From positions 62,001-126,000 of the forward strand of contig JAJEJC010000008.1 of NCBI GenBank assembly GCA_022828105.1: a DNA stretch of 64,000 nt. The letters run 5' to 3'. The notes beneath the pieces were generated by a model. It had not been told where the DNA came from and searched no databases. It saw nothing but the letters and a program-made list of their open reading frames with translations. The position numbers and the translations under genes are program-made. This DNA comes from Dehalococcoidia bacterium. Lineage in GTDB: Bacteria > Chloroflexota > Dehalococcoidia > Bin125. Numbering within the stretch: position 1 is the first letter of the stretch; each line of letters starts with the position of its first letter. Below are positions 1-64,000 of the stretch, piece by piece.

Positions 1-144
1 CGGTGACGGTGGCGCGTCGTGAGACACGGCAGTGGTAGGCGGAGTCGTCGGAGGGTCAGCGAGTGGAGGAGTTGGTGGGTCGGTTGTTGGGCTAGAGGTC
101 GCGGAGGGTGCGGTCGATGCGGCGGAGGGCGTTGGTGATGGTGA
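1..144. other. Window edge, no supported gene
   Basis: The first 144 bases are G-rich on the plus strand and hold no reading frame with a start that I can support. They are downstream of the aspartic protease-like gene that ends at 145. The segment may be its 3' flank or the end of a gene cut by the window edge. Confidence 0.4.
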
Positions 145-630
145 TCAGGCGGGGGTGGCTTCGGTGAGGGTGACCGTGGGTGGGTTGTAGGAGAGGGCGA
201 GGTCGAAGTAGCGGAGGACGTCACAGCCCAGCAGGCTGGGCATCTCCCAGTTGCTGACGGGAGTCGGTTGTGGACTTGAGGGTCGTGCGACGAGGACTGG
301 CAGGTCGATGCTCAGCGGCGCGCCGCGATCGTCCCGAAACGTGAGAGTCGCCGAGCGGATCACGAACCCGCTTGCATCGCCGCTGATCCCGTACAGATCG
401 AAACGCCCGGCGTCTCGTTCGAAGTCGATGCGGTGATAAGCATCGCCGAGGAGAATGCGCGCGTCCGTCGGGGTAAGCAAGGTGTAGTCGGCGCCCGTGT
501 CGATGTGCAACTCCAGCGGCGCGCTTCGGTCACCAATGCGTGCCGAGGCTGCGACGACAGGTCGCATCACGTCGCCGAGCAGCGCGTGAAACGGTTCTTC
601 GTAAAGGAAAATGCCGGGGATCGTCGCCAC
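145..630 (-). CDS. Retropepsin-like aspartic protease domain protein
   Basis: The 161-residue product carries the motif LHIDTGADYTLL near residue 43, the Asp-Thr-Gly signature of retropepsin-like (clan AA) aspartic proteases, followed by the usual hydrophobic beta-strand pattern. One catalytic Asp per chain implies a homodimer. The start is GTG at 630, which shares its G with the TAG stop of the upstream gene (TAGTG), so the two are almost certainly translationally coupled. No signal peptide is seen, so it probably acts in the cytoplasm. Substrate unknown. A non-proteolytic retropepsin-fold binding protein is the main alternative. Confidence 0.7.
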   Translation of the reverse strand: MATIPGIFLYEEPFHALLGDVMRPVVAASARIGDRSAPLELHIDTGADYTLLTPTDARILLGDAYHRIDFERDAGRFDLYGISGDASGFVIRSATLTFRDDRGAPLSIDLPVLVARPSSPQPTPVSNWEMPSLLGCDVLRYFDLALSYNPPTVTLTEATPA

Positions 631-929
631 TAGGGGTTCCGACCGCCGGGAAGAAACGACGCCGCGTATGAGTGGCGCGAAGCTGGCCTCACGAAGTGGT
701 GATACGCGGCGTTGCGTTGCCGGTCGGGCAGGGATTCTCTGGCGGCGAGCATGTCGGCGGGATTATCGAATGTGCGGATCGTTTGGCCGTCGTAGATCAG
801 GATCCACTTGCCGCGAAGTTGCTCGGCCAAGTCCTGCTGCCGATCGCGCCAACAGGAGGCATTGCGCTCGAACTCGGCGAGTTGTGCGCACTGGGCTGCG
901 GCGTCGGGCGCAGGAGGGCTGCTGACCAC
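630..929 (-). CDS. DUF5678-like small protein
   Basis: This 99-residue protein has a core GKWILIYDGQTIRTFDNPAD (residues about 40-59), which resembles the short DUF5678 domain. The C-terminal half continues with an Arg/His-rich tail. Start is GTG at 929. It overlaps the next gene, a retropepsin-like protease, by one base. Adjacency of such small domains to retropepsin-like proteins suggests they work as a pair, but function is unknown. It contains two Cys (residues 14 and 26) of no obvious motif. Confidence 0.6.
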   Translation of the reverse strand: MVSSPPAPDAAAQCAQLAEFERNASCWRDRQQDLAEQLRGKWILIYDGQTIRTFDNPADMLAARESLPDRQRNAAYHHFVRPASRHSYAASFLPGGRNP

Positions 930-989
930 TTGGAGGCTCCGTTCTCTTGACGCCGATGCTAGCCCACTTCGCCGATTCTGCGCAGCGTC

Positions 990-995
990 TACACT
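990..995 (+). promoter_or_regulatory. Possible -10 box before LLM gene
   Basis: TACACT lies 43 bases upstream of the ATG at 1039, with a weak TTCGCC (968-973) 16 bases before it. It fits a sigma-70 type promoter for the monooxygenase gene, giving a short leader that contains the GGAGGAG ribosome site. By-eye call only. Confidence 0.3.
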
Positions 996-1038
996 GGCGG
1001 GACTGAGTTGGCGCGCGTCTGCGATGGAGGAGTTTTCG

Positions 1039-2274
1039 ATGAAGTTTCACTGGTTCAACCTGATGCCCTGGCCGCATTTGCCGGATGATTTCCGGGAGAC
1101 GAATCGGTCCGTGTGGGTCGATGTTGACTCGCGGCTGTACGACCCGGTGGAGGGCCACCGCGTGTACAACGAGTACCTCGATCAGCTCGAGTACGCGGCG
1201 TCGCTGGGCTACGACGGTATCGGCGTCAACGAGCATCACCAGAACGCCTACGGGATGATGCCCTCGCCGCAGATCATGGCGGCCTCGCTGGCACGGCGGA
1301 CGCAGGACGTGACGTTGCTGCTGCTGGGCCAGTCGATTGCGCTGTACAACCCGCCGACCCGCGTGGCGGAGGAGATGGCGATGCTTGACGTGATGTCGGG
1401 CGGTCGGCTGGTGGCGGGTTTCCCGGTCGGCACGTCGATGGACGACAACTTCTGCTTCGGCTCGAATCCGGCAACACTGCGCGACAAGTACCGCGAGAAC
1501 CACGATCTGATCCGCCGCGCCTGGGAGGATCCCGAGGTCTTCTCGTGGAACGGCGAGTACAACAAGATTCGCTACGTCAACCTCTGGCCGCGTCCGATCC
1601 AGCAGCCGCCGCCGATCTGGATTCCGGGCGGCGGCTCGGTCGAGACGTGGGACTTCTGCGCCGAGATGGGCTACAACTACTCGTACCTGTCCTTCAACGG
1701 CTACGTCCGCGGCGAGGCGCTGATGCAGGGCTTCTGGAACCGCCTGGGCGAGCTGGGCGTCGATTTCAACCCGTTCCAGGGCGCGTTCGCGCAGCAGATC
1801 GTGGTCGCCGAGACCGACGATCAGGCGGAGCAGATGTACACCGAGCACATGCAGTACTTCTTCGACAAGTGCCTGCACGTGTATCCCGGCTACGCCGACG
1901 CTCCGGGCTACCGGACCGAGAACACGATCCGCGCCGGCCTGCGAGCGGGCGGCGCGCAAGGTCTGGGCGTGGCGCACACGCTGTCGTGGGACGACTGGGT
2001 GCGCGAGGGCTACATCGTGGCCGGCTCGCCCGACTCGGTGACCGAGCAGATCGAAGCGCTGGCGACGAAGCTGCAGGTCGGCCACCTGGTCTGTCTGCTG
2101 CATGTCGGCGATATGCCGGACGACAAGTGCCGCGCCTCGACGAAGCTCTTCGCCGAGCAGGTGATGCCTCGGGTCAAGCACATCTGGGACGACTACGAGG
2201 ATCACTGGTCGCCGAAGCCGGTCGGGTCGCAGCAGGTCGCGACGCCGGCGCCGGTGCTCTCCGGGGCGAACTAG
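1039..2274 (+). CDS. LLM class flavin-dependent oxidoreductase
   Basis: A 411-residue member of the bacterial luciferase-like monooxygenase family (TIM barrel using FMNH2 or F420). The N-terminal strand MKFHWFNLMPWPHL, the segment GYDGIGVNEHHQN and the GGGSVETW strand are typical. I chose ATG 1039 because GGAGGAG lies six bases upstream; the in-frame ATG at 1024 precedes that site. The substrate cannot be read from sequence. It is followed by a second, distinct LLM gene at 2464, separated by a palindromic repeat. Such enzymes oxygenate or desulfurise small organic molecules and are greatly expanded in some Chloroflexota. Confidence 0.9.
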   Translation: MKFHWFNLMPWPHLPDDFRETNRSVWVDVDSRLYDPVEGHRVYNEYLDQLEYAASLGYDGIGVNEHHQNAYGMMPSPQIMAASLARRTQDVTLLLLGQSIALYNPPTRVAEEMAMLDVMSGGRLVAGFPVGTSMDDNFCFGSNPATLRDKYRENHDLIRRAWEDPEVFSWNGEYNKIRYVNLWPRPIQQPPPIWIPGGGSVETWDFCAEMGYNYSYLSFNGYVRGEALMQGFWNRLGELGVDFNPFQGAFAQQIVVAETDDQAEQMYTEHMQYFFDKCLHVYPGYADAPGYRTENTIRAGLRAGGAQGLGVAHTLSWDDWVREGYIVAGSPDSVTEQIEALATKLQVGHLVCLLHVGDMPDDKCRASTKLFAEQVMPRVKHIWDDYEDHWSPKPVGSQQVATPAPVLSGAN

Positions 2275-2295
2275 CCGACTTGCTCAGCCCGCTTC

Positions 2296-2394
2296 GGAGC
2301 CCCCCTCTGCCTTCGTCATCTCTCCCCGCAACGCGGGGGGAGAGAGTTGGATACGGGTGCGGGTGTGTCTCCGTCCGCAAAGCGGGGGGAGAGT
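2296..2394. repeat. REP-like palindromic repeat, copy 1 (degenerate, with a half copy)
   Basis: This intergenic stretch carries a C-rich arm, a short GCCTTCGTC element and a CTCCCCGC/GCGGGGGGAG hairpin, then a second partial copy at 2371-2394 with an AAGCGGGGGGAGAG arm. It belongs to the interspersed family also found near 4450, 6259, 36034, 38805 and 61718. The small hairpin is imperfect here (GCC opposite GTC). It may act as a transcription terminator or mRNA stabiliser behind the upstream LLM gene. Confidence 0.75.
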
Positions 2395-2463
2395 GTTGCG
2401 TGTGTGGCGGCGCTATCCTCGTCGGGTAGGACTCTACGGACTCAGTGAACGGATGGCGCGACC

Positions 2464-3705
2464 ATGTCCTGGCGACCCAAGCGCATGAAATTCGGGCTCT
2501 TCCTGGCCCCCTTCCACCACGTCGGCGAGCATCCGACGCTGGCGCTCCAGCGCGATGTGGAGCTGATCGAGCATCTCGACGACCTCGGCTATGACGAGGC
2601 GTGGATCGGCGAGCACCACTCGTTCGCGCGGGAGATCATCTCGAATCCGATGATCTTCATCGCAGCACTGGCGGAGCGAACCAAGCACATCAAGCTGGGC
2701 ACGGGCGTCGTCTCGCTGCCGTATCACAATCCGCTGATGATCGCGGACGACCTGCTGCAGCTCGACCACATGACTCGCGGCCGGGTGATGCTGGGCGTGG
2801 GTCCGGGCGCGTTGACGTCGGACGCGGTGCAGATGGGGATCGAGCCGACGACGCAGCGCTCGCGGATGGCGGAGGCGTTCGAGGCGATCGTGAAGCTGGC
2901 CCGCAGCGACGAGCCGGTGACGATGGAGACGGACTGGTTCTCGCTGACCGAGGCGCGGCTGCAAATGGCGTGGTACTCGGATCCGCATCCCGAACTTGCC
3001 GTCGCGGTGATCGTGACGCCGTCGGGCCCGCAGCTCGCAGGCACGCACGGCGCGAGTCTGCTCTCGGTGGCGGGCGCGGACTCGGACCGGATGCAGAACG
3101 TCTGGGAGTGGTACGAGGACGCGGCGGCCGAGAACGGTCACGAGGTCTCGCGCAAGACCTGGCGCGTGGTCACCGCAATCCATATCGCCGAGTCGCGGGC
3201 GCAGGCGATCGATGACGTGCGGGCCGGATTCCTCAAGCGCGCCTACGTCGGCGATGTCCGCGATCCGGGCCGCCGCGGCGGGATTGCGCTGCAGATGGCC
3301 GACACGATCGAGGAAGCGATCGACAAGAACATGGTGATCGTGGGATCGCCGGAGGACGCGATTGATCAGATCGAGGCGCTGCACGAGCGCTCGGGTGGGA
3401 TCGGCGGACTGCTGGGCATGCACCACGAGTGGGCGTCGACCGAGGCGACGAAGCGCAGCTTCGAGTTGCTGATGCGCTACGTCGCGCCGAGATACCAGGG
3501 TCAGCTCGACCGGCTGGTGGCGTCGCGCGACTTCGTCGAGGATCGCCAGCTCGACATCTTCGGGGCCGGCGCGAAGGCGATGGCCAAGGCCTTCCAGGAC
3601 GCAGGCAAGGAGCTGCCGCCCGAGTTCCAGCAGGCGGCCGCAGCCGGCAACGGCGCGGAGGCAGCTAGCGAGGCCGAAGCGGAAGCAGAACCGGTCGCAG
3701 ATTAG
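2464..3705 (+). CDS. LLM class flavin-dependent oxidoreductase
   Basis: A 413-residue luciferase-like monooxygenase. Diagnostic segments are MKFGLFLAPFHH, GYDEAWIGEHHS, LGTGVVSLPYHNP and ITRGRVMLGVGPG-like text. The C-terminal 40 residues are Ala/Glu-rich (AAAAGNGAEAASEAEAEAEP) and probably disordered. Start is ATG 2464; the ATG at 2485, which begins the conserved first strand, is an alternative. It resembles the limonene monooxygenase/alkanal monooxygenase subgroup more than the F420-dependent ones, but substrate is unknown. It follows another LLM in the same direction, though the two are only distant paralogs. Confidence 0.9.
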   Translation: MSWRPKRMKFGLFLAPFHHVGEHPTLALQRDVELIEHLDDLGYDEAWIGEHHSFAREIISNPMIFIAALAERTKHIKLGTGVVSLPYHNPLMIADDLLQLDHMTRGRVMLGVGPGALTSDAVQMGIEPTTQRSRMAEAFEAIVKLARSDEPVTMETDWFSLTEARLQMAWYSDPHPELAVAVIVTPSGPQLAGTHGASLLSVAGADSDRMQNVWEWYEDAAAENGHEVSRKTWRVVTAIHIAESRAQAIDDVRAGFLKRAYVGDVRDPGRRGGIALQMADTIEEAIDKNMVIVGSPEDAIDQIEALHERSGGIGGLLGMHHEWASTEATKRSFELLMRYVAPRYQGQLDRLVASRDFVEDRQLDIFGAGAKAMAKAFQDAGKELPPEFQQAAAAGNGAEAASEAEAEAEPVAD

Positions 3706-3732
3706 GCTGCGCTGCGCCTGTGCCCTCCCGAT

Positions 3733-3767
3733 CTCTTCTCCCTCGGGGAGCGGGTTAGGGTGAGGGC
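3733..3767. repeat. Short palindromic repeat merging into a ribosome site
   Basis: CTCCC-TCG-GGGAG followed by CGGGTTAGGGTGAGGG resembles a dispersed intergenic repeat seen in many bacterial genomes. Here its GTGAGGG tail sits immediately before the ATG at 3768 and would serve as the Shine-Dalgarno sequence of the thiamine pyrophosphokinase gene. Confidence 0.5.
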
Positions 3768-4433
3768 ATGCAAGCCGTCGTTGCCCTGGCCGGCGAGATC
3801 CACGATTCTCCCTTGGTCCGCAGTGCGCTCGGCGGGGCGGGGCTGATCGTTGCGGCCGACAGCGGAGCGAATCGTCTACGCGGGCTTGGTGTGCTGCCCC
3901 ATGCGGTGATTGGCGATCTCGATTCGCTCCAGGGCGACGACCTGTTCCATCTCAAGTCCGTCGGCGTGGAGTTTGCGCCGCATCCCGCACCCGAACAGCG
4001 GACGGACGGCGATGTCGCCATTGAGTATGCGCTGCAGCAGGGCGCGACGAGCATTGTGGTCGTGGGGCTGTTCGGCGGTCCGCGCTACGACCACGCGGTG
4101 GCGAACCTGTACCTGTTGACGCATCCCGGTCTGCGGCAGATTCCGGTCTGGACGGTCGACGGCTGGACGGCGCTGACGGTGCTCAACGGCGACGGCGTGT
4201 CGGAGACGCACTTCCACGGCCACGTGGGAGATTATGTGAGCATCACGGCGGTCAGCGAGCGAGTCGCGGGGATCACGACGGTGGGGCTGAAGTGGCCGCT
4301 CACCGATGCGACGTTCACCCGCGGGATGAACGAAGGCACGTCGAACGAATTGATCCACGAACGGGCGATGATCCGGATCGGCGAGGGGACAGCGTTTGCC
4401 TCGCATCACTTTCGGACTGAACGATTGCCGTAG
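3768..4433 (+). CDS. Thiamine pyrophosphokinase (thiamine diphosphokinase)
   Basis: The 221-residue protein follows the TPK pattern: VAADSGANRLRGLGVLPHAV near residue 28, IGDLDSLQGDD near 48, a TDGDVAIEYAL segment and GLFGGPRYDHAVANLYLL. In TPKs the Asp residues of DSGAN, GDLDS and TDGD bind Mg2+ and ATP, and GGRxDHxxAN closes the active site. It would convert thiamine to thiamine diphosphate in the cytoplasm. Its length matches the family. No other thiamine genes are nearby. The gene is convergent with the metallohydrolase at 4512. Confidence 0.85.
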   Translation: MQAVVALAGEIHDSPLVRSALGGAGLIVAADSGANRLRGLGVLPHAVIGDLDSLQGDDLFHLKSVGVEFAPHPAPEQRTDGDVAIEYALQQGATSIVVVGLFGGPRYDHAVANLYLLTHPGLRQIPVWTVDGWTALTVLNGDGVSETHFHGHVGDYVSITAVSERVAGITTVGLKWPLTDATFTRGMNEGTSNELIHERAMIRIGEGTAFASHHFRTERLP

Positions 4434-4449
4434 CAGAGCGCATCGACTT

Positions 4450-4502
4450 CGGAGCACCCCTCTGCCTTCGGCATCTCCCCCCGCTGCGCGGGGGGAGAAG
4501 GG
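4450..4502. repeat. REP-like palindromic repeat, copy 2
   Basis: The copy lies between convergent genes. It contains CCCCTCT, a perfect small hairpin GCC-TTC-GGC, then CTCCCCCCGC-TGC-GCGGGGGGAG with a ten-base stem. The loop of the main hairpin is TGC, whereas other copies have TTC or TCC, so stems are conserved and loops vary. It could terminate transcription from both sides. Confidence 0.85.
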
Positions 4503-4511
4503 ATCGTCGCG

Positions 4512-5819
4512 TTAGGGGTTGAACACATCGCGCATGCCGTGGCGGCTGGAGGAGGCGGCGAAGGAGAAGATGCCTCGGGCCATGGAGGAGTCCTGCTCGT
4601 TGGCGCGGGCGTCGTAGATCTCCGAGCGCAGCTCGTGGACCTCGGGACTGTTGGGTGCAGCGAGCGCCGCGCCTTCGATCAGGTGACAGGCCATCTGCAG
4701 GTTGCCATTGTCCATGTGGGCGCGGGCGCGCTCCATGACCGGCTCGAGGCCTCCGGCGAGCGTGACCCACTCGGCGGCCTCGGCCGAGCGGGGCGCGGGC
4801 AGCAGACGGTCGGGCTCGCCCTCGTACCAGCCGGCGAAGTAGCGCCAGACCGAGTGCACGATGAACTCCGGATGGTCGTAGGCCGAACTCAGCCAGGGCT
4901 TGCTGAGCAAGTCCTCGGGCATCTCAATCTCGTGCAGGATGCGATCCAGCGTGTAGCCGAGGTTCATCATCGCCAGGGTCTGGTTCTCGATCGATTCGAG
5001 CAGGTCAGCGGTGTCGGTGAGCGCCTCGGCTATGCGCTCGGCGCCAAAGATCGGGAAGCCGTGTCCAGGCGACATGACCTCTGCGCCCTTGCCCGCCATC
5101 TGGCGCAGTCCGGCGGCCCACTCGCCGGCCCAGCGCTGGGCCTTCTGCGGATTGCCCGCGTTGGGCACGGCCCAGATGAACAGGTCGCCGGGGAAGAGCC
5201 ACTTCTTCTCGGGAATCCAGGTCCAGGCGGCGTCCTCGGTCTCGCCGCGCGTGTGGGTGACCTCGAAGGTGAGGTCGCCGACCGAGAAGCGGATCTGGTC
5301 GTCGAAGGTCACGTCGGGATAGCGGAACTCGTCAGGCCAGGGCAGGCGAACCAGCATCGCGTCCATGCCCGGACGGATGAACTGTCGCGAGTTGATCGCC
5401 GTGTTGTAGCCGACGGTGCGCTTGTAGCGGTCGAAATGCGCGGGAATGTGCCGCTGTCCATAGACGGTCGGCCGCGACTGCCCCTGCGATTCGGCCTCTT
5501 CGTCGAAGCGCCCGACGCCGAAGATGTGGTCGACGTGGTGGTGGGAGAAGACCGCCGAGCGCAGCGCCGTGTCGGGCCGCCAGGCGCGGACGGAGTTGTA
5601 GAGGCCCTCGGCGTCGCGGGCGGTGCCGGTGTCGAGCATGACCAGGCCGTCGCCGGTGTCGATCGTGTTCATCGACGCCGCCGACTTGATGTAGAGGAAG
5701 CCGTCGTCGAGTTCCTCGGCCTCGCGGTTGTTCCAGGGCGCCGTCACGGGGTGCGCGTCGTGAACGACGTCAATCTCACCGCGCCAGAGTCGGTCGCAAT
5801 AGTCTCGAAGGTCGGGCAT
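4512..5819 (-). CDS. MBL-fold metallohydrolase, alkylsulfatase-like
   Basis: A 435-residue metallo-beta-lactamase fold protein with the binuclear zinc motif HHHVDH (after VFS, near residue 97), a later THTRGETEDA segment, PGDLFIWAVPNAGNPQKA and MSPGHGFPI. The C-terminal part (ALAAPNSPEVHELRSEIY) looks like the alkylsulfatase dimerisation helix region. The family hydrolyses alkyl sulfates or related esters. ATG at 5819 is chosen because AGAGGAG lies just upstream; the more upstream in-frame start lacks a site. No secretion signal is evident. Substrate remains uncertain. Confidence 0.8.
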   Translation of the reverse strand: MPDLRDYCDRLWRGEIDVVHDAHPVTAPWNNREAEELDDGFLYIKSAASMNTIDTGDGLVMLDTGTARDAEGLYNSVRAWRPDTALRSAVFSHHHVDHIFGVGRFDEEAESQGQSRPTVYGQRHIPAHFDRYKRTVGYNTAINSRQFIRPGMDAMLVRLPWPDEFRYPDVTFDDQIRFSVGDLTFEVTHTRGETEDAAWTWIPEKKWLFPGDLFIWAVPNAGNPQKAQRWAGEWAAGLRQMAGKGAEVMSPGHGFPIFGAERIAEALTDTADLLESIENQTLAMMNLGYTLDRILHEIEMPEDLLSKPWLSSAYDHPEFIVHSVWRYFAGWYEGEPDRLLPAPRSAEAAEWVTLAGGLEPVMERARAHMDNGNLQMACHLIEGAALAAPNSPEVHELRSEIYDARANEQDSSMARGIFSFAASSSRHGMRDVFNP

Positions 5820-5888
5820 CGCATTGCTCCTCTGTGTGCTACTCCGCTCCAGTGAGCGCATGGTCGCGGCGTGAATCGGCTTTCGTCG

Positions 5889-5894
5889 TAAGAT
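5889..5894 (+). promoter_or_regulatory. Possible -10 box for fmdB-like gene
   Basis: TAAGAT lies about 50 bases upstream of the ATG at 5946, in the 126-base gap between the divergent metallohydrolase and fmdB-like genes. It would give a short leader that includes the GGGAGG ribosome site. Confidence 0.35.
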
Positions 5895-5945
5895 ATGACC
5901 GACAACACCCAGGACTCACCAGATCCTCACGGGAGGAACGATCTT

Positions 5946-6248
5946 ATGCCCATGTACGAGTACAAGTGCCCGGCCTGCACCAGCGTCTTTGACGTGCTGG
6001 CCAAAATGGGTCAGGCGCCGGAAGCGCCTCAGTGCCCCGACTGCGACGACGGTCACGGGGCGCGCGTCTTCGGCGCCGGCGTCGCGATTCACACCGGATC
6101 ATCGTCTTCTTCGTTCGACGACTTCGACATGGGCGACATGGGCATGCCGGACATGGGCATGGGCATGGGCGGTCACGGCCACGATCACGGGCACGGACAC
6201 AGCCACGACGACTTCGGCATGGACGACTTCGGGATGGACGGCTTCTAG
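5946..6248 (+). CDS. FmdB-family zinc-ribbon protein with His/Met/Asp-rich tail
   Basis: The 100-residue protein starts MPMYEYKCPACTSVFDVL, the FmdB zinc-ribbon signature, with a second pair CPDC about 25 residues later. After residue 60 the chain is almost entirely Met, Gly, Asp and His (HGHDHGHGHSHDD near residue 80), unusual for the family and likely metal-binding. ATG 5946 has GGGAGG nine bases upstream; the in-frame ATG at 5895 would add 17 nonconserved residues. FmdB-like proteins are thought to be regulators or small metal proteins. The next gene encodes a SodX-like peptidase. Confidence 0.85.
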   Translation: MPMYEYKCPACTSVFDVLAKMGQAPEAPQCPDCDDGHGARVFGAGVAIHTGSSSSSFDDFDMGDMGMPDMGMGMGGHGHDHGHGHSHDDFGMDDFGMDGF

Positions 6249-6258
6249 GCGATCCGCA

Positions 6259-6312
6259 GTCCCCTTCTCCCCCGCTCCGCGGGGGAGATGCCGAAGGCAG
6301 AGGGGGCTCCCC
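6259..6312. repeat. REP-like palindromic repeat, copy 3 (reverse orientation)
   Basis: Inverted relative to copies 1, 2, 5 and 6: CTCCCCCGC-TCC-GCGGGGGAG, then the small hairpin GCC-GAA-GGC and AGAGGGGGCTCC. It fills the space between the fmdB-like gene and the signal-peptidase-like gene. Confidence 0.85.
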
Positions 6313-6330
6313 GGTCTCCCAACACCCGCC

Positions 6331-6624
6331 ATGCTCTACTTCCTCCGAGTCCAGGGCGACTCGATGTCGCCGACGCTGCGCAACGGCAATCGATTGCTCG
6401 GTCTGACGCCGCGAATCGTCCCTGTACGGCCGGGGCGCGTCATCGCCTTCCGGCGAGACGGCGAGCTGTACCTCAAGCGGGTGCTCTCGAAAGAGGGCGC
6501 GGGCTGGTTTGTGGTCGGCGACAATCCGTCGCGCAGCACCGACAGCCGGCGCTTTGGGCCGGTGCCGGAGTCGTCGGTCGAGGCGGTCGCGGTGTGCCGG
6601 CTGATACCGCCAGGCTGGCTGTAG
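6331..6624 (+). CDS. Small S26 signal-peptidase-like protein (nickel-SOD maturation protease-like)
   Basis: This 97-residue protein carries VQGDSMSPTLRNGN with the nucleophilic Ser near residue 12, and DGELYLKRVLSKEG with the general-base Lys about 40 residues later, then VVGDNPSRSTDSRRFGPV. This is the S24/S26 peptidase core without a long membrane anchor. Its size and motif spacing match the proteases that process nickel superoxide dismutase (SodX). No sodN is visible in the window. There is no clear ribosome site before ATG 6331, where the palindromic repeat ends. Confidence 0.75.
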   Translation: MLYFLRVQGDSMSPTLRNGNRLLGLTPRIVPVRPGRVIAFRRDGELYLKRVLSKEGAGWFVVGDNPSRSTDSRRFGPVPESSVEAVAVCRLIPPGWL

Positions 6625-6633
6625 CCGACTTAA

Positions 6634-8412
<1,779 letters not shown>

Positions 8413-8433
8413 TCCGACACTTCGGCAACTACC

Positions 8434-8462
8434 AAACAGGCCGCCCGTTGGGCGGCCTGTTT
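8434..8462 (+). terminator. Rho-independent terminator after groL
   Basis: AAACAGGCCGCCC and GGGCGGCCTGTTT form a perfect 13-base stem with a GTT loop, ending in TTT. It lies 22 bases after the groL stop and, being A/T-flanked on both ends, could also work in the opposite direction. Confidence 0.93.
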
Positions 8463-8513
8463 GCGTGGTCACGGCCGCAACCGGTGATTAACGATCCGGA
8501 TCGCTTAGACGAA

Positions 8514-8519
8514 TACGCT
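8514..8519 (+). promoter_or_regulatory. -10 box for a leaderless pyk transcript
   Basis: TACGCT is exactly six bases upstream of ATG 8526. That spacing puts the transcription start at or next to the start codon. The same TANNNT-N6/7-start pattern occurs at nine other genes here. Confidence 0.5.
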
Positions 8520-8525
8520 GGAGCC

Positions 8526-9971
8526 ATGACCGCCCGACGCCGAGCCAAGATCGTCGCCACGCTCGGACCGGCGTCCAGCGATCCCGACACGGTGCGTGAA
8601 CTCGTACAGGCCGGACTCGACGTGGCGCGGATCAACTTCTCTCATGGCGACGAAACGTCGTGGTCTCGGGCCGTGGCATCGGTCAGAAGCGCGCAGCGCG
8701 AGACAGGCAAGCCGATTGCGATCATGGGCGATCTGCAAGGGCCCAAGATCCGGATCGGCTCGCTGCCGGAGCCAACCGAGATCGCACGCGGAGAGCAAGT
8801 CGACATCGTCACCGGCGCCGATGCCGTTGGCCAGCCGGTCAACGGCGGGGCGTTGACGCTGAGCTGTTCCTACGCCGCGCTGGTCGATGAGGTTGAGATC
8901 GGCGACCGCATCTACTTACGCGACGGCGAACTCGACCTGCGCGTCGAGGCGATCGACGGCGCCAGGATCGTGACCACCGTACGCGGCGGTGGACTGTTGA
9001 CGCCTCGCGCCGGATTGCACGCACGCGGGGGCGGTCGGCAACTCCCGGCCCTGACCGAGCAAGACCGCGCCCATGTGCGCCTGGCCGTCGAGCACGGCTT
9101 CGACTTCCTCGCGCTCTCCTTCGTCCGCAGCGCCTTTGACCTCGCCGAGGCGGAAAGCGCCGTCCACGCCGCCGGCGGCGAGATTCCCCTGATCGCCAAG
9201 ATTGAAACCGTGTCCGCCATCGAAGACCTCTCAGCCGTGATCGCCGCCTCGGACGGCGCGATGGTCGCCCGCGGCGACCTGGGCGTCGAGGTCGGGCCCG
9301 CCGACGTGCCGATCGCGCAGCGGCGGATCATCACCGCCGCCGGACGGGCCATGATTCCCGTGATCATCGCTACACAGATGCTGGAGTCGATGACGACGCG
9401 CCAGCGGCCAACGCGGGCGGAGGCCTCGGATGTGGCCAACGCGGTCTGGGACGGCGCCGATGCGTTGATGTTGTCGGGTGAGACGGCTGTTGGGCGGCAC
9501 CCGGTCGAGGTGGTGGCGATGATGGATGGCATCATCCGTACGGCCGAGCAGAGCGATCCGCAGCGCGCCGCGCGATCGGTCGAGTTGAGCAGCGACACGG
9601 CTAGGACGATTAGCCAGGCGGTCGCGACGGCGGTCGAGCAGCACCCGCAGGTCAAGGCGGTGATCGTGTTTACGATGTCCGGACGCTCGGGGCGCTTGCT
9701 GTCGCAGGTGCGGTTGCCGGTGCCAACGGTCGTGCTGGCGCCGTCGGAGACGGTGCTGCAGCGGATGGCGCTGAGCTGGGGCGTGGATCCCCGTCATTGC
9801 GATCCGCCATCGACGATTGAGCGAATGCTCGAGGATGTCGAGTTTGCCGCGATCACCGAACTCGGACTGTCGGAGGGCGACTCGGTGGTTGTGACCGGCG
9901 GTCTGCCGCTCGGTCAGGGCGAACCCACCAACTTCCTCAAGCTGCACAAGGTGCCGCCGCCGATATCCTGA
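8526..9971 (+). CDS. pyk: Pyruvate kinase
   Basis: The 481-residue protein begins with MTARRRAKIVATLGPASS, the conserved first strand. It then shows MGDLQGPKIRIG, LIAKIETVSAI (catalytic Lys region), VARGDLGVEVG and TQMLESM (substrate and cation site), and an alpha/beta C-terminal domain. It converts phosphoenolpyruvate and ADP to pyruvate and ATP in glycolysis. Start was set at ATG 8526, dropping 26 codons of upstream open frame that run through the groL terminator. Length is normal for bacterial enzymes without the extra PEP-utilising domain. Confidence 0.96.
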   Translation: MTARRRAKIVATLGPASSDPDTVRELVQAGLDVARINFSHGDETSWSRAVASVRSAQRETGKPIAIMGDLQGPKIRIGSLPEPTEIARGEQVDIVTGADAVGQPVNGGALTLSCSYAALVDEVEIGDRIYLRDGELDLRVEAIDGARIVTTVRGGGLLTPRAGLHARGGGRQLPALTEQDRAHVRLAVEHGFDFLALSFVRSAFDLAEAESAVHAAGGEIPLIAKIETVSAIEDLSAVIAASDGAMVARGDLGVEVGPADVPIAQRRIITAAGRAMIPVIIATQMLESMTTRQRPTRAEASDVANAVWDGADALMLSGETAVGRHPVEVVAMMDGIIRTAEQSDPQRAARSVELSSDTARTISQAVATAVEQHPQVKAVIVFTMSGRSGRLLSQVRLPVPTVVLAPSETVLQRMALSWGVDPRHCDPPSTIERMLEDVEFAAITELGLSEGDSVVVTGGLPLGQGEPTNFLKLHKVPPPIS

Positions 9972-9995
9972 TCGCATAGCCGACTGGGGGAACAC

Positions 9996-10385
9996 ATGAC
10001 GGATCAGACACCGGACCTCGACGTGCAAATCGGCGACGCCTGCGAGATCGATCCGGCCGCCGGACCGATTGAGGCGTGCGACAACATCGGCGACGGCGAC
10101 CGCGACGTGCTGCTCTACGTCAACGCCTGGTGCGGCGACTGTCGCCGCGCGATCAGATTCCTCGACGAGTTCGAGATTCCCTATCGAACGATCGACCTCG
10201 ACGACCAGCCCGAGGCGGCCGAGATTGTCATGGCGCTCAACCGCGGCAGTCGTTCGGTACCCACGATCGTGGTTGACGGCGAACACGTGGCGACCGAACC
10301 GAGCCGCGTGGAGTTGGCCGGCATCTTCGGCGTCGAGGACGCGGCCTCCGGCGGCGGCGTGCTGGGCCGCTTCCGTCGCGGCTAG
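9996..10385 (+). CDS. Glutaredoxin-like thiol-disulfide protein
   Basis: A 129-residue protein with a glutaredoxin/NrdH-type domain from about residue 42: LLYVNAWCGDCRRAIRFLDE holds the CxxC redox site, IDLDDQPEAA and RSVPTIVVDG hold the cis-Pro loop. About 40 acidic residues precede the domain. The glutaredoxin family reduces disulfides, taking electrons from glutathione, mycothiol or thioredoxin-like donors. It lies 24 bases after pyk and probably shares its transcript. Its TAG stop shares CTAG with the stop of tupC on the opposite strand. Confidence 0.88.
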   Translation: MTDQTPDLDVQIGDACEIDPAAGPIEACDNIGDGDRDVLLYVNAWCGDCRRAIRFLDEFEIPYRTIDLDDQPEAAEIVMALNRGSRSVPTIVVDGEHVATEPSRVELAGIFGVEDAASGGGVLGRFRRG

Positions 10386-11458
10386 TCCGCGTCTTCGATC
10401 ACATGCACGTCGGCGGGTGAGATTCGCGCGATTACCTCGTCGCCGACGGAGAGTCCAAGCTCGTCCCAGGCCGCCCACGGCGCTTCGGCAATGAGCCGCA
10501 GCCGGCCGCTCGCCAATTCGCTGCGGACCACCGGCCCGCGCGGTCTGACTGCTCGCACCGTCGCGCGAATCTGATTGGCTGAACTGTCTTCCTCGCGGCT
10601 GAGCACGATTCGTTCGGGTCGCACGCACAACAACGCCGGCGCGCCCAGTGCAACCGCCTTGGCGGTCGAGGCCAGCCGCACGCCGGCCGCCTGGTAGACG
10701 CCGGACTCCGAACGCCGGCCGGCCCAGACGTTTTCGGTTCCCACGAACTCTGCGACTGCCCGGTCGGCCGGCCGGTCGAATACCTCCGTGGGTTTGCCGG
10801 TCTGCCGCAGCCCGCCCTCGATCAGCAGCGCGGCATGGTCGCCCAGGCGCAGAGCCTCGTCGCGGTCGTGGGTGACGAGAATCGTCGTCGGCCGGGTCTC
10901 GGAGAGGATTTCGGCAAAGTCCTCGATCAGGCTCTCGCGGGTCGGGGCGTCCACACCGGCAAAGGGCTCGTCCAACAGCATGACCTCGGGCTGCGAGGCG
11001 AAGGCACGGGCAAGACTGACCCGCTGTGCCTCGCCGCCTGAGAGTTGACGCGCGTGGCGAGCCGCCAGCGCGCCGATGCCGAAGCGCTCCAGCCAGTGCT
11101 CGGCCAGCTCGCGCCTCCGGCGTCGATCGACGCCGCGAATCCGCAGCGGCAACTCGACGTTGGCGCGCACCGACATGCTCAACAGGAGCGCTTCCTGGAA
11201 GGACGCGGACATGCGCCGGCGGGTGCGCACCGGGTCGGCGTCCATCGGCTCACCGTCGAGCGTCAGCGTGCCGCGGGCCGGATGCAGCACTAGCTGCAGC
11301 GCGCCCAGCAGGGTGGATTTGCCGGAGCCGTTCGGTCCAATCACGACCGTGACCAGTTCGCGGGGGATATCGAGCGCGTCGATCTCCAGCACGTTGAGTC
11401 CGCCGCGTTGCACGACGAGGTCGCGGACCTGCAAGTGGACATCGGAGCGGGATGTCAT
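10382..11458 (-). CDS. tupC: ABC transporter ATPase, tungstate/oxyanion type (TupC-like)
   Basis: The 358-residue ATPase has Walker A GPNGSGKSTLL, signature LSGGEAQRVSLARA, Walker B VMLLDEPFAG and H-loop ILVTHDRDEAL, followed by a C-terminal regulatory TOBE-like domain. ATG 11458 overlaps the tupB stop by four bases. It powers import by TupB with TupA as binding protein. Family resemblance is to tungstate/molybdate importers; the operon with cysDN leaves open that sulfate is the real substrate. The long open frame continuing upstream is a shadow of tupB. Confidence 0.85.
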   Translation of the reverse strand: MTSRSDVHLQVRDLVVQRGGLNVLEIDALDIPRELVTVVIGPNGSGKSTLLGALQLVLHPARGTLTLDGEPMDADPVRTRRRMSASFQEALLLSMSVRANVELPLRIRGVDRRRRRELAEHWLERFGIGALAARHARQLSGGEAQRVSLARAFASQPEVMLLDEPFAGVDAPTRESLIEDFAEILSETRPTTILVTHDRDEALRLGDHAALLIEGGLRQTGKPTEVFDRPADRAVAEFVGTENVWAGRRSESGVYQAAGVRLASTAKAVALGAPALLCVRPERIVLSREEDSSANQIRATVRAVRPRGPVVRSELASGRLRLIAEAPWAAWDELGLSVGDEVIARISPADVHVIEDAD

Positions 11459-12153
11459 GTGACGAACCGTCGCTGCTGAACGGCGGTGAGGAAGAGGTTG
11501 ACGATGAAGGCGAGCACAACCAGCACAAGTGAAAGGGCGATGGCGACTTCGAAGTTGCCGCGTCCGGTTTCGAGCACCGTGGCGGTAGTCAGGACGCGAG
11601 TCTCGCCGGCGAGGTTGCCGCCGACCTGCATTGAGGCGCCGACCTCGGAGATGGCTGCGCCGAATCCGGCCATGACGGCGGCGAGCAGTCCCAGCCGGGT
11701 CTCGCGGATCAGCAGCCAGAGCACCTGCCAGCGGTTGGCGCCCATGGCCCACATCTGGCCGATCAGGCGGGGATTGACTGACTGAATCGAGGCGAGCGAG
11801 AAGCCGATCACCAGCGGCAGGCTGAGCAACAACTGCGCAATGACCATCGCGGTTGGCGTATAGATCAGGTTGAGGTCGCCCAGCGGTCCCGTGCGCCAGA
11901 GGATGAGGGCGACGAGCAGTCCGACGACGACGGGCGGCATACCCATACCGGTGTTGACGGCGGCGACGATCAGTCCGCGCCCGAGGAATCGGCGCAGGGC
12001 GAGGACCGCGCCCAGGGGAATGCCGACGACGAGGGCGAGCGCCGTGGCGGCGGCGGAAATCGCGAGCGTGCGCAACGTGATCTCGATGATCTCGGCGTCG
12101 CCCGACCACCAGAGCCGCGCGGCCTCTCGGATGCCGTCCCAGATCAGGTCCAT
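11455..12153 (-). CDS. tupB: ABC transporter permease, tungstate/oxyanion type (TupB-like)
   Basis: The 232-residue membrane protein has five to six hydrophobic segments and the EAA-type loop GANRWQVLWLLIRETRLGL that contacts the ATPase. The segment GFGAAISEVGASMQVGGNL is typical of TupB. It forms the pore for a periplasmic-binding-protein-dependent oxyanion importer. It lies 28 bases after tupA and overlaps tupC by ATGA. Start ATG 12153. Confidence 0.87.
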   Translation of the reverse strand: MDLIWDGIREAARLWWSGDAEIIEITLRTLAISAAATALALVVGIPLGAVLALRRFLGRGLIVAAVNTGMGMPPVVVGLLVALILWRTGPLGDLNLIYTPTAMVIAQLLLSLPLVIGFSLASIQSVNPRLIGQMWAMGANRWQVLWLLIRETRLGLLAAVMAGFGAAISEVGASMQVGGNLAGETRVLTTATVLETGRGNFEVAIALSLVLVVLAFIVNLFLTAVQQRRFVT

Positions 12154-12181
12154 GCGGCGATCCTATCTGCGGGCATCCGCT

Positions 12182-13066
12182 TCAGTCGGCTCCCCCGCGG
12201 GCGGCGATGGCCTGCTCCGTGTCATGGGCGGCGGGAATGAAAAGCGGCTGCCCGTACCTGTCGCGCAGGTAGTTGCCGATCATCACCTGGATGTCGTCGC
12301 GGACGAGGAAATCGGCGAACTGCTGCGATGCGCTGGTGTTGATGCGGCCCTTGTCTCCGTCGACGAGCATGACGCTGTAGAAGTTGAGCAACAGCGGATC
12401 GCCTTCGACCAGGGTCAACAGGTCCGCGATGTCGGCCGACAGGGACAGGTAGGTGCCTCGGTCGGTGAGGGCATACGCCCCGCGCTGATTGGCGACCGTG
12501 AGCGTTGCGGACATGCCCTGACCGACTTCGAGATACCAGTCGTCCGATTCGACCGACGGCGCAAGGCCGATGTCCGACCAGAGGGCCAGTTCTTTCTTGT
12601 GCGTGCCACTGTCGTCGCCTCTCGAGGCGAACGTTTCGCCGGAGTCGGCGATCTGAGCGAGCGCGGTCGAGACATCGGACAACCCCATCACACGCGCCGG
12701 ATCGTCTGCAGGACCGACGATGACGAAGTCGTTGTAAGCGACCAGGATGCGGTCGGTCACGTCTCCCGCCTCGACCAGGACCCGCTCGGCGTCCGGCGCG
12801 TGGGTGAGCAGAAGGTCGGCGTTGCCGTCCGCGCCCATGCGTAGCGCGGCGCCGGTACCGACGGCGATGATCTTGACGCTGACGCCGGTTTCTTCTTCAA
12901 AGATCGGGACGAGCTCGTCGAGCAGTCCCGAGTCGTTGAGGGAAGTGGTGGTGGCAAGGATCAACTCGTCCTTGTTGTAGTCGAGGTCCGATCCGCAAGC
13001 GGCGGCCGCAATGACGGCGGCGAGCAGAACCAGCGCAACCAGGCCCAGCAGCGGTGCTCGGCTCAT
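12182..13066 (-). CDS. tupA: Tungstate-type ABC substrate-binding lipoprotein (TupA-like)
   Basis: About 294 residues. A signal peptide ends in the lipobox AAAC (Cys near residue 24), so the protein is membrane-anchored outside the cytoplasm. The mature part has ATTTSLNDSGLLDELVPIFE, VGTGAALRMGADGNADLLL and ASRGDDSGTHKKE, the oxyanion-binding motifs of the TupA family. GGGAGGA precedes two tandem ATGs (13069 and 13066); the second has better spacing. It follows cysN by 27 bases in the same direction. Sulfate or molybdate specificity cannot be excluded. Confidence 0.88.
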   Translation of the reverse strand: MSRAPLLGLVALVLLAAVIAAAACGSDLDYNKDELILATTTSLNDSGLLDELVPIFEEETGVSVKIIAVGTGAALRMGADGNADLLLTHAPDAERVLVEAGDVTDRILVAYNDFVIVGPADDPARVMGLSDVSTALAQIADSGETFASRGDDSGTHKKELALWSDIGLAPSVESDDWYLEVGQGMSATLTVANQRGAYALTDRGTYLSLSADIADLLTLVEGDPLLLNFYSVMLVDGDKGRINTSASQQFADFLVRDDIQVMIGNYLRDRYGQPLFIPAAHDTEQAIAARGGAD

Positions 13067-13093
13067 CATTCCTCCCGAGTGGCCTGTGACGCG

Positions 13094-14398
13094 CTACTCG
13101 CCGGAGGTGATCATCCCCGCTCCGACTGTGGCCGAGGTCGCTTCATCGATCAGGATGAAGGCGCCGGTTTCCCGCGACTCAGCGTATGGGTCGATGGATA
13201 CAGGCGCCATGAGCCGCAAACGCACGCGCCCAATCTCATTGAGCGATAGCTGCGACGCCGTGAGGTCGTATTCGAGGCTGTTGACATCGAGCCGGGCGGT
13301 GACCTCTTCAACCAGCGCGCGTGTCGTCTGCGTGGCGTGCTTGATCACGAGCCGGTCGCGTTCGCGCAGCGGCGCGCGTTCGCTCATCCAGCAGATGTGG
13401 GCGTCGATCATGGACGCGGCGACCGGCGGATGCTCGGCCGAGACGATCATCGATCCTCGGCGCACATCGAGGTCGTCGGCGAGCCGGATGGTGACCGCCA
13501 TCGGAGGCGTCGCTGCCTGGAGTTGCGCTTCGTAGCTCTCAATTGCGCTGACGGTTGTCTCTGCGCCGGAGGGCATGACCGCCACGCGGTCGCCGACGCG
13601 CAGCACGCCCGAAGCCATCGTGCCGGCGTAGCCGCGATAGTCGTGGAACTCATCGCGCAGCGGTCGAATGACGTACTGGACGGGGAAGCGAGCGGCGTCG
13701 TGTTGGGGCGGTTCGGAGGCTTCCAACGTCTCCAGCAGTTCGAGCAACGGCGGCCCCTCGTACCAGGGCATGCGATCGGACGCTTCGACCACCCAGTCGC
13801 CGAGCTTGGCGGAGATTGGGATCGTCCGCACATCGGTGACGCCCATGCGCGAGGCGAATCGCGTCAGCTCTTCGGCGATCCGATCGAAGGTGGCGCGGTC
13901 CCAGTCGACCAGGTCCATCTTGTTGACGCAGAGAACGAAGTGGCGGATGCCGAGCAGGCTGGAGATGTAGGCGTGGCGACGGGTCTGTTCGACGATGCCC
14001 TTGCGAGCGTCAACGAGCAACAGCGTGGCGTCGGCGGTCGACGCGCCGGTGACCATGTTGCGGGTGTACTGCACATGGCCCGGCGTGTCGGCGAGGATGA
14101 ACTTGCGCCGCGGCGTGGAGAAGTAGCGGTAGGCGACATCGATCGTGATGCCCTGTTCGCGCTCGGACCGCAGCCCGTCGGTCAGGTAGGCCAGATTGAC
14201 ATCGTCCTCGCCGCGCGTGCGCGAGGTGCGTTCAATCGCTTCCATCTGGTCGATGAAGGTCTGCTTGGAGTCGTAGAGCAGGCGGCCGATCAGGGTGGAC
14301 TTGCCGTCGTCGACCGATCCGGCGGTAGCGAGTCGGAGCAGTGAGCGGTGATCGGGGCCAAGAACGTCCGCGCGGGCGTCAGGAGCGGCGGTGGTCAT
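13094..14398 (-). CDS. cysN: Sulfate adenylyltransferase subunit 1 (GTPase)
   Basis: The 434-residue GTPase has the P-loop GSVDDGKSTLIGRLLYDSK, the switch segment ADTPGHVQYTRNMVTG and NKMDLVDW, followed by EF-Tu-like beta-barrel domains. With CysD it makes adenosine 5'-phosphosulfate from ATP and sulfate, driven by GTP hydrolysis. No APS-kinase (CysC) extension is fused. Its ATG shares a base with the cysD TGA (TGATG). tupA follows 27 bases downstream. Confidence 0.96.
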   Translation of the reverse strand: MTTAAPDARADVLGPDHRSLLRLATAGSVDDGKSTLIGRLLYDSKQTFIDQMEAIERTSRTRGEDDVNLAYLTDGLRSEREQGITIDVAYRYFSTPRRKFILADTPGHVQYTRNMVTGASTADATLLLVDARKGIVEQTRRHAYISSLLGIRHFVLCVNKMDLVDWDRATFDRIAEELTRFASRMGVTDVRTIPISAKLGDWVVEASDRMPWYEGPPLLELLETLEASEPPQHDAARFPVQYVIRPLRDEFHDYRGYAGTMASGVLRVGDRVAVMPSGAETTVSAIESYEAQLQAATPPMAVTIRLADDLDVRRGSMIVSAEHPPVAASMIDAHICWMSERAPLRERDRLVIKHATQTTRALVEEVTARLDVNSLEYDLTASQLSLNEIGRVRLRLMAPVSIDPYAESRETGAFILIDEATSATVGAGMITSGE

Positions 14399-15321
14399 CA
14401 GAAGTAGCCCTCCCGCTTACGGTCTTCCATGGCAGCCTCTGAGAAGCGGTCGTCGGCCCGGGTCTCGCCACGCTCGGTGATGCGCGTGGCCGCGATCTCG
14501 GCGACGACCTGCTCCAGAGTTTCGGCCTCGGACCGGACGCCGGCGGTACAGGTCATGTCCCCCACGGTGCGGAAGCGAACGCGGGCAGGGAACGGATCTT
14601 CGCCGGGCAGCCGAGGGACGAACTCGGAGGCCGGGAAGAGCATTCGGTCGCGCTCGAACATCTGGCGCTCGTGAGCGAAGTAGATCGAGGGAATCTCGAG
14701 GTCCTCGCGCTTGATGTACTGCCAGACATCGAGCTCGGTCCAATTGGAAAGCGGGAAGGCGCGGATGTGTTCGCCGCGGTTGAGGCGTCCGTTGTAGAGA
14801 CTCCAGAGCTCGGGCCGCTGGTTGGACGGATCCCACTGACCAAAGGCGTCGCGGAAGGAGAAGATGCGCTCCTTGGCGCGCGCCTTTTCCTCATCGCGGC
14901 GAGCGCCGCCGAAGAGTGCATCGAAGTTGTGCTCGGCGATCGCATCGAGCAGGGTGACGGTTTGCAGCCGGTTGCGGGACGCGCGTGGTCCGACTTCTTC
15001 GACGACGCGACCCTGGTCGATCGACTCCTGGACCGACGCCACGATCAGCTCGACATCCAGCTCGGCGGCGCGGCGGTCTCGGAACTCGATCGCCTCGGGA
15101 AAGTTGTGTCCCGTGTCGACGTGCATCACCGGGAAGGGGATGCGCGCTGGCCAGAAGGCCTTCTCCGCCAGCCGCAACAGGACGATCGAGTCCTTGCCGC
15201 CGGAAAAGAGCAGGCAGGGCCGCTCACACTCCGCCGCGACTTCGCGGATGATGTGGATGGCTTCGGCCTCGAGCCAGGACAGGGTGTCCAGCGAGGCGGG
15301 CCGGGTCGCCGCCGTAGTCAT
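14398..15321 (-). CDS. cysD: Sulfate adenylyltransferase subunit 2
   Basis: The 307-residue protein contains LFSGGKDSIVLLRLA, the PP-loop that binds ATP, then FPVMHVDTGHNFPE and FGGARRDEEKARAKER, all hallmarks of CysD. It catalyses adenylyl transfer to sulfate in assimilation. ATG 15321 is preferred because GAGGAAG stands just before it; a TTG at 15339 would lengthen it by six residues. It is the first gene of a likely five-gene unit cysD-cysN-tupA-tupB-tupC. Downstream reductase genes (cysH, sir) are not in the window. Confidence 0.96.
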   Translation of the reverse strand: MTTAATRPASLDTLSWLEAEAIHIIREVAAECERPCLLFSGGKDSIVLLRLAEKAFWPARIPFPVMHVDTGHNFPEAIEFRDRRAAELDVELIVASVQESIDQGRVVEEVGPRASRNRLQTVTLLDAIAEHNFDALFGGARRDEEKARAKERIFSFRDAFGQWDPSNQRPELWSLYNGRLNRGEHIRAFPLSNWTELDVWQYIKREDLEIPSIYFAHERQMFERDRMLFPASEFVPRLPGEDPFPARVRFRTVGDMTCTAGVRSEAETLEQVVAEIAATRITERGETRADDRFSEAAMEDRKREGYF

Positions 15322-15350
15322 TGCTTCCTCGCAGTCCAAACCGCACTAAT

Positions 15351-15382
15351 CTTACTATCTTGGTAAACATTACCTGCTTACT
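15351..15382. promoter_or_regulatory. Candidate operator between cysD and MOSC gene
   Basis: An A/T-rich island in a GC-rich region. GGTAA-ACA-TTACC (15362-15374) is a perfect 5-3-5 palindrome, and CTTACT occurs as a direct repeat on both sides (15351-15356 and 15377-15382). It sits between divergent genes and could bind a sulfur-responsive repressor or activator. The regulator is unknown. Confidence 0.45.
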
Positions 15383-15463
15383 GAGATATGGACGATTGGC
15401 TAGTCTGCACGGCAGTGCCGCGAGACACAGAATTCGCCGACGAGCAACGGGAAGAGGCGCCAG

Positions 15464-16339
15464 ATGGCAGTGCAATCAGTGGGCCGGGTGAGTCAGCTCT
15501 GGCGGTATCCGGTCAAGTCGATGGCCGGTGAACAACTTGAAAGTGTCAAGATCGACCACAACGGCGTCGCCGGCGATCGCGGCTGGGCCGTGCGCGAGGT
15601 CGAGGCCGATGTCACGCGCAACGCCCGTGAGATGCCGAAGCTGCTGCAATTCGCGTCCGCCTACACCGAGTCGCCGAGCTTTGAACGTCGGTCGCCGGCT
15701 GTCACAATCACCACACCCGACAACGCGCAGGTCCAGTCCGCCGACGCGGATCGCGATCGGCAGCTCAGCGAGATCCTCGGCCGTCCGGTGATGCTGACGC
15801 CGCTGCATCCGGCCGACGATCTGGCCTGGTACGCGCGCGGACAGATGCCGGAAGGCGTCGACCCGATGGCGGCGCTGCGCCAGTTGATGGGCATGGAAGA
15901 AGACGATCCGCTGCCGGACTTCTCCGGCATCCCGGAGGCCCTGCAGAGCTTCTCGACGCCGCCGGGCACGTACTTCGACTGCTACCCGATCCACATCATG
16001 ACGACATCGTCGCTCGACACGCTGGCGGGCGTCGGCGGCGGTGACGATGTGGACGTGCGTCGCTTCCGTCCCAACGTGCTGATCGACACCGGCGAAGCGG
16101 AAGGACTGCTGGAGGTCGACTGGACCGGCAAGCGGCTGCGTCTGGGCGAGGTCGTGATCGAGATGATGACCACGACCGTGCGCTGCTCGGTGCCGGCGCA
16201 TTCGCAGCGGGCGTTCGGATCGAGCCGCGCCGTAGGCCGCGCGCTGATCGAGCACACGAAGCAGCACCTCGGCAGCTACTGCAACGTCCTCGAAGGCGGA
16301 GCCGTCAATGTCGGCGACGAGGTTGCGTTGATCGACTAG
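15464..16339 (+). CDS. MOSC domain protein
   Basis: The 291-residue protein begins with the MOSC N-terminal beta-barrel signature (VSQLWRYPVKSMAGEQLESV) and continues with DHNGVAGDRGWAVRE. The C-terminal part has FRPNVLIDTGEAEG and a Cys in TTTVRCSVPAHSQ at the position where MOSC proteins carry the sulfur-binding or cofactor-facing Cys. The family includes molybdenum-cofactor sulfurases and YcbX-like reductases. A GGAAGAGG site precedes ATG 15464. It is divergent from the cysDN-tup operon, so sulfur or molybdenum/tungsten metabolism is a plausible shared theme. Confidence 0.85.
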   Translation: MAVQSVGRVSQLWRYPVKSMAGEQLESVKIDHNGVAGDRGWAVREVEADVTRNAREMPKLLQFASAYTESPSFERRSPAVTITTPDNAQVQSADADRDRQLSEILGRPVMLTPLHPADDLAWYARGQMPEGVDPMAALRQLMGMEEDDPLPDFSGIPEALQSFSTPPGTYFDCYPIHIMTTSSLDTLAGVGGGDDVDVRRFRPNVLIDTGEAEGLLEVDWTGKRLRLGEVVIEMMTTTVRCSVPAHSQRAFGSSRAVGRALIEHTKQHLGSYCNVLEGGAVNVGDEVALID

Positions 16340-17820
16340 CCGGCGGCCGCCACGTCGACGACTTCCGTGTCGGCGTGGAATGCTTGCCAGGCGAACCAGA
16401 AATGGTCCGAGTGGATCACGCGGGTGAGTTGCGCGCCCTCCAGCTCGCCGCTGATTGCGCGACCGAAGATGTCCCAGACCGAGCCGGTTTGCTCGTCGAT
16501 GAACGTGCGGCCGCTCGGATCGTCGGGGTTCGGCAGAAACGCGAAGATCCGGCCGTCGAGCGCTGTCTCGAACACCGCGGTGGCGCCGACTTCCCGCGCC
16601 TGGCTGATCACACTGGCATCGAGCGCCGAACGCGCGCCCGGCGTCCAGAAGACGACGAGGTCGATGCCGTCGAAGGTGTCGTGTACGACCGGTTGGCCCT
16701 GCAGGAACGACCAGGAGTAAGCAATCGCCGCGCCGGACGGCCCCTCTATCGCGACCACTCGCTCAGCCGGCGGCAGGCGCGGGTCGACCGAATCGCGGTC
16801 GAAGAAAAAGCCGTAGGGGCCGCCGTCGGTCGGATTGTCGTAGCCGCGATAGGGATTCTGTCCGTAGGAGGGGGGCCAGCCGGTCTCGCGCGAGAGCACG
16901 AGCGCGTCGGGGTAGGCCGAGCGCAGTTGTCCGACGCTGACCACCGAGGCCGGCAGGTACTGGAGTCGCGCCCCGACCATCCGTCCGACGATTGCGCGGC
17001 CTGACGACTGCTGCCAGAGCGACTCGGTGTTGCGGTCGTACATGACCAGGTCGGAGTTGCGCAGCAGGCCGGAGACGCCGAACTGGTAGACCGTCTCGCC
17101 GATCTGCGACTCGAACGCGATGGCCGTGTTGCAGAGCGGACAGAAGGTGACCGTAACGGGGATCCCGCCGACGACGTCGTTGACGATCTCATGCCAGGTG
17201 AGGATTTCCAGCGGATATCCGCGCACGTCGCCGTTGACGTTGATCTGCACCAGCGGGATGTTGTCGTCGTAGTAGGTCGAGGCCTCGGCCAGGGTGACGT
17301 AGCGCGGTCCGCTGAGCGCGGGGATGGCGTCGCGAACGGCGCCCTGAAGCAGTTCGTCGAACTCGACGATGCGGATGCCCCACTCGGTCGACCAGTCGCG
17401 ACCGTAGACAGGATGACGCTGGTCGTCGCGGATGATCGGTATGCCTTCGCCCGTCTCGGCGGCGTCGCGGGGGAGAAACGTAGGACGCTCTGCGCCGGCA
17501 GCGGCGGTCTGTTGCTCGCGTTGGTCGTCTTGCGCCGGCTGCGCTTGCCGAGATTGCTGCGCCAGTTGTTCTTGTTGTTCTTGCTGGGCGACTGATTGCG
17601 CTTCTCTCTGTGCCGGCTGTTGCTGGGCCGTCGGTTGCTGATCCTGCTGGGTGGACGGCTGCGCGTCCTGCGCGCCCGATTGCGGTTGGGGTTGTGCCTG
17701 TTGGATGTCGTCGGTGCAGGCGGAGGCGGCGAGCAGCAGAGCCATGGCGGCGGCGAGGGCGAGCAGTGTGATCGTGCGTGCGCGGCTCACCATTCGCAGG
17801 GAGTTTCGTATGCTCTGCAT
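16336..17820 (-). CDS. DUF3179 lipoprotein
   Basis: A 494-residue exported lipoprotein. A signal peptide ends at AASAC (Cys near residue 34), followed by about 75 residues of Gln/Ala/Pro-rich linker. The DUF3179 domain then shows WHEIVNDVVGGIPVTVTFCP, LCNTAIAFE, FGVSGLLRNSDLVMYDRNT and a later GYDNP segment. The conserved His plus CxxC suggest a metal or haem-like site, but the family's function is unknown. Start is ATG 17820, with TATCCT seven bases upstream. The stop overlaps that of the MOSC gene in CTAG. A second DUF3179 gene is at 48866. Confidence 0.88.
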   Translation of the reverse strand: MQSIRNSLRMVSRARTITLLALAAAMALLLAASACTDDIQQAQPQPQSGAQDAQPSTQQDQQPTAQQQPAQREAQSVAQQEQQEQLAQQSRQAQPAQDDQREQQTAAAGAERPTFLPRDAAETGEGIPIIRDDQRHPVYGRDWSTEWGIRIVEFDELLQGAVRDAIPALSGPRYVTLAEASTYYDDNIPLVQINVNGDVRGYPLEILTWHEIVNDVVGGIPVTVTFCPLCNTAIAFESQIGETVYQFGVSGLLRNSDLVMYDRNTESLWQQSSGRAIVGRMVGARLQYLPASVVSVGQLRSAYPDALVLSRETGWPPSYGQNPYRGYDNPTDGGPYGFFFDRDSVDPRLPPAERVVAIEGPSGAAIAYSWSFLQGQPVVHDTFDGIDLVVFWTPGARSALDASVISQAREVGATAVFETALDGRIFAFLPNPDDPSGRTFIDEQTGSVWDIFGRAISGELEGAQLTRVIHSDHFWFAWQAFHADTEVVDVAAAG

Positions 17821-17827
17821 CAGATTG

Positions 17828-17833
17828 AGGATA
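17828..17833 (-). promoter_or_regulatory. -10 box for a leaderless DUF3179 transcript
   Basis: On the minus strand TATCCT lies seven bases before ATG 17820, with no Shine-Dalgarno sequence between them. Confidence 0.5.
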
Positions 17834-17847
17834 TGCGGAGTTGAAGC

Positions 17848-18279
17848 ATGGCGGACGACCCCAACGCCGACTGGCAGCAGGATCGCCGCGCGGTGCTTGA
17901 GGCGAATCGGGCGTTTTACGAGGCGTTCAACGATCGCGACGTCGAAGCGATGGCCGACCTCTGGCTGCGCAGTGACGAGGTGACCTGCATTCATCCGCAT
18001 CGCAATGTGACCAGAGGTCACGCCGATGTGCAGCGCACGTGGCGAGCGATCCTGACGAATCCCGATCAGCCGAAGATCGTCTTCGCCGCCGAGGATGCGC
18101 GGGTGGTCGGCGACATCGGGATTGTGGCCGGCCGCGAGGTGGTCGCGGGCGTGCCGATTGTCGCGACCAACATCTACCAGCGCTCGGACCGCGCCGACGA
18201 GACCGACAACGCCGACACGCCAACCGACACGTGGCTGCTGATCCACCATCACGGCAGCCCCGTGCTGCACACCGAGTAA
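17848..18279 (+). CDS. SnoaL/NTF2-like domain protein
   Basis: The 143-residue protein shows the NTF2-like pattern: an N-terminal helix VLEANRAFYEAFNDRDVEAM, then DLWLRSDEVTCIHPHRNVTRG, a second helix around DVQRTWRAIL, and beta strands ending WLLIHHHGSPV. This fold forms a cone-shaped pocket used by SnoaL-type cyclases, isomerases and stress proteins. The substrate is unknown. A GGAG site lies shortly before ATG 17848. It is divergent from the DUF3179 gene and 20 bases upstream of bcp, with which it may be co-transcribed. Confidence 0.82.
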   Translation: MADDPNADWQQDRRAVLEANRAFYEAFNDRDVEAMADLWLRSDEVTCIHPHRNVTRGHADVQRTWRAILTNPDQPKIVFAAEDARVVGDIGIVAGREVVAGVPIVATNIYQRSDRADETDNADTPTDTWLLIHHHGSPVLHTE

Positions 18280-18299
18280 CCGACCGAAAGTAGGAACAC

Positions 18300-18773
18300 A
18301 TGCCCGTCACGCTTGCCAAAGGCGACCAGGCCCCGGATTTCCAACTCGCCGATCAGGACGGCGAAATGCACAAGCTGGCCGACTACGCCGGACAGACCGT
18401 CGTGCTCTACTTCTATCCGCGCGACGACACGCCGGGCTGCACGAAACAAGCCTGCTCGTTTCGAGACGACATGGAAGAGATCGAGGCCGAGGGCGCGGTG
18501 GTGCTGGGCGTCTCGACCGACAGCGCCGAGTCGCACCAACAGTTCCGCCAAAAGTTCGATCTAAACTTCCCGCTTCTGGTCGACGAAGAGGCCGAGGTAG
18601 CCACGCGCTACGGCGCTTGGGGCGAGAAGGTGTTGTACGGGCGCAAGAGCATAGGCATGACCCGTGCTACATTCGTCATCGGACCGGACGGCGTGCTGAC
18701 GAAAGTCTGGAAACGCGCCAAAGCGGCCGATCACGGCCAGGCGGTCCTCAAGGCCCTGCGAACAGGCCGCTAG
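18300..18773 (+). CDS. bcp: Peroxiredoxin, Bcp/PrxQ type
   Basis: The 157-residue thioredoxin-fold protein has YFYPRDDTPGCTKQACSFRD, in which the first Cys is the peroxidatic and the second, five residues later, the resolving Cys of the PrxQ class. The C-terminal RATFVIGPDGVLTKVWKR is also conserved. It reduces hydroperoxides using thioredoxin. Start is ATG 18300. Partners such as thioredoxin are not nearby, but a ferredoxin-thioredoxin reductase lies at 26310. Confidence 0.94.
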   Translation: MPVTLAKGDQAPDFQLADQDGEMHKLADYAGQTVVLYFYPRDDTPGCTKQACSFRDDMEEIEAEGAVVLGVSTDSAESHQQFRQKFDLNFPLLVDEEAEVATRYGAWGEKVLYGRKSIGMTRATFVIGPDGVLTKVWKRAKAADHGQAVLKALRTGR

Positions 18774-18804
18774 CAGCACAACGTTCGCCTAGATCGATTG
18801 TTTG

Positions 18805-21231
18805 ATGTCCAGGATCTTCAGATTGGCGCTCGGCGCCGTGATTGCGTTGTCTCTTGCGGCGGCGCTCGTCGTCGGCTGTTCCGACGACGACCAATCGCAA
18901 CAGCAACCGCAGCAGGCGGCTGCCGAGCAACAGCCTCAGCAACAGGAAAGCGAGGCGGCCGCTCAGTCCAGCACTGCGCAGCAGCAACAACAAGCTCAGC
19001 CGCAGGCGGTATCCGCCGAGCCACTCAACATCGTGGTCTCCACTCTGATCATTGCCGACTGGGTGCGGCAGATTGGCGGCGATCAGGTGGAGGTCCATGC
19101 GCTGGTTCCGGCCGGCGCCGACGTGCACACGATCGAGCTGAGCGTTTCGGACATCCGCGCGGTTTCCGAAGCGGACCTCGTGATCATCAACGGGGCCAGC
19201 CTGGAATCGGCGTATGAGGACGCGATCCTCGAGAACAACGACCACGTGCTCAACCTCTCGGAGGCGATTGAGGACGCCGGCTTCGAATTGGCCCCGTTCG
19301 GTGCGATGGAGCACGACCACGGGCATGGGGACGAGGACGAGCAGGCCCACGAGGATGAGGATGGCCACGAACACGAGGACGAAGATCATCAGCAGCACGA
19401 ACAACACGAAGCAGACGAGCACGGCGACGCACACGCTGCGACGCCAACCGGTCGGCTGCTGATCGCAGACTCGGCCGAGGCCGTCATTTCAGTCGTCGAC
19501 CTGATGAGCGAAGAGGTCGACCACGGAGCCTTCGCCGTTGCCACGGTCAACGCCACCGTGAAGAACAGTCCTACCCACCGCTACGGCATCGTGCTGGCTC
19601 GCGGTCCGGAGGACGACGACGACCGGGTTCACATCTTCGACGGCGGCGTCTTCCTCGTCGAGCATGGCGACCACTTTGATCTGTTCACCGACCCGGTCTC
19701 CCGGCACTCGCTGGAGATCGTTGAAGAAGCGCCGATCCACTACGTCAACAGCCACGGCTGGACCGCGATCTTCGCCGACACCAATGGTCACGCGATTCTG
19801 ATCAACGAAGAAGAACTCACGAACGCCCAGGGCGACTACGAGCCAATCGTGCTTGAGGCAGGCCCGCAGCATGGAGCCGCGCTGGTCATCTCTGATGACC
19901 ACGTCGTGGTCACGACCAAGAATCCCGACGACCCGAACGACCCGCTGCCTGTCGGCGTCGAGGTCTGGACGTTCGATGGTGAAGTCGTCTACGACGCCAG
20001 CAACGCCTCATGCCCCGGTATGCACGGCGAGGCGCACAGTGCGCATGGCGCGGTCTTTGGCTGCGTCGGCGGCGTGCTCTTCCTGCATGCGCACGACGGC
20101 GAGTACGAGCACGAGTTCATCGCCAACCCGCCGGAGATGCACGAGAGCGCTCGTATCGGTTCCGCCTACGGGCACCATCACCTTGAGCACTTCTTCGGCA
20201 GCGCGTCCTACCGCGGCGAAGACGGCTGGAACTCCGACGGCATCTGGCTGATCGACGTCGCCTACGGCACGATGACCCGCGTCTTCGACGCAGGAACCTT
20301 GGCCGTTGCGATTGGCGATCACGGCGAGACCCTCTACCTGCTTGGCGCCGACGCCATGCTCTACGCACTCGACGCACACGATGGTGAGATGATCGCCAGC
20401 GTCGAGATGGTCGGCGCCGGCGAGGCCGGCAGGCCCGGCATGATCGCCGTCGGCGAGTACCTCTTCATCACCGATCCCAGCGACGGACACGTGCTGATGG
20501 TCGACGGCCACTCGCTTGAGGTCGTCGAGGAATGGCACGTGGGCGGTGCGCCGAGTTCGCTGGCCTTTGTCGGCCTAGTCGACTCGGACGACACTCCACA
20601 CGCCGGTCACGACGAAGACGAGATGCACGAAGACGACCATGACGAAGACGAGGACCACGAGCACGAACAAGACGAGGAGGACGACGATCACGGCGATGAA
20701 GAGGACGGTCACGCCCACGCCCACGGCGACGAGGACCCGCACTTCTGGTTCGACACCGATCTGGCCTCCGCTGCCATCACCGCAATCGCCGATGAGCTCA
20801 GCCACCTGAGCCCAGGCGCGGCGAACGTCTTCAGTGACCGGCTTGAGCTCTACCTCGCCGAGATCGAGGCAGCCGACGCCGAAGTGCGAGCGTTGCTGGC
20901 GGACATTCCGGACAGCCACCGGTTGCTGGTCACGTTCCACGACGCCTTTGGCTACTTCGCTCGACGCTACGGTCTCGACATTGCGGGATTCGTGGTCGAG
21001 GGACCGGAACAGGGCGTCAGCGCCGGCGCGTTGACTGACTTGATTGAGATCATCGAGCACGAGGGTGTTCTGACAGTCTTCCACGAGCCGCAGTTCGACT
21101 CGTCGATCCTCGACACGATCGCCGACGAAACCGGCGTCGGGCGGGGCATCATCTGGTCGCAGCCGACCGAGGACAACCCGACCTTCATCGGCATCCTCGT
21201 CGGCAACGCGCGAGCGATCGCCGAGCAGTAG
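18805..21231 (+). CDS. Zinc ABC substrate-binding lipoprotein with nested AztD-like beta-propeller
   Basis: An 808-residue exported lipoprotein (lipobox VVGC, Cys 25), about 45 residues of Gln-rich linker, then the N-lobe of a ZnuA/AztC-type binding protein (about 74-166) with the first zinc His in GADVHTIELSVSDIRA (His 108). The expected His-rich loop (169-211) leads not to the second lobe but to some 375 residues resembling the AztD zinc metallochaperone propeller, with CPGMHGEAHSAHGAVFGC at 403-420. A second Asp/His-rich loop (599-643) returns to the ZnuA fold: DPHFW (His 646), TFHDAFGYFARRYGL (His 712) and FHEPQFDSS. The usual LDPLG Asp near the C-terminus is missing; WSQPTEDNP stands there. 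TTG 18802 is an alternative start. Confidence 0.85.
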   Translation: MSRIFRLALGAVIALSLAAALVVGCSDDDQSQQQPQQAAAEQQPQQQESEAAAQSSTAQQQQQAQPQAVSAEPLNIVVSTLIIADWVRQIGGDQVEVHALVPAGADVHTIELSVSDIRAVSEADLVIINGASLESAYEDAILENNDHVLNLSEAIEDAGFELAPFGAMEHDHGHGDEDEQAHEDEDGHEHEDEDHQQHEQHEADEHGDAHAATPTGRLLIADSAEAVISVVDLMSEEVDHGAFAVATVNATVKNSPTHRYGIVLARGPEDDDDRVHIFDGGVFLVEHGDHFDLFTDPVSRHSLEIVEEAPIHYVNSHGWTAIFADTNGHAILINEEELTNAQGDYEPIVLEAGPQHGAALVISDDHVVVTTKNPDDPNDPLPVGVEVWTFDGEVVYDASNASCPGMHGEAHSAHGAVFGCVGGVLFLHAHDGEYEHEFIANPPEMHESARIGSAYGHHHLEHFFGSASYRGEDGWNSDGIWLIDVAYGTMTRVFDAGTLAVAIGDHGETLYLLGADAMLYALDAHDGEMIASVEMVGAGEAGRPGMIAVGEYLFITDPSDGHVLMVDGHSLEVVEEWHVGGAPSSLAFVGLVDSDDTPHAGHDEDEMHEDDHDEDEDHEHEQDEEDDDHGDEEDGHAHAHGDEDPHFWFDTDLASAAITAIADELSHLSPGAANVFSDRLELYLAEIEAADAEVRALLADIPDSHRLLVTFHDAFGYFARRYGLDIAGFVVEGPEQGVSAGALTDLIEIIEHEGVLTVFHEPQFDSSILDTIADETGVGRGIIWSQPTEDNPTFIGILVGNARAIAEQ

Positions 21232-21257
21232 CCGCTGAACCGGCAACGAACCGAGGC

Positions 21258-21283
21258 GCGCCCGCGATGCACATCGCGGGCGC
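21258..21283 (+). terminator. Hairpin after zinc-binding lipoprotein gene
   Basis: GCGCCCGCGATG, a CA dinucleotide, then CATCGCGGGCGC form a 12-base perfect stem 27 bases after the stop. The following sequence CCTTCGTTGT is only weakly T-rich, so termination would be inefficient or Rho-aided. Confidence 0.7.
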
Positions 21284-21310
21284 CCTTCGTTGTATCTGGC
21301 AGGACTCCCC

Positions 21311-21316
21311 TAGCCT
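21311..21316 (+). promoter_or_regulatory. -10 box for a leaderless orn transcript
   Basis: TAGCCT is six bases before ATG 21323, and there is no ribosome site in the gap. Confidence 0.5.
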
Positions 21317-21322
21317 GATCGC

Positions 21323-21877
21323 ATGCCGCCAACCGCATCGAAGGACCACCTGATCTGGATCGATCTCGAGATGACCGGGCTTGACCCGGAGCGGGACGTG
21401 ATCATCGAGGCGGCCGTGCTGATCACCGACGGCGACCTCAACGTGATCGCCGATGGGCCTGAGCTTGCGATCCAGCGGTCGGAAGACGAGCTGCGCGTGA
21501 TGAATGAGTGGAATCGCAGGACGCACCACGGCTCGGGCCTGATCAAGCGGGTGCGGCAGTCGGACGTGACGATCGAACAGGCCGAGGCGGAGATCCTGGA
21601 GTTCGTCCAGCAGTGGACGGTGGAGGGAAAGTCGCCGCTGTGCGGCAACTCGGTACACCAGGACAAGCGCTTCCTCTACCGCGAGATGCCGAACCTGGTC
21701 GACTGGATGCACTACCGGATCATCGACGTCTCGACGGTCAAGGAGCTGGCCGGGCGCTGGTATCCGGATCTCGAGCGGTTCGCCAAACAGGAGCGACACC
21801 GGGCGCTGGAGGACATCCGCGAGTCGATTGCCGAACTGCGCTGGTACCGGCAGCAGGTGTTCAAGCCGTCCGCATAG
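21323..21877 (+). CDS. orn: Oligoribonuclease
   Basis: The 184-residue DEDDh exonuclease shows LIWIDLEMTGLDPERDVIIE (first Asp-Glu), GNSVHQDKRFLYREMP (Asp), and HRALEDIRESIAELRWYR (His and Asp). It degrades two-residue RNA products, including pGpG from cyclic-di-GMP turnover, in the cytoplasm. Length and motifs match Escherichia coli Orn. The gene sits between the zinc-binding lipoprotein and the zinc permease but has no functional link to them. Confidence 0.96.
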   Translation: MPPTASKDHLIWIDLEMTGLDPERDVIIEAAVLITDGDLNVIADGPELAIQRSEDELRVMNEWNRRTHHGSGLIKRVRQSDVTIEQAEAEILEFVQQWTVEGKSPLCGNSVHQDKRFLYREMPNLVDWMHYRIIDVSTVKELAGRWYPDLERFAKQERHRALEDIRESIAELRWYRQQVFKPSA

Positions 21878-21882
21878 CCGTC

Positions 21883-22872
21883 TTAGCCGCGAGACACGAT
21901 TCGGGCGCCCACTCGGCAGCACGCTCCCCAGCAGACATCGCCGATCAGGCAGCAGGCGCCCCAGCAGACCCTCGCGGTCCGCCGCCAGGAGGATTGCGGC
22001 TGCTCGATCGCGTCATCCGACAGTGCCGAGATGCTCGGCAGCGTGTCGCGCAGGCCTCGCGGACTCAGCATGAACGACAACCCCATCAGGATCACGGCTG
22101 TGAGGATGATCGACGGCCCCGCCGCGAGGTCGAGATAGAAGGAGGAATACAAGCCGACCACGGTGGACACGATGCCGACCAGCGTGCCCGTCAGCATCAT
22201 CGTCGACAGCCGACGGGTCAGCAGCGCGGCGGCCGCCGCAGGCGTGACCAGCATGGCGACGGCGAGGATGACGCCGACCAGGCGGAAGGCAACGACGGTC
22301 GCCAGCGCGATCATGACCAACAGTCCAATCTGCATGACATTGACCGGCACGCCGGAGACGGACGCCACCTCGGGGTCGTAGGACGCAAAGCGAAGCTCGG
22401 GCAGGAACGTCAGCACCACGAGGGCCACGACCAGGGTCAATGTCGCCATCACGATCAGGTCGGTCCAAGACGCGCCCAGGATGTGGCCGACCAGCAGACT
22501 GCTCAGGTCGGTGCCGAACGTTTGTTGTCGGGAGATCAACAGGATGCCGAGCGCGAAGAATCCGGCGAACATGATCCCGATCGCGGTGTCTTCGCGCAGC
22601 CGACCGCGCAGGGTGAGCACGGCCACGCCCAGCGCGGTCAGCACCGCCGCAACACCGGCGCCCAACGTGATCAGGACCGCCCCGCCACCCAGTACCAGGG
22701 CGACCGCCGCGCCGGCGAGCTGCGTGTGCGCGACGGCATCACCGAGAAATGCGAGTCCGCGCAAGACCACAAATGCGCCGACCATGCCGGCCGCCACGGA
22801 CACGATAATGCCGGCGAGCAGCGCACGCTGCATAAACTCGAAGTCCCAAAAGGGATCGATCAGCCATCCCAC
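21883..22872 (-). CDS. znuB: Zinc/manganese-type ABC permease (ZnuB-like)
   Basis: The 329-residue membrane protein has eight to nine hydrophobic segments and the ABC-3 permease pattern (VVLRGLAFLGDAVAHTQLAG, then DPEVASVSGVPV and GVILAVAMLVTPAAAA). It would import zinc or manganese with a binding protein such as that encoded at 18805. The start is GTG 22872. The C-terminus is odd: after the last membrane segment it carries two CWGACC motifs within about 16 residues, six Cys in all. No matching ATPase gene is in the window, so ZnuC must be supplied elsewhere. Confidence 0.88.
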   Translation of the reverse strand: MGWLIDPFWDFEFMQRALLAGIIVSVAAGMVGAFVVLRGLAFLGDAVAHTQLAGAAVALVLGGGAVLITLGAGVAAVLTALGVAVLTLRGRLREDTAIGIMFAGFFALGILLISRQQTFGTDLSSLLVGHILGASWTDLIVMATLTLVVALVVLTFLPELRFASYDPEVASVSGVPVNVMQIGLLVMIALATVVAFRLVGVILAVAMLVTPAAAAALLTRRLSTMMLTGTLVGIVSTVVGLYSSFYLDLAAGPSIILTAVILMGLSFMLSPRGLRDTLPSISALSDDAIEQPQSSWRRTARVCWGACCLIGDVCWGACCRVGARIVSRG

Positions 22873-22897
22873 GAGAATCTCTTGCTAGCTGTCCCGC

Positions 22898-22916
22898 TGG
22901 GTAACATCGTCACCAA
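22898..22916. promoter_or_regulatory. Candidate operator upstream of znuB
   Basis: TGGGTAAC-ATC-GTCACCAA is an imperfect palindrome (six of eight arm positions) in the 73-base gap between znuB and the divergent SDR gene. It could be a zinc-repressor site but does not match a published Zur consensus that I can recall. Confidence 0.25.
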
Positions 22917-22945
22917 CGCATAGGACAGAGTGCTGAGGCTTCACC

Positions 22946-23842
22946 ATGGTACTTGAACAACAGGTCACGCTGATCACGGGCGCATCACGCGGCTTCGGCC
23001 TGGCCGCGGCAGAGGAGCTCACCCTGCGCGGGCATCCGGTGATTGCCACGATGCGCAATCCCGATCGCGACGCGCCCAACCTCGCCGGCATCGACCCGGA
23101 GTTGGTCGAGATCGCGCAGTGCGAGGTGACCGACCGCGCCTCGATTGCGGCATCGGTCGAGGCGGGACTGCAGCGCTTCGGACGAATCGACGCGCTGTTC
23201 AACAACGCCGGCTACGGACTCTACGGTCCGGTCGAGGACCTGTCCGACGACGAGGTCTCGCGGCAGATGGACACCAACTTCATCGGTCAGATCCGCATGG
23301 CGCAGGCCGTGTTGCCGCAGATGCGCGAACGCGAGCACGGCAAGATCATCAACGTCTCGTCGCTGGCGGGACGAATCGTGGGTCCGCTGATGGGTCTGTA
23401 CGCAGCGTCGAAGTGGGCGGTCGAGGCGATGTCGGAGGCGTTGCGCTACGAGGTCTCGCGCTGGGGCATCGACGTGACGATTCTCGAACCGGGCATGTAC
23501 GCCTCGGACTGGCAGACCACCAACCTCGATGTCGCCGCAGCAATCCGCGAGGGGCGTTCGCCCTACCAGGAGTCTGCCGAGCACGCGCTTGCGGCGTTCC
23601 GCAAGCGGGCGGCGACGCGGCCCGGCTCGCGATCGGTCGCGACCGCCGTCGCCGACATCGTCGAGTTGGAGCAACAGCTACCGATGCGCTGGCCGATCGG
23701 CGAGGACACCGTGCATACGATTCGGCTGCGAGAGGCGATGACCGATATCGAGTGGGAGTCGCGCGTGCGCGGCGACACCGAGGTCTATCGCGGCGCGTTC
23801 TTCGAGGGGACGGATAATCCACTGGAGCGGAAGCCGCGCTAG
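22946..23842 (+). CDS. Short-chain dehydrogenase/reductase
   Basis: The 298-residue Rossmann enzyme has TGASRGFGLAAAEEL (nucleotide-binding loop), NNAGYGLYGPVEDL, NVSSLAGR (catalytic Ser region) and YAASKWAVEAMSEALR (YxxxK pair). It belongs to the classical SDR family that oxidises or reduces alcohols and ketones with NAD(P). The Arg/Asn residues after the second strand (ATMRNPDRDA) hint at NADP preference. Substrate unknown. Start is ATG 22946. Confidence 0.92.
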   Translation: MVLEQQVTLITGASRGFGLAAAEELTLRGHPVIATMRNPDRDAPNLAGIDPELVEIAQCEVTDRASIAASVEAGLQRFGRIDALFNNAGYGLYGPVEDLSDDEVSRQMDTNFIGQIRMAQAVLPQMREREHGKIINVSSLAGRIVGPLMGLYAASKWAVEAMSEALRYEVSRWGIDVTILEPGMYASDWQTTNLDVAAAIREGRSPYQESAEHALAAFRKRAATRPGSRSVATAVADIVELEQQLPMRWPIGEDTVHTIRLREAMTDIEWESRVRGDTEVYRGAFFEGTDNPLERKPR

Positions 23843-23887
23843 AGAGCGAACGCCGAACGGGGCTCTGCGGGAAGCAGGGACCGGGGA

Positions 23888-24478
23888 TCAGCCGTGCTTG
23901 CCGACGTTCCAACCGGACTGGGCGAGGTGGGCATCGGAGAACTCGATGGCGTCGGGTTCCAACTCGTTGGCGAGCGTGTCGTTGAAGCGGTTGAGGAAGC
24001 CGAACATCGAGATCACACTGACGATCTCGACGATCTCCGACTCCGACCAGTGTCGTGCCAGTTCCGCGAACTGCTCATCGGTGGCGGCATTGGGCACGAC
24101 GCCCGAGTCGCGCGCGACGCGGAGCGCGGCGCGCTCGGCGTCATTGAACAGCTCGGAAGTCTCAAAGGCCCACACGGCCTCGACGCGATCGTAGGTCTCC
24201 CCGGCAAGCGTGTGCGCGAAGTGTCCGGTGTGCGCCTGACAGTAGAGGCAGCCGGCCGAGCGGGAGACGACATGCGCGATCAACTGCTTGAGGCCGGCCG
24301 GCACATCGCCCTCTCGCATGATCGAGGCGAAGAACGGCTGAAAGGTCTCGAGAATCTTCGGTCGGCGGCCCATGACGTGAAATGAGGTCGGCAGCGTCAC
24401 ACCGGCATCGAGGAGTCGGGCCAGGTAGGGAGCCGCCTCCAGCAACTCATCGGTATTGAGGGGAGTCACCCGGTTCAT
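23888..24478 (-). CDS. AhpD-like / carboxymuconolactone decarboxylase family protein
   Basis: The 196-residue all-helical protein has GCLYCQAHTGHFAHTL near residue 80, the CxxC-x3-H site of the AhpD/CMD fold. AhpD-type proteins are peroxidase-linked disulfide reductases that act as multimers; others in the family are decarboxylases. ATG 24478 overlaps the TGA of the methyltransferase gene by four bases, so the pair is translated together. Both Cys are present, which favours a redox role. Substrate unknown. Confidence 0.87.
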   Translation of the reverse strand: MNRVTPLNTDELLEAAPYLARLLDAGVTLPTSFHVMGRRPKILETFQPFFASIMREGDVPAGLKQLIAHVVSRSAGCLYCQAHTGHFAHTLAGETYDRVEAVWAFETSELFNDAERAALRVARDSGVVPNAATDEQFAELARHWSESEIVEIVSVISMFGFLNRFNDTLANELEPDAIEFSDAHLAQSGWNVGKHG

Positions 24479-25341
24479 GATCTGCTCCAGCGAATCAGCA
24501 TCTGGGTCGGTTGATCGGGCAGCGTCCAGGCGCCGTCCTGCTCGATCAGGAGCGCCGTCACCGCATCGTGCAGCGCGGGCAGTTTGACCGAGTTCTCCGC
24601 CAACCATAGCCGTCTACGCGCCCAGTCCATCGCAGCCTCGACCGAGCCAAAGCGGAAGCGCTGCCGATCAGCTCCACTTCCGACCTGCGACACATCGACG
24701 CCCGCGCCGCGCGCCTGAAGCAACGCGACAAACTCGTTGCCGCCCGGAAGTTGAACTTGATCCTCGCCGTGGATCTCGGGCCAGACCTGCCAGAACAGCG
24801 CGCTGGGCGAGCTATCGAAGAGGATCGCGACGCATTCGCGTCGCGCCGAGCGTTCCAGCGTGTCGAGGAATCCGCTGAACGGCTCGATGTCGTAGGCCAC
24901 GTGCGAGATGAGCGCCACGTCTCCGATGTCGGTAACGGCGGGATCGTCCGAGGGCCAGCGGTCGTCGCGCAGGTCGACGTTGGTGATGCCGTGCTCGATC
25001 TGCAGGTTGGCGAACTCCGACCGCATCGCGCGCGACGGCTCGACCGCGATCACTGACTTCACATGCAGCGCCAGCGGGAGCGAAAAGCGTCCCGCGCCGG
25101 CGCCCACGTCGATCCAGGTGTCCGAAGGCTGCGCGATGGCAAGCAGCGCGTCCAGCACCTGGTCGTCGGTGCGCCGCGGATCTGCCCGGAACATCGAAGC
25201 CAGCGGCCGGTAGTGATCGCCGTCGCCTTGCTCTTCGCGCAGGCGCTCGGCCTGTTCTCGATTGCCAATCACACGGTCAGCCCAGGCCTTCGCCAATTCT
25301 GCCGCCGACGCGTCATCAACGCTGGAGTAAACTCTGCTCAT
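24475..25341 (-). CDS. SAM-dependent methyltransferase (class I)
   Basis: The 288-residue protein has the methyltransferase motif I WIDVGAGAGRFSLPLA around residue 80, motif II VIAVEPSRAMRSEF and a following DDRWP segment at the adenine-binding position. Its C-terminal part has no recognised domain. Methyl acceptor unknown. I use ATG 25341, preceded by AGGTGA; a GTG at 25347 is in frame. The ATG overlaps the ATG of the divergent PAC2 gene in the palindrome CATG. Confidence 0.85.
   Translation of the reverse strand: MSRVYSSVDDASAAELAKAWADRVIGNREQAERLREEQGDGDHYRPLASMFRADPRRTDDQVLDALLAIAQPSDTWIDVGAGAGRFSLPLALHVKSVIAVEPSRAMRSEFANLQIEHGITNVDLRDDRWPSDDPAVTDIGDVALISHVAYDIEPFSGFLDTLERSARRECVAILFDSSPSALFWQVWPEIHGEDQVQLPGGNEFVALLQARGAGVDVSQVGSGADRQRFRFGSVEAAMDWARRRLWLAENSVKLPALHDAVTALLIEQDGAWTLPDQPTQMLIRWSRS
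25328..25333 (+). promoter_or_regulatory. -10 box for a leaderless PAC2 transcript
   Basis: TAAACT is six bases before ATG 25340 and lies inside the first codons of the opposite-strand methyltransferase gene. Confidence 0.45.
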
Positions 25342-26224
25342 GACCACTTCACCTGACCTGAGTATCGACGACCTGCCAGACCTGAGCGATCCGGTGCTGA
25401 TCCTGGCCTGGGAAGGCTGGAACGACGCGGGCGAATCCGCCTCGACCGCCGCCCAGTACCTGATTCAACAATTTGGCGTAGGCTCGTTCGCGACCATCGA
25501 CCCCGAGGAATTCTACGATTTCACCGAGGTCAGGCCAATGGCGCGCTATCGCGACGGCGAGCGCCACATCGACTGGCCGGCGACCGAATTCGTCCATTTG
25601 CGACCGCGAGGCGACGAACGGGACATCGTGGTCGGGCTTGGGATTGAGCCCCAGTATCGCTGGAAGCGGTACATGGCGGCAGTGTCGGAGTTGGTCGAGA
25701 CGATCGGGGTCAAACTGATTCTCTCGTTGGGCTCGGTCGCGACCGGCGCGCCGCACACCATGCCGGTCCATGTGCGCGGCTCTGCCAACAACTCGGCCCT
25801 CGCCCAGCGCTACAACATGCATCCGTCGCGCTTCGAGGGTCCGTCGGGGATCGTCGGCGTGTTTCACGATCACTGCCGCCGACAGGGCGTCGGCGGAGTC
25901 TCGCTCTGGGCCTCGGTGCCGCACTACCTGCCGGGCATCACCAATCCCGTCGGCGCGCAAGCGCTGCTGCGGGTCGTCAGCGACATGACCGGTCTGCACA
26001 TGGACTACGAGCCGTTGGAGCGCGGCATCCAGCGCTTTCATATGCAACTTGAGGAGGCGCTGCAAGAGAACAGCGATCTGCGCGATTATGTCGCCAGGCT
26101 TGAGGCGGCCGCCGGCACTCCCGAGCCGCAGGCGCAGCAGGAGAGCGAGCTGCCCAGCGCGGACGCGCTGATCGCGGACCTGGAGGATTTCTTCCGCCAG
26201 GGCGGCGACAACGCGAACAACTAG
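25340..26224 (+). CDS. PAC2 family protein
   Basis: A 294-residue member of the PAC2 (proteasome assembly chaperone 2-like) family. Typical text is PVLILAWEGWNDAGESAS near the N-terminus and GSVATGAPHTMPVHVRGSA near residue 134. The last 60 residues are charged and may form a coiled coil. Bacterial and archaeal PAC2 proteins are common next to proteasome or ATP-grasp genes, but their role is unsettled. No proteasome genes are in this window. It has no ribosome site and seems to be leaderless. Confidence 0.87.
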   Translation: MTTSPDLSIDDLPDLSDPVLILAWEGWNDAGESASTAAQYLIQQFGVGSFATIDPEEFYDFTEVRPMARYRDGERHIDWPATEFVHLRPRGDERDIVVGLGIEPQYRWKRYMAAVSELVETIGVKLILSLGSVATGAPHTMPVHVRGSANNSALAQRYNMHPSRFEGPSGIVGVFHDHCRRQGVGGVSLWASVPHYLPGITNPVGAQALLRVVSDMTGLHMDYEPLERGIQRFHMQLEEALQENSDLRDYVARLEAAAGTPEPQAQQESELPSADALIADLEDFFRQGGDNANN

Positions 26225-26258
26225 CGGGCCGTCTGCATACCACTCCCGCTTCAGGGCA

Positions 26259-26264
26259 TAAAGT
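26259..26264 (+). promoter_or_regulatory. Possible -10 box before the FTR gene
   Basis: TAAAGT lies 45 bases before ATG 26310 in the gap after the PAC2 gene and could give a short leader for the ferredoxin-thioredoxin reductase mRNA. Confidence 0.35.
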
Positions 26265-26309
26265 GGATTGAGCGGAGACTCACAGCTCGGCATAGATGGG
26301 CGGTACGAG

Positions 26310-26771
26310 ATGGCGGACGTGGAGCAGGTCAGCGACGACGATCGTCAGCAGGCGTCGGAGAAGAACCTGAACAAGATGTGGAAGTTCGCCCGCAACTTCG
26401 CGGAGAAGAGCGGGTCCTACCTGCATCCCGAGCAAGACATCACCGAATTCCTGGTGATCGGTCTCGCCAAGCACATCGACGACTACGGTCGGCCGCTGTG
26501 TCCCTGCAACTTCTACGAGGACAAGGCGGAAGAGGTCAAGGAATCGACCTGGATCTGCCCCTGCGAAGAGATGCAGCGCTGGAAGTACTGCCATTGACTG
26601 CTCTTCTGCGATGAGGAAGGTCTTCCCATCACCGAGTATCTGCCCAAGGACCACGAAGGTGTCGCGATTTACGGCGTCCGCCCGGACCCGCAGCCCGACA
26701 AGGGCCGAGCGCTGGGCCGGCTGGAAGAGCAGAGCGGCCGCAAGATCGACAAACGCAAGCGCCGCGAGTGA
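26310..26771 (+). CDS. Ferredoxin-thioredoxin reductase catalytic chain, probable selenoprotein
   Basis: The frame reads CPC-x16-CPC-x8-CH and then TGA (26595-26597) where the last Cys of the FTR CHC motif should be. Past the TGA the same frame continues for 57 codons with family-like text (LLFCDEEGLPITEYLPKDHE) to TGA 26769. With selenocysteine at residue 96 the product is 153 residues. In plant and cyanobacterial FTR the four other Cys bind a [4Fe-4S] cluster, and the first-motif and last-motif Cys form the redox disulfide that reduces thioredoxin. A SECIS-like hairpin starts 12 nt after the TGA. ATG 26310 is chosen over the upstream TTG 26268. The alternative is a nonsense mutation or sequencing error. 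Confidence 0.82.
26610..26630 (+). promoter_or_regulatory. SECIS-like selenocysteine insertion hairpin
   Basis: GATG-(A)-GGAA / TTCC-CATC forms an eight-base-pair stem with one bulged A on the 5' side and a GGTC apical loop closed by A-T. It begins 12 nt after the in-frame TGA. The Escherichia coli fdhF SECIS also has a 5' bulge and an AGGUCU apex at closely similar distance, the parts bound by SelB. Confidence 0.82.
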
Positions 26772-26855
26772 GGCTGTGTTCCCGCCACTAGCCACATCAA
26801 TCCGTTTGGCACTACGCTCATAGGGACGACCTGAACCGCATCCACTGGACAACGC

Positions 26856-27158
26856 ATGGCCCGAACTTCGAATATCCACCGCGACCTCAAGCGCCGCAAG
26901 ATGCACGACAAGTACAAGAGTCGGCGCGAGTCGCTGAAGACCCAGCTCAAGGAATCGAACAACCCGCGCGAAAAGCAGAATCTCCAGTTCCAACTCCAGG
27001 CGCTGCCGCGCAATAGCTCGCCGACCCGACTCAAGAACCGCTGCGCCGTCACCGGGCGGCCGCGGGCCTACATGCGCAAGTTCGGCCTGAGCCGGATCAC
27101 GTTCCGCGAGATGGCCTCGCTGGGACTGCTGCCGGGCGTCCGCAAGAGTTCCTGGTAG
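26856..27158 (+). CDS. rpsN: 30S ribosomal protein S14
   Basis: The 100-residue basic protein ends with [20 protein letters not shown] and a SSW terminus, the S14 signature. It lacks the CxxC-CxxC zinc pairs of the short form, so it is the zinc-independent long type. It is a lone ribosomal gene, not in the S10/spc cluster. Zinc-independent paralogs are often expressed under zinc limitation, but this could be the only copy. ATG 26856 follows a TACGCT -10-like box after a short leader. Confidence 0.95.
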
Positions 27159-27212
27159 CCAACGATCAGCCCACAGTTCTCATCGCCCCGTCGGACGCAC
27201 CACTTTCTCGCT

Positions 27213-27246
27213 AATACTTGCAATAAAGCAGGTATTCATAGACAAT
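27213..27246 (+). promoter_or_regulatory. Promoter with overlapping palindromic operator for iron transporter
   Basis: AATACTTGC-AATAAA-GCAGGTATT (27213-27236) is a 9-6-9 inverted repeat with one mismatch. It overlaps a promoter with -35 TTGCAA (27218-27223), a 17-base spacer and -10 GACAAT (27241-27246). A repressor bound here would block the ferric-iron transporter genes; an iron-dependent regulator is the natural guess. Confidence 0.6.
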
Positions 27247-27308
27247 CGGCCCGTCGAGATACACGACGGCGCGCACGCCGCCTCGTCCGAACGGGAGTCA
27301 CGCTGACC

Positions 27309-28361
27309 ATGCCACGTCCGACGCAGCGATTCCGTGCGAACCTCGGCGGGCGCTTGCTCCTCATGGGACTCGCCCTTGTCGCCGCCATCGCGCTGGCGCT
27401 GAGCGCTTGCTCCGATGACGGCCAGCAGGCCAACGATGCCGGTCAACTCACGATCTATTCGGGACGCGGCGAGTCGCTGGTCGGTCCGCTGATTGAGCGA
27501 TTCGAAGCGGAGACCGGGATCACGGTCCGTGTGCGCTACGCCGGTACGGCGGAACTGGCCGCTGCCATTCTCGAAGAAGGCGCTCGCTCGCCGGCGGATG
27601 TCTACTACGCGCAGGACGCCGGCGCCCTGGCGGCGCTGGCTGAGGCCGGAGCGTTGACGGAGTTGCCCGAAGACATCGTGGGGCGCGTGCCCGAGTCGTT
27701 CGCCGATGCGGGCGGCGCGTGGGTCGCCACGTCGGGACGGGCCCGCGTGCTGGTCTACTCGCCCGAACGTGTGCCGGACCCGCCCGACAGCATCTTTGCG
27801 CTCGTCGACGAGCAATGGCGGGGACGCATCGGCTGGGCGCCGACCAACGGCAGCTTCCAGGCCTTCGTCACCGCAATGCGCCGGATCCACGGGGATGAGG
27901 CGACGGAAGTCTGGCTGCGCGGCATGATCGCCAACGATGTGCGCGAGTACCCGGGCAACTCGGCGCAGGTCCAGGCCGTCGGAGACGGCGAGATCGACAT
28001 CGGGCTGGTCAACCACTACTACCTGTTCCGCTTCCTGGCCGAAGACCCGGACTTTCCCGCTGCCAACCAATTCACCGATCCGGGCACTGCAGGCGGACTG
28101 ATCAACGTTGCCGGGGTTGCGCTACTCGCCGCCTCGGAGAACGACAATCACGCGCTGGCCTTCATCCGCTTCCTCCTGGACGAGGAGGCGCAGACCTACT
28201 TCCGCGACGAAACCAGCGAGTACCCGCTCAGCGCGGATGTCGACGCCCGGGCCGAGTTGATACCGCTGGACGATCTCGATCCGCCGTCGCTGGCGTTGAC
28301 GTCGTTGTCGGACCTGGAAGGGACCCTGGATCTCCTCCAGAGAGTCGGCGCGCTGCCGTAG
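27309..28361 (+). CDS. Ferric-iron ABC substrate-binding lipoprotein
   Basis: The 350-residue protein has a signal peptide ending at LSAC (lipobox), then LTIYSGRGESLVGPLIERFE, RYAGTAELAAAILEEG and DVYYAQDAGALAALAEAG, all typical of the FbpA/FutA iron-binding family. Conserved Tyr residues late in the chain (NHYYLFRFL) would bind Fe3+. It hands iron to the permease at 28424. The start ATG 27309 has a weak GGGAG upstream. Confidence 0.9.
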   Translation: MPRPTQRFRANLGGRLLLMGLALVAAIALALSACSDDGQQANDAGQLTIYSGRGESLVGPLIERFEAETGITVRVRYAGTAELAAAILEEGARSPADVYYAQDAGALAALAEAGALTELPEDIVGRVPESFADAGGAWVATSGRARVLVYSPERVPDPPDSIFALVDEQWRGRIGWAPTNGSFQAFVTAMRRIHGDEATEVWLRGMIANDVREYPGNSAQVQAVGDGEIDIGLVNHYYLFRFLAEDPDFPAANQFTDPGTAGGLINVAGVALLAASENDNHALAFIRFLLDEEAQTYFRDETSEYPLSADVDARAELIPLDDLDPPSLALTSLSDLEGTLDLLQRVGALP

Positions 28362-28411
28362 CTCGACGTTCGCATTGGGAGTGGGACACAGGGCAACATC
28401 TCTTGCTCGGA

Positions 28412-28417
28412 TAATCT
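28412..28417 (+). promoter_or_regulatory. -10 box for a possible leaderless permease transcript
   Basis: TAATCT is six bases before ATG 28424, suggesting an internal start inside the iron-transporter cluster in addition to the promoter at 27218. Confidence 0.4.
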
Positions 28418-28423
28418 CAAGCC

Positions 28424-30031
28424 ATGAGCATCTTCAGCGGAGCGGCTGGGTTCGGGCCGAGACTGCGACTCCGCATTCCGGCCCTGTGGCTTCTGGCCTT
28501 GGCCGCCGCGGCGGCGGCCTGTATCCCGTTGGTGTACCTGGTGATCCGGGCGGCGCAAGCGGACAGCGACGCCTGGGCGGACGTGTTCTCGAACGAAACC
28601 GGCCGGTTGCTGCTCAACACGGCGGTCCTGGCCCTGACCGTGACCGCGACCTCGGCGGGGCTTGCCTTGCCGATGGCTTACCTGACCGAACGCACCGACC
28701 TGCCCTTCGCCCGCTGGTGGCGTTCGATCACGATCATGCCGCTTGCGGTGCCGTCGTACGTGGGCGGTTTCGCCTTCATCGTCGCGTTCGGTCCGCACGG
28801 ATCGATGCAGCAACTGCTGGCTCCGCTGGGCGTGGAGAGCATCCCATCGCTCTATGGATTCGTCGGCGCCTGGTTGACGCTGACGCTGTTCACCTACCCA
28901 TATCTGCTGCTTGTGATCCGGGCGGGGTTGCGCGATCTCGACCCGGCGCTCGAGGACGCGGCGCGATCCCTGGGACAGTCGGCCTGGGGCGCGTTCTGGC
29001 GCGTGACCGTGCCGCAGCTTCGTGTGCCGCTGGCCGCCGGCAGCCTGCTGGTGGCGTTGTATGTGATCTCCGACTTCGGCGCGGTCTCGATGATGCGATT
29101 CGACACCTTTACGCGAGCGATCTTCGTGCGCTTCGGATCCAGCTTCGATCGCTCCACGCTGGCGGTGCTTTCGCTGGTCCTGGTTGCGTTGATCGCCCTG
29201 GTCTTGGCGATCGACTGGTCGCAGCGCCGCAACGCCCGCTACCACCGGCTGGGCGCGGGAGCGGCTCGGACGCCGCGGCTGATCCAGTTGCGGCGCTACC
29301 GCTGGCCTGCCTCTGCGGGTCTGTTGCTCGTGACGGCCGTAGCGCTGCTGGTGCCGGTCGCGGTGTTGTTCCACTGGCTGGCCAACGGCCTGAGGCAGGG
29401 CGAGACGTTTCCCGGCCTCTGGACCGCGGCGCTGCACTCGCTGGAGGCCTCGGCGCTGGCCGGCGGCGTCGCGGTAGCGGCGGCCGTCCCAATCGCGATC
29501 GTGGTCGTGCGGCGTCCGGGATTCCTCGCACGAATCATCGACCGGGCCGCATACGTCGGTTACGCGCTGCCGGGCATTGTGGTCGCGTTTGCCTTGATTT
29601 TTTTCTCGCTGCGCGTGACGCCGGGCTTGTACCAGACACTGGGCATCCTGATCTTCGCTTACGTCGCGCTCTTTCTGCCTCAGGCGATCTCCGGACTGCG
29701 GTCCTCGCTGGTCCGGGTGCAACCCGGCATTGAGGAGGCCTCGCGTTCGCTCAACCGGAACTCCTGGCAGACCTTCTACAGCGTTACCCTGCCCTTGATT
29801 GCACCCGGTGTCCTGGCCGGATTCGCCCTGGTGTTCCTGACGACGATGAAAGAGCTGCCGGCAACCTTGCTGCTCGCGCCGATCGGCTTCGAGACGCTCG
29901 CCACGCACCTCTGGGCGCAGCACCAGGACGTCTACTTCGCCCGGGCGGCCGCCAACGCGCTGTTGCTACTGGGATGCGCCGCCCTGCCGATGATTATTCT
30001 GTTCGGAAACGACCGTGACCTCCGCGCCTGA
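28424..30031 (+). CDS. Ferric-iron ABC permease (double-domain)
   Basis: The 535-residue membrane protein is a two-domain fusion of the FbpB type, with about twelve hydrophobic segments and two EAA loops: EDAARSLGQSAWGAFWRVTV in the first half and EEASRSLNRNSWQTFYSVTL in the second. It forms the whole membrane channel. It lies 62 bases after the binding-protein gene and overlaps the ATPase gene by 17 bases. Confidence 0.93.
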   Translation: MSIFSGAAGFGPRLRLRIPALWLLALAAAAAACIPLVYLVIRAAQADSDAWADVFSNETGRLLLNTAVLALTVTATSAGLALPMAYLTERTDLPFARWWRSITIMPLAVPSYVGGFAFIVAFGPHGSMQQLLAPLGVESIPSLYGFVGAWLTLTLFTYPYLLLVIRAGLRDLDPALEDAARSLGQSAWGAFWRVTVPQLRVPLAAGSLLVALYVISDFGAVSMMRFDTFTRAIFVRFGSSFDRSTLAVLSLVLVALIALVLAIDWSQRRNARYHRLGAGAARTPRLIQLRRYRWPASAGLLLVTAVALLVPVAVLFHWLANGLRQGETFPGLWTAALHSLEASALAGGVAVAAAVPIAIVVVRRPGFLARIIDRAAYVGYALPGIVVAFALIFFSLRVTPGLYQTLGILIFAYVALFLPQAISGLRSSLVRVQPGIEEASRSLNRNSWQTFYSVTLPLIAPGVLAGFALVFLTTMKELPATLLLAPIGFETLATHLWAQHQDVYFARAAANALLLLGCAALPMIILFGNDRDLRA

Positions 30032-31124
30032 ATCCAAGATCTCGCCGCCGGCGCTGCTCGTGCGCGACCTGTCCAAAGCGTTCGAGGGCACTGTGGCAGT
30101 GCGGGAGGCGACGTTCGAGGTCACGCGCGGCGAGATCGTGGCATTGCTGGGACCGAGCGGGTGCGGCAAGTCGACCACCCTGCGCATGATCGCCGGGTTC
30201 GAACGACCCGACGACGGACTGATCCGGGTCAACGGCGAAACCGCCGTCGGTCCCGGCGTCTGGCAACCGCCGGAGCGCCGCCGAGTCGGCATCGTCCCGC
30301 AGGACTTCGCGCTCTTCCCGCACCTGAGCGTGGCCGAGAACATCGCCTTCGGCCTGGCCGATGGACACCGCGCATGGTGGACGCGGGTCTGGCGCCGCTT
30401 CCGGCATGAGCCGCCGCCCGCTCGGGTCGCGGAAATGCTGGATCTGGTGGGTTTGCGCGATTTTGGCGAGCGGTATCCGCATGAACTGTCCGGCGGCGAA
30501 GCGCAGCGGGTGGCGCTGGCCCGCGCGCTCGCGCCTGAACCGGCCGCGGTGTTGCTCGATGAGCCGTTTAGCAACCTCGACCAGAACTTGCGCGCCAGCC
30601 TGCGTCTGGCCATGCGCCGAATCCTCAAGGCCGCCGACACGGCAGCCGTCTTCGTCACCCACGACCGCGAAGAGGCGCTCTCGCTGGCCGATCGGGTCGC
30701 AGTGATGCGTGAGGGCCGTATCGAGCAGATCGGCGCGCCCGACGATATCTACTATCGACCCGAGACGCGGTTCATCGGCTCGTTCGTCGGCGATGCCAAT
30801 GTGCTGCCGGCCACGAGTCTCCGCGGCGGCGCCGAAACGGAGCTGGGCTTCGTCATCCTGCTCGACCCGATTGACAGCGAAGACGGCCGGCCGCTTGATA
30901 TCCTCTTGCGCCCCGAGCAGCTCGCCCTGAAGCCGGCCGCGGCGGATGACGCCGAGGCCGGCCGGGTGATCAACAGCGAGTACTACGGTCACGACCAGGT
31001 CGTACGGGTGCGGTTGCCGTCGGGCCTCCAGGTCGAGACCCGGCTGCGCACGGAGACGGTCTGGCAACCCGACGATCCGGTTCAGGTGGTCGTCCTTGAC
31101 GACGCGATCGGCTTCGCCCGCTGA
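30015..31124 (+). CDS. Ferric-iron ABC transporter ATPase
   Basis: The 369-residue ATPase has Walker A LLGPSGCGKSTTLRMIAGFE, signature LSGGEAQRVALARAL, Walker B VLLDEPFSNLD, H-loop FVTHDREEAL and a C-terminal TOBE-like domain with LRPEQLAL. It energises iron import. Start is GTG 30015, inside the end of the permease gene, which implies translational coupling. Confidence 0.92.
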   Translation: MTSAPESKISPPALLVRDLSKAFEGTVAVREATFEVTRGEIVALLGPSGCGKSTTLRMIAGFERPDDGLIRVNGETAVGPGVWQPPERRRVGIVPQDFALFPHLSVAENIAFGLADGHRAWWTRVWRRFRHEPPPARVAEMLDLVGLRDFGERYPHELSGGEAQRVALARALAPEPAAVLLDEPFSNLDQNLRASLRLAMRRILKAADTAAVFVTHDREEALSLADRVAVMREGRIEQIGAPDDIYYRPETRFIGSFVGDANVLPATSLRGGAETELGFVILLDPIDSEDGRPLDILLRPEQLALKPAAADDAEAGRVINSEYYGHDQVVRVRLPSGLQVETRLRTETVWQPDDPVQVVVLDDAIGFAR

Positions 31125-31209
31125 GCCGTCCCGTCACCGCTCCCGTATCCGACCCTTACCATGCCTGCAAGCCGCGCCGAACCGGGTGGCGCCGGGGTGA
31201 GGAGCCGCG

Positions 31210-32187
31210 ATGCGAGTCGCCTTGATGGTCGAAGGTCAGAACGATCTGAGTTGGGAGCGCTGGCGGCACATCCTGCGTCTGGCCGAACGGCTCGGATTCC
31301 CCTCGCTGTTCCGCAGCGACCACTACTTCACGGGGCCGATCGAGACGAATCAGCAGGACAGCCTGGAGTGTTTCCTCAGCTTCGTCATGGCGGCCGAGGA
31401 AACGTCATCCCTGCGCCTCGGTCCGATGGTCACGCCGGTCACGTTCCGCAGACCCGTCGACGTCGGGCGGATGGCGGCGCAGATCGACCAGCTCTCGGGC
31501 GGACGCTTCGTGATGGGCTTGGGCGCGGGCTGGAATCAGCCAGAGCACGACGCCTACGGGCTCGATTTCCCCTCAACTCGCGAGCGCTTCGAACGACTCG
31601 AAGAAGCCGTCCAACTGATGCAGGCGCTGTGGCAGCCGGGACCGTCGCACTACCGGGGCCGCTACTACCAACTCGACGGCGCAGATTGCCAGCCGACTCC
31701 CGAAGCGGGGCGTCCGCCGATCCTGATTGGCGGCGGCGGGGAACGGCGGACGATTCCGATGGCCGCCCGATACGCCACGGAGTGGAACTGCGTCTCGTTG
31801 ACGCCCGAGGCCTATGCGCACAAACGCGACGTGATGGCGCGCGCCTGTGATGCGATCCGGCGGGACCCGAACGAGATCGAGCACTCGATGATGATGTTCC
31901 ACGCGGTCGGCCCGCCCGAACTGGTGGAGGCCGGCGGCAAGTTCGCGCAGGGCATGTTCGGCGGGCGCGGCGAGTCGTTGGACGAGTTCCTGGCCGGCTT
32001 CAAGGCCGCCGGTCGGTTGGTCGGCGGAGCCGACGAGACGGTCGATGCGCTGGGCCGGCTGGCCGAAGCGGGCGTGGCCGAGGTCCAGTTCCAGCACTTC
32101 ATGTTCGAGCGCGACGACGTGCCCGATTTCCTTGCCCGCGATGTCGCGCCGCAGGTCGCCGGGTTGACGATCGGCGACCATAGCTAG
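31210..32187 (+). CDS. LLM class flavin-dependent oxidoreductase (F420-dependent type likely)
   Basis: A 325-residue enzyme with MRVALMVEGQNDLSWERWRH, RSDHYF, LRLGPMVTPVTFRRPVD and GRFVMGLGAGWNQPEHDAYG, the pattern of F420-dependent oxidoreductases in the luciferase-like family. The GAGGAG site lies just before ATG 31210. It leads a run DinB - metallohydrolase - two further LLMs. Confidence 0.92.
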   Translation: MRVALMVEGQNDLSWERWRHILRLAERLGFPSLFRSDHYFTGPIETNQQDSLECFLSFVMAAEETSSLRLGPMVTPVTFRRPVDVGRMAAQIDQLSGGRFVMGLGAGWNQPEHDAYGLDFPSTRERFERLEEAVQLMQALWQPGPSHYRGRYYQLDGADCQPTPEAGRPPILIGGGGERRTIPMAARYATEWNCVSLTPEAYAHKRDVMARACDAIRRDPNEIEHSMMMFHAVGPPELVEAGGKFAQGMFGGRGESLDEFLAGFKAAGRLVGGADETVDALGRLAEAGVAEVQFQHFMFERDDVPDFLARDVAPQVAGLTIGDHS

Positions 32188-32227
32188 AGAGCGCCAGGCA
32201 GCACCGGGAAGGCCGGGGAGGTGAACG

Positions 32228-32755
32228 ATGAACGTCCAGGAGCTCTTGATCCACTTCATGCAGTCGCTGCACGACGGATACATCGCCGCGCTGGACGATC
32301 TGACCGACGAGCAGCTCAACTGGCGCTACAACGACGAGGCGGTCTCGCCCGGCTTCCACGCCTGGCACTACATTCGGACCAAGGACAACATCGTCAACTT
32401 CGTCTGCCAGGATCGCAAGCCGCCGGTCTGGCTCAGGAAGGGACTGAACGAGTCCTGGAACTTCCCCAAGGTCGCGCAGGGCACGGATATGGCGCGCGAC
32501 GAAGCGCACGAACTGCTGATTCCCTCGGCGACGCAGCTGATCGCCTACTTCAACGACGTACATGACGACGTGCTCGGTTACCTGAACGCCTCCACCGACG
32601 CGGACCTGGCCGAGACGGTGCGCGTCGTGCAGTTCGGCCACCAGGCCAAGTCGCAGCAGATCATGCAAACCTGCATCGCGCACGGCAACGGACACCTGGG
32701 GCAGATCCTCAACACGCGAACCGTGATGGGTCATCCGGCGCGGATTGACTTCTAG
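32228..32755 (+). CDS. DinB family protein
   Basis: The 175-residue helical bundle shows the N-terminal helix and FHAWHYIRTKDNIVNFV, with a later HGNGHLGQI. The two His clusters are spaced like the metal-binding His of DinB-fold thiol transferases (mycothiol- or bacillithiol-dependent). It lies 40 bases after an LLM gene in the same direction. GGGGAGG precedes ATG 32228. Substrate unknown. Confidence 0.85.
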   Translation: MNVQELLIHFMQSLHDGYIAALDDLTDEQLNWRYNDEAVSPGFHAWHYIRTKDNIVNFVCQDRKPPVWLRKGLNESWNFPKVAQGTDMARDEAHELLIPSATQLIAYFNDVHDDVLGYLNASTDADLAETVRVVQFGHQAKSQQIMQTCIAHGNGHLGQILNTRTVMGHPARIDF

Positions 32756-32792
32756 CCGTACCACCGCCAGCCACGACATCGGAGCAGCACAA

Positions 32793-33797
32793 ATGAAAAT
32801 CAGCGACAACGTCCGCATGGTGCCGGTACCCGAAGACCAGCCGATGCGGCCGACTTCGACCAACATCTACATCATCGGTCAGCGCGGCGGTCAGACGCTG
32901 ACGATCGACTCGGGCGAGGCGATCGACAAGTTCCGCTGGATGCTGCGCGGCTATCTCGCCGCGATCGACCACTCCGAGATCGGTGTCGCGGCGATCACGC
33001 ATCACCACTTCGACCACTCGGGCAACCTCAAGCACGTGCGCGAGCACTTGAAGGCGGAGATTGCGGTACCCGAGAACGGCGTCAAGCTGCTCAAACGTCA
33101 GCTGCCCAAGGACAACGAGGGCGTCAAGACCTACGTCGACGGCGACACCATCGACCTCGACGGCGGCGTCCGCGTGCAGGTGATGACCAGCCCCGGACAT
33201 TCCGTCGACTCGCTCTGCTACTACATCGAAGAAGAGGGCATCCTCTTCACCGGCGACACGATCCTGGGCAACACGACCTCGGTCGTCGGTGACGTCAACT
33301 CCTACATGGCCTCGCTGCGCCGGCTGCTGGAGCTGCCCAATGTCAAGGTGCTCTGTCCCGGCCATGGACCGCTGATCCGTGACACCGACGACGCCAAGGC
33401 GCGCGATCGGCTGGAGATGTACGTCGCGCACCGCCAGATGCGCGAGGACCAGATCCTCGAACAACTGCAGGACGGCGAGCCGAAGACGTCCTGGCAGATC
33501 ATGGAGAACATCTACGGCGACAGCATCGACAAGCGCCTCCGCCGCGCCGCCGACGGCAACGTCCAGGCGCATCTCAAGAGCCTGCAGAAGTCGGGCGTCG
33601 TCAGGGCTTCCCGAGGACAGAAGAAGCGGCCCAACCCGGCGACCGTCGCCACGAACAAGGCCAAGGATAAGGCCAACCGCAAGATCATCCAGAAGGGCAA
33701 ACGCCTCGACAAGGCCCAACGAGCCAAGATCCTCGCCCAGCAGGAAAACCCGCCCACCGACGTCTGGAAGAAACCGCCCACCTACCAACTCCGCTAG
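32793..33797 (+). CDS. MBL-fold metallohydrolase with C-terminal winged-helix-like domain
   Basis: The 334-residue protein has AITHHHFDHSGNLKHV (binuclear zinc motif), TSPGHSVDSLCYYIEEEG, LFTGDTILG and CPGHGPLI. The C-terminal 70 residues are very basic (SRGQKKRPNPATVATNKAKD), unlike simple lactamase-fold hydrolases, and recall LACTB2-type nucleases, so RNA or DNA could be a ligand. ATG 32793 begins the conserved first strand and follows a weak GGAGC site. A shorter open frame upstream is not supported. Confidence 0.85.
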   Translation: MKISDNVRMVPVPEDQPMRPTSTNIYIIGQRGGQTLTIDSGEAIDKFRWMLRGYLAAIDHSEIGVAAITHHHFDHSGNLKHVREHLKAEIAVPENGVKLLKRQLPKDNEGVKTYVDGDTIDLDGGVRVQVMTSPGHSVDSLCYYIEEEGILFTGDTILGNTTSVVGDVNSYMASLRRLLELPNVKVLCPGHGPLIRDTDDAKARDRLEMYVAHRQMREDQILEQLQDGEPKTSWQIMENIYGDSIDKRLRRAADGNVQAHLKSLQKSGVVRASRGQKKRPNPATVATNKAKDKANRKIIQKGKRLDKAQRAKILAQQENPPTDVWKKPPTYQLR

Positions 33798-33823
33798 TCC
33801 GCAAATCCGCGAAGGAGCCAACC

Positions 33824-34912
33824 ATGCACTACGGAATCGGAATCCCCAGTTGGATCAATGCCTGGCAGGAGGTCCAACGCGCCGAGGCCGCCGGGTTCAC
33901 TCACGCCTGGTTCTATGACTCGCAGCTGATCTATTCGGACGTGTATGCGGCGATGGCGCTGGCGGCGCATCACACCTCGAAGATCAAGCTGGGCACGTTG
34001 GTCGCGATTCCCTCCAACCGGATCGCGCCGGTGACGGCCTCCGCCGTGGCGTCGCTGAACAAGCTTGCGCCGGGACGGATCATCCTCGGCATTGGCACCG
34101 GCTACACCGGCCGCAACACGATGGGTCTGCCCGCCTACCCGATTGCCCGCTACCGGGAGTACGCGCAGCAAGTGCGTGGACTGCTCGACGGCGAAGACGT
34201 CCTCTACACCGACGACGTGACCGGCCAGGAGCGTTGGATCCGCCTCATCCACGGGCAGCACTCCGAGTTCCTCAATCTCGACGACTACATCCCGATCTAT
34301 GTGGCCGCCAACGGGCCTCGGGCGATGGAGGTCGTGGGGCAGGTCGGCGACGGCTGGGTCACGACCGGCATGGGGCTCAACGCCCAGCAGGGCTTCCCTG
34401 TCATCGCGGCGGCGGCCGAGGCGGCGGGACGGCCGGCCGAGAAGCCTTACACGGTCGGCCTGACCACTGGGCTCGTCCTGCAAGACGGCGAGGGATTCGA
34501 TTCCGAACGTGTCATGCGCATCCTTGGTCCCGGCATGGTGCCCGGCGTGCACGCGATGTGGGAGGCGGCCTACGGGCCGGGCGCCAACCTGGGCATGGAT
34601 AATCCCGACATGGCCGGCGAGTTCCACAACTACATCCGCGAGTACTCGGCCCAGAAGGGCACGCCCGACGACCGGCTCTACCTCGACGTCCACGAGGGTC
34701 ACATGGTCTATCTCAAGCCGGGCGAGGAGCGATTCGTCTTCCCGCAGGTGCTGGAGCGCAGCCTGGTCGGGTCGGGACCCGAGATCATCGAGAAGCTCGA
34801 ACACCTCGAGTCGATCGGCGTCGACAACGTCGCCCTGACCGCCAACGACCCCGACGGCGCGCGGGAGATCATCGACGACTTCGCCCGCGAAGTCATCCAC
34901 AAGCGCGGCTAG
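33824..34912 (+). CDS. LLM class flavin-dependent oxidoreductase (tandem pair, first)
   Basis: The 362-residue protein has FTHAWFYDSQLIYSDVYAAM, LGTLVAIPSNRIAPVTASAV and ILGIGTGYTGRNTMGLPAYP, which match the methylene-tetrahydromethanopterin reductase-like branch of the family. A GAAGGAG site precedes ATG 33824. It is a close paralog of the next gene (same motifs and length). Confidence 0.93.
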   Translation: MHYGIGIPSWINAWQEVQRAEAAGFTHAWFYDSQLIYSDVYAAMALAAHHTSKIKLGTLVAIPSNRIAPVTASAVASLNKLAPGRIILGIGTGYTGRNTMGLPAYPIARYREYAQQVRGLLDGEDVLYTDDVTGQERWIRLIHGQHSEFLNLDDYIPIYVAANGPRAMEVVGQVGDGWVTTGMGLNAQQGFPVIAAAAEAAGRPAEKPYTVGLTTGLVLQDGEGFDSERVMRILGPGMVPGVHAMWEAAYGPGANLGMDNPDMAGEFHNYIREYSAQKGTPDDRLYLDVHEGHMVYLKPGEERFVFPQVLERSLVGSGPEIIEKLEHLESIGVDNVALTANDPDGAREIIDDFAREVIHKRG

Positions 34913-34932
34913 CAGCTAGCGAGGATTCAGTC

Positions 34933-36021
34933 ATGGACTACGGACTGGTCGTTCCCACCTACATCGACATGTGGAAGGAAGTTGTACGGGCCGAGGAGGC
35001 GGGCTTCACCCACGCCTGGTTCCCCGACTCGCAGTTGATCTGGTCGGACTGCTACGCCGCGATGGCCCTCGCCGCCGAGCGCACCTCCACGATCAAGCTC
35101 GGCACGCACGTCTCGATTCCCTCCAACCGGATCGCGCCGGTCACGGCTTCGGCGATCGCGACGATCAACAAGCTCGCGCCAGGCCGAACGATCCTGGCAT
35201 TGGGCACCGGCTACACGGGCCGCAACACGATGGGTCTGCCGTCGTATCCGGTGAAGAAGTTCCGCGAGTACGCGCAGCAGGTCCGCGACCTGCTGGACGG
35301 CAAGGATGTCCTGCACGCCGACGACGTGACCGGACGCGAGACCTGGATCCGGCTGATCCACCCCGACCATCCCGACTTCTACAACATCAAGGATTACATC
35401 CCGATCTACATCGCCGCCAACGGCCCGCGAGCGACGGCGGTCGTGGGTGAGATCGGAGACGGCTTCGTCACCGCAGGGACGGGCCCGTGGCTCGACTCCG
35501 CCTTCCCGATCATCGAGGACGCGGCGCGTGCGGCGGGTCGCTCGACCGAGAAGCCCTACACGGTTGGCCTGGTCGGCGCATGCGTGCTGGAGGACGGCGA
35601 GGACATCATGTCCGAGCGTGTGATCCATCGGACCGGCGCCGTGGCCGCGGTCTACAACCACACCCTGTGGGAGTCCGAGTACGGCGGCTGGGGCGGTAAT
35701 CTCAAGGGCCTCGACCCCGACGGCGCGGCTCAGTACCACCAGTACATCACCACCTACGCCGAGCAGCGCGGACATCCAACCGACCGGCTCTACCTCGACG
35801 TGCACGAGGGCCACTACAGCTACCTGAAGGAGGGCGAAGCCGAGTTCATCACCCGCGACCGGCTGGAAGACATGATGATCGGCACTCCGGACCAGATCAT
35901 CGAGAAGGCGGAACAGGCAGAGGCCAGAGGCGTCGACCACCTCGCCACGCACGCGCTCGATCCGGCCGCGGCAAACGACTTGATCGACGAGTTGGCCCCC
36001 ATCATCGCCCGAACCAGGTAG
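34933..36021 (+). CDS. LLM class flavin-dependent oxidoreductase (tandem pair, second)
   Basis: Also 362 residues, and similar to the preceding gene throughout: FTHAWFPDSQLIWSDCYAAM, SIPSNRIAPVTASAIATINK and LALGTGYTGRNTMGLPSYP. The pair looks like a recent tandem duplication with divergence in the substrate-side loops. GCGAGGATT lies before ATG 34933. A palindromic repeat follows. Confidence 0.93.
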   Translation: MDYGLVVPTYIDMWKEVVRAEEAGFTHAWFPDSQLIWSDCYAAMALAAERTSTIKLGTHVSIPSNRIAPVTASAIATINKLAPGRTILALGTGYTGRNTMGLPSYPVKKFREYAQQVRDLLDGKDVLHADDVTGRETWIRLIHPDHPDFYNIKDYIPIYIAANGPRATAVVGEIGDGFVTAGTGPWLDSAFPIIEDAARAAGRSTEKPYTVGLVGACVLEDGEDIMSERVIHRTGAVAAVYNHTLWESEYGGWGGNLKGLDPDGAAQYHQYITTYAEQRGHPTDRLYLDVHEGHYSYLKEGEAEFITRDRLEDMMIGTPDQIIEKAEQAEARGVDHLATHALDPAAANDLIDELAPIIARTR

Positions 36022-36033
36022 GAACACTCCGCA

Positions 36034-36090
36034 ACACTCTCCCCCCCGCTCCGCGGGGGGAGATGTCCCGTAGGGACAGAGGGGGGCACC
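36034..36090. repeat. REP-like palindromic repeat, copy 4 (reverse, variant hairpin)
   Basis: The main hairpin CCCCCCGC-TCC-GCGGGGGG is followed by a second hairpin GTCCC-GTA-GGGAC, where other copies have GCC-GAA-GGC. Both arms changed together, so pairing is preserved. The element ends in AGGGGGGC, directly before the presumed start of the next coding region. Confidence 0.85.
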
Positions 36091-36091
36091 C

Positions 36092-36730
36092 ATCGAGACA
36101 CCGCTGGTCTGGAATCTGCCCGCGTCGCCGCCTGCGCCGACTCTGCTGCTGACCCACGGCGCCGGGGCGTCGTCGACGCATCCCAACACGACTCGGCTGG
36201 CCGAGCTCGTTGCCGAGCGCGGCGTGCGCGTGGCGCGCTTCGACTTCCCCTACATGCGGCGGGCGATGGAAACCGGCAAGCGTCCCTGGCCGCCCGATCC
36301 GGAGGACGTGCTCGCGGCGGCCTGGGTGCAGGTGATCCAGCAGCTCGCCGGTCAGGGCGTGCCGCCGAACAAGCTCTTCATCGGCGGGCGCAGCATGGGC
36401 GGACGGATCGCGAGCTACATCGCCGACGCGGTCGAGCCGGCCGGGATGGTCTGCATCAGCTACCCGTTCCACGCACCGAACAACCCGTCATCGGCGATCA
36501 CCATTCATCTCCAGCAAATGGCGACGCCCACGCTGATCGTCCAGGGCGAGCGGGACGAGTATGGGACGCGGGACGAGGTTGAGGCGTACGATCTCTCACC
36601 CAGCATCGAACTCTGTTGGATTCCAGACGGCAACCATGGGCTCGTGCCTCGGAAGCGGTCGGGGCACACCGAGCAGGGCAATCGCGAACTGGCGGCTGAG
36701 GCGATCGCCGAGTTCGTGCTCGGTCAGTAG
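36092..36730 (+). CDS. Alpha/beta hydrolase (dienelactone-hydrolase/KANL3-like), start uncertain
   Basis: The frame holds TLLLTHGAGA near the beginning, FDFPYMRRAMETGKRPWPP, the nucleophile elbow FIGGRSMGGRIAS, then GERDEYG and a late DGNHGL with the catalytic His. This is the small hydrolase group related to dienelactone hydrolase. Conserved text starts within a few codons of 36092, yet there is no ATG, GTG or TTG between the in-frame stop at 36071 and that text. ATC 36092, behind the AGGGGGG of the repeat, is the best start guess. GTG 36224 would delete the first strand. The gene may be damaged. Confidence 0.7.
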   Translation: METPLVWNLPASPPAPTLLLTHGAGASSTHPNTTRLAELVAERGVRVARFDFPYMRRAMETGKRPWPPDPEDVLAAAWVQVIQQLAGQGVPPNKLFIGGRSMGGRIASYIADAVEPAGMVCISYPFHAPNNPSSAITIHLQQMATPTLIVQGERDEYGTRDEVEAYDLSPSIELCWIPDGNHGLVPRKRSGHTEQGNRELAAEAIAEFVLGQ

Positions 36731-36742
36731 GGGACGGCCGGA

Positions 36743-37702
36743 TCAGCCGAGCACCTCAGGATTGACGATTGCCTCGGGGCGATTGCCGCCGACGACGTTG
36801 ACCACGTTGCGCGTCGCCAGCGCGCGCATCGCGTAGCGGGTCTCCTCGGTGGCGGTGCCGATGTGAGGGAACGTAATCACGTTGGGCAGCTTGACGATCG
36901 GCTCGTCGGGATCGGGCGGTTCCTGCTCGAGCACGTCGAGTCCCGCGCCGGCGATCTGATTGGCGACCAGCGCATCGTGCAGCGCGACCTGGTCGACGGC
37001 CGGCCCGCGCGAAGTGTTGATCAGGTAGGCCGTCGGCTTCATCAGCGCGATCTCGCGCGCGCCGATCATGTGCCGCGAGGATTGATTGAGGTCGGTGTGG
37101 ACGCTGACGAAGTCGGATTCCGCCAGCAGCTCGTCCAGCGTGCGCTTCTCGGCCGACGGCGCGTCGGCGGGCGGATTGTCGTAGATGTCGTACCAGAGCA
37201 CCTTCATGCCGGCGAAGTTCGCGCGCCGGGCGACCTCCTGGCCGATCCGGCCGAAGCCGACAATGCCGATCGTCTTGCCCAGCGGATCGTTGGCGAGCGC
37301 GGGATAGGGCTCGCGCCGACCCCAGCCGCCGGAGCGGTTGTAGGCCTCGAACTCCATCAGGTGGCGCGAGAGCATCAGCAGGAAGGCCATCGTCAGGTCG
37401 GCGACGGCGGCGCTGAGCACGCCCGGCGTGTTGCACAGCGCGATGCCGTTGGCGGTCAGGAAGGGGACGTCGAACGCGTCAAAGCCGACCGAAGTGGTGG
37501 CGACGACCTTGAGGTTGGGCGCGAGGTCAACGACCTGCTGATCGATCTTGACCAGGGGCGAGAGCAGCACGCCGTCAGCGTCCTTGACGGCTTCAAGGAA
37601 CGCGCCGCGGTCGCGTCCATCGACGACGCGCACATCGCCGGCCTCGGCGAGCATGTCGTGGAGTTCGTCTTCAATCGGCACGGCCTGAACGATGTTGGGC
37701 AT
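36743..37702 (-). CDS. D-2-hydroxyacid dehydrogenase
   Basis: A 319-residue NAD-dependent enzyme of the D-isomer 2-hydroxyacid family. It has TIGIVGFGRIGQEVARRA (Rossmann loop), LINTSRGPAVDQVAL (catalytic Arg region), GLDVLEQEPP (catalytic Glu) and NVITFPHIGTAT (catalytic His). It would oxidise or reduce a 2-hydroxy/2-keto acid such as glyoxylate or phosphoglycerate. It is the last gene of a minus-strand unit with an amidohydrolase and an HpcH-type aldolase. Start is ATG 37702. Confidence 0.93.
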   Translation of the reverse strand: MPNIVQAVPIEDELHDMLAEAGDVRVVDGRDRGAFLEAVKDADGVLLSPLVKIDQQVVDLAPNLKVVATTSVGFDAFDVPFLTANGIALCNTPGVLSAAVADLTMAFLLMLSRHLMEFEAYNRSGGWGRREPYPALANDPLGKTIGIVGFGRIGQEVARRANFAGMKVLWYDIYDNPPADAPSAEKRTLDELLAESDFVSVHTDLNQSSRHMIGAREIALMKPTAYLINTSRGPAVDQVALHDALVANQIAGAGLDVLEQEPPDPDEPIVKLPNVITFPHIGTATEETRYAMRALATRNVVNVVGGNRPEAIVNPEVLG

Positions 37703-37736
37703 GGTCTCGGTCTTTCGTGTTGCGCTTTGGTGGAGG

Positions 37737-38756
37737 TTAGTGCGCTTCCAGCCGGTACACGCGCTGGGCGGTGTCGTGGAACATCTGATCCTTCTCGTCC
37801 TGCGGATAGTCGGCGACGAGCTTGAAGAACTGGTTGTACATGTTCGTGTAGCTGCAGCACGCCTTGTCGACGGGGAAGTTGCTCTCGAACATGCAGCGCT
37901 CGGGCCCGAAGGACTGGATCGTGTGCTCGTACCAGGGACGGTTGGTCGCGAGCAGCTCGTCCGACGACGGCGCACGCTCCATCTGTTCCCAGCCGAAGCC
38001 GTTTATGATCATCTGAATGCCGCCGACCTTGGCGACGACGTTCTCGCAGGTGGCAAGCTCGGAGATCGAGTCTCGCCAGCCGGGGAAGTACTCGTCGTGC
38101 TTGCCGGCGTACGGACCTACGCCAAGCGGCCCGCCGAGATGGTTGAGGATGATCGTGGTCTCGGGGAAGGCGCGGGCGAGGTCGGTCAGCTCGGGAATCT
38201 GCGGGTGGTAGAGCCAGCCCTCAAAGCTGAGATTGCGCTTACCCAGTTCGGCGAAACCTTCGCGATAGGTCTCGTTGAGATAGATGTGTGGGATCTCGAC
38301 GATCCGCGAGTTGGGCACGTCGGGCGACGGATCCCAGCTTGCGTGGTGGCGGATGCCTCGGAAGCGATCGCTCATCTCCATGTGCGCGTCGAGCACCTCG
38401 CCGACGGCAGCGCCGAGCAGCAGGTCGGCATGTCCGACGATGCCGGTGCAGGCGCGCAAGTCGCCGTACATTCCGCTGGCGCTCTGCGCCGAGACGCCGG
38501 CGACGAACTCGGTCTCACCGACCGGCGCCATCGCGGTCGGAGCATCGGCGTTGTACATCGCGCCGCACTCGATGAACACCGTCTGGCGGACGTTGAGATC
38601 CTTCGTGTCCTCCAGCAGTTCATCGAGGAAGTAGCGCAGCATCGGGCGATCGGCGCGTCCGTCCCAGAGGTGGTGATGCGGATCGATGATCTTCTGATCG
38701 GGGTCGAAGGCCGGTTCCTGATTGGTGGCGAGCCAGTCGAGGTTGTTGGTGACCAT
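37737..38756 (-). CDS. Amidohydrolase-2 family metal-dependent hydrolase
   Basis: The 339-residue TIM-barrel protein shows IIDPHHHLWDGRADRP (HxH metal motif), FRGIRHHASWD, ILNHLGGPLG and CMFESNFPVDK with the late Asp/Ser motif. The family includes fuconolactonase-like and 2-pyrone-4,6-dicarboxylate hydrolases. It likely opens a lactone in a catabolic route whose other steps are the neighbouring aldolase and dehydrogenase. ATG 38756; a palindromic repeat separates it from the aldolase gene. Confidence 0.9.
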   Translation of the reverse strand: MVTNNLDWLATNQEPAFDPDQKIIDPHHHLWDGRADRPMLRYFLDELLEDTKDLNVRQTVFIECGAMYNADAPTAMAPVGETEFVAGVSAQSASGMYGDLRACTGIVGHADLLLGAAVGEVLDAHMEMSDRFRGIRHHASWDPSPDVPNSRIVEIPHIYLNETYREGFAELGKRNLSFEGWLYHPQIPELTDLARAFPETTIILNHLGGPLGVGPYAGKHDEYFPGWRDSISELATCENVVAKVGGIQMIINGFGWEQMERAPSSDELLATNRPWYEHTIQSFGPERCMFESNFPVDKACCSYTNMYNQFFKLVADYPQDEKDQMFHDTAQRVYRLEAH

Positions 38757-38804
38757 CGTTCGTTTCTCAGTTTCTAGTTGTTGTGTGGCGATCGGTCGAT
38801 AGCG

Positions 38805-38856
38805 GAGCCCCCCTCTGCCTTCGGCATCTCCCCCCGCTTCGCGGGGGGAGAGGGGA
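38805..38856. repeat. REP-like palindromic repeat, copy 5
   Basis: A 52-base copy identical to copy 6 at 61718. It contains CCCCTCT, GCC-TTC-GGC, and TCTCCCCCCGC-TTC-GCGGGGGGAGA with an 11-base stem. It lies between the aldolase and amidohydrolase genes of one transcription unit and might set relative expression. Confidence 0.9.
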
Positions 38857-38863
38857 CATGGCC

Positions 38864-39661
38864 CTATGCGTCCATCAACTCGCGCAGGCCGCGGCCGAGA
38901 GCGGCGTAGCCCTGGTTGAGCAGGAATCGGTCCCAGCCGATGCAGAAGTGCTTGACTCCCAGGTCGAGGTAACGCTGCGCCTGCTCGACCGCGCCGATTT
39001 CGATCCTCGGATGCACGCCGTATTCGAGCGACTTGGCGATCACCTTCTCCCCCGCCGCGCGGATCTCGTCGGCGTCGGGCCGCTCGTCGAAGGAGAAGCC
39101 GTAATCGCTGGGCCCCCACTGGGTCATGTCGACGCCGAGCTCGGCCGAGCGTTCGAGGATCGCGTCGATGTCGTCGAGCGCGACCCGCTTCTCCAGCATG
39201 ATCACGGTGACGATGTCGTAGAGGTCGTCGCCGTAGCTGTCGGCGTAGCCGGCCAGCGCGGGACGCCGCGTCTTGACGCCCATGTGACCGCCAATGCCCA
39301 GCGTCTTCGGCTTGTCGGGGCGGATCGCCTGGAGCGCCAGGTCGACGTCCTCGGGCGTGCGGATGTCGGTGTAGAGCACGGCCTTGAATCCTGCGCCCAG
39401 CGCGGCCTGCGCCCAGAACGTCTGGTTGGCCTGGTCGAGTTTGATCATCAGCGGCAGGTTGCCGCACTGCGCCGCCCGCGCGAGGTGATAGAGCGTCTTC
39501 ATGTCGAAGGTCGAGTACTCGGCCACGTACTCGGCGTAGTCGAACTGCCCCACGTCGCCGATCAGCTCGGCGATGTCGGGGTCGTTGAAGAGAAAGTGCG
39601 TGCCGATCGTCGGCTTGCCCGCGTTGAGCAGGTCGCGCAGGGTGTTGGGAAGCACGGCCAT
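38864..39661 (-). CDS. HpcH/HpaI family aldolase
   Basis: The 265-residue TIM-barrel protein belongs to the HpcH/HpaI aldolase/citrate-lyase family: TIGTHFLFNDPDIAEL near the N-terminus, YAEYVAEYST, MIKLDQANQTFWAQAALGAG and MTQWGPSDYGFS. The family cleaves 2-keto-4-hydroxy acids to pyruvate plus an aldehyde. Start ATG 39661. It is divergent from the methyltransferase at 39761 and probably opens the aldolase-amidohydrolase-dehydrogenase unit. Confidence 0.87.
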   Translation of the reverse strand: MAVLPNTLRDLLNAGKPTIGTHFLFNDPDIAELIGDVGQFDYAEYVAEYSTFDMKTLYHLARAAQCGNLPLMIKLDQANQTFWAQAALGAGFKAVLYTDIRTPEDVDLALQAIRPDKPKTLGIGGHMGVKTRRPALAGYADSYGDDLYDIVTVIMLEKRVALDDIDAILERSAELGVDMTQWGPSDYGFSFDERPDADEIRAAGEKVIAKSLEYGVHPRIEIGAVEQAQRYLDLGVKHFCIGWDRFLLNQGYAALGRGLRELMDA

Positions 39662-39734
39662 AGGTTCGTCTCCTGGTGGGTGGTCAAGGCAGTTCGGGGA
39701 ACAGGGTAGTGCCGTCAGGCGCGTCGGCGGCGGA

Positions 39735-39759
39735 CGGGACATTGGCTTAACCTGTCCCG
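39735..39759. promoter_or_regulatory. Inverted repeat over the methyltransferase promoter
   Basis: CGGGACA (39735-39741) and TGTCCCG (39753-39759) form a perfect seven-base inverted repeat with an 11-base spacer. The spacer contains the -10 box TAACCT (39748-39753), seven bases before ATG 39761. A bound repressor would shut off the gene. Confidence 0.55.
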
Positions 39760-39760
39760 A

Positions 39761-42700
39761 ATGGCCACTCACGAACACACACTCAACGTCGCGCTCGGAG
39801 AAATCCTCGGAGACCTGCGCCCCCACAGTTGGCGCGTCGTCTCCGAAGAACAGGGCCAACTCAGCGGCGGCGGCCGCCCCGACATTCTGATCGAGGAAGC
39901 CTCCCAGTGGCCGGTCGTAATCGAAGCCGAGCGCACCAACCACGACAGCGCCGAAATCGACGCCGGCGGCCGACTGGGACGGATCGTCAACGAGACCGGC
40001 AAGCCGATCGAAAGCGCCATCGCGCTGGTCTATCCCGAAGCGGTACTCGATCTCAGCGAGCAACCGTTGCGCGATGCGCTCCGCCAGACCGACAAGTTCG
40101 AATACGCGCTCTACACCCGGACCACCGGCGATGATGCGGAGCGCCTGCCCGAGTCCGGCTGGCTTACGGGCTCGGCCAAGGACCTGGCCATGCTGGTTCA
40201 CCGCGCCTCGATGCCGGCGCCGCGCATCGAACGGCTCGGCGAGGTCCTGGAGTACGGCATTGAGACCGCCGCCGGCCGCTTCACCAAGAGGCACGGTTCC
40301 CACGAAGCCGGCGAACTCGGCCCCGACATTGCCGAATTGTTGGGGCAGGCCGACGACCAGGGCGGCCAGACCCGCCGAATGGCCATGACCGTGCTGATCA
40401 ACGCGCTCATCTTCCACGAGGCGCTCGCCGAGGCCGGCTTCCGCATCGAACGGGAGAGTGAACCGCCTAACGGCCGCCGCGTCAACCCGCTCTCGCATTT
40501 CCGCGACTCCGAGTACAGCTACCAACGCGACGCCCTGACCGACGAGTGGAATCACATCCTCGACGTCAACTACTGGCCGATCTTCGCCACGGCCCGCGAG
40601 ATTCTGCGCAAGTTGCCCACGGCCACCGTCGGCGAGGTGCTGCAGCCGCTCTGGAATGCCGCCAACCAGCTCGTCCAGGGCGGCGTGACCAAGTCCCACG
40701 ACCTGACCGGCGTCATCTTCCAGCGGCTGATCGCCGACCGCAAGTTCCTCGCCACCTTCTACACCCGACCCGCCGCCGCCGCGCTGCTGGCCGGACTCGC
40801 CATTCCCGCCGACCGCGCGCCGGGCGGCGCGGAGTGGGGCGACGAGGAGACCATCGCCGCGCTGCAGGTGGGCGACTTCGCCTGCGGCACCGGCACGCTG
40901 CTTTCCGCCGCCTACCAGCGCATCTCGCTGCTCCACGAACTCAACGGCGGCGACCCGCGCAAGCTCCACGCCCCCATGATGAAGCACGGCCTGGTCGGCC
41001 TCGACGTGCTCAACATCGCCGTCCACCTGACTGCCGCCACCCTCGCCGGCGCTCACCCCGACGTCCCCTTCGACGGCGAGTCCCTGCTGACCATGCCGTA
41101 CGGTAGTTCTAGTGGGGGGGGGGGGGGTATCGGATCATTGGAGTTGCTTGCCGATCACGTTCAATCACGCATGATCAGCCAAGCCGCAGCGACTACCGCC
41201 GGTGGGCGCCGCCCAAAGGACCTCTTGGATCTGATGACCCGCGTCGGCCATGGTCGCTTCGATCTTGTCATCATGAATCCGCCGTTTACTCGACCCACCA
41301 ACCATGAGTGTGGTCACGCCGAGACGCCGAACCCTGCATATGCCGCGTTTGAGAACACTGCTGCAGAGCAAGCGGTCATGTCTGACAAGGTCAAGCGTCT
41401 CACCAAAGGTGCTCCTTCGAACGACTACGCCGGGCTCGCGTCGCACTTTGTTGAACTTGCGCACCGCAAGCTCGGTGACGACGGCATGATGGCTTTCGTA
41501 CTTCCTCTTAGCGCCGCCAGCGGAGGGAAGTGGGACAAGATTCGCGCACTCTGGCGCAATGGCTATAAGGACATCGTCGTCGTGACAATCAGCGCCCCGG
41601 GCACACACGACCGTTCATTCTCCGCGGATACCGGAATGGCTGAGTGCTTGGTGGTGGCACAAAGGGTGCAACCAAGGAAGGAAGCCATACCATCTGCGAC
41701 GTTCGCTATCGTCAACCAGCAGCCTCAGTCAGCCGCCAAGGGAGCGTACCTGGCCGACGCCATTTTCCAAGCCCGCCGTGTTCTCCAAGCGAACGACGAT
41801 ACGATGGCTCCGTTGTCGCTCGGCGACGACCATTGCGGACACGTCGTTCAAGCGACGTTGATGGACGATTTGCCCTGGCCCCACGTAGGTGTCGAAGACG
41901 TGTCCCTGGTTGGAATCTGCGAAACTTTGAGACGCGGCCGGTTGACGGATCCGAGAACGGGCGAGTCGACAGCGACTGTGGTAGCACCCATCGGCGACAT
42001 CGGAGTAGTTGGCCCGGTTGATCGCCTAGTCGGGAGTCTGGCTGAAAAGCGCGAGCGGGGCGCTTTCGCCATTCATAAGCCGCCACTCGGCAGTGAACCA
42101 ACCTTTCCGACGCTCTGGGCACATGAGGCAAAGCTTGAGCGTCGCTTGGTGGTCGGCATCGATAGCGAGGGCACAGTAAGGCCGGGCATGGTCGATGAGG
42201 CTACTCGGATTTGGGCCACCGCGACTCGCGCCCATTACAACCGCGATCTCCAGTTCAATGCACAGTCAATCATCGTCGCTATGACCGAGCGCAAGTGCAT
42301 CGGCGGACGAGCATGGCCGTCCGTGCTCCTGCACAAGCCTGAGCACGAGTACGCATTCTCGCTGTGGTGCAACTCGACGCTTGGCCTCCTGCTCCACTGG
42401 TGGGTGAGCAACAAGACCCAGGCCGGCCGAGGCACCACCACCGTCACCGGCATCCCCAGCATCCCCACCCTCGACACTCGCGCCCTCTCCGATGCTCAGC
42501 ACGCCGAGGCCAAGCGGCAGTTCGAGCTTCTCAGCAACGAGCGCTTCCTGCCTTTCGACCAGATTGACGAAGACCCAGCCCGAGCCAAACTCGACCGCGC
42601 CATCCTCGTCGATGTGCTCGGCCTGCCTGAGTCGCTGGTCGAAGACGACGGTCCCATCGATCTGATCCGCCGCAAGCTCGCCCAAGAACCGCAGATCCAC

Positions 42701-42772
42701 GGGGGCAAGAAATCCAAAGTCATCTTCACCGACGAGGGCGAGAAGTCGGTCAAGCGCGAAGATCGCGGCTAG
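39761..42772 (+). CDS. Single-chain N6-adenine DNA methyltransferase with restriction-like N-terminus
   Basis: The 1003-residue protein has an N-terminal region with RPDILIEE and PVVIEAER (Asp 41, Glu 55, Glu 57), which resembles a PD-(D/E)xK nuclease but lacks the usual Lys. A helical stretch follows, then SAM motif I DFACGTGTLL near residue 373 and the catalytic MNPPFTRP near 506, the amino-methyltransferase core. The C-terminal 400 residues should hold target recognition. This layout fits type IIG or solo type I-like systems. A 14-G tract encodes part of a poly-Gly turn (452-456), just where base composition falls. The start ATG 39761 has no ribosome site. Confidence 0.85.
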   Translation: MATHEHTLNVALGEILGDLRPHSWRVVSEEQGQLSGGGRPDILIEEASQWPVVIEAERTNHDSAEIDAGGRLGRIVNETGKPIESAIALVYPEAVLDLSEQPLRDALRQTDKFEYALYTRTTGDDAERLPESGWLTGSAKDLAMLVHRASMPAPRIERLGEVLEYGIETAAGRFTKRHGSHEAGELGPDIAELLGQADDQGGQTRRMAMTVLINALIFHEALAEAGFRIERESEPPNGRRVNPLSHFRDSEYSYQRDALTDEWNHILDVNYWPIFATAREILRKLPTATVGEVLQPLWNAANQLVQGGVTKSHDLTGVIFQRLIADRKFLATFYTRPAAAALLAGLAIPADRAPGGAEWGDEETIAALQVGDFACGTGTLLSAAYQRISLLHELNGGDPRKLHAPMMKHGLVGLDVLNIAVHLTAATLAGAHPDVPFDGESLLTMPYGSSSGGGGGIGSLELLADHVQSRMISQAAATTAGGRRPKDLLDLMTRVGHGRFDLVIMNPPFTRPTNHECGHAETPNPAYAAFENTAAEQAVMSDKVKRLTKGAPSNDYAGLASHFVELAHRKLGDDGMMAFVLPLSAASGGKWDKIRALWRNGYKDIVVVTISAPGTHDRSFSADTGMAECLVVAQRVQPRKEAIPSATFAIVNQQPQSAAKGAYLADAIFQARRVLQANDDTMAPLSLGDDHCGHVVQATLMDDLPWPHVGVEDVSLVGICETLRRGRLTDPRTGESTATVVAPIGDIGVVGPVDRLVGSLAEKRERGAFAIHKPPLGSEPTFPTLWAHEAKLERRLVVGIDSEGTVRPGMVDEATRIWATATRAHYNRDLQFNAQSIIVAMTERKCIGGRAWPSVLLHKPEHEYAFSLWCNSTLGLLLHWWVSNKTQAGRGTTTVTGIPSIPTLDTRALSDAQHAEAKRQFELLSNERFLPFDQIDEDPARAKLDRAILVDVLGLPESLVEDDGPIDLIRRKLAQEPQIHGGKKSKVIFTDEGEKSVKREDRG
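41114..41127 (+). repeat. 14-base poly-G tract inside the methyltransferase gene
   Basis: Fourteen consecutive G encode Gly residues 452-456. Slippage by one base would break the frame: with 13 G, translation stops at TGA 41172-41174. Tracts of this length slip in replication and are the usual switch of phase-variable genes. Confidence 0.9.
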
Positions 42773-43731
42773 TACCACTTCTCCTTGTCGACGACGTTGA
42801 TGAAGTCGCGGCCGTCGACGAGGCGGCGGGCGTTTTCTAGGATCAAAGCGAAGCGGCGCTCGGGGATGTTGGCGGCGTCGGCGACGGCGATGTGGGGCGT
42901 GATGATCACATTCTCAATCCGCCAGAGCGGATGGCCTTCGGGCAGCGGCTCGATCTCGAACACGTCGAGTCCCGCGCCGGCGATCTCGCCCTGTTCCAGG
43001 GCAGCCGCCAGATCGTCGAGTTTGCAGGTCATGCCGCGTCCGATGTTGATGAAGTAGGCCGAGTTCTTCATCGCAGCGAAGCGCTGGGCGTTCCACATGA
43101 ACTCGGTCTCGGGCGTGTGCGGGACGGTCGTGACGACGAAGTCGGCCTCGTGCAGTCGGTCGTCCAGCTCCGAGGGCGGGACGAGGACTCCGTCGAATCG
43201 GCCGTAGGGGCTGGGATCGACGCCGACGACGCGGCAGCCGAAGGCGGCGCAGAGCCGCGCCGTTTCCGCGCCGATGCCGCCGACGCCGTTGATCAGGACG
43301 GTCGCCGTGGAGAGATCCACGTATCCGTGTTGGCGCGCGTGGCGATCCCAGCGTCCCTCGGCCTGGGCGTCCATGTAGTAGGGCAGCCCGCGCGAAAGTG
43401 CGAGCATGTACATCAGAATGTGATGCGCGATGTGGTCCGAGTAGATGCCGCGCGGATTGCTGACCGTGACCGGATGCGCGGCCAGTTCCGGGTAGTACCA
43501 GCCGACGAACGGTCCGGCGTACGGGTTCTGCAGCAGGCGCAGGCGTTCGACGCTGGGCAGCACCTCGGGCGGGACCCAGCCGTAGGCGGCGTCGGCGTCT
43601 GAGAGTTGACGCGCGGCGTCGGCCTCGTCCTCGACGATGACGACATCGAGATCGGGCAGTTCCTCGCGCATCTGCGCCGCCCAGCCGCGCATGTCATCGT
43701 CGATCGGCGGCAGCATCACGTACTTGGGCAT
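42769..43731 (-). CDS. D-2-hydroxyacid dehydrogenase
   Basis: A 320-residue NAD-dependent enzyme. It has ATVLINGVGGIGAETARLCA (Rossmann loop), YFINIGRGMTCKLDDLAAAL, GLDVFEIEPLPEGH (Glu) and NVIITPHIAVADA (His). It is a distant paralog of the dehydrogenase at 36743. Its TAG overlaps the methyltransferase stop in CTAG. ATG 43731. Substrate likely a 2-hydroxy/2-keto acid. Confidence 0.92.
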   Translation of the reverse strand: MPKYVMLPPIDDDMRGWAAQMREELPDLDVVIVEDEADAARQLSDADAAYGWVPPEVLPSVERLRLLQNPYAGPFVGWYYPELAAHPVTVSNPRGIYSDHIAHHILMYMLALSRGLPYYMDAQAEGRWDRHARQHGYVDLSTATVLINGVGGIGAETARLCAAFGCRVVGVDPSPYGRFDGVLVPPSELDDRLHEADFVVTTVPHTPETEFMWNAQRFAAMKNSAYFINIGRGMTCKLDDLAAALEQGEIAGAGLDVFEIEPLPEGHPLWRIENVIITPHIAVADAANIPERRFALILENARRLVDGRDFINVVDKEKWY

Positions 43732-43830
43732 GATTCGGTCCTTCTGATTCGATTGGGCGAGTCTCAGGCTACCTCGGGCCGGGCAGGGATCAGCGGCTAC
43801 CATCGACGGGCAAGCCAGGGAGTGACGATC

Positions 43831-44898
43831 ATGGCCGTAGAGTTCTGGACCATGGGCGGAGGACGCCCGACGAGTGACGATCCATCCGTCTTCAGCGGCG
43901 TTCAGATGGCCGTCGAGGCCGAGAACCTGGGCTACGACGGGATCGTCTGGGTGGACAGCCAGAACCTGGCGGCCGACTGCTACGTGTCGATGGCGCTGGC
44001 GGCCCACGCGACCTCTCGCATCCAGCTCGGCACGGGAGTGACCAACTCCTACACGCGCCACCCGGCGATCACCGCCTCGGCGATCGCCAGCATCCAGGCC
44101 GAGAGCCGCGGCCGGGCGCACATGGGCATCGGCCGGGGCGACTCGGCACTTGCCCACCTGGGACTCGCGCCGCACGGCGTACGCGAGTTCGAGCAGTACC
44201 TGATCCAGCTTCAGGGCTACTTGCGCGGCGACGAGGTGCAGTTTGGCGAGACCGACGTCGACGCGTTGGGTCTGGCCGACACGCCCCAGGCCAGCCGCAT
44301 CCACTACATGCCGCAAATGGGAGCCAAAGTCCCCGTCGACGTGGCCGCGACCGGGCCTCGCGTGATCCAGGCGGCGGCCCGCCATGCCGATCGGGTCAGC
44401 TTCAACCTCGGCGCCGATGTCGAGCGCACCCTGTGGGGCATGGACGTCGCGCGAGAGGCGCGCTCCGAGGCCGGACTCGACCCGGAGATTCCGTTCGCCG
44501 CCTACATTCCGCTGGCCGTGCACGACGACCCGGAGCAGGCGATGCGGATCGGCGCGGGACAGGTCTCGCTGTTCGCGCGCTTTTCCAGCATGTACGGCAC
44601 GGTCATCGGGCCGGCCAGCGACCAGCAGGCGCAGGTCCTGACCGACATCCACGACCACTACGACATGCACGGACACGGCCGTCCGGGCAGCGCCCAGGCC
44701 GGCGTGATCCCGACCGAGTTCGAGCGCTCCTTCGGGATTTTCGGTCCACCCGACTACTGCGTCCAACGAATCGGCGAGTTGATCGAGACGGGCGTCGACC
44801 GTTTTATCTTCCGCGGCTCGCCGCTCGATCCGAGCGATCCCGACACCGAGTCGAGCGTGCGCTTCACGCAAGAGGTTGTGCCGCAAGTGAAGGGATAG
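43831..44898 (+). CDS. LLM class flavin-dependent oxidoreductase (second tandem pair, first)
   Basis: The 355-residue protein has GYDGIVWVDSQNLAADCYVS, TGVTNSYTRHPAITASAIAS, GRAHMGIGRGDSALAHLGLA and VDVAATGPRVIQAAARHADR, close to F420-dependent or MER-like members. AGGGAG lies seven bases before ATG 43831. Its paralog follows after five bases. Confidence 0.93.
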   Translation: MAVEFWTMGGGRPTSDDPSVFSGVQMAVEAENLGYDGIVWVDSQNLAADCYVSMALAAHATSRIQLGTGVTNSYTRHPAITASAIASIQAESRGRAHMGIGRGDSALAHLGLAPHGVREFEQYLIQLQGYLRGDEVQFGETDVDALGLADTPQASRIHYMPQMGAKVPVDVAATGPRVIQAAARHADRVSFNLGADVERTLWGMDVAREARSEAGLDPEIPFAAYIPLAVHDDPEQAMRIGAGQVSLFARFSSMYGTVIGPASDQQAQVLTDIHDHYDMHGHGRPGSAQAGVIPTEFERSFGIFGPPDYCVQRIGELIETGVDRFIFRGSPLDPSDPDTESSVRFTQEVVPQVKG

Positions 44899-44903
44899 GT
44901 CTC

Positions 44904-45977
44904 ATGGCTGTCGAGTTCTGGACGTCGGGTCGAGGTCTGGCGGCGGGCGGCGATCCGTCCGCGTTCACATCCTCCAGGCAGGCGCAGCGCGCGGAAGAGT
45001 TGGGCTACGACGGCATCACGTTCGTCGACAGCCAGAATCGGGCGAGCGACTGTTATGTCGCGCTGACCTCGGCGGCGCATACAACGTCCCGGCTCAAGCT
45101 GGCCACCGGTGTGACCAACTCGTACACCCGTCATCCGGCCGTGACCGCTTCGGCGATTGCGGCGATCCAGGCGGAAAGCGGTGGCCGCGCGTATCTCGGC
45201 ATCGGCCGCGGCGACTCGGCGCTGGCTCACCTCGGTCTCGCGCCGCATGCGGTGCCGAAGTTCGAGCAATACCTGGAACAGCTCCAGGGCTACCTGCGCG
45301 GCGAGGACGTGGCGTTCGGCGAGACCGACGTCCATGTCCTGGGCCTGGCCGACACTCCCGAGGCGAGCCGGATCGAATGGCTCAATCCGGCCTATGCCAA
45401 AGTGCCGGTCGACGTGGCTGCGACCGGTCCGCGCGTGATCGCCGCGGCCGCGCGACACGCCGAGCAGGTCAGCCTGGCCGTCGGCGCCGACCCCGAGCGG
45501 ATTGCCTGGGGCATGGATGTCGCGCGGGAAGCACGATCCGAGGCGGGCCTCGATCCCGACGGCATCACGTTCGCCGCGTACGTGCCCACCGTGGTTCACG
45601 ACGACGCGGAGACCGCGTTGTCAATCGGTTCGGCCGGGCTGTCGCTGTTCGCCCGGTTCTCCAATATGTACGGCGAGATCGTGGGTCCGGTCTCGGAGAC
45701 CCAGCGCGATGTGCTGACCAAGATCCACGACAGCTACGACATGCACGGCCACGCGCGGGAGGGCAGTCCGCAGTCGGCCCAGGTCACGCAGGAGTTCGCC
45801 GGCAGCTTCGGGGTCTTCGGCCCGCCCGATTACTGCGTCCAACGCCTGGGCGAGCTGATCGAGCTGGGCCTCGAGCGCTTCATGATCGCCGGCACGACAC
45901 TCGACCCCAATCACCCCAACTCCGAGTGCAGCGAACGCTTCGTCGGAGAGGTCGCGCCGCAGTTGCGCAGCATCTGA
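44904..45977 (+). CDS. LLM class flavin-dependent oxidoreductase (second tandem pair, second)
   Basis: A 357-residue enzyme and clear paralog of the preceding one (TGVTNSYTRHPAVTASAIAA, IGRGDSALAHLGLAP, YDMHGHAREGSPQSAQVTQE). An AGGGATAGG site overlaps the end of the previous gene, so the two are co-translated. Differences concentrate outside the flavin-binding strand. Substrates unknown. Confidence 0.93.
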   Translation: MAVEFWTSGRGLAAGGDPSAFTSSRQAQRAEELGYDGITFVDSQNRASDCYVALTSAAHTTSRLKLATGVTNSYTRHPAVTASAIAAIQAESGGRAYLGIGRGDSALAHLGLAPHAVPKFEQYLEQLQGYLRGEDVAFGETDVHVLGLADTPEASRIEWLNPAYAKVPVDVAATGPRVIAAAARHAEQVSLAVGADPERIAWGMDVAREARSEAGLDPDGITFAAYVPTVVHDDAETALSIGSAGLSLFARFSNMYGEIVGPVSETQRDVLTKIHDSYDMHGHAREGSPQSAQVTQEFAGSFGVFGPPDYCVQRLGELIELGLERFMIAGTTLDPNHPNSECSERFVGEVAPQLRSI

Positions 45978-45978
45978 C

Positions 45979-47130
45979 TCAGGCGGTTGCCGCTTCGTCG
46001 AGGAATCGCAGAAGCAGTTCGGCGACGGCTTCGGGTTGTTCCTGCTGGACCCAGTGGCCTGCGCCGTCGACGAGGTGCCGTCCGAGCAGCTTGCTGCAGG
46101 CGGCGGGCATCCGATCGAACGCGCCCGGCGACTGGTAGACGCCCCAGTCGGACGCGCCGCCGATGAAGGCGGCCGGTACGTCGATCGTCTTGCCATGGAA
46201 GAGTTGGAGTTGGGCCAGGCAGCCGGGATCGCGCGTGGCCCGATACCAGTTGAGTCCGCCCTGGAATCCGTTGCGCTGGTACTCGCCGGCATAGACGGCG
46301 AGTTCGTCGTCGGTCAGCCAGGAACACGTTGCGATCTCGTCCGTCGAGGGCATTTCGTGAGCCACGGTCGTCGGCATGTCCTCGTCGAGGTCCATCACGT
46401 AGTAGGTCGGCAGCTTGGCCAGTTCGGTCGCGGTCCAGGCTTCAAGTGGATGCGGCTGGTTCCCTTGCCAGTCCGCGCTCTTGTGGTGGTAGTAGGCGCG
46501 TAGGAAGTCGTGCACGCCCTGCGGCGCGTTGGTCATGTCGTGGTCGGCGGGGCGGGTGCAGTAGTAGAGCTGGTAGTGCTTGCGCGGCCGTTCCAGCCGG
46601 GCCAGATCGTCGGCGACGCTCGCCGATCCCGCCGCGCCCGATCCGCGCGCCTCACCCGACGCCAGCGCGGGCGGCCCTTGCCACGGCCCGCTCATGGTCA
46701 CGACCGAGTGAAACAGGTCGGGCCGGATCAGCGCGCAATAGGCTGCCACCGGCGAGCCGAAATCGTGGCCGATCACGCCGTCCACGCCGTCCCAGCCCAA
46801 CGCGCTGACCAGCCCCACGGCGTCGCGGGTCAGATTGAGCATCCCAAAAGGAATCAGGCTGTCGTCGTAGTTGGCCGTCCAGCCGGTCGTACGTCCGTAG
46901 CCGCGCTGGTCGGGCGCGACGACGTGGAATCCCGCCTCGGCCAGCAGCGGCATCACCTTGCGCCAGCTGTAGGCGATCTCAGGAAATCCATGCAGCATCA
47001 GCAGCCGCGGGCGATCCTCGCCCCATCCCGCTTCAAGGATGTGCATCGTGAGGCCGTTGACGCTTTCGACGAAGCGCGAGCGGATTGAGGCGTCCAGCGT
47101 TCCCTCGCCGTAACCGGTTGGTTCAGTCAT
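45979..47130 (-). CDS. Alpha/beta hydrolase, epoxide-hydrolase/dehalogenase-like
   Basis: The 383-residue protein has LLMLHGFPEIAYSWRKVMPL (oxyanion HG), VAPDQRGYGRT, GVDGVIGHDFGSPVAAYC with the nucleophile Asp after GH, and a late GAGHWVQQEQPEAV with the catalytic His. An Asp nucleophile (GHD) fits epoxide hydrolases or haloalkane/haloacetate dehalogenases. It begins exactly at the TGA of the upstream enoyl-CoA hydratase gene (TGAATG), so the two are coupled. Confidence 0.9.
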   Translation of the reverse strand: MTEPTGYGEGTLDASIRSRFVESVNGLTMHILEAGWGEDRPRLLMLHGFPEIAYSWRKVMPLLAEAGFHVVAPDQRGYGRTTGWTANYDDSLIPFGMLNLTRDAVGLVSALGWDGVDGVIGHDFGSPVAAYCALIRPDLFHSVVTMSGPWQGPPALASGEARGSGAAGSASVADDLARLERPRKHYQLYYCTRPADHDMTNAPQGVHDFLRAYYHHKSADWQGNQPHPLEAWTATELAKLPTYYVMDLDEDMPTTVAHEMPSTDEIATCSWLTDDELAVYAGEYQRNGFQGGLNWYRATRDPGCLAQLQLFHGKTIDVPAAFIGGASDWGVYQSPGAFDRMPAACSKLLGRHLVDGAGHWVQQEQPEAVAELLLRFLDEAATA

Positions 47131-47919
47131 TCAGCGGCCCTTGAACTGGGGAGTGCGCTTCTCCATGAAGGCCTTGGGGCCTTCGATTGCGTCTTCGCTG
47201 CCGAAGGCTCTCGCGCCGAGCAGCGATTCCAGGCTCCAGGCCTGCTCCCAGGACATGCCCATCGCACCGCGCACCGCAATCTCCTTGGCGGTGCGGACCG
47301 CGAGCGGTCCATTGGCGCAGATCAGGTCGGCGATGGCGTGGGCGGTCGGCATCAGGTCTTCGAGCGGGACGACGCGATTGATCAGACCGCAGTGCAGCGC
47401 CTCCTGGGCCGACATCCGCCGGCCGGTCAGGATCAGTTCCATCGCCCAGGCCCAGGGAATCTGGCGGGGCAGACGGATATGCGCGCCCTGGTCGGGGACG
47501 ATGCCCCAGCGCACCTCCTGCAGGCCGAACTCGGCGTGCTCGGCGGCGACGCGGATGTCGGTGCCGAGCATGTACTCCAGCCCGCCGGCGATGCAGTAGC
47601 CGTTTACGGCCGAGATGATCGGTTTGAAGACGTGATGCAGATTGCGCGTCTCCTGGACGCGGAGCGGATTGTCGCGAGCGCCCGCGGACTTGGCCGGGAT
47701 GGTGCTGCCCAGGTCGGCGCCGGCGCAGAATGCGCGCTCCCCTGCACCGGTCAGGATGGCGACCCAGATGTCGGGATCGCTGTTGAAGTCCTCGGTCGCG
47801 TCGCGCAGCAGCCGCAAGAGGTCCTGCGACATCGCGTTCATCCGCTCGGGACGGTTGAACGTAATCACGCAGCGCCGGTTGGCGGGGTCCTTCTCGTAGA
47901 TCAGCGGTTCGTCGGTCAT
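47131..47919 (-). CDS. Enoyl-CoA hydratase/isomerase family protein (tandem pair, downstream)
   Basis: The 262-residue crotonase-fold enzyme has AFCAGADLGSTIP (oxyanion-hole loop) and YCIAGGLEYMLGTDIRVA plus EFGLQEVRWGIVP, carrying the two Glu positions that act as acid/base in hydratases. It would hydrate enoyl-CoA thioesters in acyl degradation. It is very similar to the next gene upstream (47951), an evident tandem duplication. Start ATG 47919. Confidence 0.92.
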   Translation of the reverse strand: MTDEPLIYEKDPANRRCVITFNRPERMNAMSQDLLRLLRDATEDFNSDPDIWVAILTGAGERAFCAGADLGSTIPAKSAGARDNPLRVQETRNLHHVFKPIISAVNGYCIAGGLEYMLGTDIRVAAEHAEFGLQEVRWGIVPDQGAHIRLPRQIPWAWAMELILTGRRMSAQEALHCGLINRVVPLEDLMPTAHAIADLICANGPLAVRTAKEIAVRGAMGMSWEQAWSLESLLGARAFGSEDAIEGPKAFMEKRTPQFKGR

Positions 47920-47950
47920 CGAGTTGCTCCTTCGCTCGGTTTGGTGGCGA

Positions 47951-48739
47951 CTAGCGGCCCTTGAATACAGGATCGCGTTTCTCCATGAATGCGCGCGGCC
48001 CTTCGATGGCGTCCTCGCTGCCGAAGGCGCGAGCGCCGAGCAGCGACTCCATGCTCCAGGCCTGTTCCCAGGACATGCCCATCGCACCGCGGACGGCGAT
48101 CTCCTTGGCCGTCCGCACGGCGAGCGGACCATTGCGGCAGATCAGGTCGGCGATGCCGTTCGCCGTCTCCATCAGCTGGTCGGCCGGAACCACGCGATTG
48201 ATCAGGCCGCACTGGAGCGCTTCGACCGCCGAAAGCCGGCGGCCGGTCAACAGGATCTCCATTGCCCAGCACCAGGGAATCTGGCGGGGCAAGCGAATGT
48301 GCGAGCCGCCAATCGGGATGATGCCCCAGCGCACTTCCTGCAGGCCGAACTCTGCGTGCTCGGCGGCGACGCGGATATCGGTGCCGAGCATGAACTCAAG
48401 CCCGCCGGCGATGCAATATCCGTTGACGGCGGCGATCACCGGTTTGTGCACGTCGTGCAGATTGCGCGTCTCATTGACCTTGAGCGGCTCTTCGCGCGTC
48501 GCCTGGGTCGCGTTGGGAATGGTGCTGCCGAGGTCTGCTCCGGCGCAGAAGGCGCGCTCGCCCGCGCCGGTGACGATCAGCACCCAGAGGTCCGGGTTCT
48601 GCTTGAAGTCGTCGATCGCTTCCCGCATCAGCGCCTGCAGGTCGGGGCTCATGGCGTTCATGCGCTCGGGACGGTTGAAGGTCATGAGGGCGCGACGATT
48701 GGCTTCGTCCGGTTCGTAGAGAAGCGGGGGTTCGGACAT
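47951..48739 (-). CDS. Enoyl-CoA hydratase/isomerase family protein (tandem pair, upstream)
   Basis: Also 262 residues, with AFCAGADLGSTIPNATQATR, GGLEFMLGTDIRVAAEHAEF and GLQEVRWGIIPIGGSHIRLP. It matches its neighbour in both ends, including a shared end motif (AFGSEDAIEGP, then AFMEKR), but differs at the loop after GSTIP and near the CoA-facing Pro. The two likely serve related but different acyl-CoA substrates. ATG 48739. Confidence 0.93.
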   Translation of the reverse strand: MSEPPLLYEPDEANRRALMTFNRPERMNAMSPDLQALMREAIDDFKQNPDLWVLIVTGAGERAFCAGADLGSTIPNATQATREEPLKVNETRNLHDVHKPVIAAVNGYCIAGGLEFMLGTDIRVAAEHAEFGLQEVRWGIIPIGGSHIRLPRQIPWCWAMEILLTGRRLSAVEALQCGLINRVVPADQLMETANGIADLICRNGPLAVRTAKEIAVRGAMGMSWEQAWSMESLLGARAFGSEDAIEGPRAFMEKRDPVFKGR

Positions 48740-48865
48740 GACGTGCTCCACTGGTGCTCGGCGTCTGTAGGGAAGATAGAACCAGGCTGCGAATCGGGTC
48801 TCGAGCCGATCCGGAGAGCGACCTGCGGACGTAGGCTTGCGGTAGCGGTCGTGAGGGGTTGAGCA

Positions 48866-50425
48866 ATGCGGACCATCTTCGTCACCCTGCTCATGGCGGT
48901 CCTCGCGCTGGGCCTGACCGCCTGCGACGGTACGGACGGACCGCAGTCGCGAGCACAGGAGCGGCTTGAGTCGGAAGCGCAAGTCGCTGAATCGCAGCAG
49001 TCCGCGTCGCAGTCCTCGGAGGACGAAGCAGAAGTCGCCTCAGGCGCTGAGGGGAACGAAGCACAAGCCACGCAGGATCAGCCGGCGAGCGAAACGGCGC
49101 CGCGCCCGTTTGATCCCGATGCGGACAACCTCACCCAACTGATCTACTGGGCTCCCGACGACGGCTTCTTCGGCGCGCTCCTGCCGATTCCCTCAACGGT
49201 GCAGTACCTGTTCGACTTGCTACTGGCCTCCGGCCTGCCGGCGGCGGACAAGTACATCATCGATCTGGCTGCCTATCCGGGTCCGCTGCGCGAGCAGGCG
49301 ATGCAGCACCTGGCAGAGCGCTATGGGGTGGTCCACCGCACGATCTACGAGTACGAGGAAATCTGGGACTTCGATCCGGCTGATTCAAGCACGCCGGCCT
49401 ACCTGCGATTCAAGCAGGCGCTGTTCGCCGGCAGCCTGCAGGAAATCGCCAGGTTCCTCGATCCTGATGCGGGGCGCACGATCGACGCTCGCGAGGTGAT
49501 GTGGGGCGGCGTGATCGTTGACGGGATTCCGCCGCTGGAACACCCGAATCAGATCTGGCCGGACCAGGCGAGCGAGTGGATCAACGACAGCGACGTGGTC
49601 GTCGGGGTCGAACTCAACGGAGATGCCCGCGCGTATCCGATCCGGATCATCGCCTGGCACGAAATGGTCAACGACACGATTGGCGGAGTCCCGGTCTCGC
49701 TGGCCTACTGCACGCTGTGCGGCTCGCCGATCCTGTTCGACGGACGCGTTGGCAGCGAGGTCTACCGCTTTGGCACGAGCGGGCTGTTGTACCGCTCGAA
49801 CAAGCTGATGTACGACCGCAACACGCGCACGCTCTGGAATCAGTTCAGCGGCAAACCGGCCTGGGGCCCGCTCGTCGGCGAGGACATCCGGCTGGAGGTC
49901 CTGCCGGTCGTGGTCACGACCTGGGGCGACTGGTACGCGCGTCATCCCGACTCGACCGTGCTCAGCATCGAAACTGGCTTCAGGCGCGACTACAGTCCCG
50001 GCGTCGCCTACAACGACTACTTCAACAGTCCGCAGACCTGGTTCAACATACCGATCCAGGATGATCGGCTGGCAGCAAAAGACAACGTCTATGCAGTACG
50101 GGTTGGTGAGGCGTTGACGGCATATCCGATCGAACTACTCGCCGAACGGGTACTTGTTCACGATGAGGTCGGGGGCTTGCCGATTGTCGTGATCGCCAGC
50201 GGCAACGGCGAGGGTGGTCGGGCGTACGAGAGCGGCAGCATCCAGTTTGCGTCCGCCGATCTTGGGGCCGGCGCCCTGATCGATGCCGAGGGCAACGTCT
50301 GGACGATGTCAGAAGACGCATTGATCGGGCCGGAAGGCAAGTCCTTGCCGCGAGTCGCGGGGCACAACGCCTACTGGTTCGCGGTCACGAATCACAGCGC
50401 CGACGGCCGGCTCTGGGAGGGCTGA
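48866..50425 (+). CDS. DUF3179 lipoprotein (second copy)
   Basis: The 519-residue exported lipoprotein has a signal peptide ending at LTAC (Cys near 20) and an acidic Gln/Ser/Ala-rich linker of about 55 residues. A middle helical region precedes the DUF3179 part: WHEMVNDTIGGVPVSLAYCT, LCGSPILFDG, FGTSGLLYRSNKLMYDRNT. It has the same His and CxxC pattern as the copy at 16336 but a longer N-terminal region. GTGAGGGG precedes ATG 48866. Function unknown. Confidence 0.88.
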   Translation: MRTIFVTLLMAVLALGLTACDGTDGPQSRAQERLESEAQVAESQQSASQSSEDEAEVASGAEGNEAQATQDQPASETAPRPFDPDADNLTQLIYWAPDDGFFGALLPIPSTVQYLFDLLLASGLPAADKYIIDLAAYPGPLREQAMQHLAERYGVVHRTIYEYEEIWDFDPADSSTPAYLRFKQALFAGSLQEIARFLDPDAGRTIDAREVMWGGVIVDGIPPLEHPNQIWPDQASEWINDSDVVVGVELNGDARAYPIRIIAWHEMVNDTIGGVPVSLAYCTLCGSPILFDGRVGSEVYRFGTSGLLYRSNKLMYDRNTRTLWNQFSGKPAWGPLVGEDIRLEVLPVVVTTWGDWYARHPDSTVLSIETGFRRDYSPGVAYNDYFNSPQTWFNIPIQDDRLAAKDNVYAVRVGEALTAYPIELLAERVLVHDEVGGLPIVVIASGNGEGGRAYESGSIQFASADLGAGALIDAEGNVWTMSEDALIGPEGKSLPRVAGHNAYWFAVTNHSADGRLWEG

Positions 50426-50486
50426 GCACCGTTGGAGTCGCCCACCCTAATGAGAGTGAGCGACTCCCCGCGTGCCTCTTCTGCCC

Positions 50487-51668
50487 TTACGAGCGCGGCA
50501 GGCCGAGACCTCGGGTGGCGATGATGTTTCGCTGGATCTCGTTGGTGCCGGAGTAGATCGTGCTGGGCACGGCGAGCAGGTACTGCTCGGGCATGTCGCC
50601 GGCCCAGGGCGCGCTCGGCTCCTCGGGGATGAGCTGGCCGGAGAGTCCGAACATTTTGATCCCGTAGTTGTATATCTTCTGGCCCAGCTCGGACTGGAAG
50701 ATCTTGATCACCGAGGCCTCGTAGTTGGGCACGTTGCCGGTCGCCTGGATGTGACCAATGCGGTAGCCGAGGTACTTGGCGACGTTGTTGGAGATGACCA
50801 GGTCCGAGAGCCCGAGCCGGTAGCGCTCGCGCTCCTCGGCCGAGCAGTTCTGCAGCTCTTCGGTCATGCCTTCGAGCGTCTTGCGCTGGCCGGCGGTCGT
50901 GCCGATCCCGGAGCGCTCAAAGTCGAGCAGGGTCATGCCGACGTACCAGCCGCGGTTTTCCTCGCCGATGCGGTTCTTGGCCGGGACGCGAACGTCCTCG
51001 AAGAACACCTCGTTGAAGTGGTGGCGTCCGGCCATGTTGATCAGCGGGCGCACGGAGAGGCCGGGCGTGTTCTTGATGTCGTCGATCAGGAGGAAGGAGA
51101 TGCCGCGATGCTTGGGCGCGTCGGGATCGGTGCGGACGAGGCAGAACATCTGGTTGGCGCGGTGGCCGCCGGAGGTCCAGATCTTCTGACCGTTGATGAT
51201 GTAGTCGTCGCCGTCGCGGACGGCGCGCGTCTGCAGCGAGGCAAGGTCGGAGCCGGAGCCGGGCTCGGAGTAACCCTGGCACCAGATGTGCTCGCCCGAG
51301 GTGATCTTGGGCAGGTATTCGGCCTTCTGCTCGTCGGAGCCGTGAATGATCAGGGTCGGGCCAATCATGCCGACACCGAAGCCGCGCGTGCCGGTGTCGG
51401 GCGCGCCGTGGTAGCCGAACTCCTCGTTAAACACGATCTGCTCGTAAATCGAGGCGCCCAGACCGCCGTATTCCTTGGGCCAGGCGGGTGCAATCCAGCC
51501 GCGGTCGCCGAGCTTGCGGTTGAACTCGACCGCGTTCTCGAAGTCCTCGTCGTTCTCGCGCGCGCCGCCCGGTCCGTCACTCGAGGTGGGCTCAGGGATG
51601 TTGTCGAGCAAGAATTGGCGAACTTCGCCACGCAGGGTCTCTTCGGCCTCGGAGAATCGCAATTCCAT
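50487..51668 (-). CDS. Acyl-CoA dehydrogenase
   Basis: The 393-residue flavoprotein has WCQGYSEPGSGSDLASLQTR and YIINGQKIWTSGGHRANQMF (FAD and substrate contacts), and a C-terminal YSGTNEIQRNIIATRGLGLP. It oxidises acyl-CoA to enoyl-CoA, feeding the enoyl-CoA hydratases encoded nearby. The last segment is conserved in the family. ATG 51668. A tRNA gene lies just upstream on the same strand. Confidence 0.95.
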   Translation of the reverse strand: MELRFSEAEETLRGEVRQFLLDNIPEPTSSDGPGGARENDEDFENAVEFNRKLGDRGWIAPAWPKEYGGLGASIYEQIVFNEEFGYHGAPDTGTRGFGVGMIGPTLIIHGSDEQKAEYLPKITSGEHIWCQGYSEPGSGSDLASLQTRAVRDGDDYIINGQKIWTSGGHRANQMFCLVRTDPDAPKHRGISFLLIDDIKNTPGLSVRPLINMAGRHHFNEVFFEDVRVPAKNRIGEENRGWYVGMTLLDFERSGIGTTAGQRKTLEGMTEELQNCSAEERERYRLGLSDLVISNNVAKYLGYRIGHIQATGNVPNYEASVIKIFQSELGQKIYNYGIKMFGLSGQLIPEEPSAPWAGDMPEQYLLAVPSTIYSGTNEIQRNIIATRGLGLPRS

Positions 51669-51722
51669 CGTGTCTACCTCGCTATCCCGTCGAGCGGGAC
51701 TGGTCTGGTTTGCCGGGCGTCG

Positions 51723-51797
51723 TGGAGCGGGAGACGGGATTCGAACCCGCGACCCTCTGCTTGGGAAGCAGATGCTCTACCACTGAGCTACTCCCGC
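51723..51797 (-). tRNA. tRNA-Gly (CCC anticodon)
   Basis: On the minus strand GCGGGAG pairs with CTCCCGC as the acceptor stem, followed by T and an encoded CCA. The D-loop AGCTCAGTGGTAGAGC, anticodon arm TCTGC-TTCCCAA-GCAGA and T-arm CGGGTTCGAATCCCG are complete. The anticodon is CCC, reading GGG codons. Confidence 0.96.
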
Positions 51798-51874
51798 GCG
51801 CCCACAAGCGCGCTGAACGCTATGCGTCACTGCCTTGCATCGTACACGCCGACGAGATTGCGCACAGTGAATGG

Positions 51875-52699
51875 CTACGCCCTCTCAACAGGGTCGAATC
51901 TGCGCGACAGCAGCCAGGCCGGTCCAGCCGCTCCAACCACCATGCCCGCGGCCAGGCCGACGATCGCCGCGTTGCGCAGCGTGATCTCCAGGGCGTCGAC
52001 GGCAATCCACCAGAGATCGGCGGCAAAGGGATCAGGCGTCGCCTCGGCGCGTCCCGACAGCGACGACTGGAGCAGCGATCCTGCGAGCCACACTATGGCG
52101 GCCCCAACGCCGACGCCGAGCGCCGGTGTGCCGAAGCGCGCGATGCCGCAAGTCTGAGCCGCAACAGCCATCGCCAGCAGCAATGCGAGTATCCCGCTGA
52201 CGATCAGGACGATGGTGGCGATGCTGTGGCCGCCGCGCGTGAGGCGCCCCACCGAGCCGTCGAACGCGGCGCCACGGGACAGAAATCGAAATGCCTGGGG
52301 TGAGTCGGCCAACACGTCAAAGCCGTCGTCGTAGACCAGCGAGGCGATTGCCGCCGAGACCTCGGCGGACACGGTCTCGGGACCCTCGTCAATCAGGCTC
52401 GGGTCGATTTGCAGTCCAATCGGCAGGCCGACCAGGTCGATCGGTCCGCCCTGCGTCGCCTCCGCCTGTAGCGCAGGCCAGGCGCCGGCGACGAGCTGAT
52501 CGACCTCCAATAGGGAGTTCGCGGCCACGGCCAGCAGGCGTTGGGCGGTGCTGCGCTCCGTGAGTTGGACTGCGGAGATCGAGAGCACCGTGAGGGCGGC
52601 GGCGATCGCGCTCAGGAAAATAGTGATCGCGAGGGCTGAGCGCCTCCAGGTCGAACGGTCCCCGGCCGCCGGCGAGCTGAGCAGTTGCGGGCTACTCAC
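51875..52699 (-). CDS. Membrane protein of unknown function
   Basis: The 274-residue protein has about four hydrophobic segments: one after the Arg-rich start (LAITIFLSAIAAALTVLSIS), and three in the last 120 residues. Between them lies a 100-residue extracytoplasmic or soluble part. No family is recognised. Start is GTG 52699, which overlaps the TGA of the RDD-family gene (GTGA), so the two form a translationally coupled pair. Confidence 0.7.
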   Translation of the reverse strand: MSSPQLLSSPAAGDRSTWRRSALAITIFLSAIAAALTVLSISAVQLTERSTAQRLLAVAANSLLEVDQLVAGAWPALQAEATQGGPIDLVGLPIGLQIDPSLIDEGPETVSAEVSAAIASLVYDDGFDVLADSPQAFRFLSRGAAFDGSVGRLTRGGHSIATIVLIVSGILALLLAMAVAAQTCGIARFGTPALGVGVGAAIVWLAGSLLQSSLSGRAEATPDPFAADLWWIAVDALEITLRNAAIVGLAAGMVVGAAGPAWLLSRRFDPVERA

Positions 52700-53142
52700 G
52701 CGGCCTCGGGCTCAAACAGGAGCGAGCCGGAGAGCATGTCGGGGATGCTGCGGCCGAGCGGATCGACCCAGGGCCACCAGGCGCCGACGCCGAACAGCAA
52801 CAGCGAGGGCCACCACAGCAATCCCCGGATCACAAACGTGCGCGCGCCGCTTCTCAGCTCGCGCAGGCCAAGCAGTCGAGCGCCAATCGTGCGCGCGCCG
52901 AGACCGGCGTAGAGCGACGAGATCAGGAACCAGCAGAGTCCGATCGCATATCCCACGGCCCACTCGCCGGCAGTGGGGTCGCGTACCAGCGGATCAACCT
53001 GAACCAACATGGCGAGCACGGCGATGGCGGCGCAAAGCGCGCTAAACAGCCCGATGATCACCAAGTCAATCGCCGCCGCGACCGCTCGGGCTTCGCGGCG
53101 GACGATCGGGATTCGCACCGAACTGGACTGCGGACGCGCCAT
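52696..53142 (-). CDS. RDD-family membrane protein
   Basis: The 148-residue protein has three hydrophobic segments and the typical layout of RDD proteins: Arg and Asp before the first helix (RREARAVAAAIDLVIIGLFS), then GARTIGARLLGLRELRSGAR. The family has small membrane proteins of unsettled function, some of which are antiporters or anchors. Start ATG 53142. It is divergent from the HExxH protease gene at 53171, 28 bases away, and coupled to the next gene downstream. Confidence 0.75.
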   Translation of the reverse strand: MARPQSSSVRIPIVRREARAVAAAIDLVIIGLFSALCAAIAVLAMLVQVDPLVRDPTAGEWAVGYAIGLCWFLISSLYAGLGARTIGARLLGLRELRSGARTFVIRGLLWWPSLLLFGVGAWWPWVDPLGRSIPDMLSGSLLFEPEAA

Positions 53143-53157
53143 CAGTGCGGTTGAGCG

Positions 53158-53163
53158 TAGCAT
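53158..53163 (+). promoter_or_regulatory. -10 box for a leaderless protease transcript
   Basis: TAGCAT is seven bases upstream of ATG 53171, with no ribosome site between. Confidence 0.45.
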
Positions 53164-53170
53164 CGAAACC

Positions 53171-54313
53171 ATGAGCGGGAAGCGCCTGGCCCTGGTTCTT
53201 TCGCTCGGCGTGCTGGCGTTGATCGGGGCGGCGATCGCTGTGGTGTTGACGCTGGCGCTGCTGCGCTCGCAGACGGCGTCGGCGCTGGACGAGGCGGTCT
53301 CCGAGGCCACCGAGGGACACCGCTTCGAGCTGCTGCGCTTCGAGTTCACCCACTTGCCGAATCGGCTGCTGACCGAGATCGCGCGCTGGTTCGACGACGA
53401 TGAGTTGAACGATGACGCCGCGCTCGAACGCTGGTTCACGGCTCGCGAGGAGTCCAACCGCAAGCCGGCCGAACGTGCGCTGGAACGGGCGATCGCCCGG
53501 TCGGCCTCCGCAATGGGGTTGGATTCCCCGCTGCCGCTCTTCGGCGATGTGCAACTCCAGTGGCCGCCGGTAGACGTCGATCTGGGCGAGACGCTGCGGG
53601 TGCTGGCCGTCTCGCCGCGCAACGAAGTTCGGCTGGTCCGCACGGTGCTGCTGAGCTCGGACATCGCAGCCGATCAGTTCGAGCGGCTGGAAGCGATCGT
53701 CGAAGCCGATGGCGAGTGGGCAGCATGGGTGACGACGATCGGCGGCGTCGCGCTGTATCCCGCCCCCGTCGTGTCGTCGCGCGACTACCTGCGTACGTTG
53801 CAGATCATGGCGCACGAGTGGACGCACCACTACCTGGGGTTCTATCCGCTGGGGCTGTCGTATGGCCGAGGCCCCGAGATGCGCACGATCAACGAGACGG
53901 TCGCGGACATCGTCGGCGATGAGCTTGGCCTCCAGGCCGCATTGACGATTGAGGCCGAACTGCCGGTTGCCGACAATCCCGAGCGTCAAGCGCTGCTCGC
54001 CCGCACCGACCCGATCCTGCGATCGTTGCGGCTTGAAGTCGACGAGCTGCTTGCTCAGGGCAAGGTCGACGAGGCCGAACAGCGCATGGAGGCGGCGCGT
54101 CAGGAACTGGCCGAAGCCGGCCGTCCGTTTCGCAAGATCAACCAGGCGTTCCTCGCATTCCGCGGCGGCTACGGCGCCAGCGGCTCGTCGGCCAGTGAAT
54201 GGGGACCGCGATTGATCGCGCTGCGCGAATCCAGCGACTCGCTTGCCCACTTCGTCGAGCAGGTGCGTGGGATCAACTCGCCCGCCGAGGCGGATCGACT
54301 GTTGCCTCGATAG
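53171..54313 (+). CDS. Membrane-anchored HExxH metalloprotease-like protein
   Basis: The 380-residue protein has one N-terminal membrane segment (residues about 5-30) and a large domain outside or inside the membrane. The motif IMAHEWTHHYLGFY near residue 215 is an HExxH zinc site. About 27 residues later, INETVADIVGDELG offers a conserved Glu like the third zinc ligand of gluzincins. No exact family is recognised. The protein may process envelope proteins. The neighbours are RDD and other membrane proteins. Confidence 0.7.
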   Translation: MSGKRLALVLSLGVLALIGAAIAVVLTLALLRSQTASALDEAVSEATEGHRFELLRFEFTHLPNRLLTEIARWFDDDELNDDAALERWFTAREESNRKPAERALERAIARSASAMGLDSPLPLFGDVQLQWPPVDVDLGETLRVLAVSPRNEVRLVRTVLLSSDIAADQFERLEAIVEADGEWAAWVTTIGGVALYPAPVVSSRDYLRTLQIMAHEWTHHYLGFYPLGLSYGRGPEMRTINETVADIVGDELGLQAALTIEAELPVADNPERQALLARTDPILRSLRLEVDELLAQGKVDEAEQRMEAARQELAEAGRPFRKINQAFLAFRGGYGASGSSASEWGPRLIALRESSDSLAHFVEQVRGINSPAEADRLLPR

Positions 54314-54338
54314 CGGGACGGGTGGCGCGGCGCAGACG

Positions 54339-57146
54339 TTAACCCGGTTCGACTTCCAGCACGCTGGAGTCGTCGGGCAAGATAATCACGGACTGATCGG
54401 CGATGGTGCCAAGATAACCGTCGTGCACCTCGAGCATGAGTTGATAGATGCCGCCGGGCAGATCAGTGCTGTCCCAGCGACCGAGGACGCCGCCCGGAAC
54501 AGCGGCATCGCCCGCGGCGATGGCGATCACGTCCCCGTCGTCGTTCATCCGCGCGAACAGCGTCCAGCCGACCAGATCTGCGCTGGCGGCGCGGCCGGTA
54601 ATGACCAGCGGGCCACGCTTGATCGTTGCGCCGTCGGCAGGCAGGTCGATCCGGACCGGGACATGGTCAGCAGCGACGGTGCCGGGCTGGAGATAGGCGA
54701 CCTGATTGTCTCGCAGCCATGCCACGGCGACCGGATCGAGCGCCGTGGCCGCACCGCGCGCGATAGTTGGCGCATCCAGCCAGACTCCCTGTTGCAGAAA
54801 CTCCTCAGGCGTGTCGACGGTGGCTCGCTGCAAGGTGCGCCGATCCACCTCGACTTCGTAGCAGATGTGATTGTCGACGGGCGGCGCAACGCGAACGGAC
54901 ACGAAGATCTCCTCGCGCGGCGCCCCGCAGGGATCGCGAAGCGGTGACTCGCCGTCCGCAGGTGCGGCCCAGAGGTTGACCGACGGCGCGTAGACGTTGC
55001 TCCGGTGGATGCCCTCGGGCGCGACGAACGGCGACTCGGACAGCCCGTCGTGGGCGGCGACCATGAGGCGATTCCAGATGCGGCCGGCGGTCTGGACCGA
55101 GGAACCGCCGATCATCGGCGACTCGTCGGCGTTGCCGACCCAGACGCCGACGGCGAGCTGCGGCGTGTAACCCATGGTCCAGTAGTCGCGGCGCACGTCG
55201 TCGCGGCCGGGGTCGCCCGCCGTGCCCGTCTTGGCCGCCGCCGGCCTGTCGATCACGAGCGGACTGTCGACGCCGTAGAGCAGAGCGCGGGCCTGGTTGT
55301 CGGAGAGCATGTCGGTGATCTGGTAGACCTGCGCGGGTTTGGCAACCGCCCTGACTTCCGCCTCGCCGCTCGGCGACCATTCATAGAGCAGCCGGCCCTC
55401 GGCATCACGAATCTCAAGGACGGCGACCGGATCGAGCTCGCGGAACCCGTCGGGCAGGACGATCGTGGTCGGATGGCCCTTCATCTCTCCGCCGTTGGCG
55501 AGCGTCGCGTATGCGTAAGTCATGTCGAGCAGGGAGACCTCGCCGCCGCCGAGCGTGATCGATGGGCCGTATGCGCCGGGGTCGTGCATCGTCGTGATGC
55601 CGAGCCGGTGCATCGTGTCCAGCAGGGCGCCGACGCCGAGCCGGTCGGCGACCTTGAATGCGGGCACGTTCATCGAGTTTGCCAGCGCGCTGCGGATCGT
55701 GACCGGCCCGCGGAAGACGCCGTCGAAGTTGACCGGCCGGAACTCGTCGCCGTTGGCTTCGGTGTAGGTCGTGGGCACGTCCCAGAGAACAGTCGCTGGG
55801 TGCCACATGCGCGGATCGATCTGGAAGGCGGCGAGATAGGTGAGCGGCTTGAGCGCCGAGCCGGGCGAATGCGTCGCGGTGGCCAGATTGACCTGACCTT
55901 CGATCGACTCGTCAAAGAAGTCCCGGCTGCCGACCATCGCCAGAATCTGCCCGGTGGCGGGATCAATGGCGACTGCGGCTCCGTTATGTGCGCCGGTGGC
56001 AGCTTCGAAATCACCGATTGCGGTGCGCAGTTCGACTTCGGCTCGCTCCTGCAGCGCGAAGTCCAGCGACGTCCGCACGCGCAAGCCGCCGTTCTCCATC
56101 AGGTTGCCGCAGCCGCCCGCGCCCGACGGCGGCACGAACCGCTCCAGCTCGCAGAGCCGCTCGACCTGCTCACGCACGTAGAGCACGAAGTGCGGCGCGT
56201 TGATGTCAAACTCAGCCGAGTCGAACCGCAGCGGCTCGGCCCAGGCGTCGTCGGCCTCGGCCTGGCCGATGTAGCCGTGCCGGACCATCAGCGCCAGAAC
56301 CTGTCCCTGGCGCTGCTTCGCGCCTTCGAAGTTGACCAGCGGGTTGTAGCGCGACGGCGCCTGGGGCAAGCCGGCCAGCATGGCCGACTCGGCCAGCGTG
56401 AGCTGCGACGGCGGCTTGCCGAAGTAGCGTTGACTCGCCGCCCCGATTCCGTATGAGAAGTTCCCGTAGTAGATCGAGTTCAGGTACCACTCGAGGATCT
56501 GTTCCTTGCCGTACTCGTTGGTCAACTCGACCGCGAGGATCGTCTCCTTGACCTTGCCGCGTACGCGATTGAGCGTGCGCCCGCTGCGTTCCTCGGCCGG
56601 GATCAGCACGTTCTTGACCAGCTGCTGCGTGATCGAGGAGCCGCCCGAACCGCCGAGAAAGTCGGAACTTCCCACGCCGAAGTTCTCCCACGCCGCTCGC
56701 AACAGGCCGCGGAAGTTGATCCCCTCGTTGCTCCAGAACGACGCGTCCTCGGTCGCGACCGTGGCGTCGATCATGAACTGCGACACGCCGTGCAGGCGCA
56801 CGGGCGCGCGCAGGCCGTCGTAGGGGCGCGCGTACTCGAAGAGCAACACGCCGTCCTCGCCGTTGCGATCGAAGACGCGGCTGCTGCCCAGGAGCCGCTG
56901 TGTTTCCTCGATCCGGTCCGGCGGCGCCAGATCATCGGCGAACTCTGAGTAGATCAGGTAGGCCGTGGCTGCGGCCGCGCCCAGCATCAGCCCGGGCAGG
57001 CCGAGCAAGAGCGTGAGCGCGATCATCCAGCCGCGCATGCGCGGCGGTTCGGCGCGCACTCCCCGCTTGCGGCGGCGCGAGCGGATCGCGAGGCGCGTGG
57101 CCAACGACAGCCGCCGACTGCGTCCCGGACTACGTTCCAGTGGCAA
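54339..57146 (-). CDS. Penicillin-binding protein 1A (transglycosylase/transpeptidase)
   Basis: The 935-residue bifunctional enzyme has an Arg-rich cytoplasmic start, one membrane helix (about 41-66), a glycosyltransferase domain (TEDASFW at 132-138 with catalytic Glu, then GGSSITQQLVKN), and a transpeptidase with SALK (Ser 430), SMN (491-493) and KTGT (639-642). It polymerises and crosslinks peptidoglycan outside the membrane. A cell wall with a single membrane or with an outer layer is compatible. The start is TTG 57146, with AGGAGG seven bases upstream. Confidence 0.95.
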   Translation of the reverse strand: MPLERSPGRSRRLSLATRLAIRSRRRKRGVRAEPPRMRGWMIALTLLLGLPGLMLGAAAATAYLIYSEFADDLAPPDRIEETQRLLGSSRVFDRNGEDGVLLFEYARPYDGLRAPVRLHGVSQFMIDATVATEDASFWSNEGINFRGLLRAAWENFGVGSSDFLGGSGGSSITQQLVKNVLIPAEERSGRTLNRVRGKVKETILAVELTNEYGKEQILEWYLNSIYYGNFSYGIGAASQRYFGKPPSQLTLAESAMLAGLPQAPSRYNPLVNFEGAKQRQGQVLALMVRHGYIGQAEADDAWAEPLRFDSAEFDINAPHFVLYVREQVERLCELERFVPPSGAGGCGNLMENGGLRVRTSLDFALQERAEVELRTAIGDFEAATGAHNGAAVAIDPATGQILAMVGSRDFFDESIEGQVNLATATHSPGSALKPLTYLAAFQIDPRMWHPATVLWDVPTTYTEANGDEFRPVNFDGVFRGPVTIRSALANSMNVPAFKVADRLGVGALLDTMHRLGITTMHDPGAYGPSITLGGGEVSLLDMTYAYATLANGGEMKGHPTTIVLPDGFRELDPVAVLEIRDAEGRLLYEWSPSGEAEVRAVAKPAQVYQITDMLSDNQARALLYGVDSPLVIDRPAAAKTGTAGDPGRDDVRRDYWTMGYTPQLAVGVWVGNADESPMIGGSSVQTAGRIWNRLMVAAHDGLSESPFVAPEGIHRSNVYAPSVNLWAAPADGESPLRDPCGAPREEIFVSVRVAPPVDNHICYEVEVDRRTLQRATVDTPEEFLQQGVWLDAPTIARGAATALDPVAVAWLRDNQVAYLQPGTVAADHVPVRIDLPADGATIKRGPLVITGRAASADLVGWTLFARMNDDGDVIAIAAGDAAVPGGVLGRWDSTDLPGGIYQLMLEVHDGYLGTIADQSVIILPDDSSVLEVEPG

Positions 57147-57269
57147 GGCCGATCCTCCTGCTGACTTCCACGTTACGTCGCGCCCCGCTCAAGCGAGCGG
57201 CGCGATACGCTGCCATGCACCGAGCGCTGTGCAACGAACGCATGTTGACCTCGCATCGACCTCTTCACT

Positions 57270-57581
57270 ATGCCCGACGCCGACGCCACGCAGTTCACCA
57301 GCAGCCAGGTACGCGACCTGGCCTCGCTGGTGCGTATTGAGTTAACGGATACGGAAGTCGAAGAGTTCCGTGTCGAACTGGCGAGCATCCTCTCGCACAT
57401 CGACGCGCTGTCGGAGATTGACACGGAGGGCGTGCCGCCGACCAACAACGGCGCAGACCTGCTCAACGTGGAGGCCGAGGACGAATCGCAGCCGGCGATG
57501 CCGCGCGAGGAGATTCTGGCCAACGCGCCGCAGCGCGAGGACAACTACTTCCGCGTCCACGCGGTGTTGGACCAGTCATGA
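57270..57581 (+). CDS. gatC: Glutamyl-tRNA(Gln) amidotransferase subunit C
   Basis: The 103-residue protein has VRDLASLVRIELTDTEVEEF and DALSEIDTEGVPPTNN, the GatC signature. It helps GatA and GatB to amidate Glu-tRNA(Gln). Its TGA overlaps the gatA ATG by four bases, so they are coupled. gatB is not in the window. Confidence 0.95.
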   Translation: MPDADATQFTSSQVRDLASLVRIELTDTEVEEFRVELASILSHIDALSEIDTEGVPPTNNGADLLNVEAEDESQPAMPREEILANAPQREDNYFRVHAVLDQS

Positions 57582-59068
57582 CCGACGCTGCCGCCGCCGA
57601 CCTGCTTTCGATCACGCTGGCCGAGGGCGCACGCCGACTGCGCGATGGATCGATCACGTCGCGGCAACTGACCGAGGCGTTTCTTGATCGGATCGACACC
57701 ACCGATAACGATGTCCGCGCCTTTGTCACTATCACCTCCGAGTCCGCCCTTGCGCAGGCCGACGAGGCCGACGCACTCCTCTCGCGCGGCGACGCGACTG
57801 CGCCGCTAACGGGTCTGCCCGTCGCGATCAAGGACGTGCTGATGACCAGAGGCGTGCGCACCACGGCCGGTTCGCGGATGCTCGACTCACTGATTCCCCC
57901 CTATGACGCCACGGCGGTAAGCAAGCTGCGGGAAGCGGGGGCGATCTCGTTGGGCAAGACCAACATGGACGAGTTTGCGATGGGTTCCTCCACCGAGCAC
58001 TCGGCCTGGTTCCCCACGGCGAACCCGTGGGACCTGGAGCGGGTGCCGGGCGGCTCGTCGGGCGGCTCGGCTGCGGCGGTCGCGGCGCAGCAGTGCATCG
58101 CAAGTCTGGGCTCCGACACCGGCGGGTCGATTCGCCAACCGGCTTCGTTTTGCGGCGTGGTCGGGCTCAAGCCGACTTACGGCCGCGTGTCCCGCAACGG
58201 ACTGATCGCATTCGCCAGTTCGCTGGATCAGATTGGACCGTTCACCCGCACCGTCGAGGACGCAGCGATGCTGCTGCAGGCCATCGCCGGCCCGGACCCG
58301 CTCGACTCGACCTGTTACGACGAGCCGGTTCCGGACTTCAGCGCGCAGCTCGAGCGCGGGCTCGACGGGCTGAAGGTCGCCGCGCCGCGCGAGTTTTTCG
58401 GCGAGGGCATGGACGACGATGTCGCCGCGACGATTGAAGCGGCGCTCGACCTGCTGGCTTCACATGGCGCGCTGATTGACCGTTCGCCGTCGATGCCGAG
58501 CGTGCCGATGGCGCTGCCGGTCTACTACATCCTTGCGCCGTCGGAGTGCTCGGCGAACCTGGCCCGCTTCGACGGGGTCAAGTACGGCTACGGCGCGCGC
58601 GGGGGCGAATCGATGTGGTCGGACATGGAAGCGACGCGCAAACACGGCTTCGGACGCGAAGTCAAGCGCCGCATCCTGCTGGGCGCGTATGCGCTCTCGG
58701 CCGGGTATTACGACGCCTACTACCTGCAAGCGCAGAAGGTGCGCACGCTGATCCGGCGCGAGTTCGACCGGGTCTTTGCCGAGCACGACGTGATCGTCGC
58801 GCCGACCGCGCCCACGGTCGCCTTCAAGCGCGGCGCGATCACCGAGCCATATCAGATGTACCTGAATGACATCTTCACCATTCCGGCCAACATCGCGGGA
58901 CTGCCGGCGATCTCGATTCCGGGCGGGTTCGGCGCCGAGGGGATGCCGGTCGGACTGCAGTTTGTCGGACAACGACTGGACGAGGCGGCCTTGCTGGGCG
59001 TCGCCAACGCCTACGAGCGGCTCGCCGAATGGCCCACGATCCCGCCCTCGAATGTTGGCTCAACGTAA
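57578..59068 (+). CDS. gatA: Glutamyl-tRNA(Gln) amidotransferase subunit A
   Basis: The 496-residue amidase-signature enzyme has LPVAIKDVLMTRG (catalytic Lys), VPGGSSGGSAAAVAA (first Ser) and GSDTGGSIRQPASFCG (nucleophilic Ser). It releases ammonia from glutamine for tRNA amidation. The length matches the family. It follows gatC directly. The following gene starts 62 bases on. Confidence 0.96.
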   Translation: MTDAAAADLLSITLAEGARRLRDGSITSRQLTEAFLDRIDTTDNDVRAFVTITSESALAQADEADALLSRGDATAPLTGLPVAIKDVLMTRGVRTTAGSRMLDSLIPPYDATAVSKLREAGAISLGKTNMDEFAMGSSTEHSAWFPTANPWDLERVPGGSSGGSAAAVAAQQCIASLGSDTGGSIRQPASFCGVVGLKPTYGRVSRNGLIAFASSLDQIGPFTRTVEDAAMLLQAIAGPDPLDSTCYDEPVPDFSAQLERGLDGLKVAAPREFFGEGMDDDVAATIEAALDLLASHGALIDRSPSMPSVPMALPVYYILAPSECSANLARFDGVKYGYGARGGESMWSDMEATRKHGFGREVKRRILLGAYALSAGYYDAYYLQAQKVRTLIRREFDRVFAEHDVIVAPTAPTVAFKRGAITEPYQMYLNDIFTIPANIAGLPAISIPGGFGAEGMPVGLQFVGQRLDEAALLGVANAYERLAEWPTIPPSNVGST

Positions 59069-59118
59069 CGAGGAGCCCGACTCTCGTTACCAGCGCAGAC
59101 ACGGCCCGATTCTTCACG

Positions 59119-59124
59119 TAAAGT
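59119..59124 (+). promoter_or_regulatory. -10 box for a leaderless Lrp transcript
   Basis: TAAAGT stands six bases before TTG 59131, one of ten similar cases in the window. Confidence 0.5.
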
Positions 59125-59130
59125 GCAATC

Positions 59131-59625
59131 TTGATGGACTCAATCCTGGAACCCGTGCTGCGCGAACTGGCGCGTGACGCGCGACTGACGGCCGCTCAGA
59201 TCGCGGCGACCCTTGACGAAGACGAAGCGGCGGTCGCGGACGCGATGCGCGAGGCCGAAGAGCGAAACATCGTCCTCGGCTACGGCGCGAAGATCAACTG
59301 GGAAACGCTGGGGTTGTCGACCGTCTACGCAGTCGTTGAAGTAACTGTCGAACCGCAGGAGAACGTGGGCTACAACGCCGTCGCGCGGCGGATCGCCCGC
59401 TTCGACGAAGTGCAGACCGTCTACTTCGTCTCGGGCGCGTACGACCTGCTGGTGATGATCGCGGCGGACAACATGCGCGGCATCTCGGATTTCGTCGGCG
59501 AGCGCCTGGCGACGATGTCGGGCGTCAAGGGCACCACGACCCGAGTACTGATGCGCCGCTACAAGGAAGACGGCGTGTACATCGATTCCGACCTCCAGAA
59601 CGACCGCCAGCGGGTCGTGTTCTAG
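59131..59625 (+). CDS. Lrp/AsnC-family transcription regulator
   Basis: The 164-residue protein has an N-terminal winged helix (LRELARDARLTAAQIAATLD) and a C-terminal RAM domain (IARFDEVQTVYFVSGAYDLL). It would bind an amino acid and DNA as a dimer or octamer. The preferred start is TTG 59131 because TAAAGT lies exactly six bases upstream; ATG 59134 follows at once. The adjacent aminotransferase gene 32 bases on suggests a regulator-target pair. Confidence 0.87.
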   Translation: MMDSILEPVLRELARDARLTAAQIAATLDEDEAAVADAMREAEERNIVLGYGAKINWETLGLSTVYAVVEVTVEPQENVGYNAVARRIARFDEVQTVYFVSGAYDLLVMIAADNMRGISDFVGERLATMSGVKGTTTRVLMRRYKEDGVYIDSDLQNDRQRVVF

Positions 59626-59657
59626 CGTTTAGCAACGGAGAACAGAGCGAGAGTTCC

Positions 59658-60947
59658 ATGCCGATTGCCTCCAACGACCGCAGCTACGCAAGCGACGACG
59701 ACCCTCGGCGTACCGACGCCGCGGGCGCCGGATCGGCGTCTGCGGCGGGAGCGACGGCGGAGCACGGAGCGACGCGCGAATCGCGGGTCGCGCAGCGTGT
59801 CCAAGCGGTGCCGAGTTCGGGGATTCGCCGCTTCTTCGACATCATTGCGTCGATGGACCACGTCATTTCGCTTGGCGTGGGCGAGCCCGACTTCGTCACG
59901 CCCTGGCCGATCAGCGAGGCCGGCATCCGCGCAATCGAGCGCGGCCACACGCATTACACCTCCAACCTCGGCCTGATTGAGCTGCGTGAAGCAATCGCAT
60001 CCGACCTGGCCCGCCGCTACGGAGTCGAGTGGGATCCGATCGATGAGTTGCTGATTACGACCGGCGTCTCCGAGGGTTTGGACCTTGCGGCGCGTGCGAT
60101 CATCAATCCCGGCGACGAGGTGATCGTCGCCGATCCGTCTTATGCCGCTCACGCGCCGGCGATTCTGCTCGCGGGCGGCGTGCCGGTCGCCGTCGAGACC
60201 AGCGCGGCCCGGGGCTTTGTCCTCGAACCAGCCAGGGTCGAGGCCGCGATCACGCCGCGCACACGGGCGCTGCTGCTCGGCTATCCGTCCAATCCGACCG
60301 GGGCGGTCCTGGACCGAACGACGCTTGAGGCGCTGTCGGAGATCGCCCGGCGGCACGACCTGCTCGTGATTTCGGACGAGATCTACGACCGGCTCGTCTA
60401 CGGTGGCGCGGTACACACGCCGATCGCGTCACTGCCGGGGATGAAGGAGCGGACGATCACGCTGGGCGGCTTCTCCAAGTCGCATGCGATGACCGGCTGG
60501 CGCGTCGCCTGGGCTGCCGCACCGGCCGATCTGTTCGGCGGCATGCTCAAGATTCACCAGTACGCGATGATGTCGGCGCCGACCGTGGCCCAGCACGCCG
60601 CGCTCGAAGCGGTGCGCGCGGGCGAAGAGTACGTCGTCTCGATGCGCGAGGAGTACGACCGCCGCCGGCAATTGATGTGGCGCGGATTCAACGAGCTCGG
60701 TCTGGCCTGCGCCGAACCGCGCGGCGCGTTCTACGCCTTCCCCTCGGTCGCGCAGACCGGCTACGACGACGAGACCTTCGCCGAGCAACTGCTCCTGCGG
60801 GAACAGGTCGCGGTCGTGCCGGGTTCCGCCTTTGGCGCAGCGGGTGCGGGACATGTGCGCGCCTGCTACGCAACCAGCTACGAGGAGATCGAGGAAGCGC
60901 TGGAGCGCATTCGCCGCTTCCTGCACTCCGCGCCGATGGCAAAGTAA
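59658..60947 (+). CDS. PLP-dependent aminotransferase, class I/II
   Basis: The 429-residue enzyme has LGVGEPDFVTPWPISEAGIR, YPSNPTGAVLDRTTLE, ISDEIYDRLVYGG and GGFSKSHAMTGWRVAW; the Lys of the last motif binds PLP. The first 45 residues are Ala/Asp/Arg-rich and not conserved. It transfers amino groups between amino and keto acids, with aspartate- or alanine-type substrates likely. It probably belongs with the Lrp-like regulator just upstream. Confidence 0.92.
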   Translation: MPIASNDRSYASDDDPRRTDAAGAGSASAAGATAEHGATRESRVAQRVQAVPSSGIRRFFDIIASMDHVISLGVGEPDFVTPWPISEAGIRAIERGHTHYTSNLGLIELREAIASDLARRYGVEWDPIDELLITTGVSEGLDLAARAIINPGDEVIVADPSYAAHAPAILLAGGVPVAVETSAARGFVLEPARVEAAITPRTRALLLGYPSNPTGAVLDRTTLEALSEIARRHDLLVISDEIYDRLVYGGAVHTPIASLPGMKERTITLGGFSKSHAMTGWRVAWAAAPADLFGGMLKIHQYAMMSAPTVAQHAALEAVRAGEEYVVSMREEYDRRRQLMWRGFNELGLACAEPRGAFYAFPSVAQTGYDDETFAEQLLLREQVAVVPGSAFGAAGAGHVRACYATSYEEIEEALERIRRFLHSAPMAK

Positions 60948-60971
60948 GCCTGGCCGGGTCGGCGCAGGCGC

Positions 60972-60977
60972 TAGCCT
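60972..60977 (+). promoter_or_regulatory. -10 box for a leaderless hydrolase transcript
   Basis: TAGCCT is six bases before ATG 60984, the same hexamer and distance as before orn. Confidence 0.5.
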
Positions 60978-60983
60978 GACGCC

Positions 60984-61706
60984 ATGACCTTCCGCCTCAA
61001 CACCCCGTCCGACGAGTCGGATCCCGAAGACCTGACGCTGCGCATCACCGGTGTGCAGGCGCGGCCGAGGGAGCAGGAGGACGTTGAGCCCGACCCCTCG
61101 CGGCTCGAACTGCGGCTGGCCACCACGCGAGGCGAGATTTCAGCGTTGTTGGACGTGAGCGAGGGACAGACCGGCGCGCTGATCACCTGCTCGGGGGCGA
61201 TGGGCGGAGAGCACGAGACGCGCGGTCCGGCCGACAGCGTCTACCGACGCCTGGCTGAGCGCCTGCCCGCAGAGGGCATCTCAACGCTGCGCATTCACTA
61301 CCGGATCGCGGGAGAATTCGAGGAATGCGTCCTCGACCTGCTCGGCGCGTGTTCGTTCCTGACCGGGATCGGCGCCGAGCGGATCGTGCTGGCCGGACAC
61401 TCCTTTGGCGGCGCGGTCGTGATCAAGACGGGTCAGATCCTGCCCCAGGTTCGGGGCGTGATCTCGCTCTCGCCGCAACTGTTCGGCACGCGGCAGGTCG
61501 ACGAGATGCAGAAGCCGCTGTTGCTGATCCACGGCACCGCCGACGCGATCCTGCATCACATGGCCTCCGAGGACATCTACGAACGGGCCAACGAACCCAA
61601 GAAGCTCGTGCTGGTCGACAACGGCGGCCACGGTCTTGCCGAAGATCCCGACCTGGTGATGACGGAGATGCACGAGTTCGTGCACGCGCATGTCGGGCCG
61701 ATGTAG
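60984..61706 (+). CDS. Alpha/beta hydrolase
   Basis: The 240-residue protein has RIVLAGHSFGGAVVIKT (nucleophile elbow GHSFGG), LLLIHGTADAILHHMASED (acid region) and VDNGGHGLAEDPDL (catalytic His). The first 40 residues are polar. It resembles serine hydrolases related to dienelactone hydrolase. Substrate unknown. A palindromic repeat follows the stop and faces the convergent SPFH gene. Confidence 0.85.
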   Translation: MTFRLNTPSDESDPEDLTLRITGVQARPREQEDVEPDPSRLELRLATTRGEISALLDVSEGQTGALITCSGAMGGEHETRGPADSVYRRLAERLPAEGISTLRIHYRIAGEFEECVLDLLGACSFLTGIGAERIVLAGHSFGGAVVIKTGQILPQVRGVISLSPQLFGTRQVDEMQKPLLLIHGTADAILHHMASEDIYERANEPKKLVLVDNGGHGLAEDPDLVMTEMHEFVHAHVGPM

Positions 61707-61717
61707 CTCGTCGGTCC

Positions 61718-61769
61718 GAGCCCCCCTCTGCCTTCGGCATCTCCCCCCGCTTCGCGGGGGGAGAGGGGA
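61718..61769. repeat. REP-like palindromic repeat, copy 6
   Basis: Identical over 52 bases to the copy at 38805, although about 23 kb apart. It lies between convergent genes and could terminate both transcripts. Confidence 0.9.
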
Positions 61770-61770
61770 G

Positions 61771-62640
61771 CTAGCCGCCGTCGTTGTTGTTGCCGTTGCC
61801 CGACGCGACTCCGACGCCCAGGCGCTCGGCGATCGTGCGCGCGGCGTTGGTCAACTCCATGGGAATGATCCACTTGGTGCTGTCGCTGTTGGCGAGGTTG
61901 CGCAGCGTTTCGAGGTACTGCAGACCCATCGTGTTGCCGTGCGCGACTTGTGCAGCCGTGTTGATCGAATTCAACGCGTCGGCGTAGCCCTGCGCTTCGA
62001 GGATCTGCGCCTCCCTGTGACCTTCGGCGCGCAGGATCTGCGCCTGCTTCTCACCCTCGGCCTCAAGAATTGCCGCCTGCCGCTCACCCTCGGCGACGTT
62101 GATCTGCGCATCGCGCGAACCCTCGGACTCGGTGATCTGCGCACGCCGCGTACGCTCCGCCGACATCTGGCGGGTCATCGCCTCGGCAATCGCGGGCGGC
62201 GGCTCGATCTCGCGAATCTCCACGGCCGTGACCTTGACGCCCCAGCGATTGGTCACGTCGTCGAGCTTGACCTGCATCTGGTCGTTAATGTCGTCGCGGC
62301 GCGAGAGCACCTCGTCCAGCGACAGTTCACCAATCACCGCGCGCAGCGTAGTGGTGGCGAGTTGGCGCGCCGCGCCGAGGTAGTCGCGCACCTCCAGCAC
62401 CGTCCGCTCGGGATCCACCACGCGCAGGTAGACGACAAAGTCGACGTCGACTCCGGCGTTGTCGGCAGTGATGTTGCGCTGCGGCGGCACGTCGAAGTAT
62501 TGCTCGCGCATGTCGACCTTGGTGCCGGCCTGGATGATCGGAATGATCCAGACGAGTCCCGGGCCCTTCATCCCCACGTAGCGGCCGAGCTGGAATTTGG
62601 CGATGCTCTCGTAGTCGCGAACCATATTGAGGATGGCCAT
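61771..62640 (-). CDS. SPFH/stomatin-like protein
   Basis: The 289-residue protein has the SPFH (band-7) core: PIIQAGTKVDMREQYFDVPP, TADNAGVDVDFVVYLRVVDP and TTLRAVIGELSLDEVLSRRD. A coiled-coil follows with Ala/Glu repeats (EAEGEKQAQILRAEGHREAQ). It lacks a strong N-terminal membrane helix in the chosen frame (ATG 62640). Stomatin-like proteins form ring scaffolds on membranes, often with NfeD, which is not seen here. Confidence 0.9.
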   Translation of the reverse strand: MAILNMVRDYESIAKFQLGRYVGMKGPGLVWIIPIIQAGTKVDMREQYFDVPPQRNITADNAGVDVDFVVYLRVVDPERTVLEVRDYLGAARQLATTTLRAVIGELSLDEVLSRRDDINDQMQVKLDDVTNRWGVKVTAVEIREIEPPPAIAEAMTRQMSAERTRRAQITESEGSRDAQINVAEGERQAAILEAEGEKQAQILRAEGHREAQILEAQGYADALNSINTAAQVAHGNTMGLQYLETLRNLANSDSTKWIIPMELTNAARTIAERLGVGVASGNGNNNDGG

Positions 62641-62760
62641 CAGGAGACTCCTGTCTGAATCTGGGCTGGAGATCGGCGCCTGGATTGCAGCGAGTATACG
62701 CAGATGGCGCGGGCAACTCTCCCGCCAATGTACAAAACGCTTGTCACGCAGGTCGGCGAA

Positions 62761-62766
62761 TAAGCT
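62761..62766 (+). promoter_or_regulatory. -10 box for a leaderless UbiA-like transcript
   Basis: TAAGCT is six bases before GTG 62773, supporting that non-ATG start. Confidence 0.5.
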
Positions 62767-62772
62767 GACCGC

Positions 62773-63660
62773 GTGACTGAACCACAACCCGACTGGCGAA
62801 CTCGATTTGCGCGCAGCCGATGGGCCGGCATGCTCGAACTCTGCCGGCCCACGACAGGCGTCTGGCTGTTGGTTTCGTCGGCGCTGATGGTCGTTGCCGC
62901 CACCCATGGCAGCGTGGAGTGGTCGCTGCCGATTCAGTACGGCGTCATGGTCGTCTGCTTCTCGTACTCGGCAGGAATCGTCAACAACATCCTCGACGCA
63001 GAGATCGACGGCCGCAGCAGGCTCTGGCGGCCGATTCCGGCCGGACTGATTACTGCTCGAGCTGCGTTGCCCGGCCTGGTCCTCTGGGTCGCGCTCGGCT
63101 CGACCGTCGGCTTCCTCGCCGATTGGCGGGTTGGCGTGATTGGCCTGGCAATGCTGGCTGCCGCGACCTTGCACAGCTACGCCTGGCGGGGCTCCGTGCT
63201 CGGCTTTGCGACGTTTGCCCTGGTCGGCGTGCTGTTGCCGGTCGGCGCGATCCAGGCAGTCGACACCGCCTTTCCCGACCAACACCTCTACTGGGTGGTG
63301 CCCGTCGGGGCGCTGGCCGGCATGGCGACGTTCTTCATCTACAAGCTGCCGCAGTTCGAGATGGATGACGAGGACGGCGCTCGCTCCATTTTGCACTGGC
63401 TCGGGATCGACATGGCCGTCCCGACTGCTTGGGCGATCGTGACCGCCGCGCTTGCCCTGGCAGCGGCGTCAATCAACATCTCGGGCGGCAACCTGGTCTG
63501 GCTGCTGGGACCGCTGCTCTACTTCATCCTCATGGGCCTGTTCTGCATCTGGATGATGATGCGCGGCGTGACCGAGTCCCGCCTGTTGACTCAGCGGGTC
63601 CTGGTCATGCCCATGCTGCCCGTGTTGATCATCTGTTGGCTCGGCGCGGCTGCGTCGTAG
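62773..63660 (+). CDS. UbiA-family prenyltransferase
   Basis: The 295-residue membrane protein has about eight hydrophobic segments and both Asp-rich UbiA motifs: NNILDAEIDGRSRLWRPIPA near residue 75 and YKLPQFEMDDEDGAR near residue 195. Such enzymes attach prenyl chains to aromatic or other acceptors for quinone, haem or lipid synthesis. Start GTG 62773. The neighbouring DDN-type gene follows 42 bases on. Confidence 0.87.
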   Translation: MTEPQPDWRTRFARSRWAGMLELCRPTTGVWLLVSSALMVVAATHGSVEWSLPIQYGVMVVCFSYSAGIVNNILDAEIDGRSRLWRPIPAGLITARAALPGLVLWVALGSTVGFLADWRVGVIGLAMLAAATLHSYAWRGSVLGFATFALVGVLLPVGAIQAVDTAFPDQHLYWVVPVGALAGMATFFIYKLPQFEMDDEDGARSILHWLGIDMAVPTAWAIVTAALALAAASINISGGNLVWLLGPLLYFILMGLFCIWMMMRGVTESRLLTQRVLVMPMLPVLIICWLGAAAS

Positions 63661-63702
63661 ACTGCGCGTGCATCCACAACCCGTAGCGAAACGAGCAGCA
63701 GC

Positions 63703-64000
63703 ATGTCCGATGTCTTCAGCGTTGACCCGAATCTCCCCGACTGGATCCGCGAGCACACCGAGCAATACCTGGGCTCGGGCGGGGCGGAAGGGCACATGTG
63801 GGATCGTCCCGACGGCTCGGGCGCTATTCCCTGTCTGCTGCTGGCCGCAAAGGGTCGGCGCTCGGGAGAGTGGCGGACGCTGCCGTTGATCTACGGGGAG
63901 TCGGATGGCGCGTATGTGATTGTCGCCAGCAAGGGCGGGGCCAGGAGCCATCCGGCCTGGTACCTCAACCTCGAAGCCAACCCCGAGGTCCAGCTGATGG
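63703..64000 (+). CDS. Deazaflavin-dependent nitroreductase family protein (truncated by window end)
   Basis: The first 99 residues are visible. They carry LLAAKGRRSGEWRTLPLIY and YVIVASKGGARSHPAWYLNL, the F420-binding pattern of the DDN (deazaflavin-dependent nitroreductase) family. The gene runs off the window. The presence of such a protein suggests that the organism makes F420. Start ATG 63703. Confidence 0.9.
   Translation, partial: MSDVFSVDPNLPDWIREHTEQYLGSGGAEGHMWDRPDGSGAIPCLLLAAKGRRSGEWRTLPLIYGESDGAYVIVASKGGARSHPAWYLNLEANPEVQLM

Follow-up and report, generated by a model that had tools for sequence, protein, structure and literature searches.

An AztD-type β-propeller nested in the metal loop of a zinc-type solute-binding protein of Dehalococcoidia

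A gene of a Dehalococcoidia bacterium encodes a cluster A-I solute-binding protein (SBP) of the zinc type that is split by a complete AztD β-propeller, zinc as the cargo being an inference. The gene lies in the window, as the whole stretch of 64,000 nucleotides that was analysed is called here, with an ATG at 18805 and a stop codon at 21229-21231, giving 808 amino acids (Table 1). Domain identity, fold, ligand conservation, insertion site and distribution are established by the evidence set out below, as is the repeated gain, loss and swapping of the insert. The protein is likely (a probability of about 0.75) to be the zinc-binding lipoprotein of an ABC zinc importer, in which AztD is nested in its own acceptor and zinc is transferred within one molecule, a transfer that is inferred without any experiment.

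Table 1. Parts of the fusion gene and the permease gene near it, in nucleotide positions of the window.
Feature	Position	Strand	Basis and remarks
Fusion gene: SBP N part, AztD propeller, SBP C part; 808 aa	18805..21231	+	ORF, profile matches, superposition
Signal peptide with lipobox-like LVVGC end (Cys25)	18805..18879	+	Sequence reading; relatives alike
Gln-rich spacer, residues 26-70	18880..19014	+	Sequence reading
SBP fold, N-terminal part, residues 71-165; ligand His108	19015..19299	+	Profile, PDB-sequence, alignment, superposition
Linker 1, His/Asp/Glu-rich, residues 166-215	19300..19449	+	50 aa, 11 His; interrupted D-loop, first half
AztD propeller domain, residues 216-590	19450..20574	+	NCBIfam AztD, PDB-sequence, alignment, Foldseek, superposition
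Linker 2, His/Asp/Glu-rich, residues 591-642	20575..20730	+	52 aa, 10 His
SBP fold, C-terminal part, residues 643-808	20731..21228	+	Ligands His646, His712; conserved Glu761; Ser785
AztB-like ABC-3 permease, convergent to the fusion gene	21883..22872	-	Profile matches; conserved in genus

Owing to the lipobox-like end of its signal peptide, the fusion protein is predicted to be a lipoprotein. A DUF3179 protein encoded in the window (16336-18270) also possesses a long Gln-rich stretch resembling that of the fusion protein, and Gln-rich spacers behind lipoboxes are perhaps frequent in the source genome. The AlphaFold model, built from residues 71-808 with an alignment of 34 sequences, has a mean pLDDT of 82 and a pTM of 0.55, both linkers being below a pLDDT of 50 over most of their length; consequently, the placement of the donor site relative to the acceptor site is not predicted.

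Regarding the outer parts, the Pfam profile ZnuA (PF01297) matches them in two stretches with 227 bits against a cut-off of 29 (E=3e-67), and their closest solved sequences in a PDB sequence search are SBPs of the ZnuA/MntA/TroA type. Both parts jointly superpose on the loop-deletion mutant of AztC (5kzj_B; Z 32.2, rmsd 1.6, 258 residues, model range 2..738) and, with similar quality (Z about 32, ~260 residues), on holo AztC, MntC, TroA and ZnuA. In the Foldseek search, cluster A-I SBPs ranked after the AztD structures. Since the outer parts and the middle each superpose on their respective known fold, the former are assigned to one SBP and the latter to AztD. The SBP ligands His108, His646 and His712 are invariant in all 34 aligned relatives, and so is the position of Glu761.

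The C-terminal Asp ligand of AztC (Asp279), an Asp thought to complete the zinc transfer, is replaced by Ser785 in the stretch IIWSQPT. A loss caused by the fusion was ruled out, as the C-terminal Asp is likewise missing from unfused relatives belonging to either main shell type, including L047, and its absence is thus unrelated to the fusion. Zinc-specific SBPs of groups I and II are known to use 3His/Glu or 3His/water ligation (PMC7731109). The AztC equivalog NF040870 scores 165.9 bits against a curated cut-off of 350, which is not reached; with this score and without the Asp, the fusion SBP is not classed as AztC, though an AztC-like way of working is proposed by inference.

As for the middle part, the NCBIfam AztD profile (NF038015) aligns residues 221-589 with its positions 2-354 of 356, practically its full length, with E-values of 9.5e-35 (entire protein) and 1.2e-35 (domain taken by itself), the score of 123 bits being under the curated cut-off of 400. 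Residues 215-612 are closest to AztD in the PDB sequence search (6cmk, E=4e-21), model residues 143-523 superpose on PdAztD (6ck1_B; Z 42.7, rmsd 2.5, 358 residues), and the top Foldseek ranks are occupied by AztD structures (nine chains, E down to 1e-28). This AztD domain is not free-standing, being nested in the SBP within a single reading frame.

The ligand positions of the propeller were assigned by alignment to PdAztD, with the PdAztD ligands taken from PMC6689063. Site 2 corresponds to His287, His290 and Asp292, the first and last being present in 33 of 33 fused relatives and His290 in 32 of 33, and site 1 corresponds to His312, His356 and His407, each found in 31-32 of 33. The stretch CPGMHGEAHSAHGAVFGC was confirmed and contains the site-1 ligand His407 together with a conserved Cys pair (403/420). 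His599 and His602 lie near the offset of the C-terminal site-2 ligand of AztD (His408), but within the disordered linker 2, and it is possible that one of them substitutes for that ligand. A fused protein lacking all three site-1 His and His290, with its operon retained, was observed at L069 (5470-7746), providing a natural variant for asking which zinc site matters; at L071, one site-1 His has been lost.

The place of the insertion is informative in the light of the published zinc transfer in Paracoccus, where the D-loop and its three His are required for AztD to pass zinc to AztC (PMC6689063) and where a docking model threads the D-loop into the pore of AztD (PMC6689063, PMC7463823, PMC7731109). 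The junction of the two SBP parts falls at about positions 99-110 of the 277 of the AztC profile, and a conversion to PdAztC numbering made for this analysis indicates that the insertion most likely corresponds to the AztC D-loop, that is, the metal loop. The insertion boundaries are identical across the fused genes, always in the D-loop and never at a terminus. Among fused proteins, the linkers measure 16-67 and 16-74 residues and are rich in His, Asp and Glu; they may combine the loop of the acceptor with the kind of His-rich tails that AztD has at its termini, which is inferred. An SBP of shell type B (L112, G018:C218) carries in its metal loop a helical-looking, Glu/Ala-rich insert without a propeller, running into masked bases, and hints that this loop might accept other inserts.

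The first-pass annotation, made from sequence alone, had proposed an AztD-like propeller nested in the His loop of a ZnuA/AztC-type protein, and this held in the profile, PDB-sequence and AlphaFold/superposition analyses. Its placing of His108 before the insert and of His646 and His712 after it held exactly, with invariance in 34/34, as did its middle part of about 375 residues between Asp/His-rich loops (216-590, linkers 1 and 2). The joining of donor and acceptor in one polypeptide with the insert in the zinc loop held at the D-loop position, and the missing C-terminal Asp was confirmed as Ser785, though it is absent in unfused relatives too. A middle part unlike AztD or any propeller, or outer parts not forming one ZnuA fold, would have refuted the proposal; both were examined and neither was met. 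The checks it had called for (structure prediction, AztD/ZnuA profile search and a survey of related genomes) all support the nested architecture. Three findings described below go beyond that annotation, namely pairs of paralogues, the swapping of the cassette and a distribution across the phylum.

Concerning the genomic context, the convergent AztB-like permease is the likely partner of the fusion protein, a partnership that is inferred. In the genus of the window, the gene order is conserved as peroxiredoxin, fusion, oligoribonuclease, permease (reverse) and SDR. In many relatives, the fusion heads an SBP-ATPase-permease operon, as at L042-L046, L048, L050, L052, L053, L056, L057, L069, L071 and L072. 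No AztA-type ATPase gene adjoining the fusion is present in the source genome. The transporter inventory of this genome, compiled through family searches, comprises two ABC-3 permeases, one Fur-family gene, a pair of AztA-like ATPases that score over 190 bits, of which one is unlinked and lies on contig 4, and a further complete SBP-ATPase-permease operon with an SBP that lacks a His loop. At L128 (5089-6297), an AztA-like ATPase with a His-rich C-terminal tail was observed, with no SBP or ABC-3 permease seen alongside; it is a possible candidate for the ATPase of the window system. The window also contains, at 27309-31121, a second, unrelated solute-binding protein and a binding-protein-dependent permease, followed by an ATPase-like frame, a system that is probably an iron-type importer, judged by resemblance only.

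Within the genus of the window, AztD was found in 13 of 15 genomes, two of which carry two copies, and every match lies in a frame of 797-841 aa. Outside the genus, it is present in a further genus of the family (G016), in a second family of the class (G025) and, elsewhere in the phylum, in two genomes (G211, G273) among 400 sampled. A scan of ~85,000 species genomes returned 41 loci, all in Chloroflexota, composed of 35 complete fused genes, three truncated at contig ends, L066 and L061/L063; as the patterns were built from fused propellers, very different AztD fusions in other phyla could escape the scan. Plasmid records yielded 149 AztD relatives below 60% identity, the listed ones being mostly annotated as aztD or hypothetical or left unannotated, and their frames were unchecked for fusion. 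At L066 (4110-7704), the SBP N part of the fused gene is out of frame, reflecting either a sequencing error or a broken gene. Two loci (L061, 4228-7212; L063, 3-1652) encode a predicted protein without an SBP in which two AztD propellers are arranged in tandem; in L061 they follow a V/E-rich repeat stalk, and on the propeller tree the AztD domains of this protein fall inside the fused propellers. Two fused paralogues per genome were observed in G010 (L041/L060) and G003 (L039/L062); L060 is syntenic with the window locus, yet its propeller is only ~61% identical to that of the window. Chloroflexi are abundant in marine sponges (PMC6306507), and many of the fusion-bearing genomes are possibly of marine sponge origin, as suggested by isolate names and not by individual sample records. 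In the literature searched, there was no report of an AztD-SBP fusion or of AztD in Chloroflexi.

The propeller behaves as an exchangeable cassette, having been gained, lost and swapped several times at the SBP loop, although gain and loss are not resolved by the trees for each event. The shell of L013 (= L044), from the family of the window, is 76-82% identical to those of L022/L023, whereas its propeller shares 35-37% identity with theirs and 65-80% with the propellers of the window genus. Fused and unfused SBPs are intermingled in the shell tree; well supported branches force four changes or more, and the placing of all fused shells in a single clade is rejected (p-AU 3e-15). The histories of propeller and shell disagree: in the propeller tree, the gathering of shell type A into one clade is rejected with p-AU 6e-6 and that of shell type B with p-AU 4e-56; in these tests, the groups were defined by shells, not by propellers, and long branches are present. 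Moreover, L047, in a record labelled chromosome, has two adjacent paralogues, one with the propeller and one without, whose DNA identity is 91% over the stretch that begins ~500 bp upstream and reaches into the loop, and 89% beyond it, the pair differing by a segment of ~1.2 kb that carries the propeller. Unfused shells of type A occur in the window's own genus as well (L083, L095, L107-L109, L111). By inference, the SBP tolerates addition, removal or exchange of the cassette and stays intact. Long identical DNA between the two His/Asp linkers was sought and not found: the longest shared stretch has a median of 12 nt, compared with a median of 12.7 expected under synonymous recoding. Exchange via unusually long linker DNA identity is therefore unsupported, and the linkers supply only the homology imposed by their amino acids.

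The proposed mechanism rests on what is known of AztD and AztC. Site 2 of AztD is located on an extension made up of the strands at both termini and a hairpin of blade 2 (PMC6689063, PMC7463823, PMC7731109) and is the only one that donates, site 1 not donating to AztC (PMC6689063), and the formation of the AztC/AztD complex is the rate-limiting step (PMC6689063, PMC7463823, PMC7731109). In the main reading, the fusion protein would sit on the outer face, serving an ABC zinc importer, where AztD would capture zinc at site 2 through His287, His290, Asp292 and one His of linker 2, this site being held beside the SBP cleft because both propeller ends are tied into the SBP metal loop. Zinc would then move over the His/Asp linkers to His108/His646/His712 of the same molecule, and the zinc-filled SBP would dock on the AztB-like permease, the tether replacing the slow, rate-limiting association of separate AztC and AztD. 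Zinc as the cargo, the direction of transfer, the permease partner, the faster transfer and the binding and donation of zinc by the propeller are all inferred, and the intramolecular transfer claimed in the first-pass annotation is plausible from the AztC/AztD work (PMC6689063, PMC7463823, PMC7731109) and no more than inferred. Against this reading stand the absence of a predicted placement of the two sites in the model, the lack of an adjoining AztA-type ATPase, the absence of the AztC Asp and the ligand losses of L069 and L071, which mean that the full scheme cannot apply to every member. A bolder reading, which may as well be wrong as right, regards the zinc-SBP metal loop as a domain docking site and AztD as a plug-in cassette that has time and again been put into, taken out of and swapped between diverged shells, which would turn a slow two-protein hand-over into a concentration-independent intramolecular relay.

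The main rival, considered unlikely, takes the propeller as mainly a tethered surface store or buffer of zinc, which would reach the SBP via solution, the fusion merely fixing stoichiometry and location. In its favour, both AztD sites are EDTA-labile and site 1 is non-donating (PMC6689063), the linkers are long, variable (16-74 aa) and His-rich, sponge-like for metal, and related bacteria possess a free protein with two AztD domains (L061, L063). However, the insertion invariably lies in the loop on which direct transfer from AztD depends, never at a terminus, and the site-2 His and Asp are retained almost without exception. Still less probable is a degenerate SBP shell, which would make the protein an anchored AztD or a surface sensor and not a transporter subunit. 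It is favoured by the non-adjacent ATPase and the convergent permease in the window and by the missing Asp ligand, but the three His of the SBP and the position of Glu761 show no variation (34/34), many members lead an SBP-ATPase-permease operon, and unfused relatives of the transporter type also lack the Asp, 3His/Glu or 3His/water ligation being known (PMC7731109). An assembly or binning artefact joining two genes, suggested by the predominance of metagenome-assembled genomes among the relatives, is all but excluded by identical in-frame architecture and boundaries in 35 complete genes from independent assemblies and by three fused genes in records labelled chromosome (OX638325, OX638345, OY282376).

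Returning to the nested chaperone-acceptor reading, the nearest known system is AztABCD of Paracoccus denitrificans and Citrobacter koseri, which has in common with the fusion the folds, the zinc ligands and the contact loop region, as well as an AztB-like permease gene near the window fusion. They differ in that AztD and AztC are separate proteins meeting transiently, whereas the AztD of the window is nested in the SBP D-loop; AztC has the Asp ligand that the window SBP lacks, and the NCBIfam cut-offs for AztD and AztC are unmet by the window protein. The streptococcal AdcA (ZnuA-like + ZinT) also joins a zinc SBP and an accessory zinc-binding domain in one chain, with its His loop proposed as a bridge between domains (PMC6689063, PMC7858048). 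In AdcA, however, the accessory domain is ZinT and follows the SBP domain (AdcAN then AdcAC), while AztD lies inside the SBP fold; the AdcA profile NF033605 matches only the SBP parts (100 bits vs a cut-off of 700), and no ZinT domain is present in the window chain. In the SBPs of anchored-repeat ABC transporters (TIGR03772), the N part covers positions 1-92 and the C part 317-482 of 486, leaving ~220 profile positions within the same loop, a region too short for AztD. The window protein scores 161 bits, far under the cut-off of 350, and a member from Corynebacterium diphtheriae, TroA/DIP0438, is zinc/Zur regulated (PMC6711530). The closest comparison is offered by the unfused paralogues (L047 1699-2961; L083, L095, L107-L109, L111), which share the SBP shell and the absence of the Asp; their loop is His/Asp- or His/Gln-rich as well, but without a propeller, making them empty-site versions.

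Both modules, the covalent fusion of a zinc SBP with an accessory domain (AdcA) and other material in the same loop (TIGR03772) were already known, while a chaperone nested in its own acceptor, together with its repeated exchange, had no precedent in the literature searched. How a chaperone hands zinc directly to a transporter SBP is not yet settled; AztC and AztD meet only briefly, and their complex is known from docking alone. In the fusion, the two are tethered by precisely the loop that sits in the propeller pore in the docking model, which fits that model. As a stable system in one chain, the fusion is suited to structural and kinetic work, and the L047 pair, with and without the insert, is a natural matched control. 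In addition, a 375-residue propeller shuffled inside another fold is a clear example from nature of how a permissive loop of low complexity lets a domain be inserted and exchanged.
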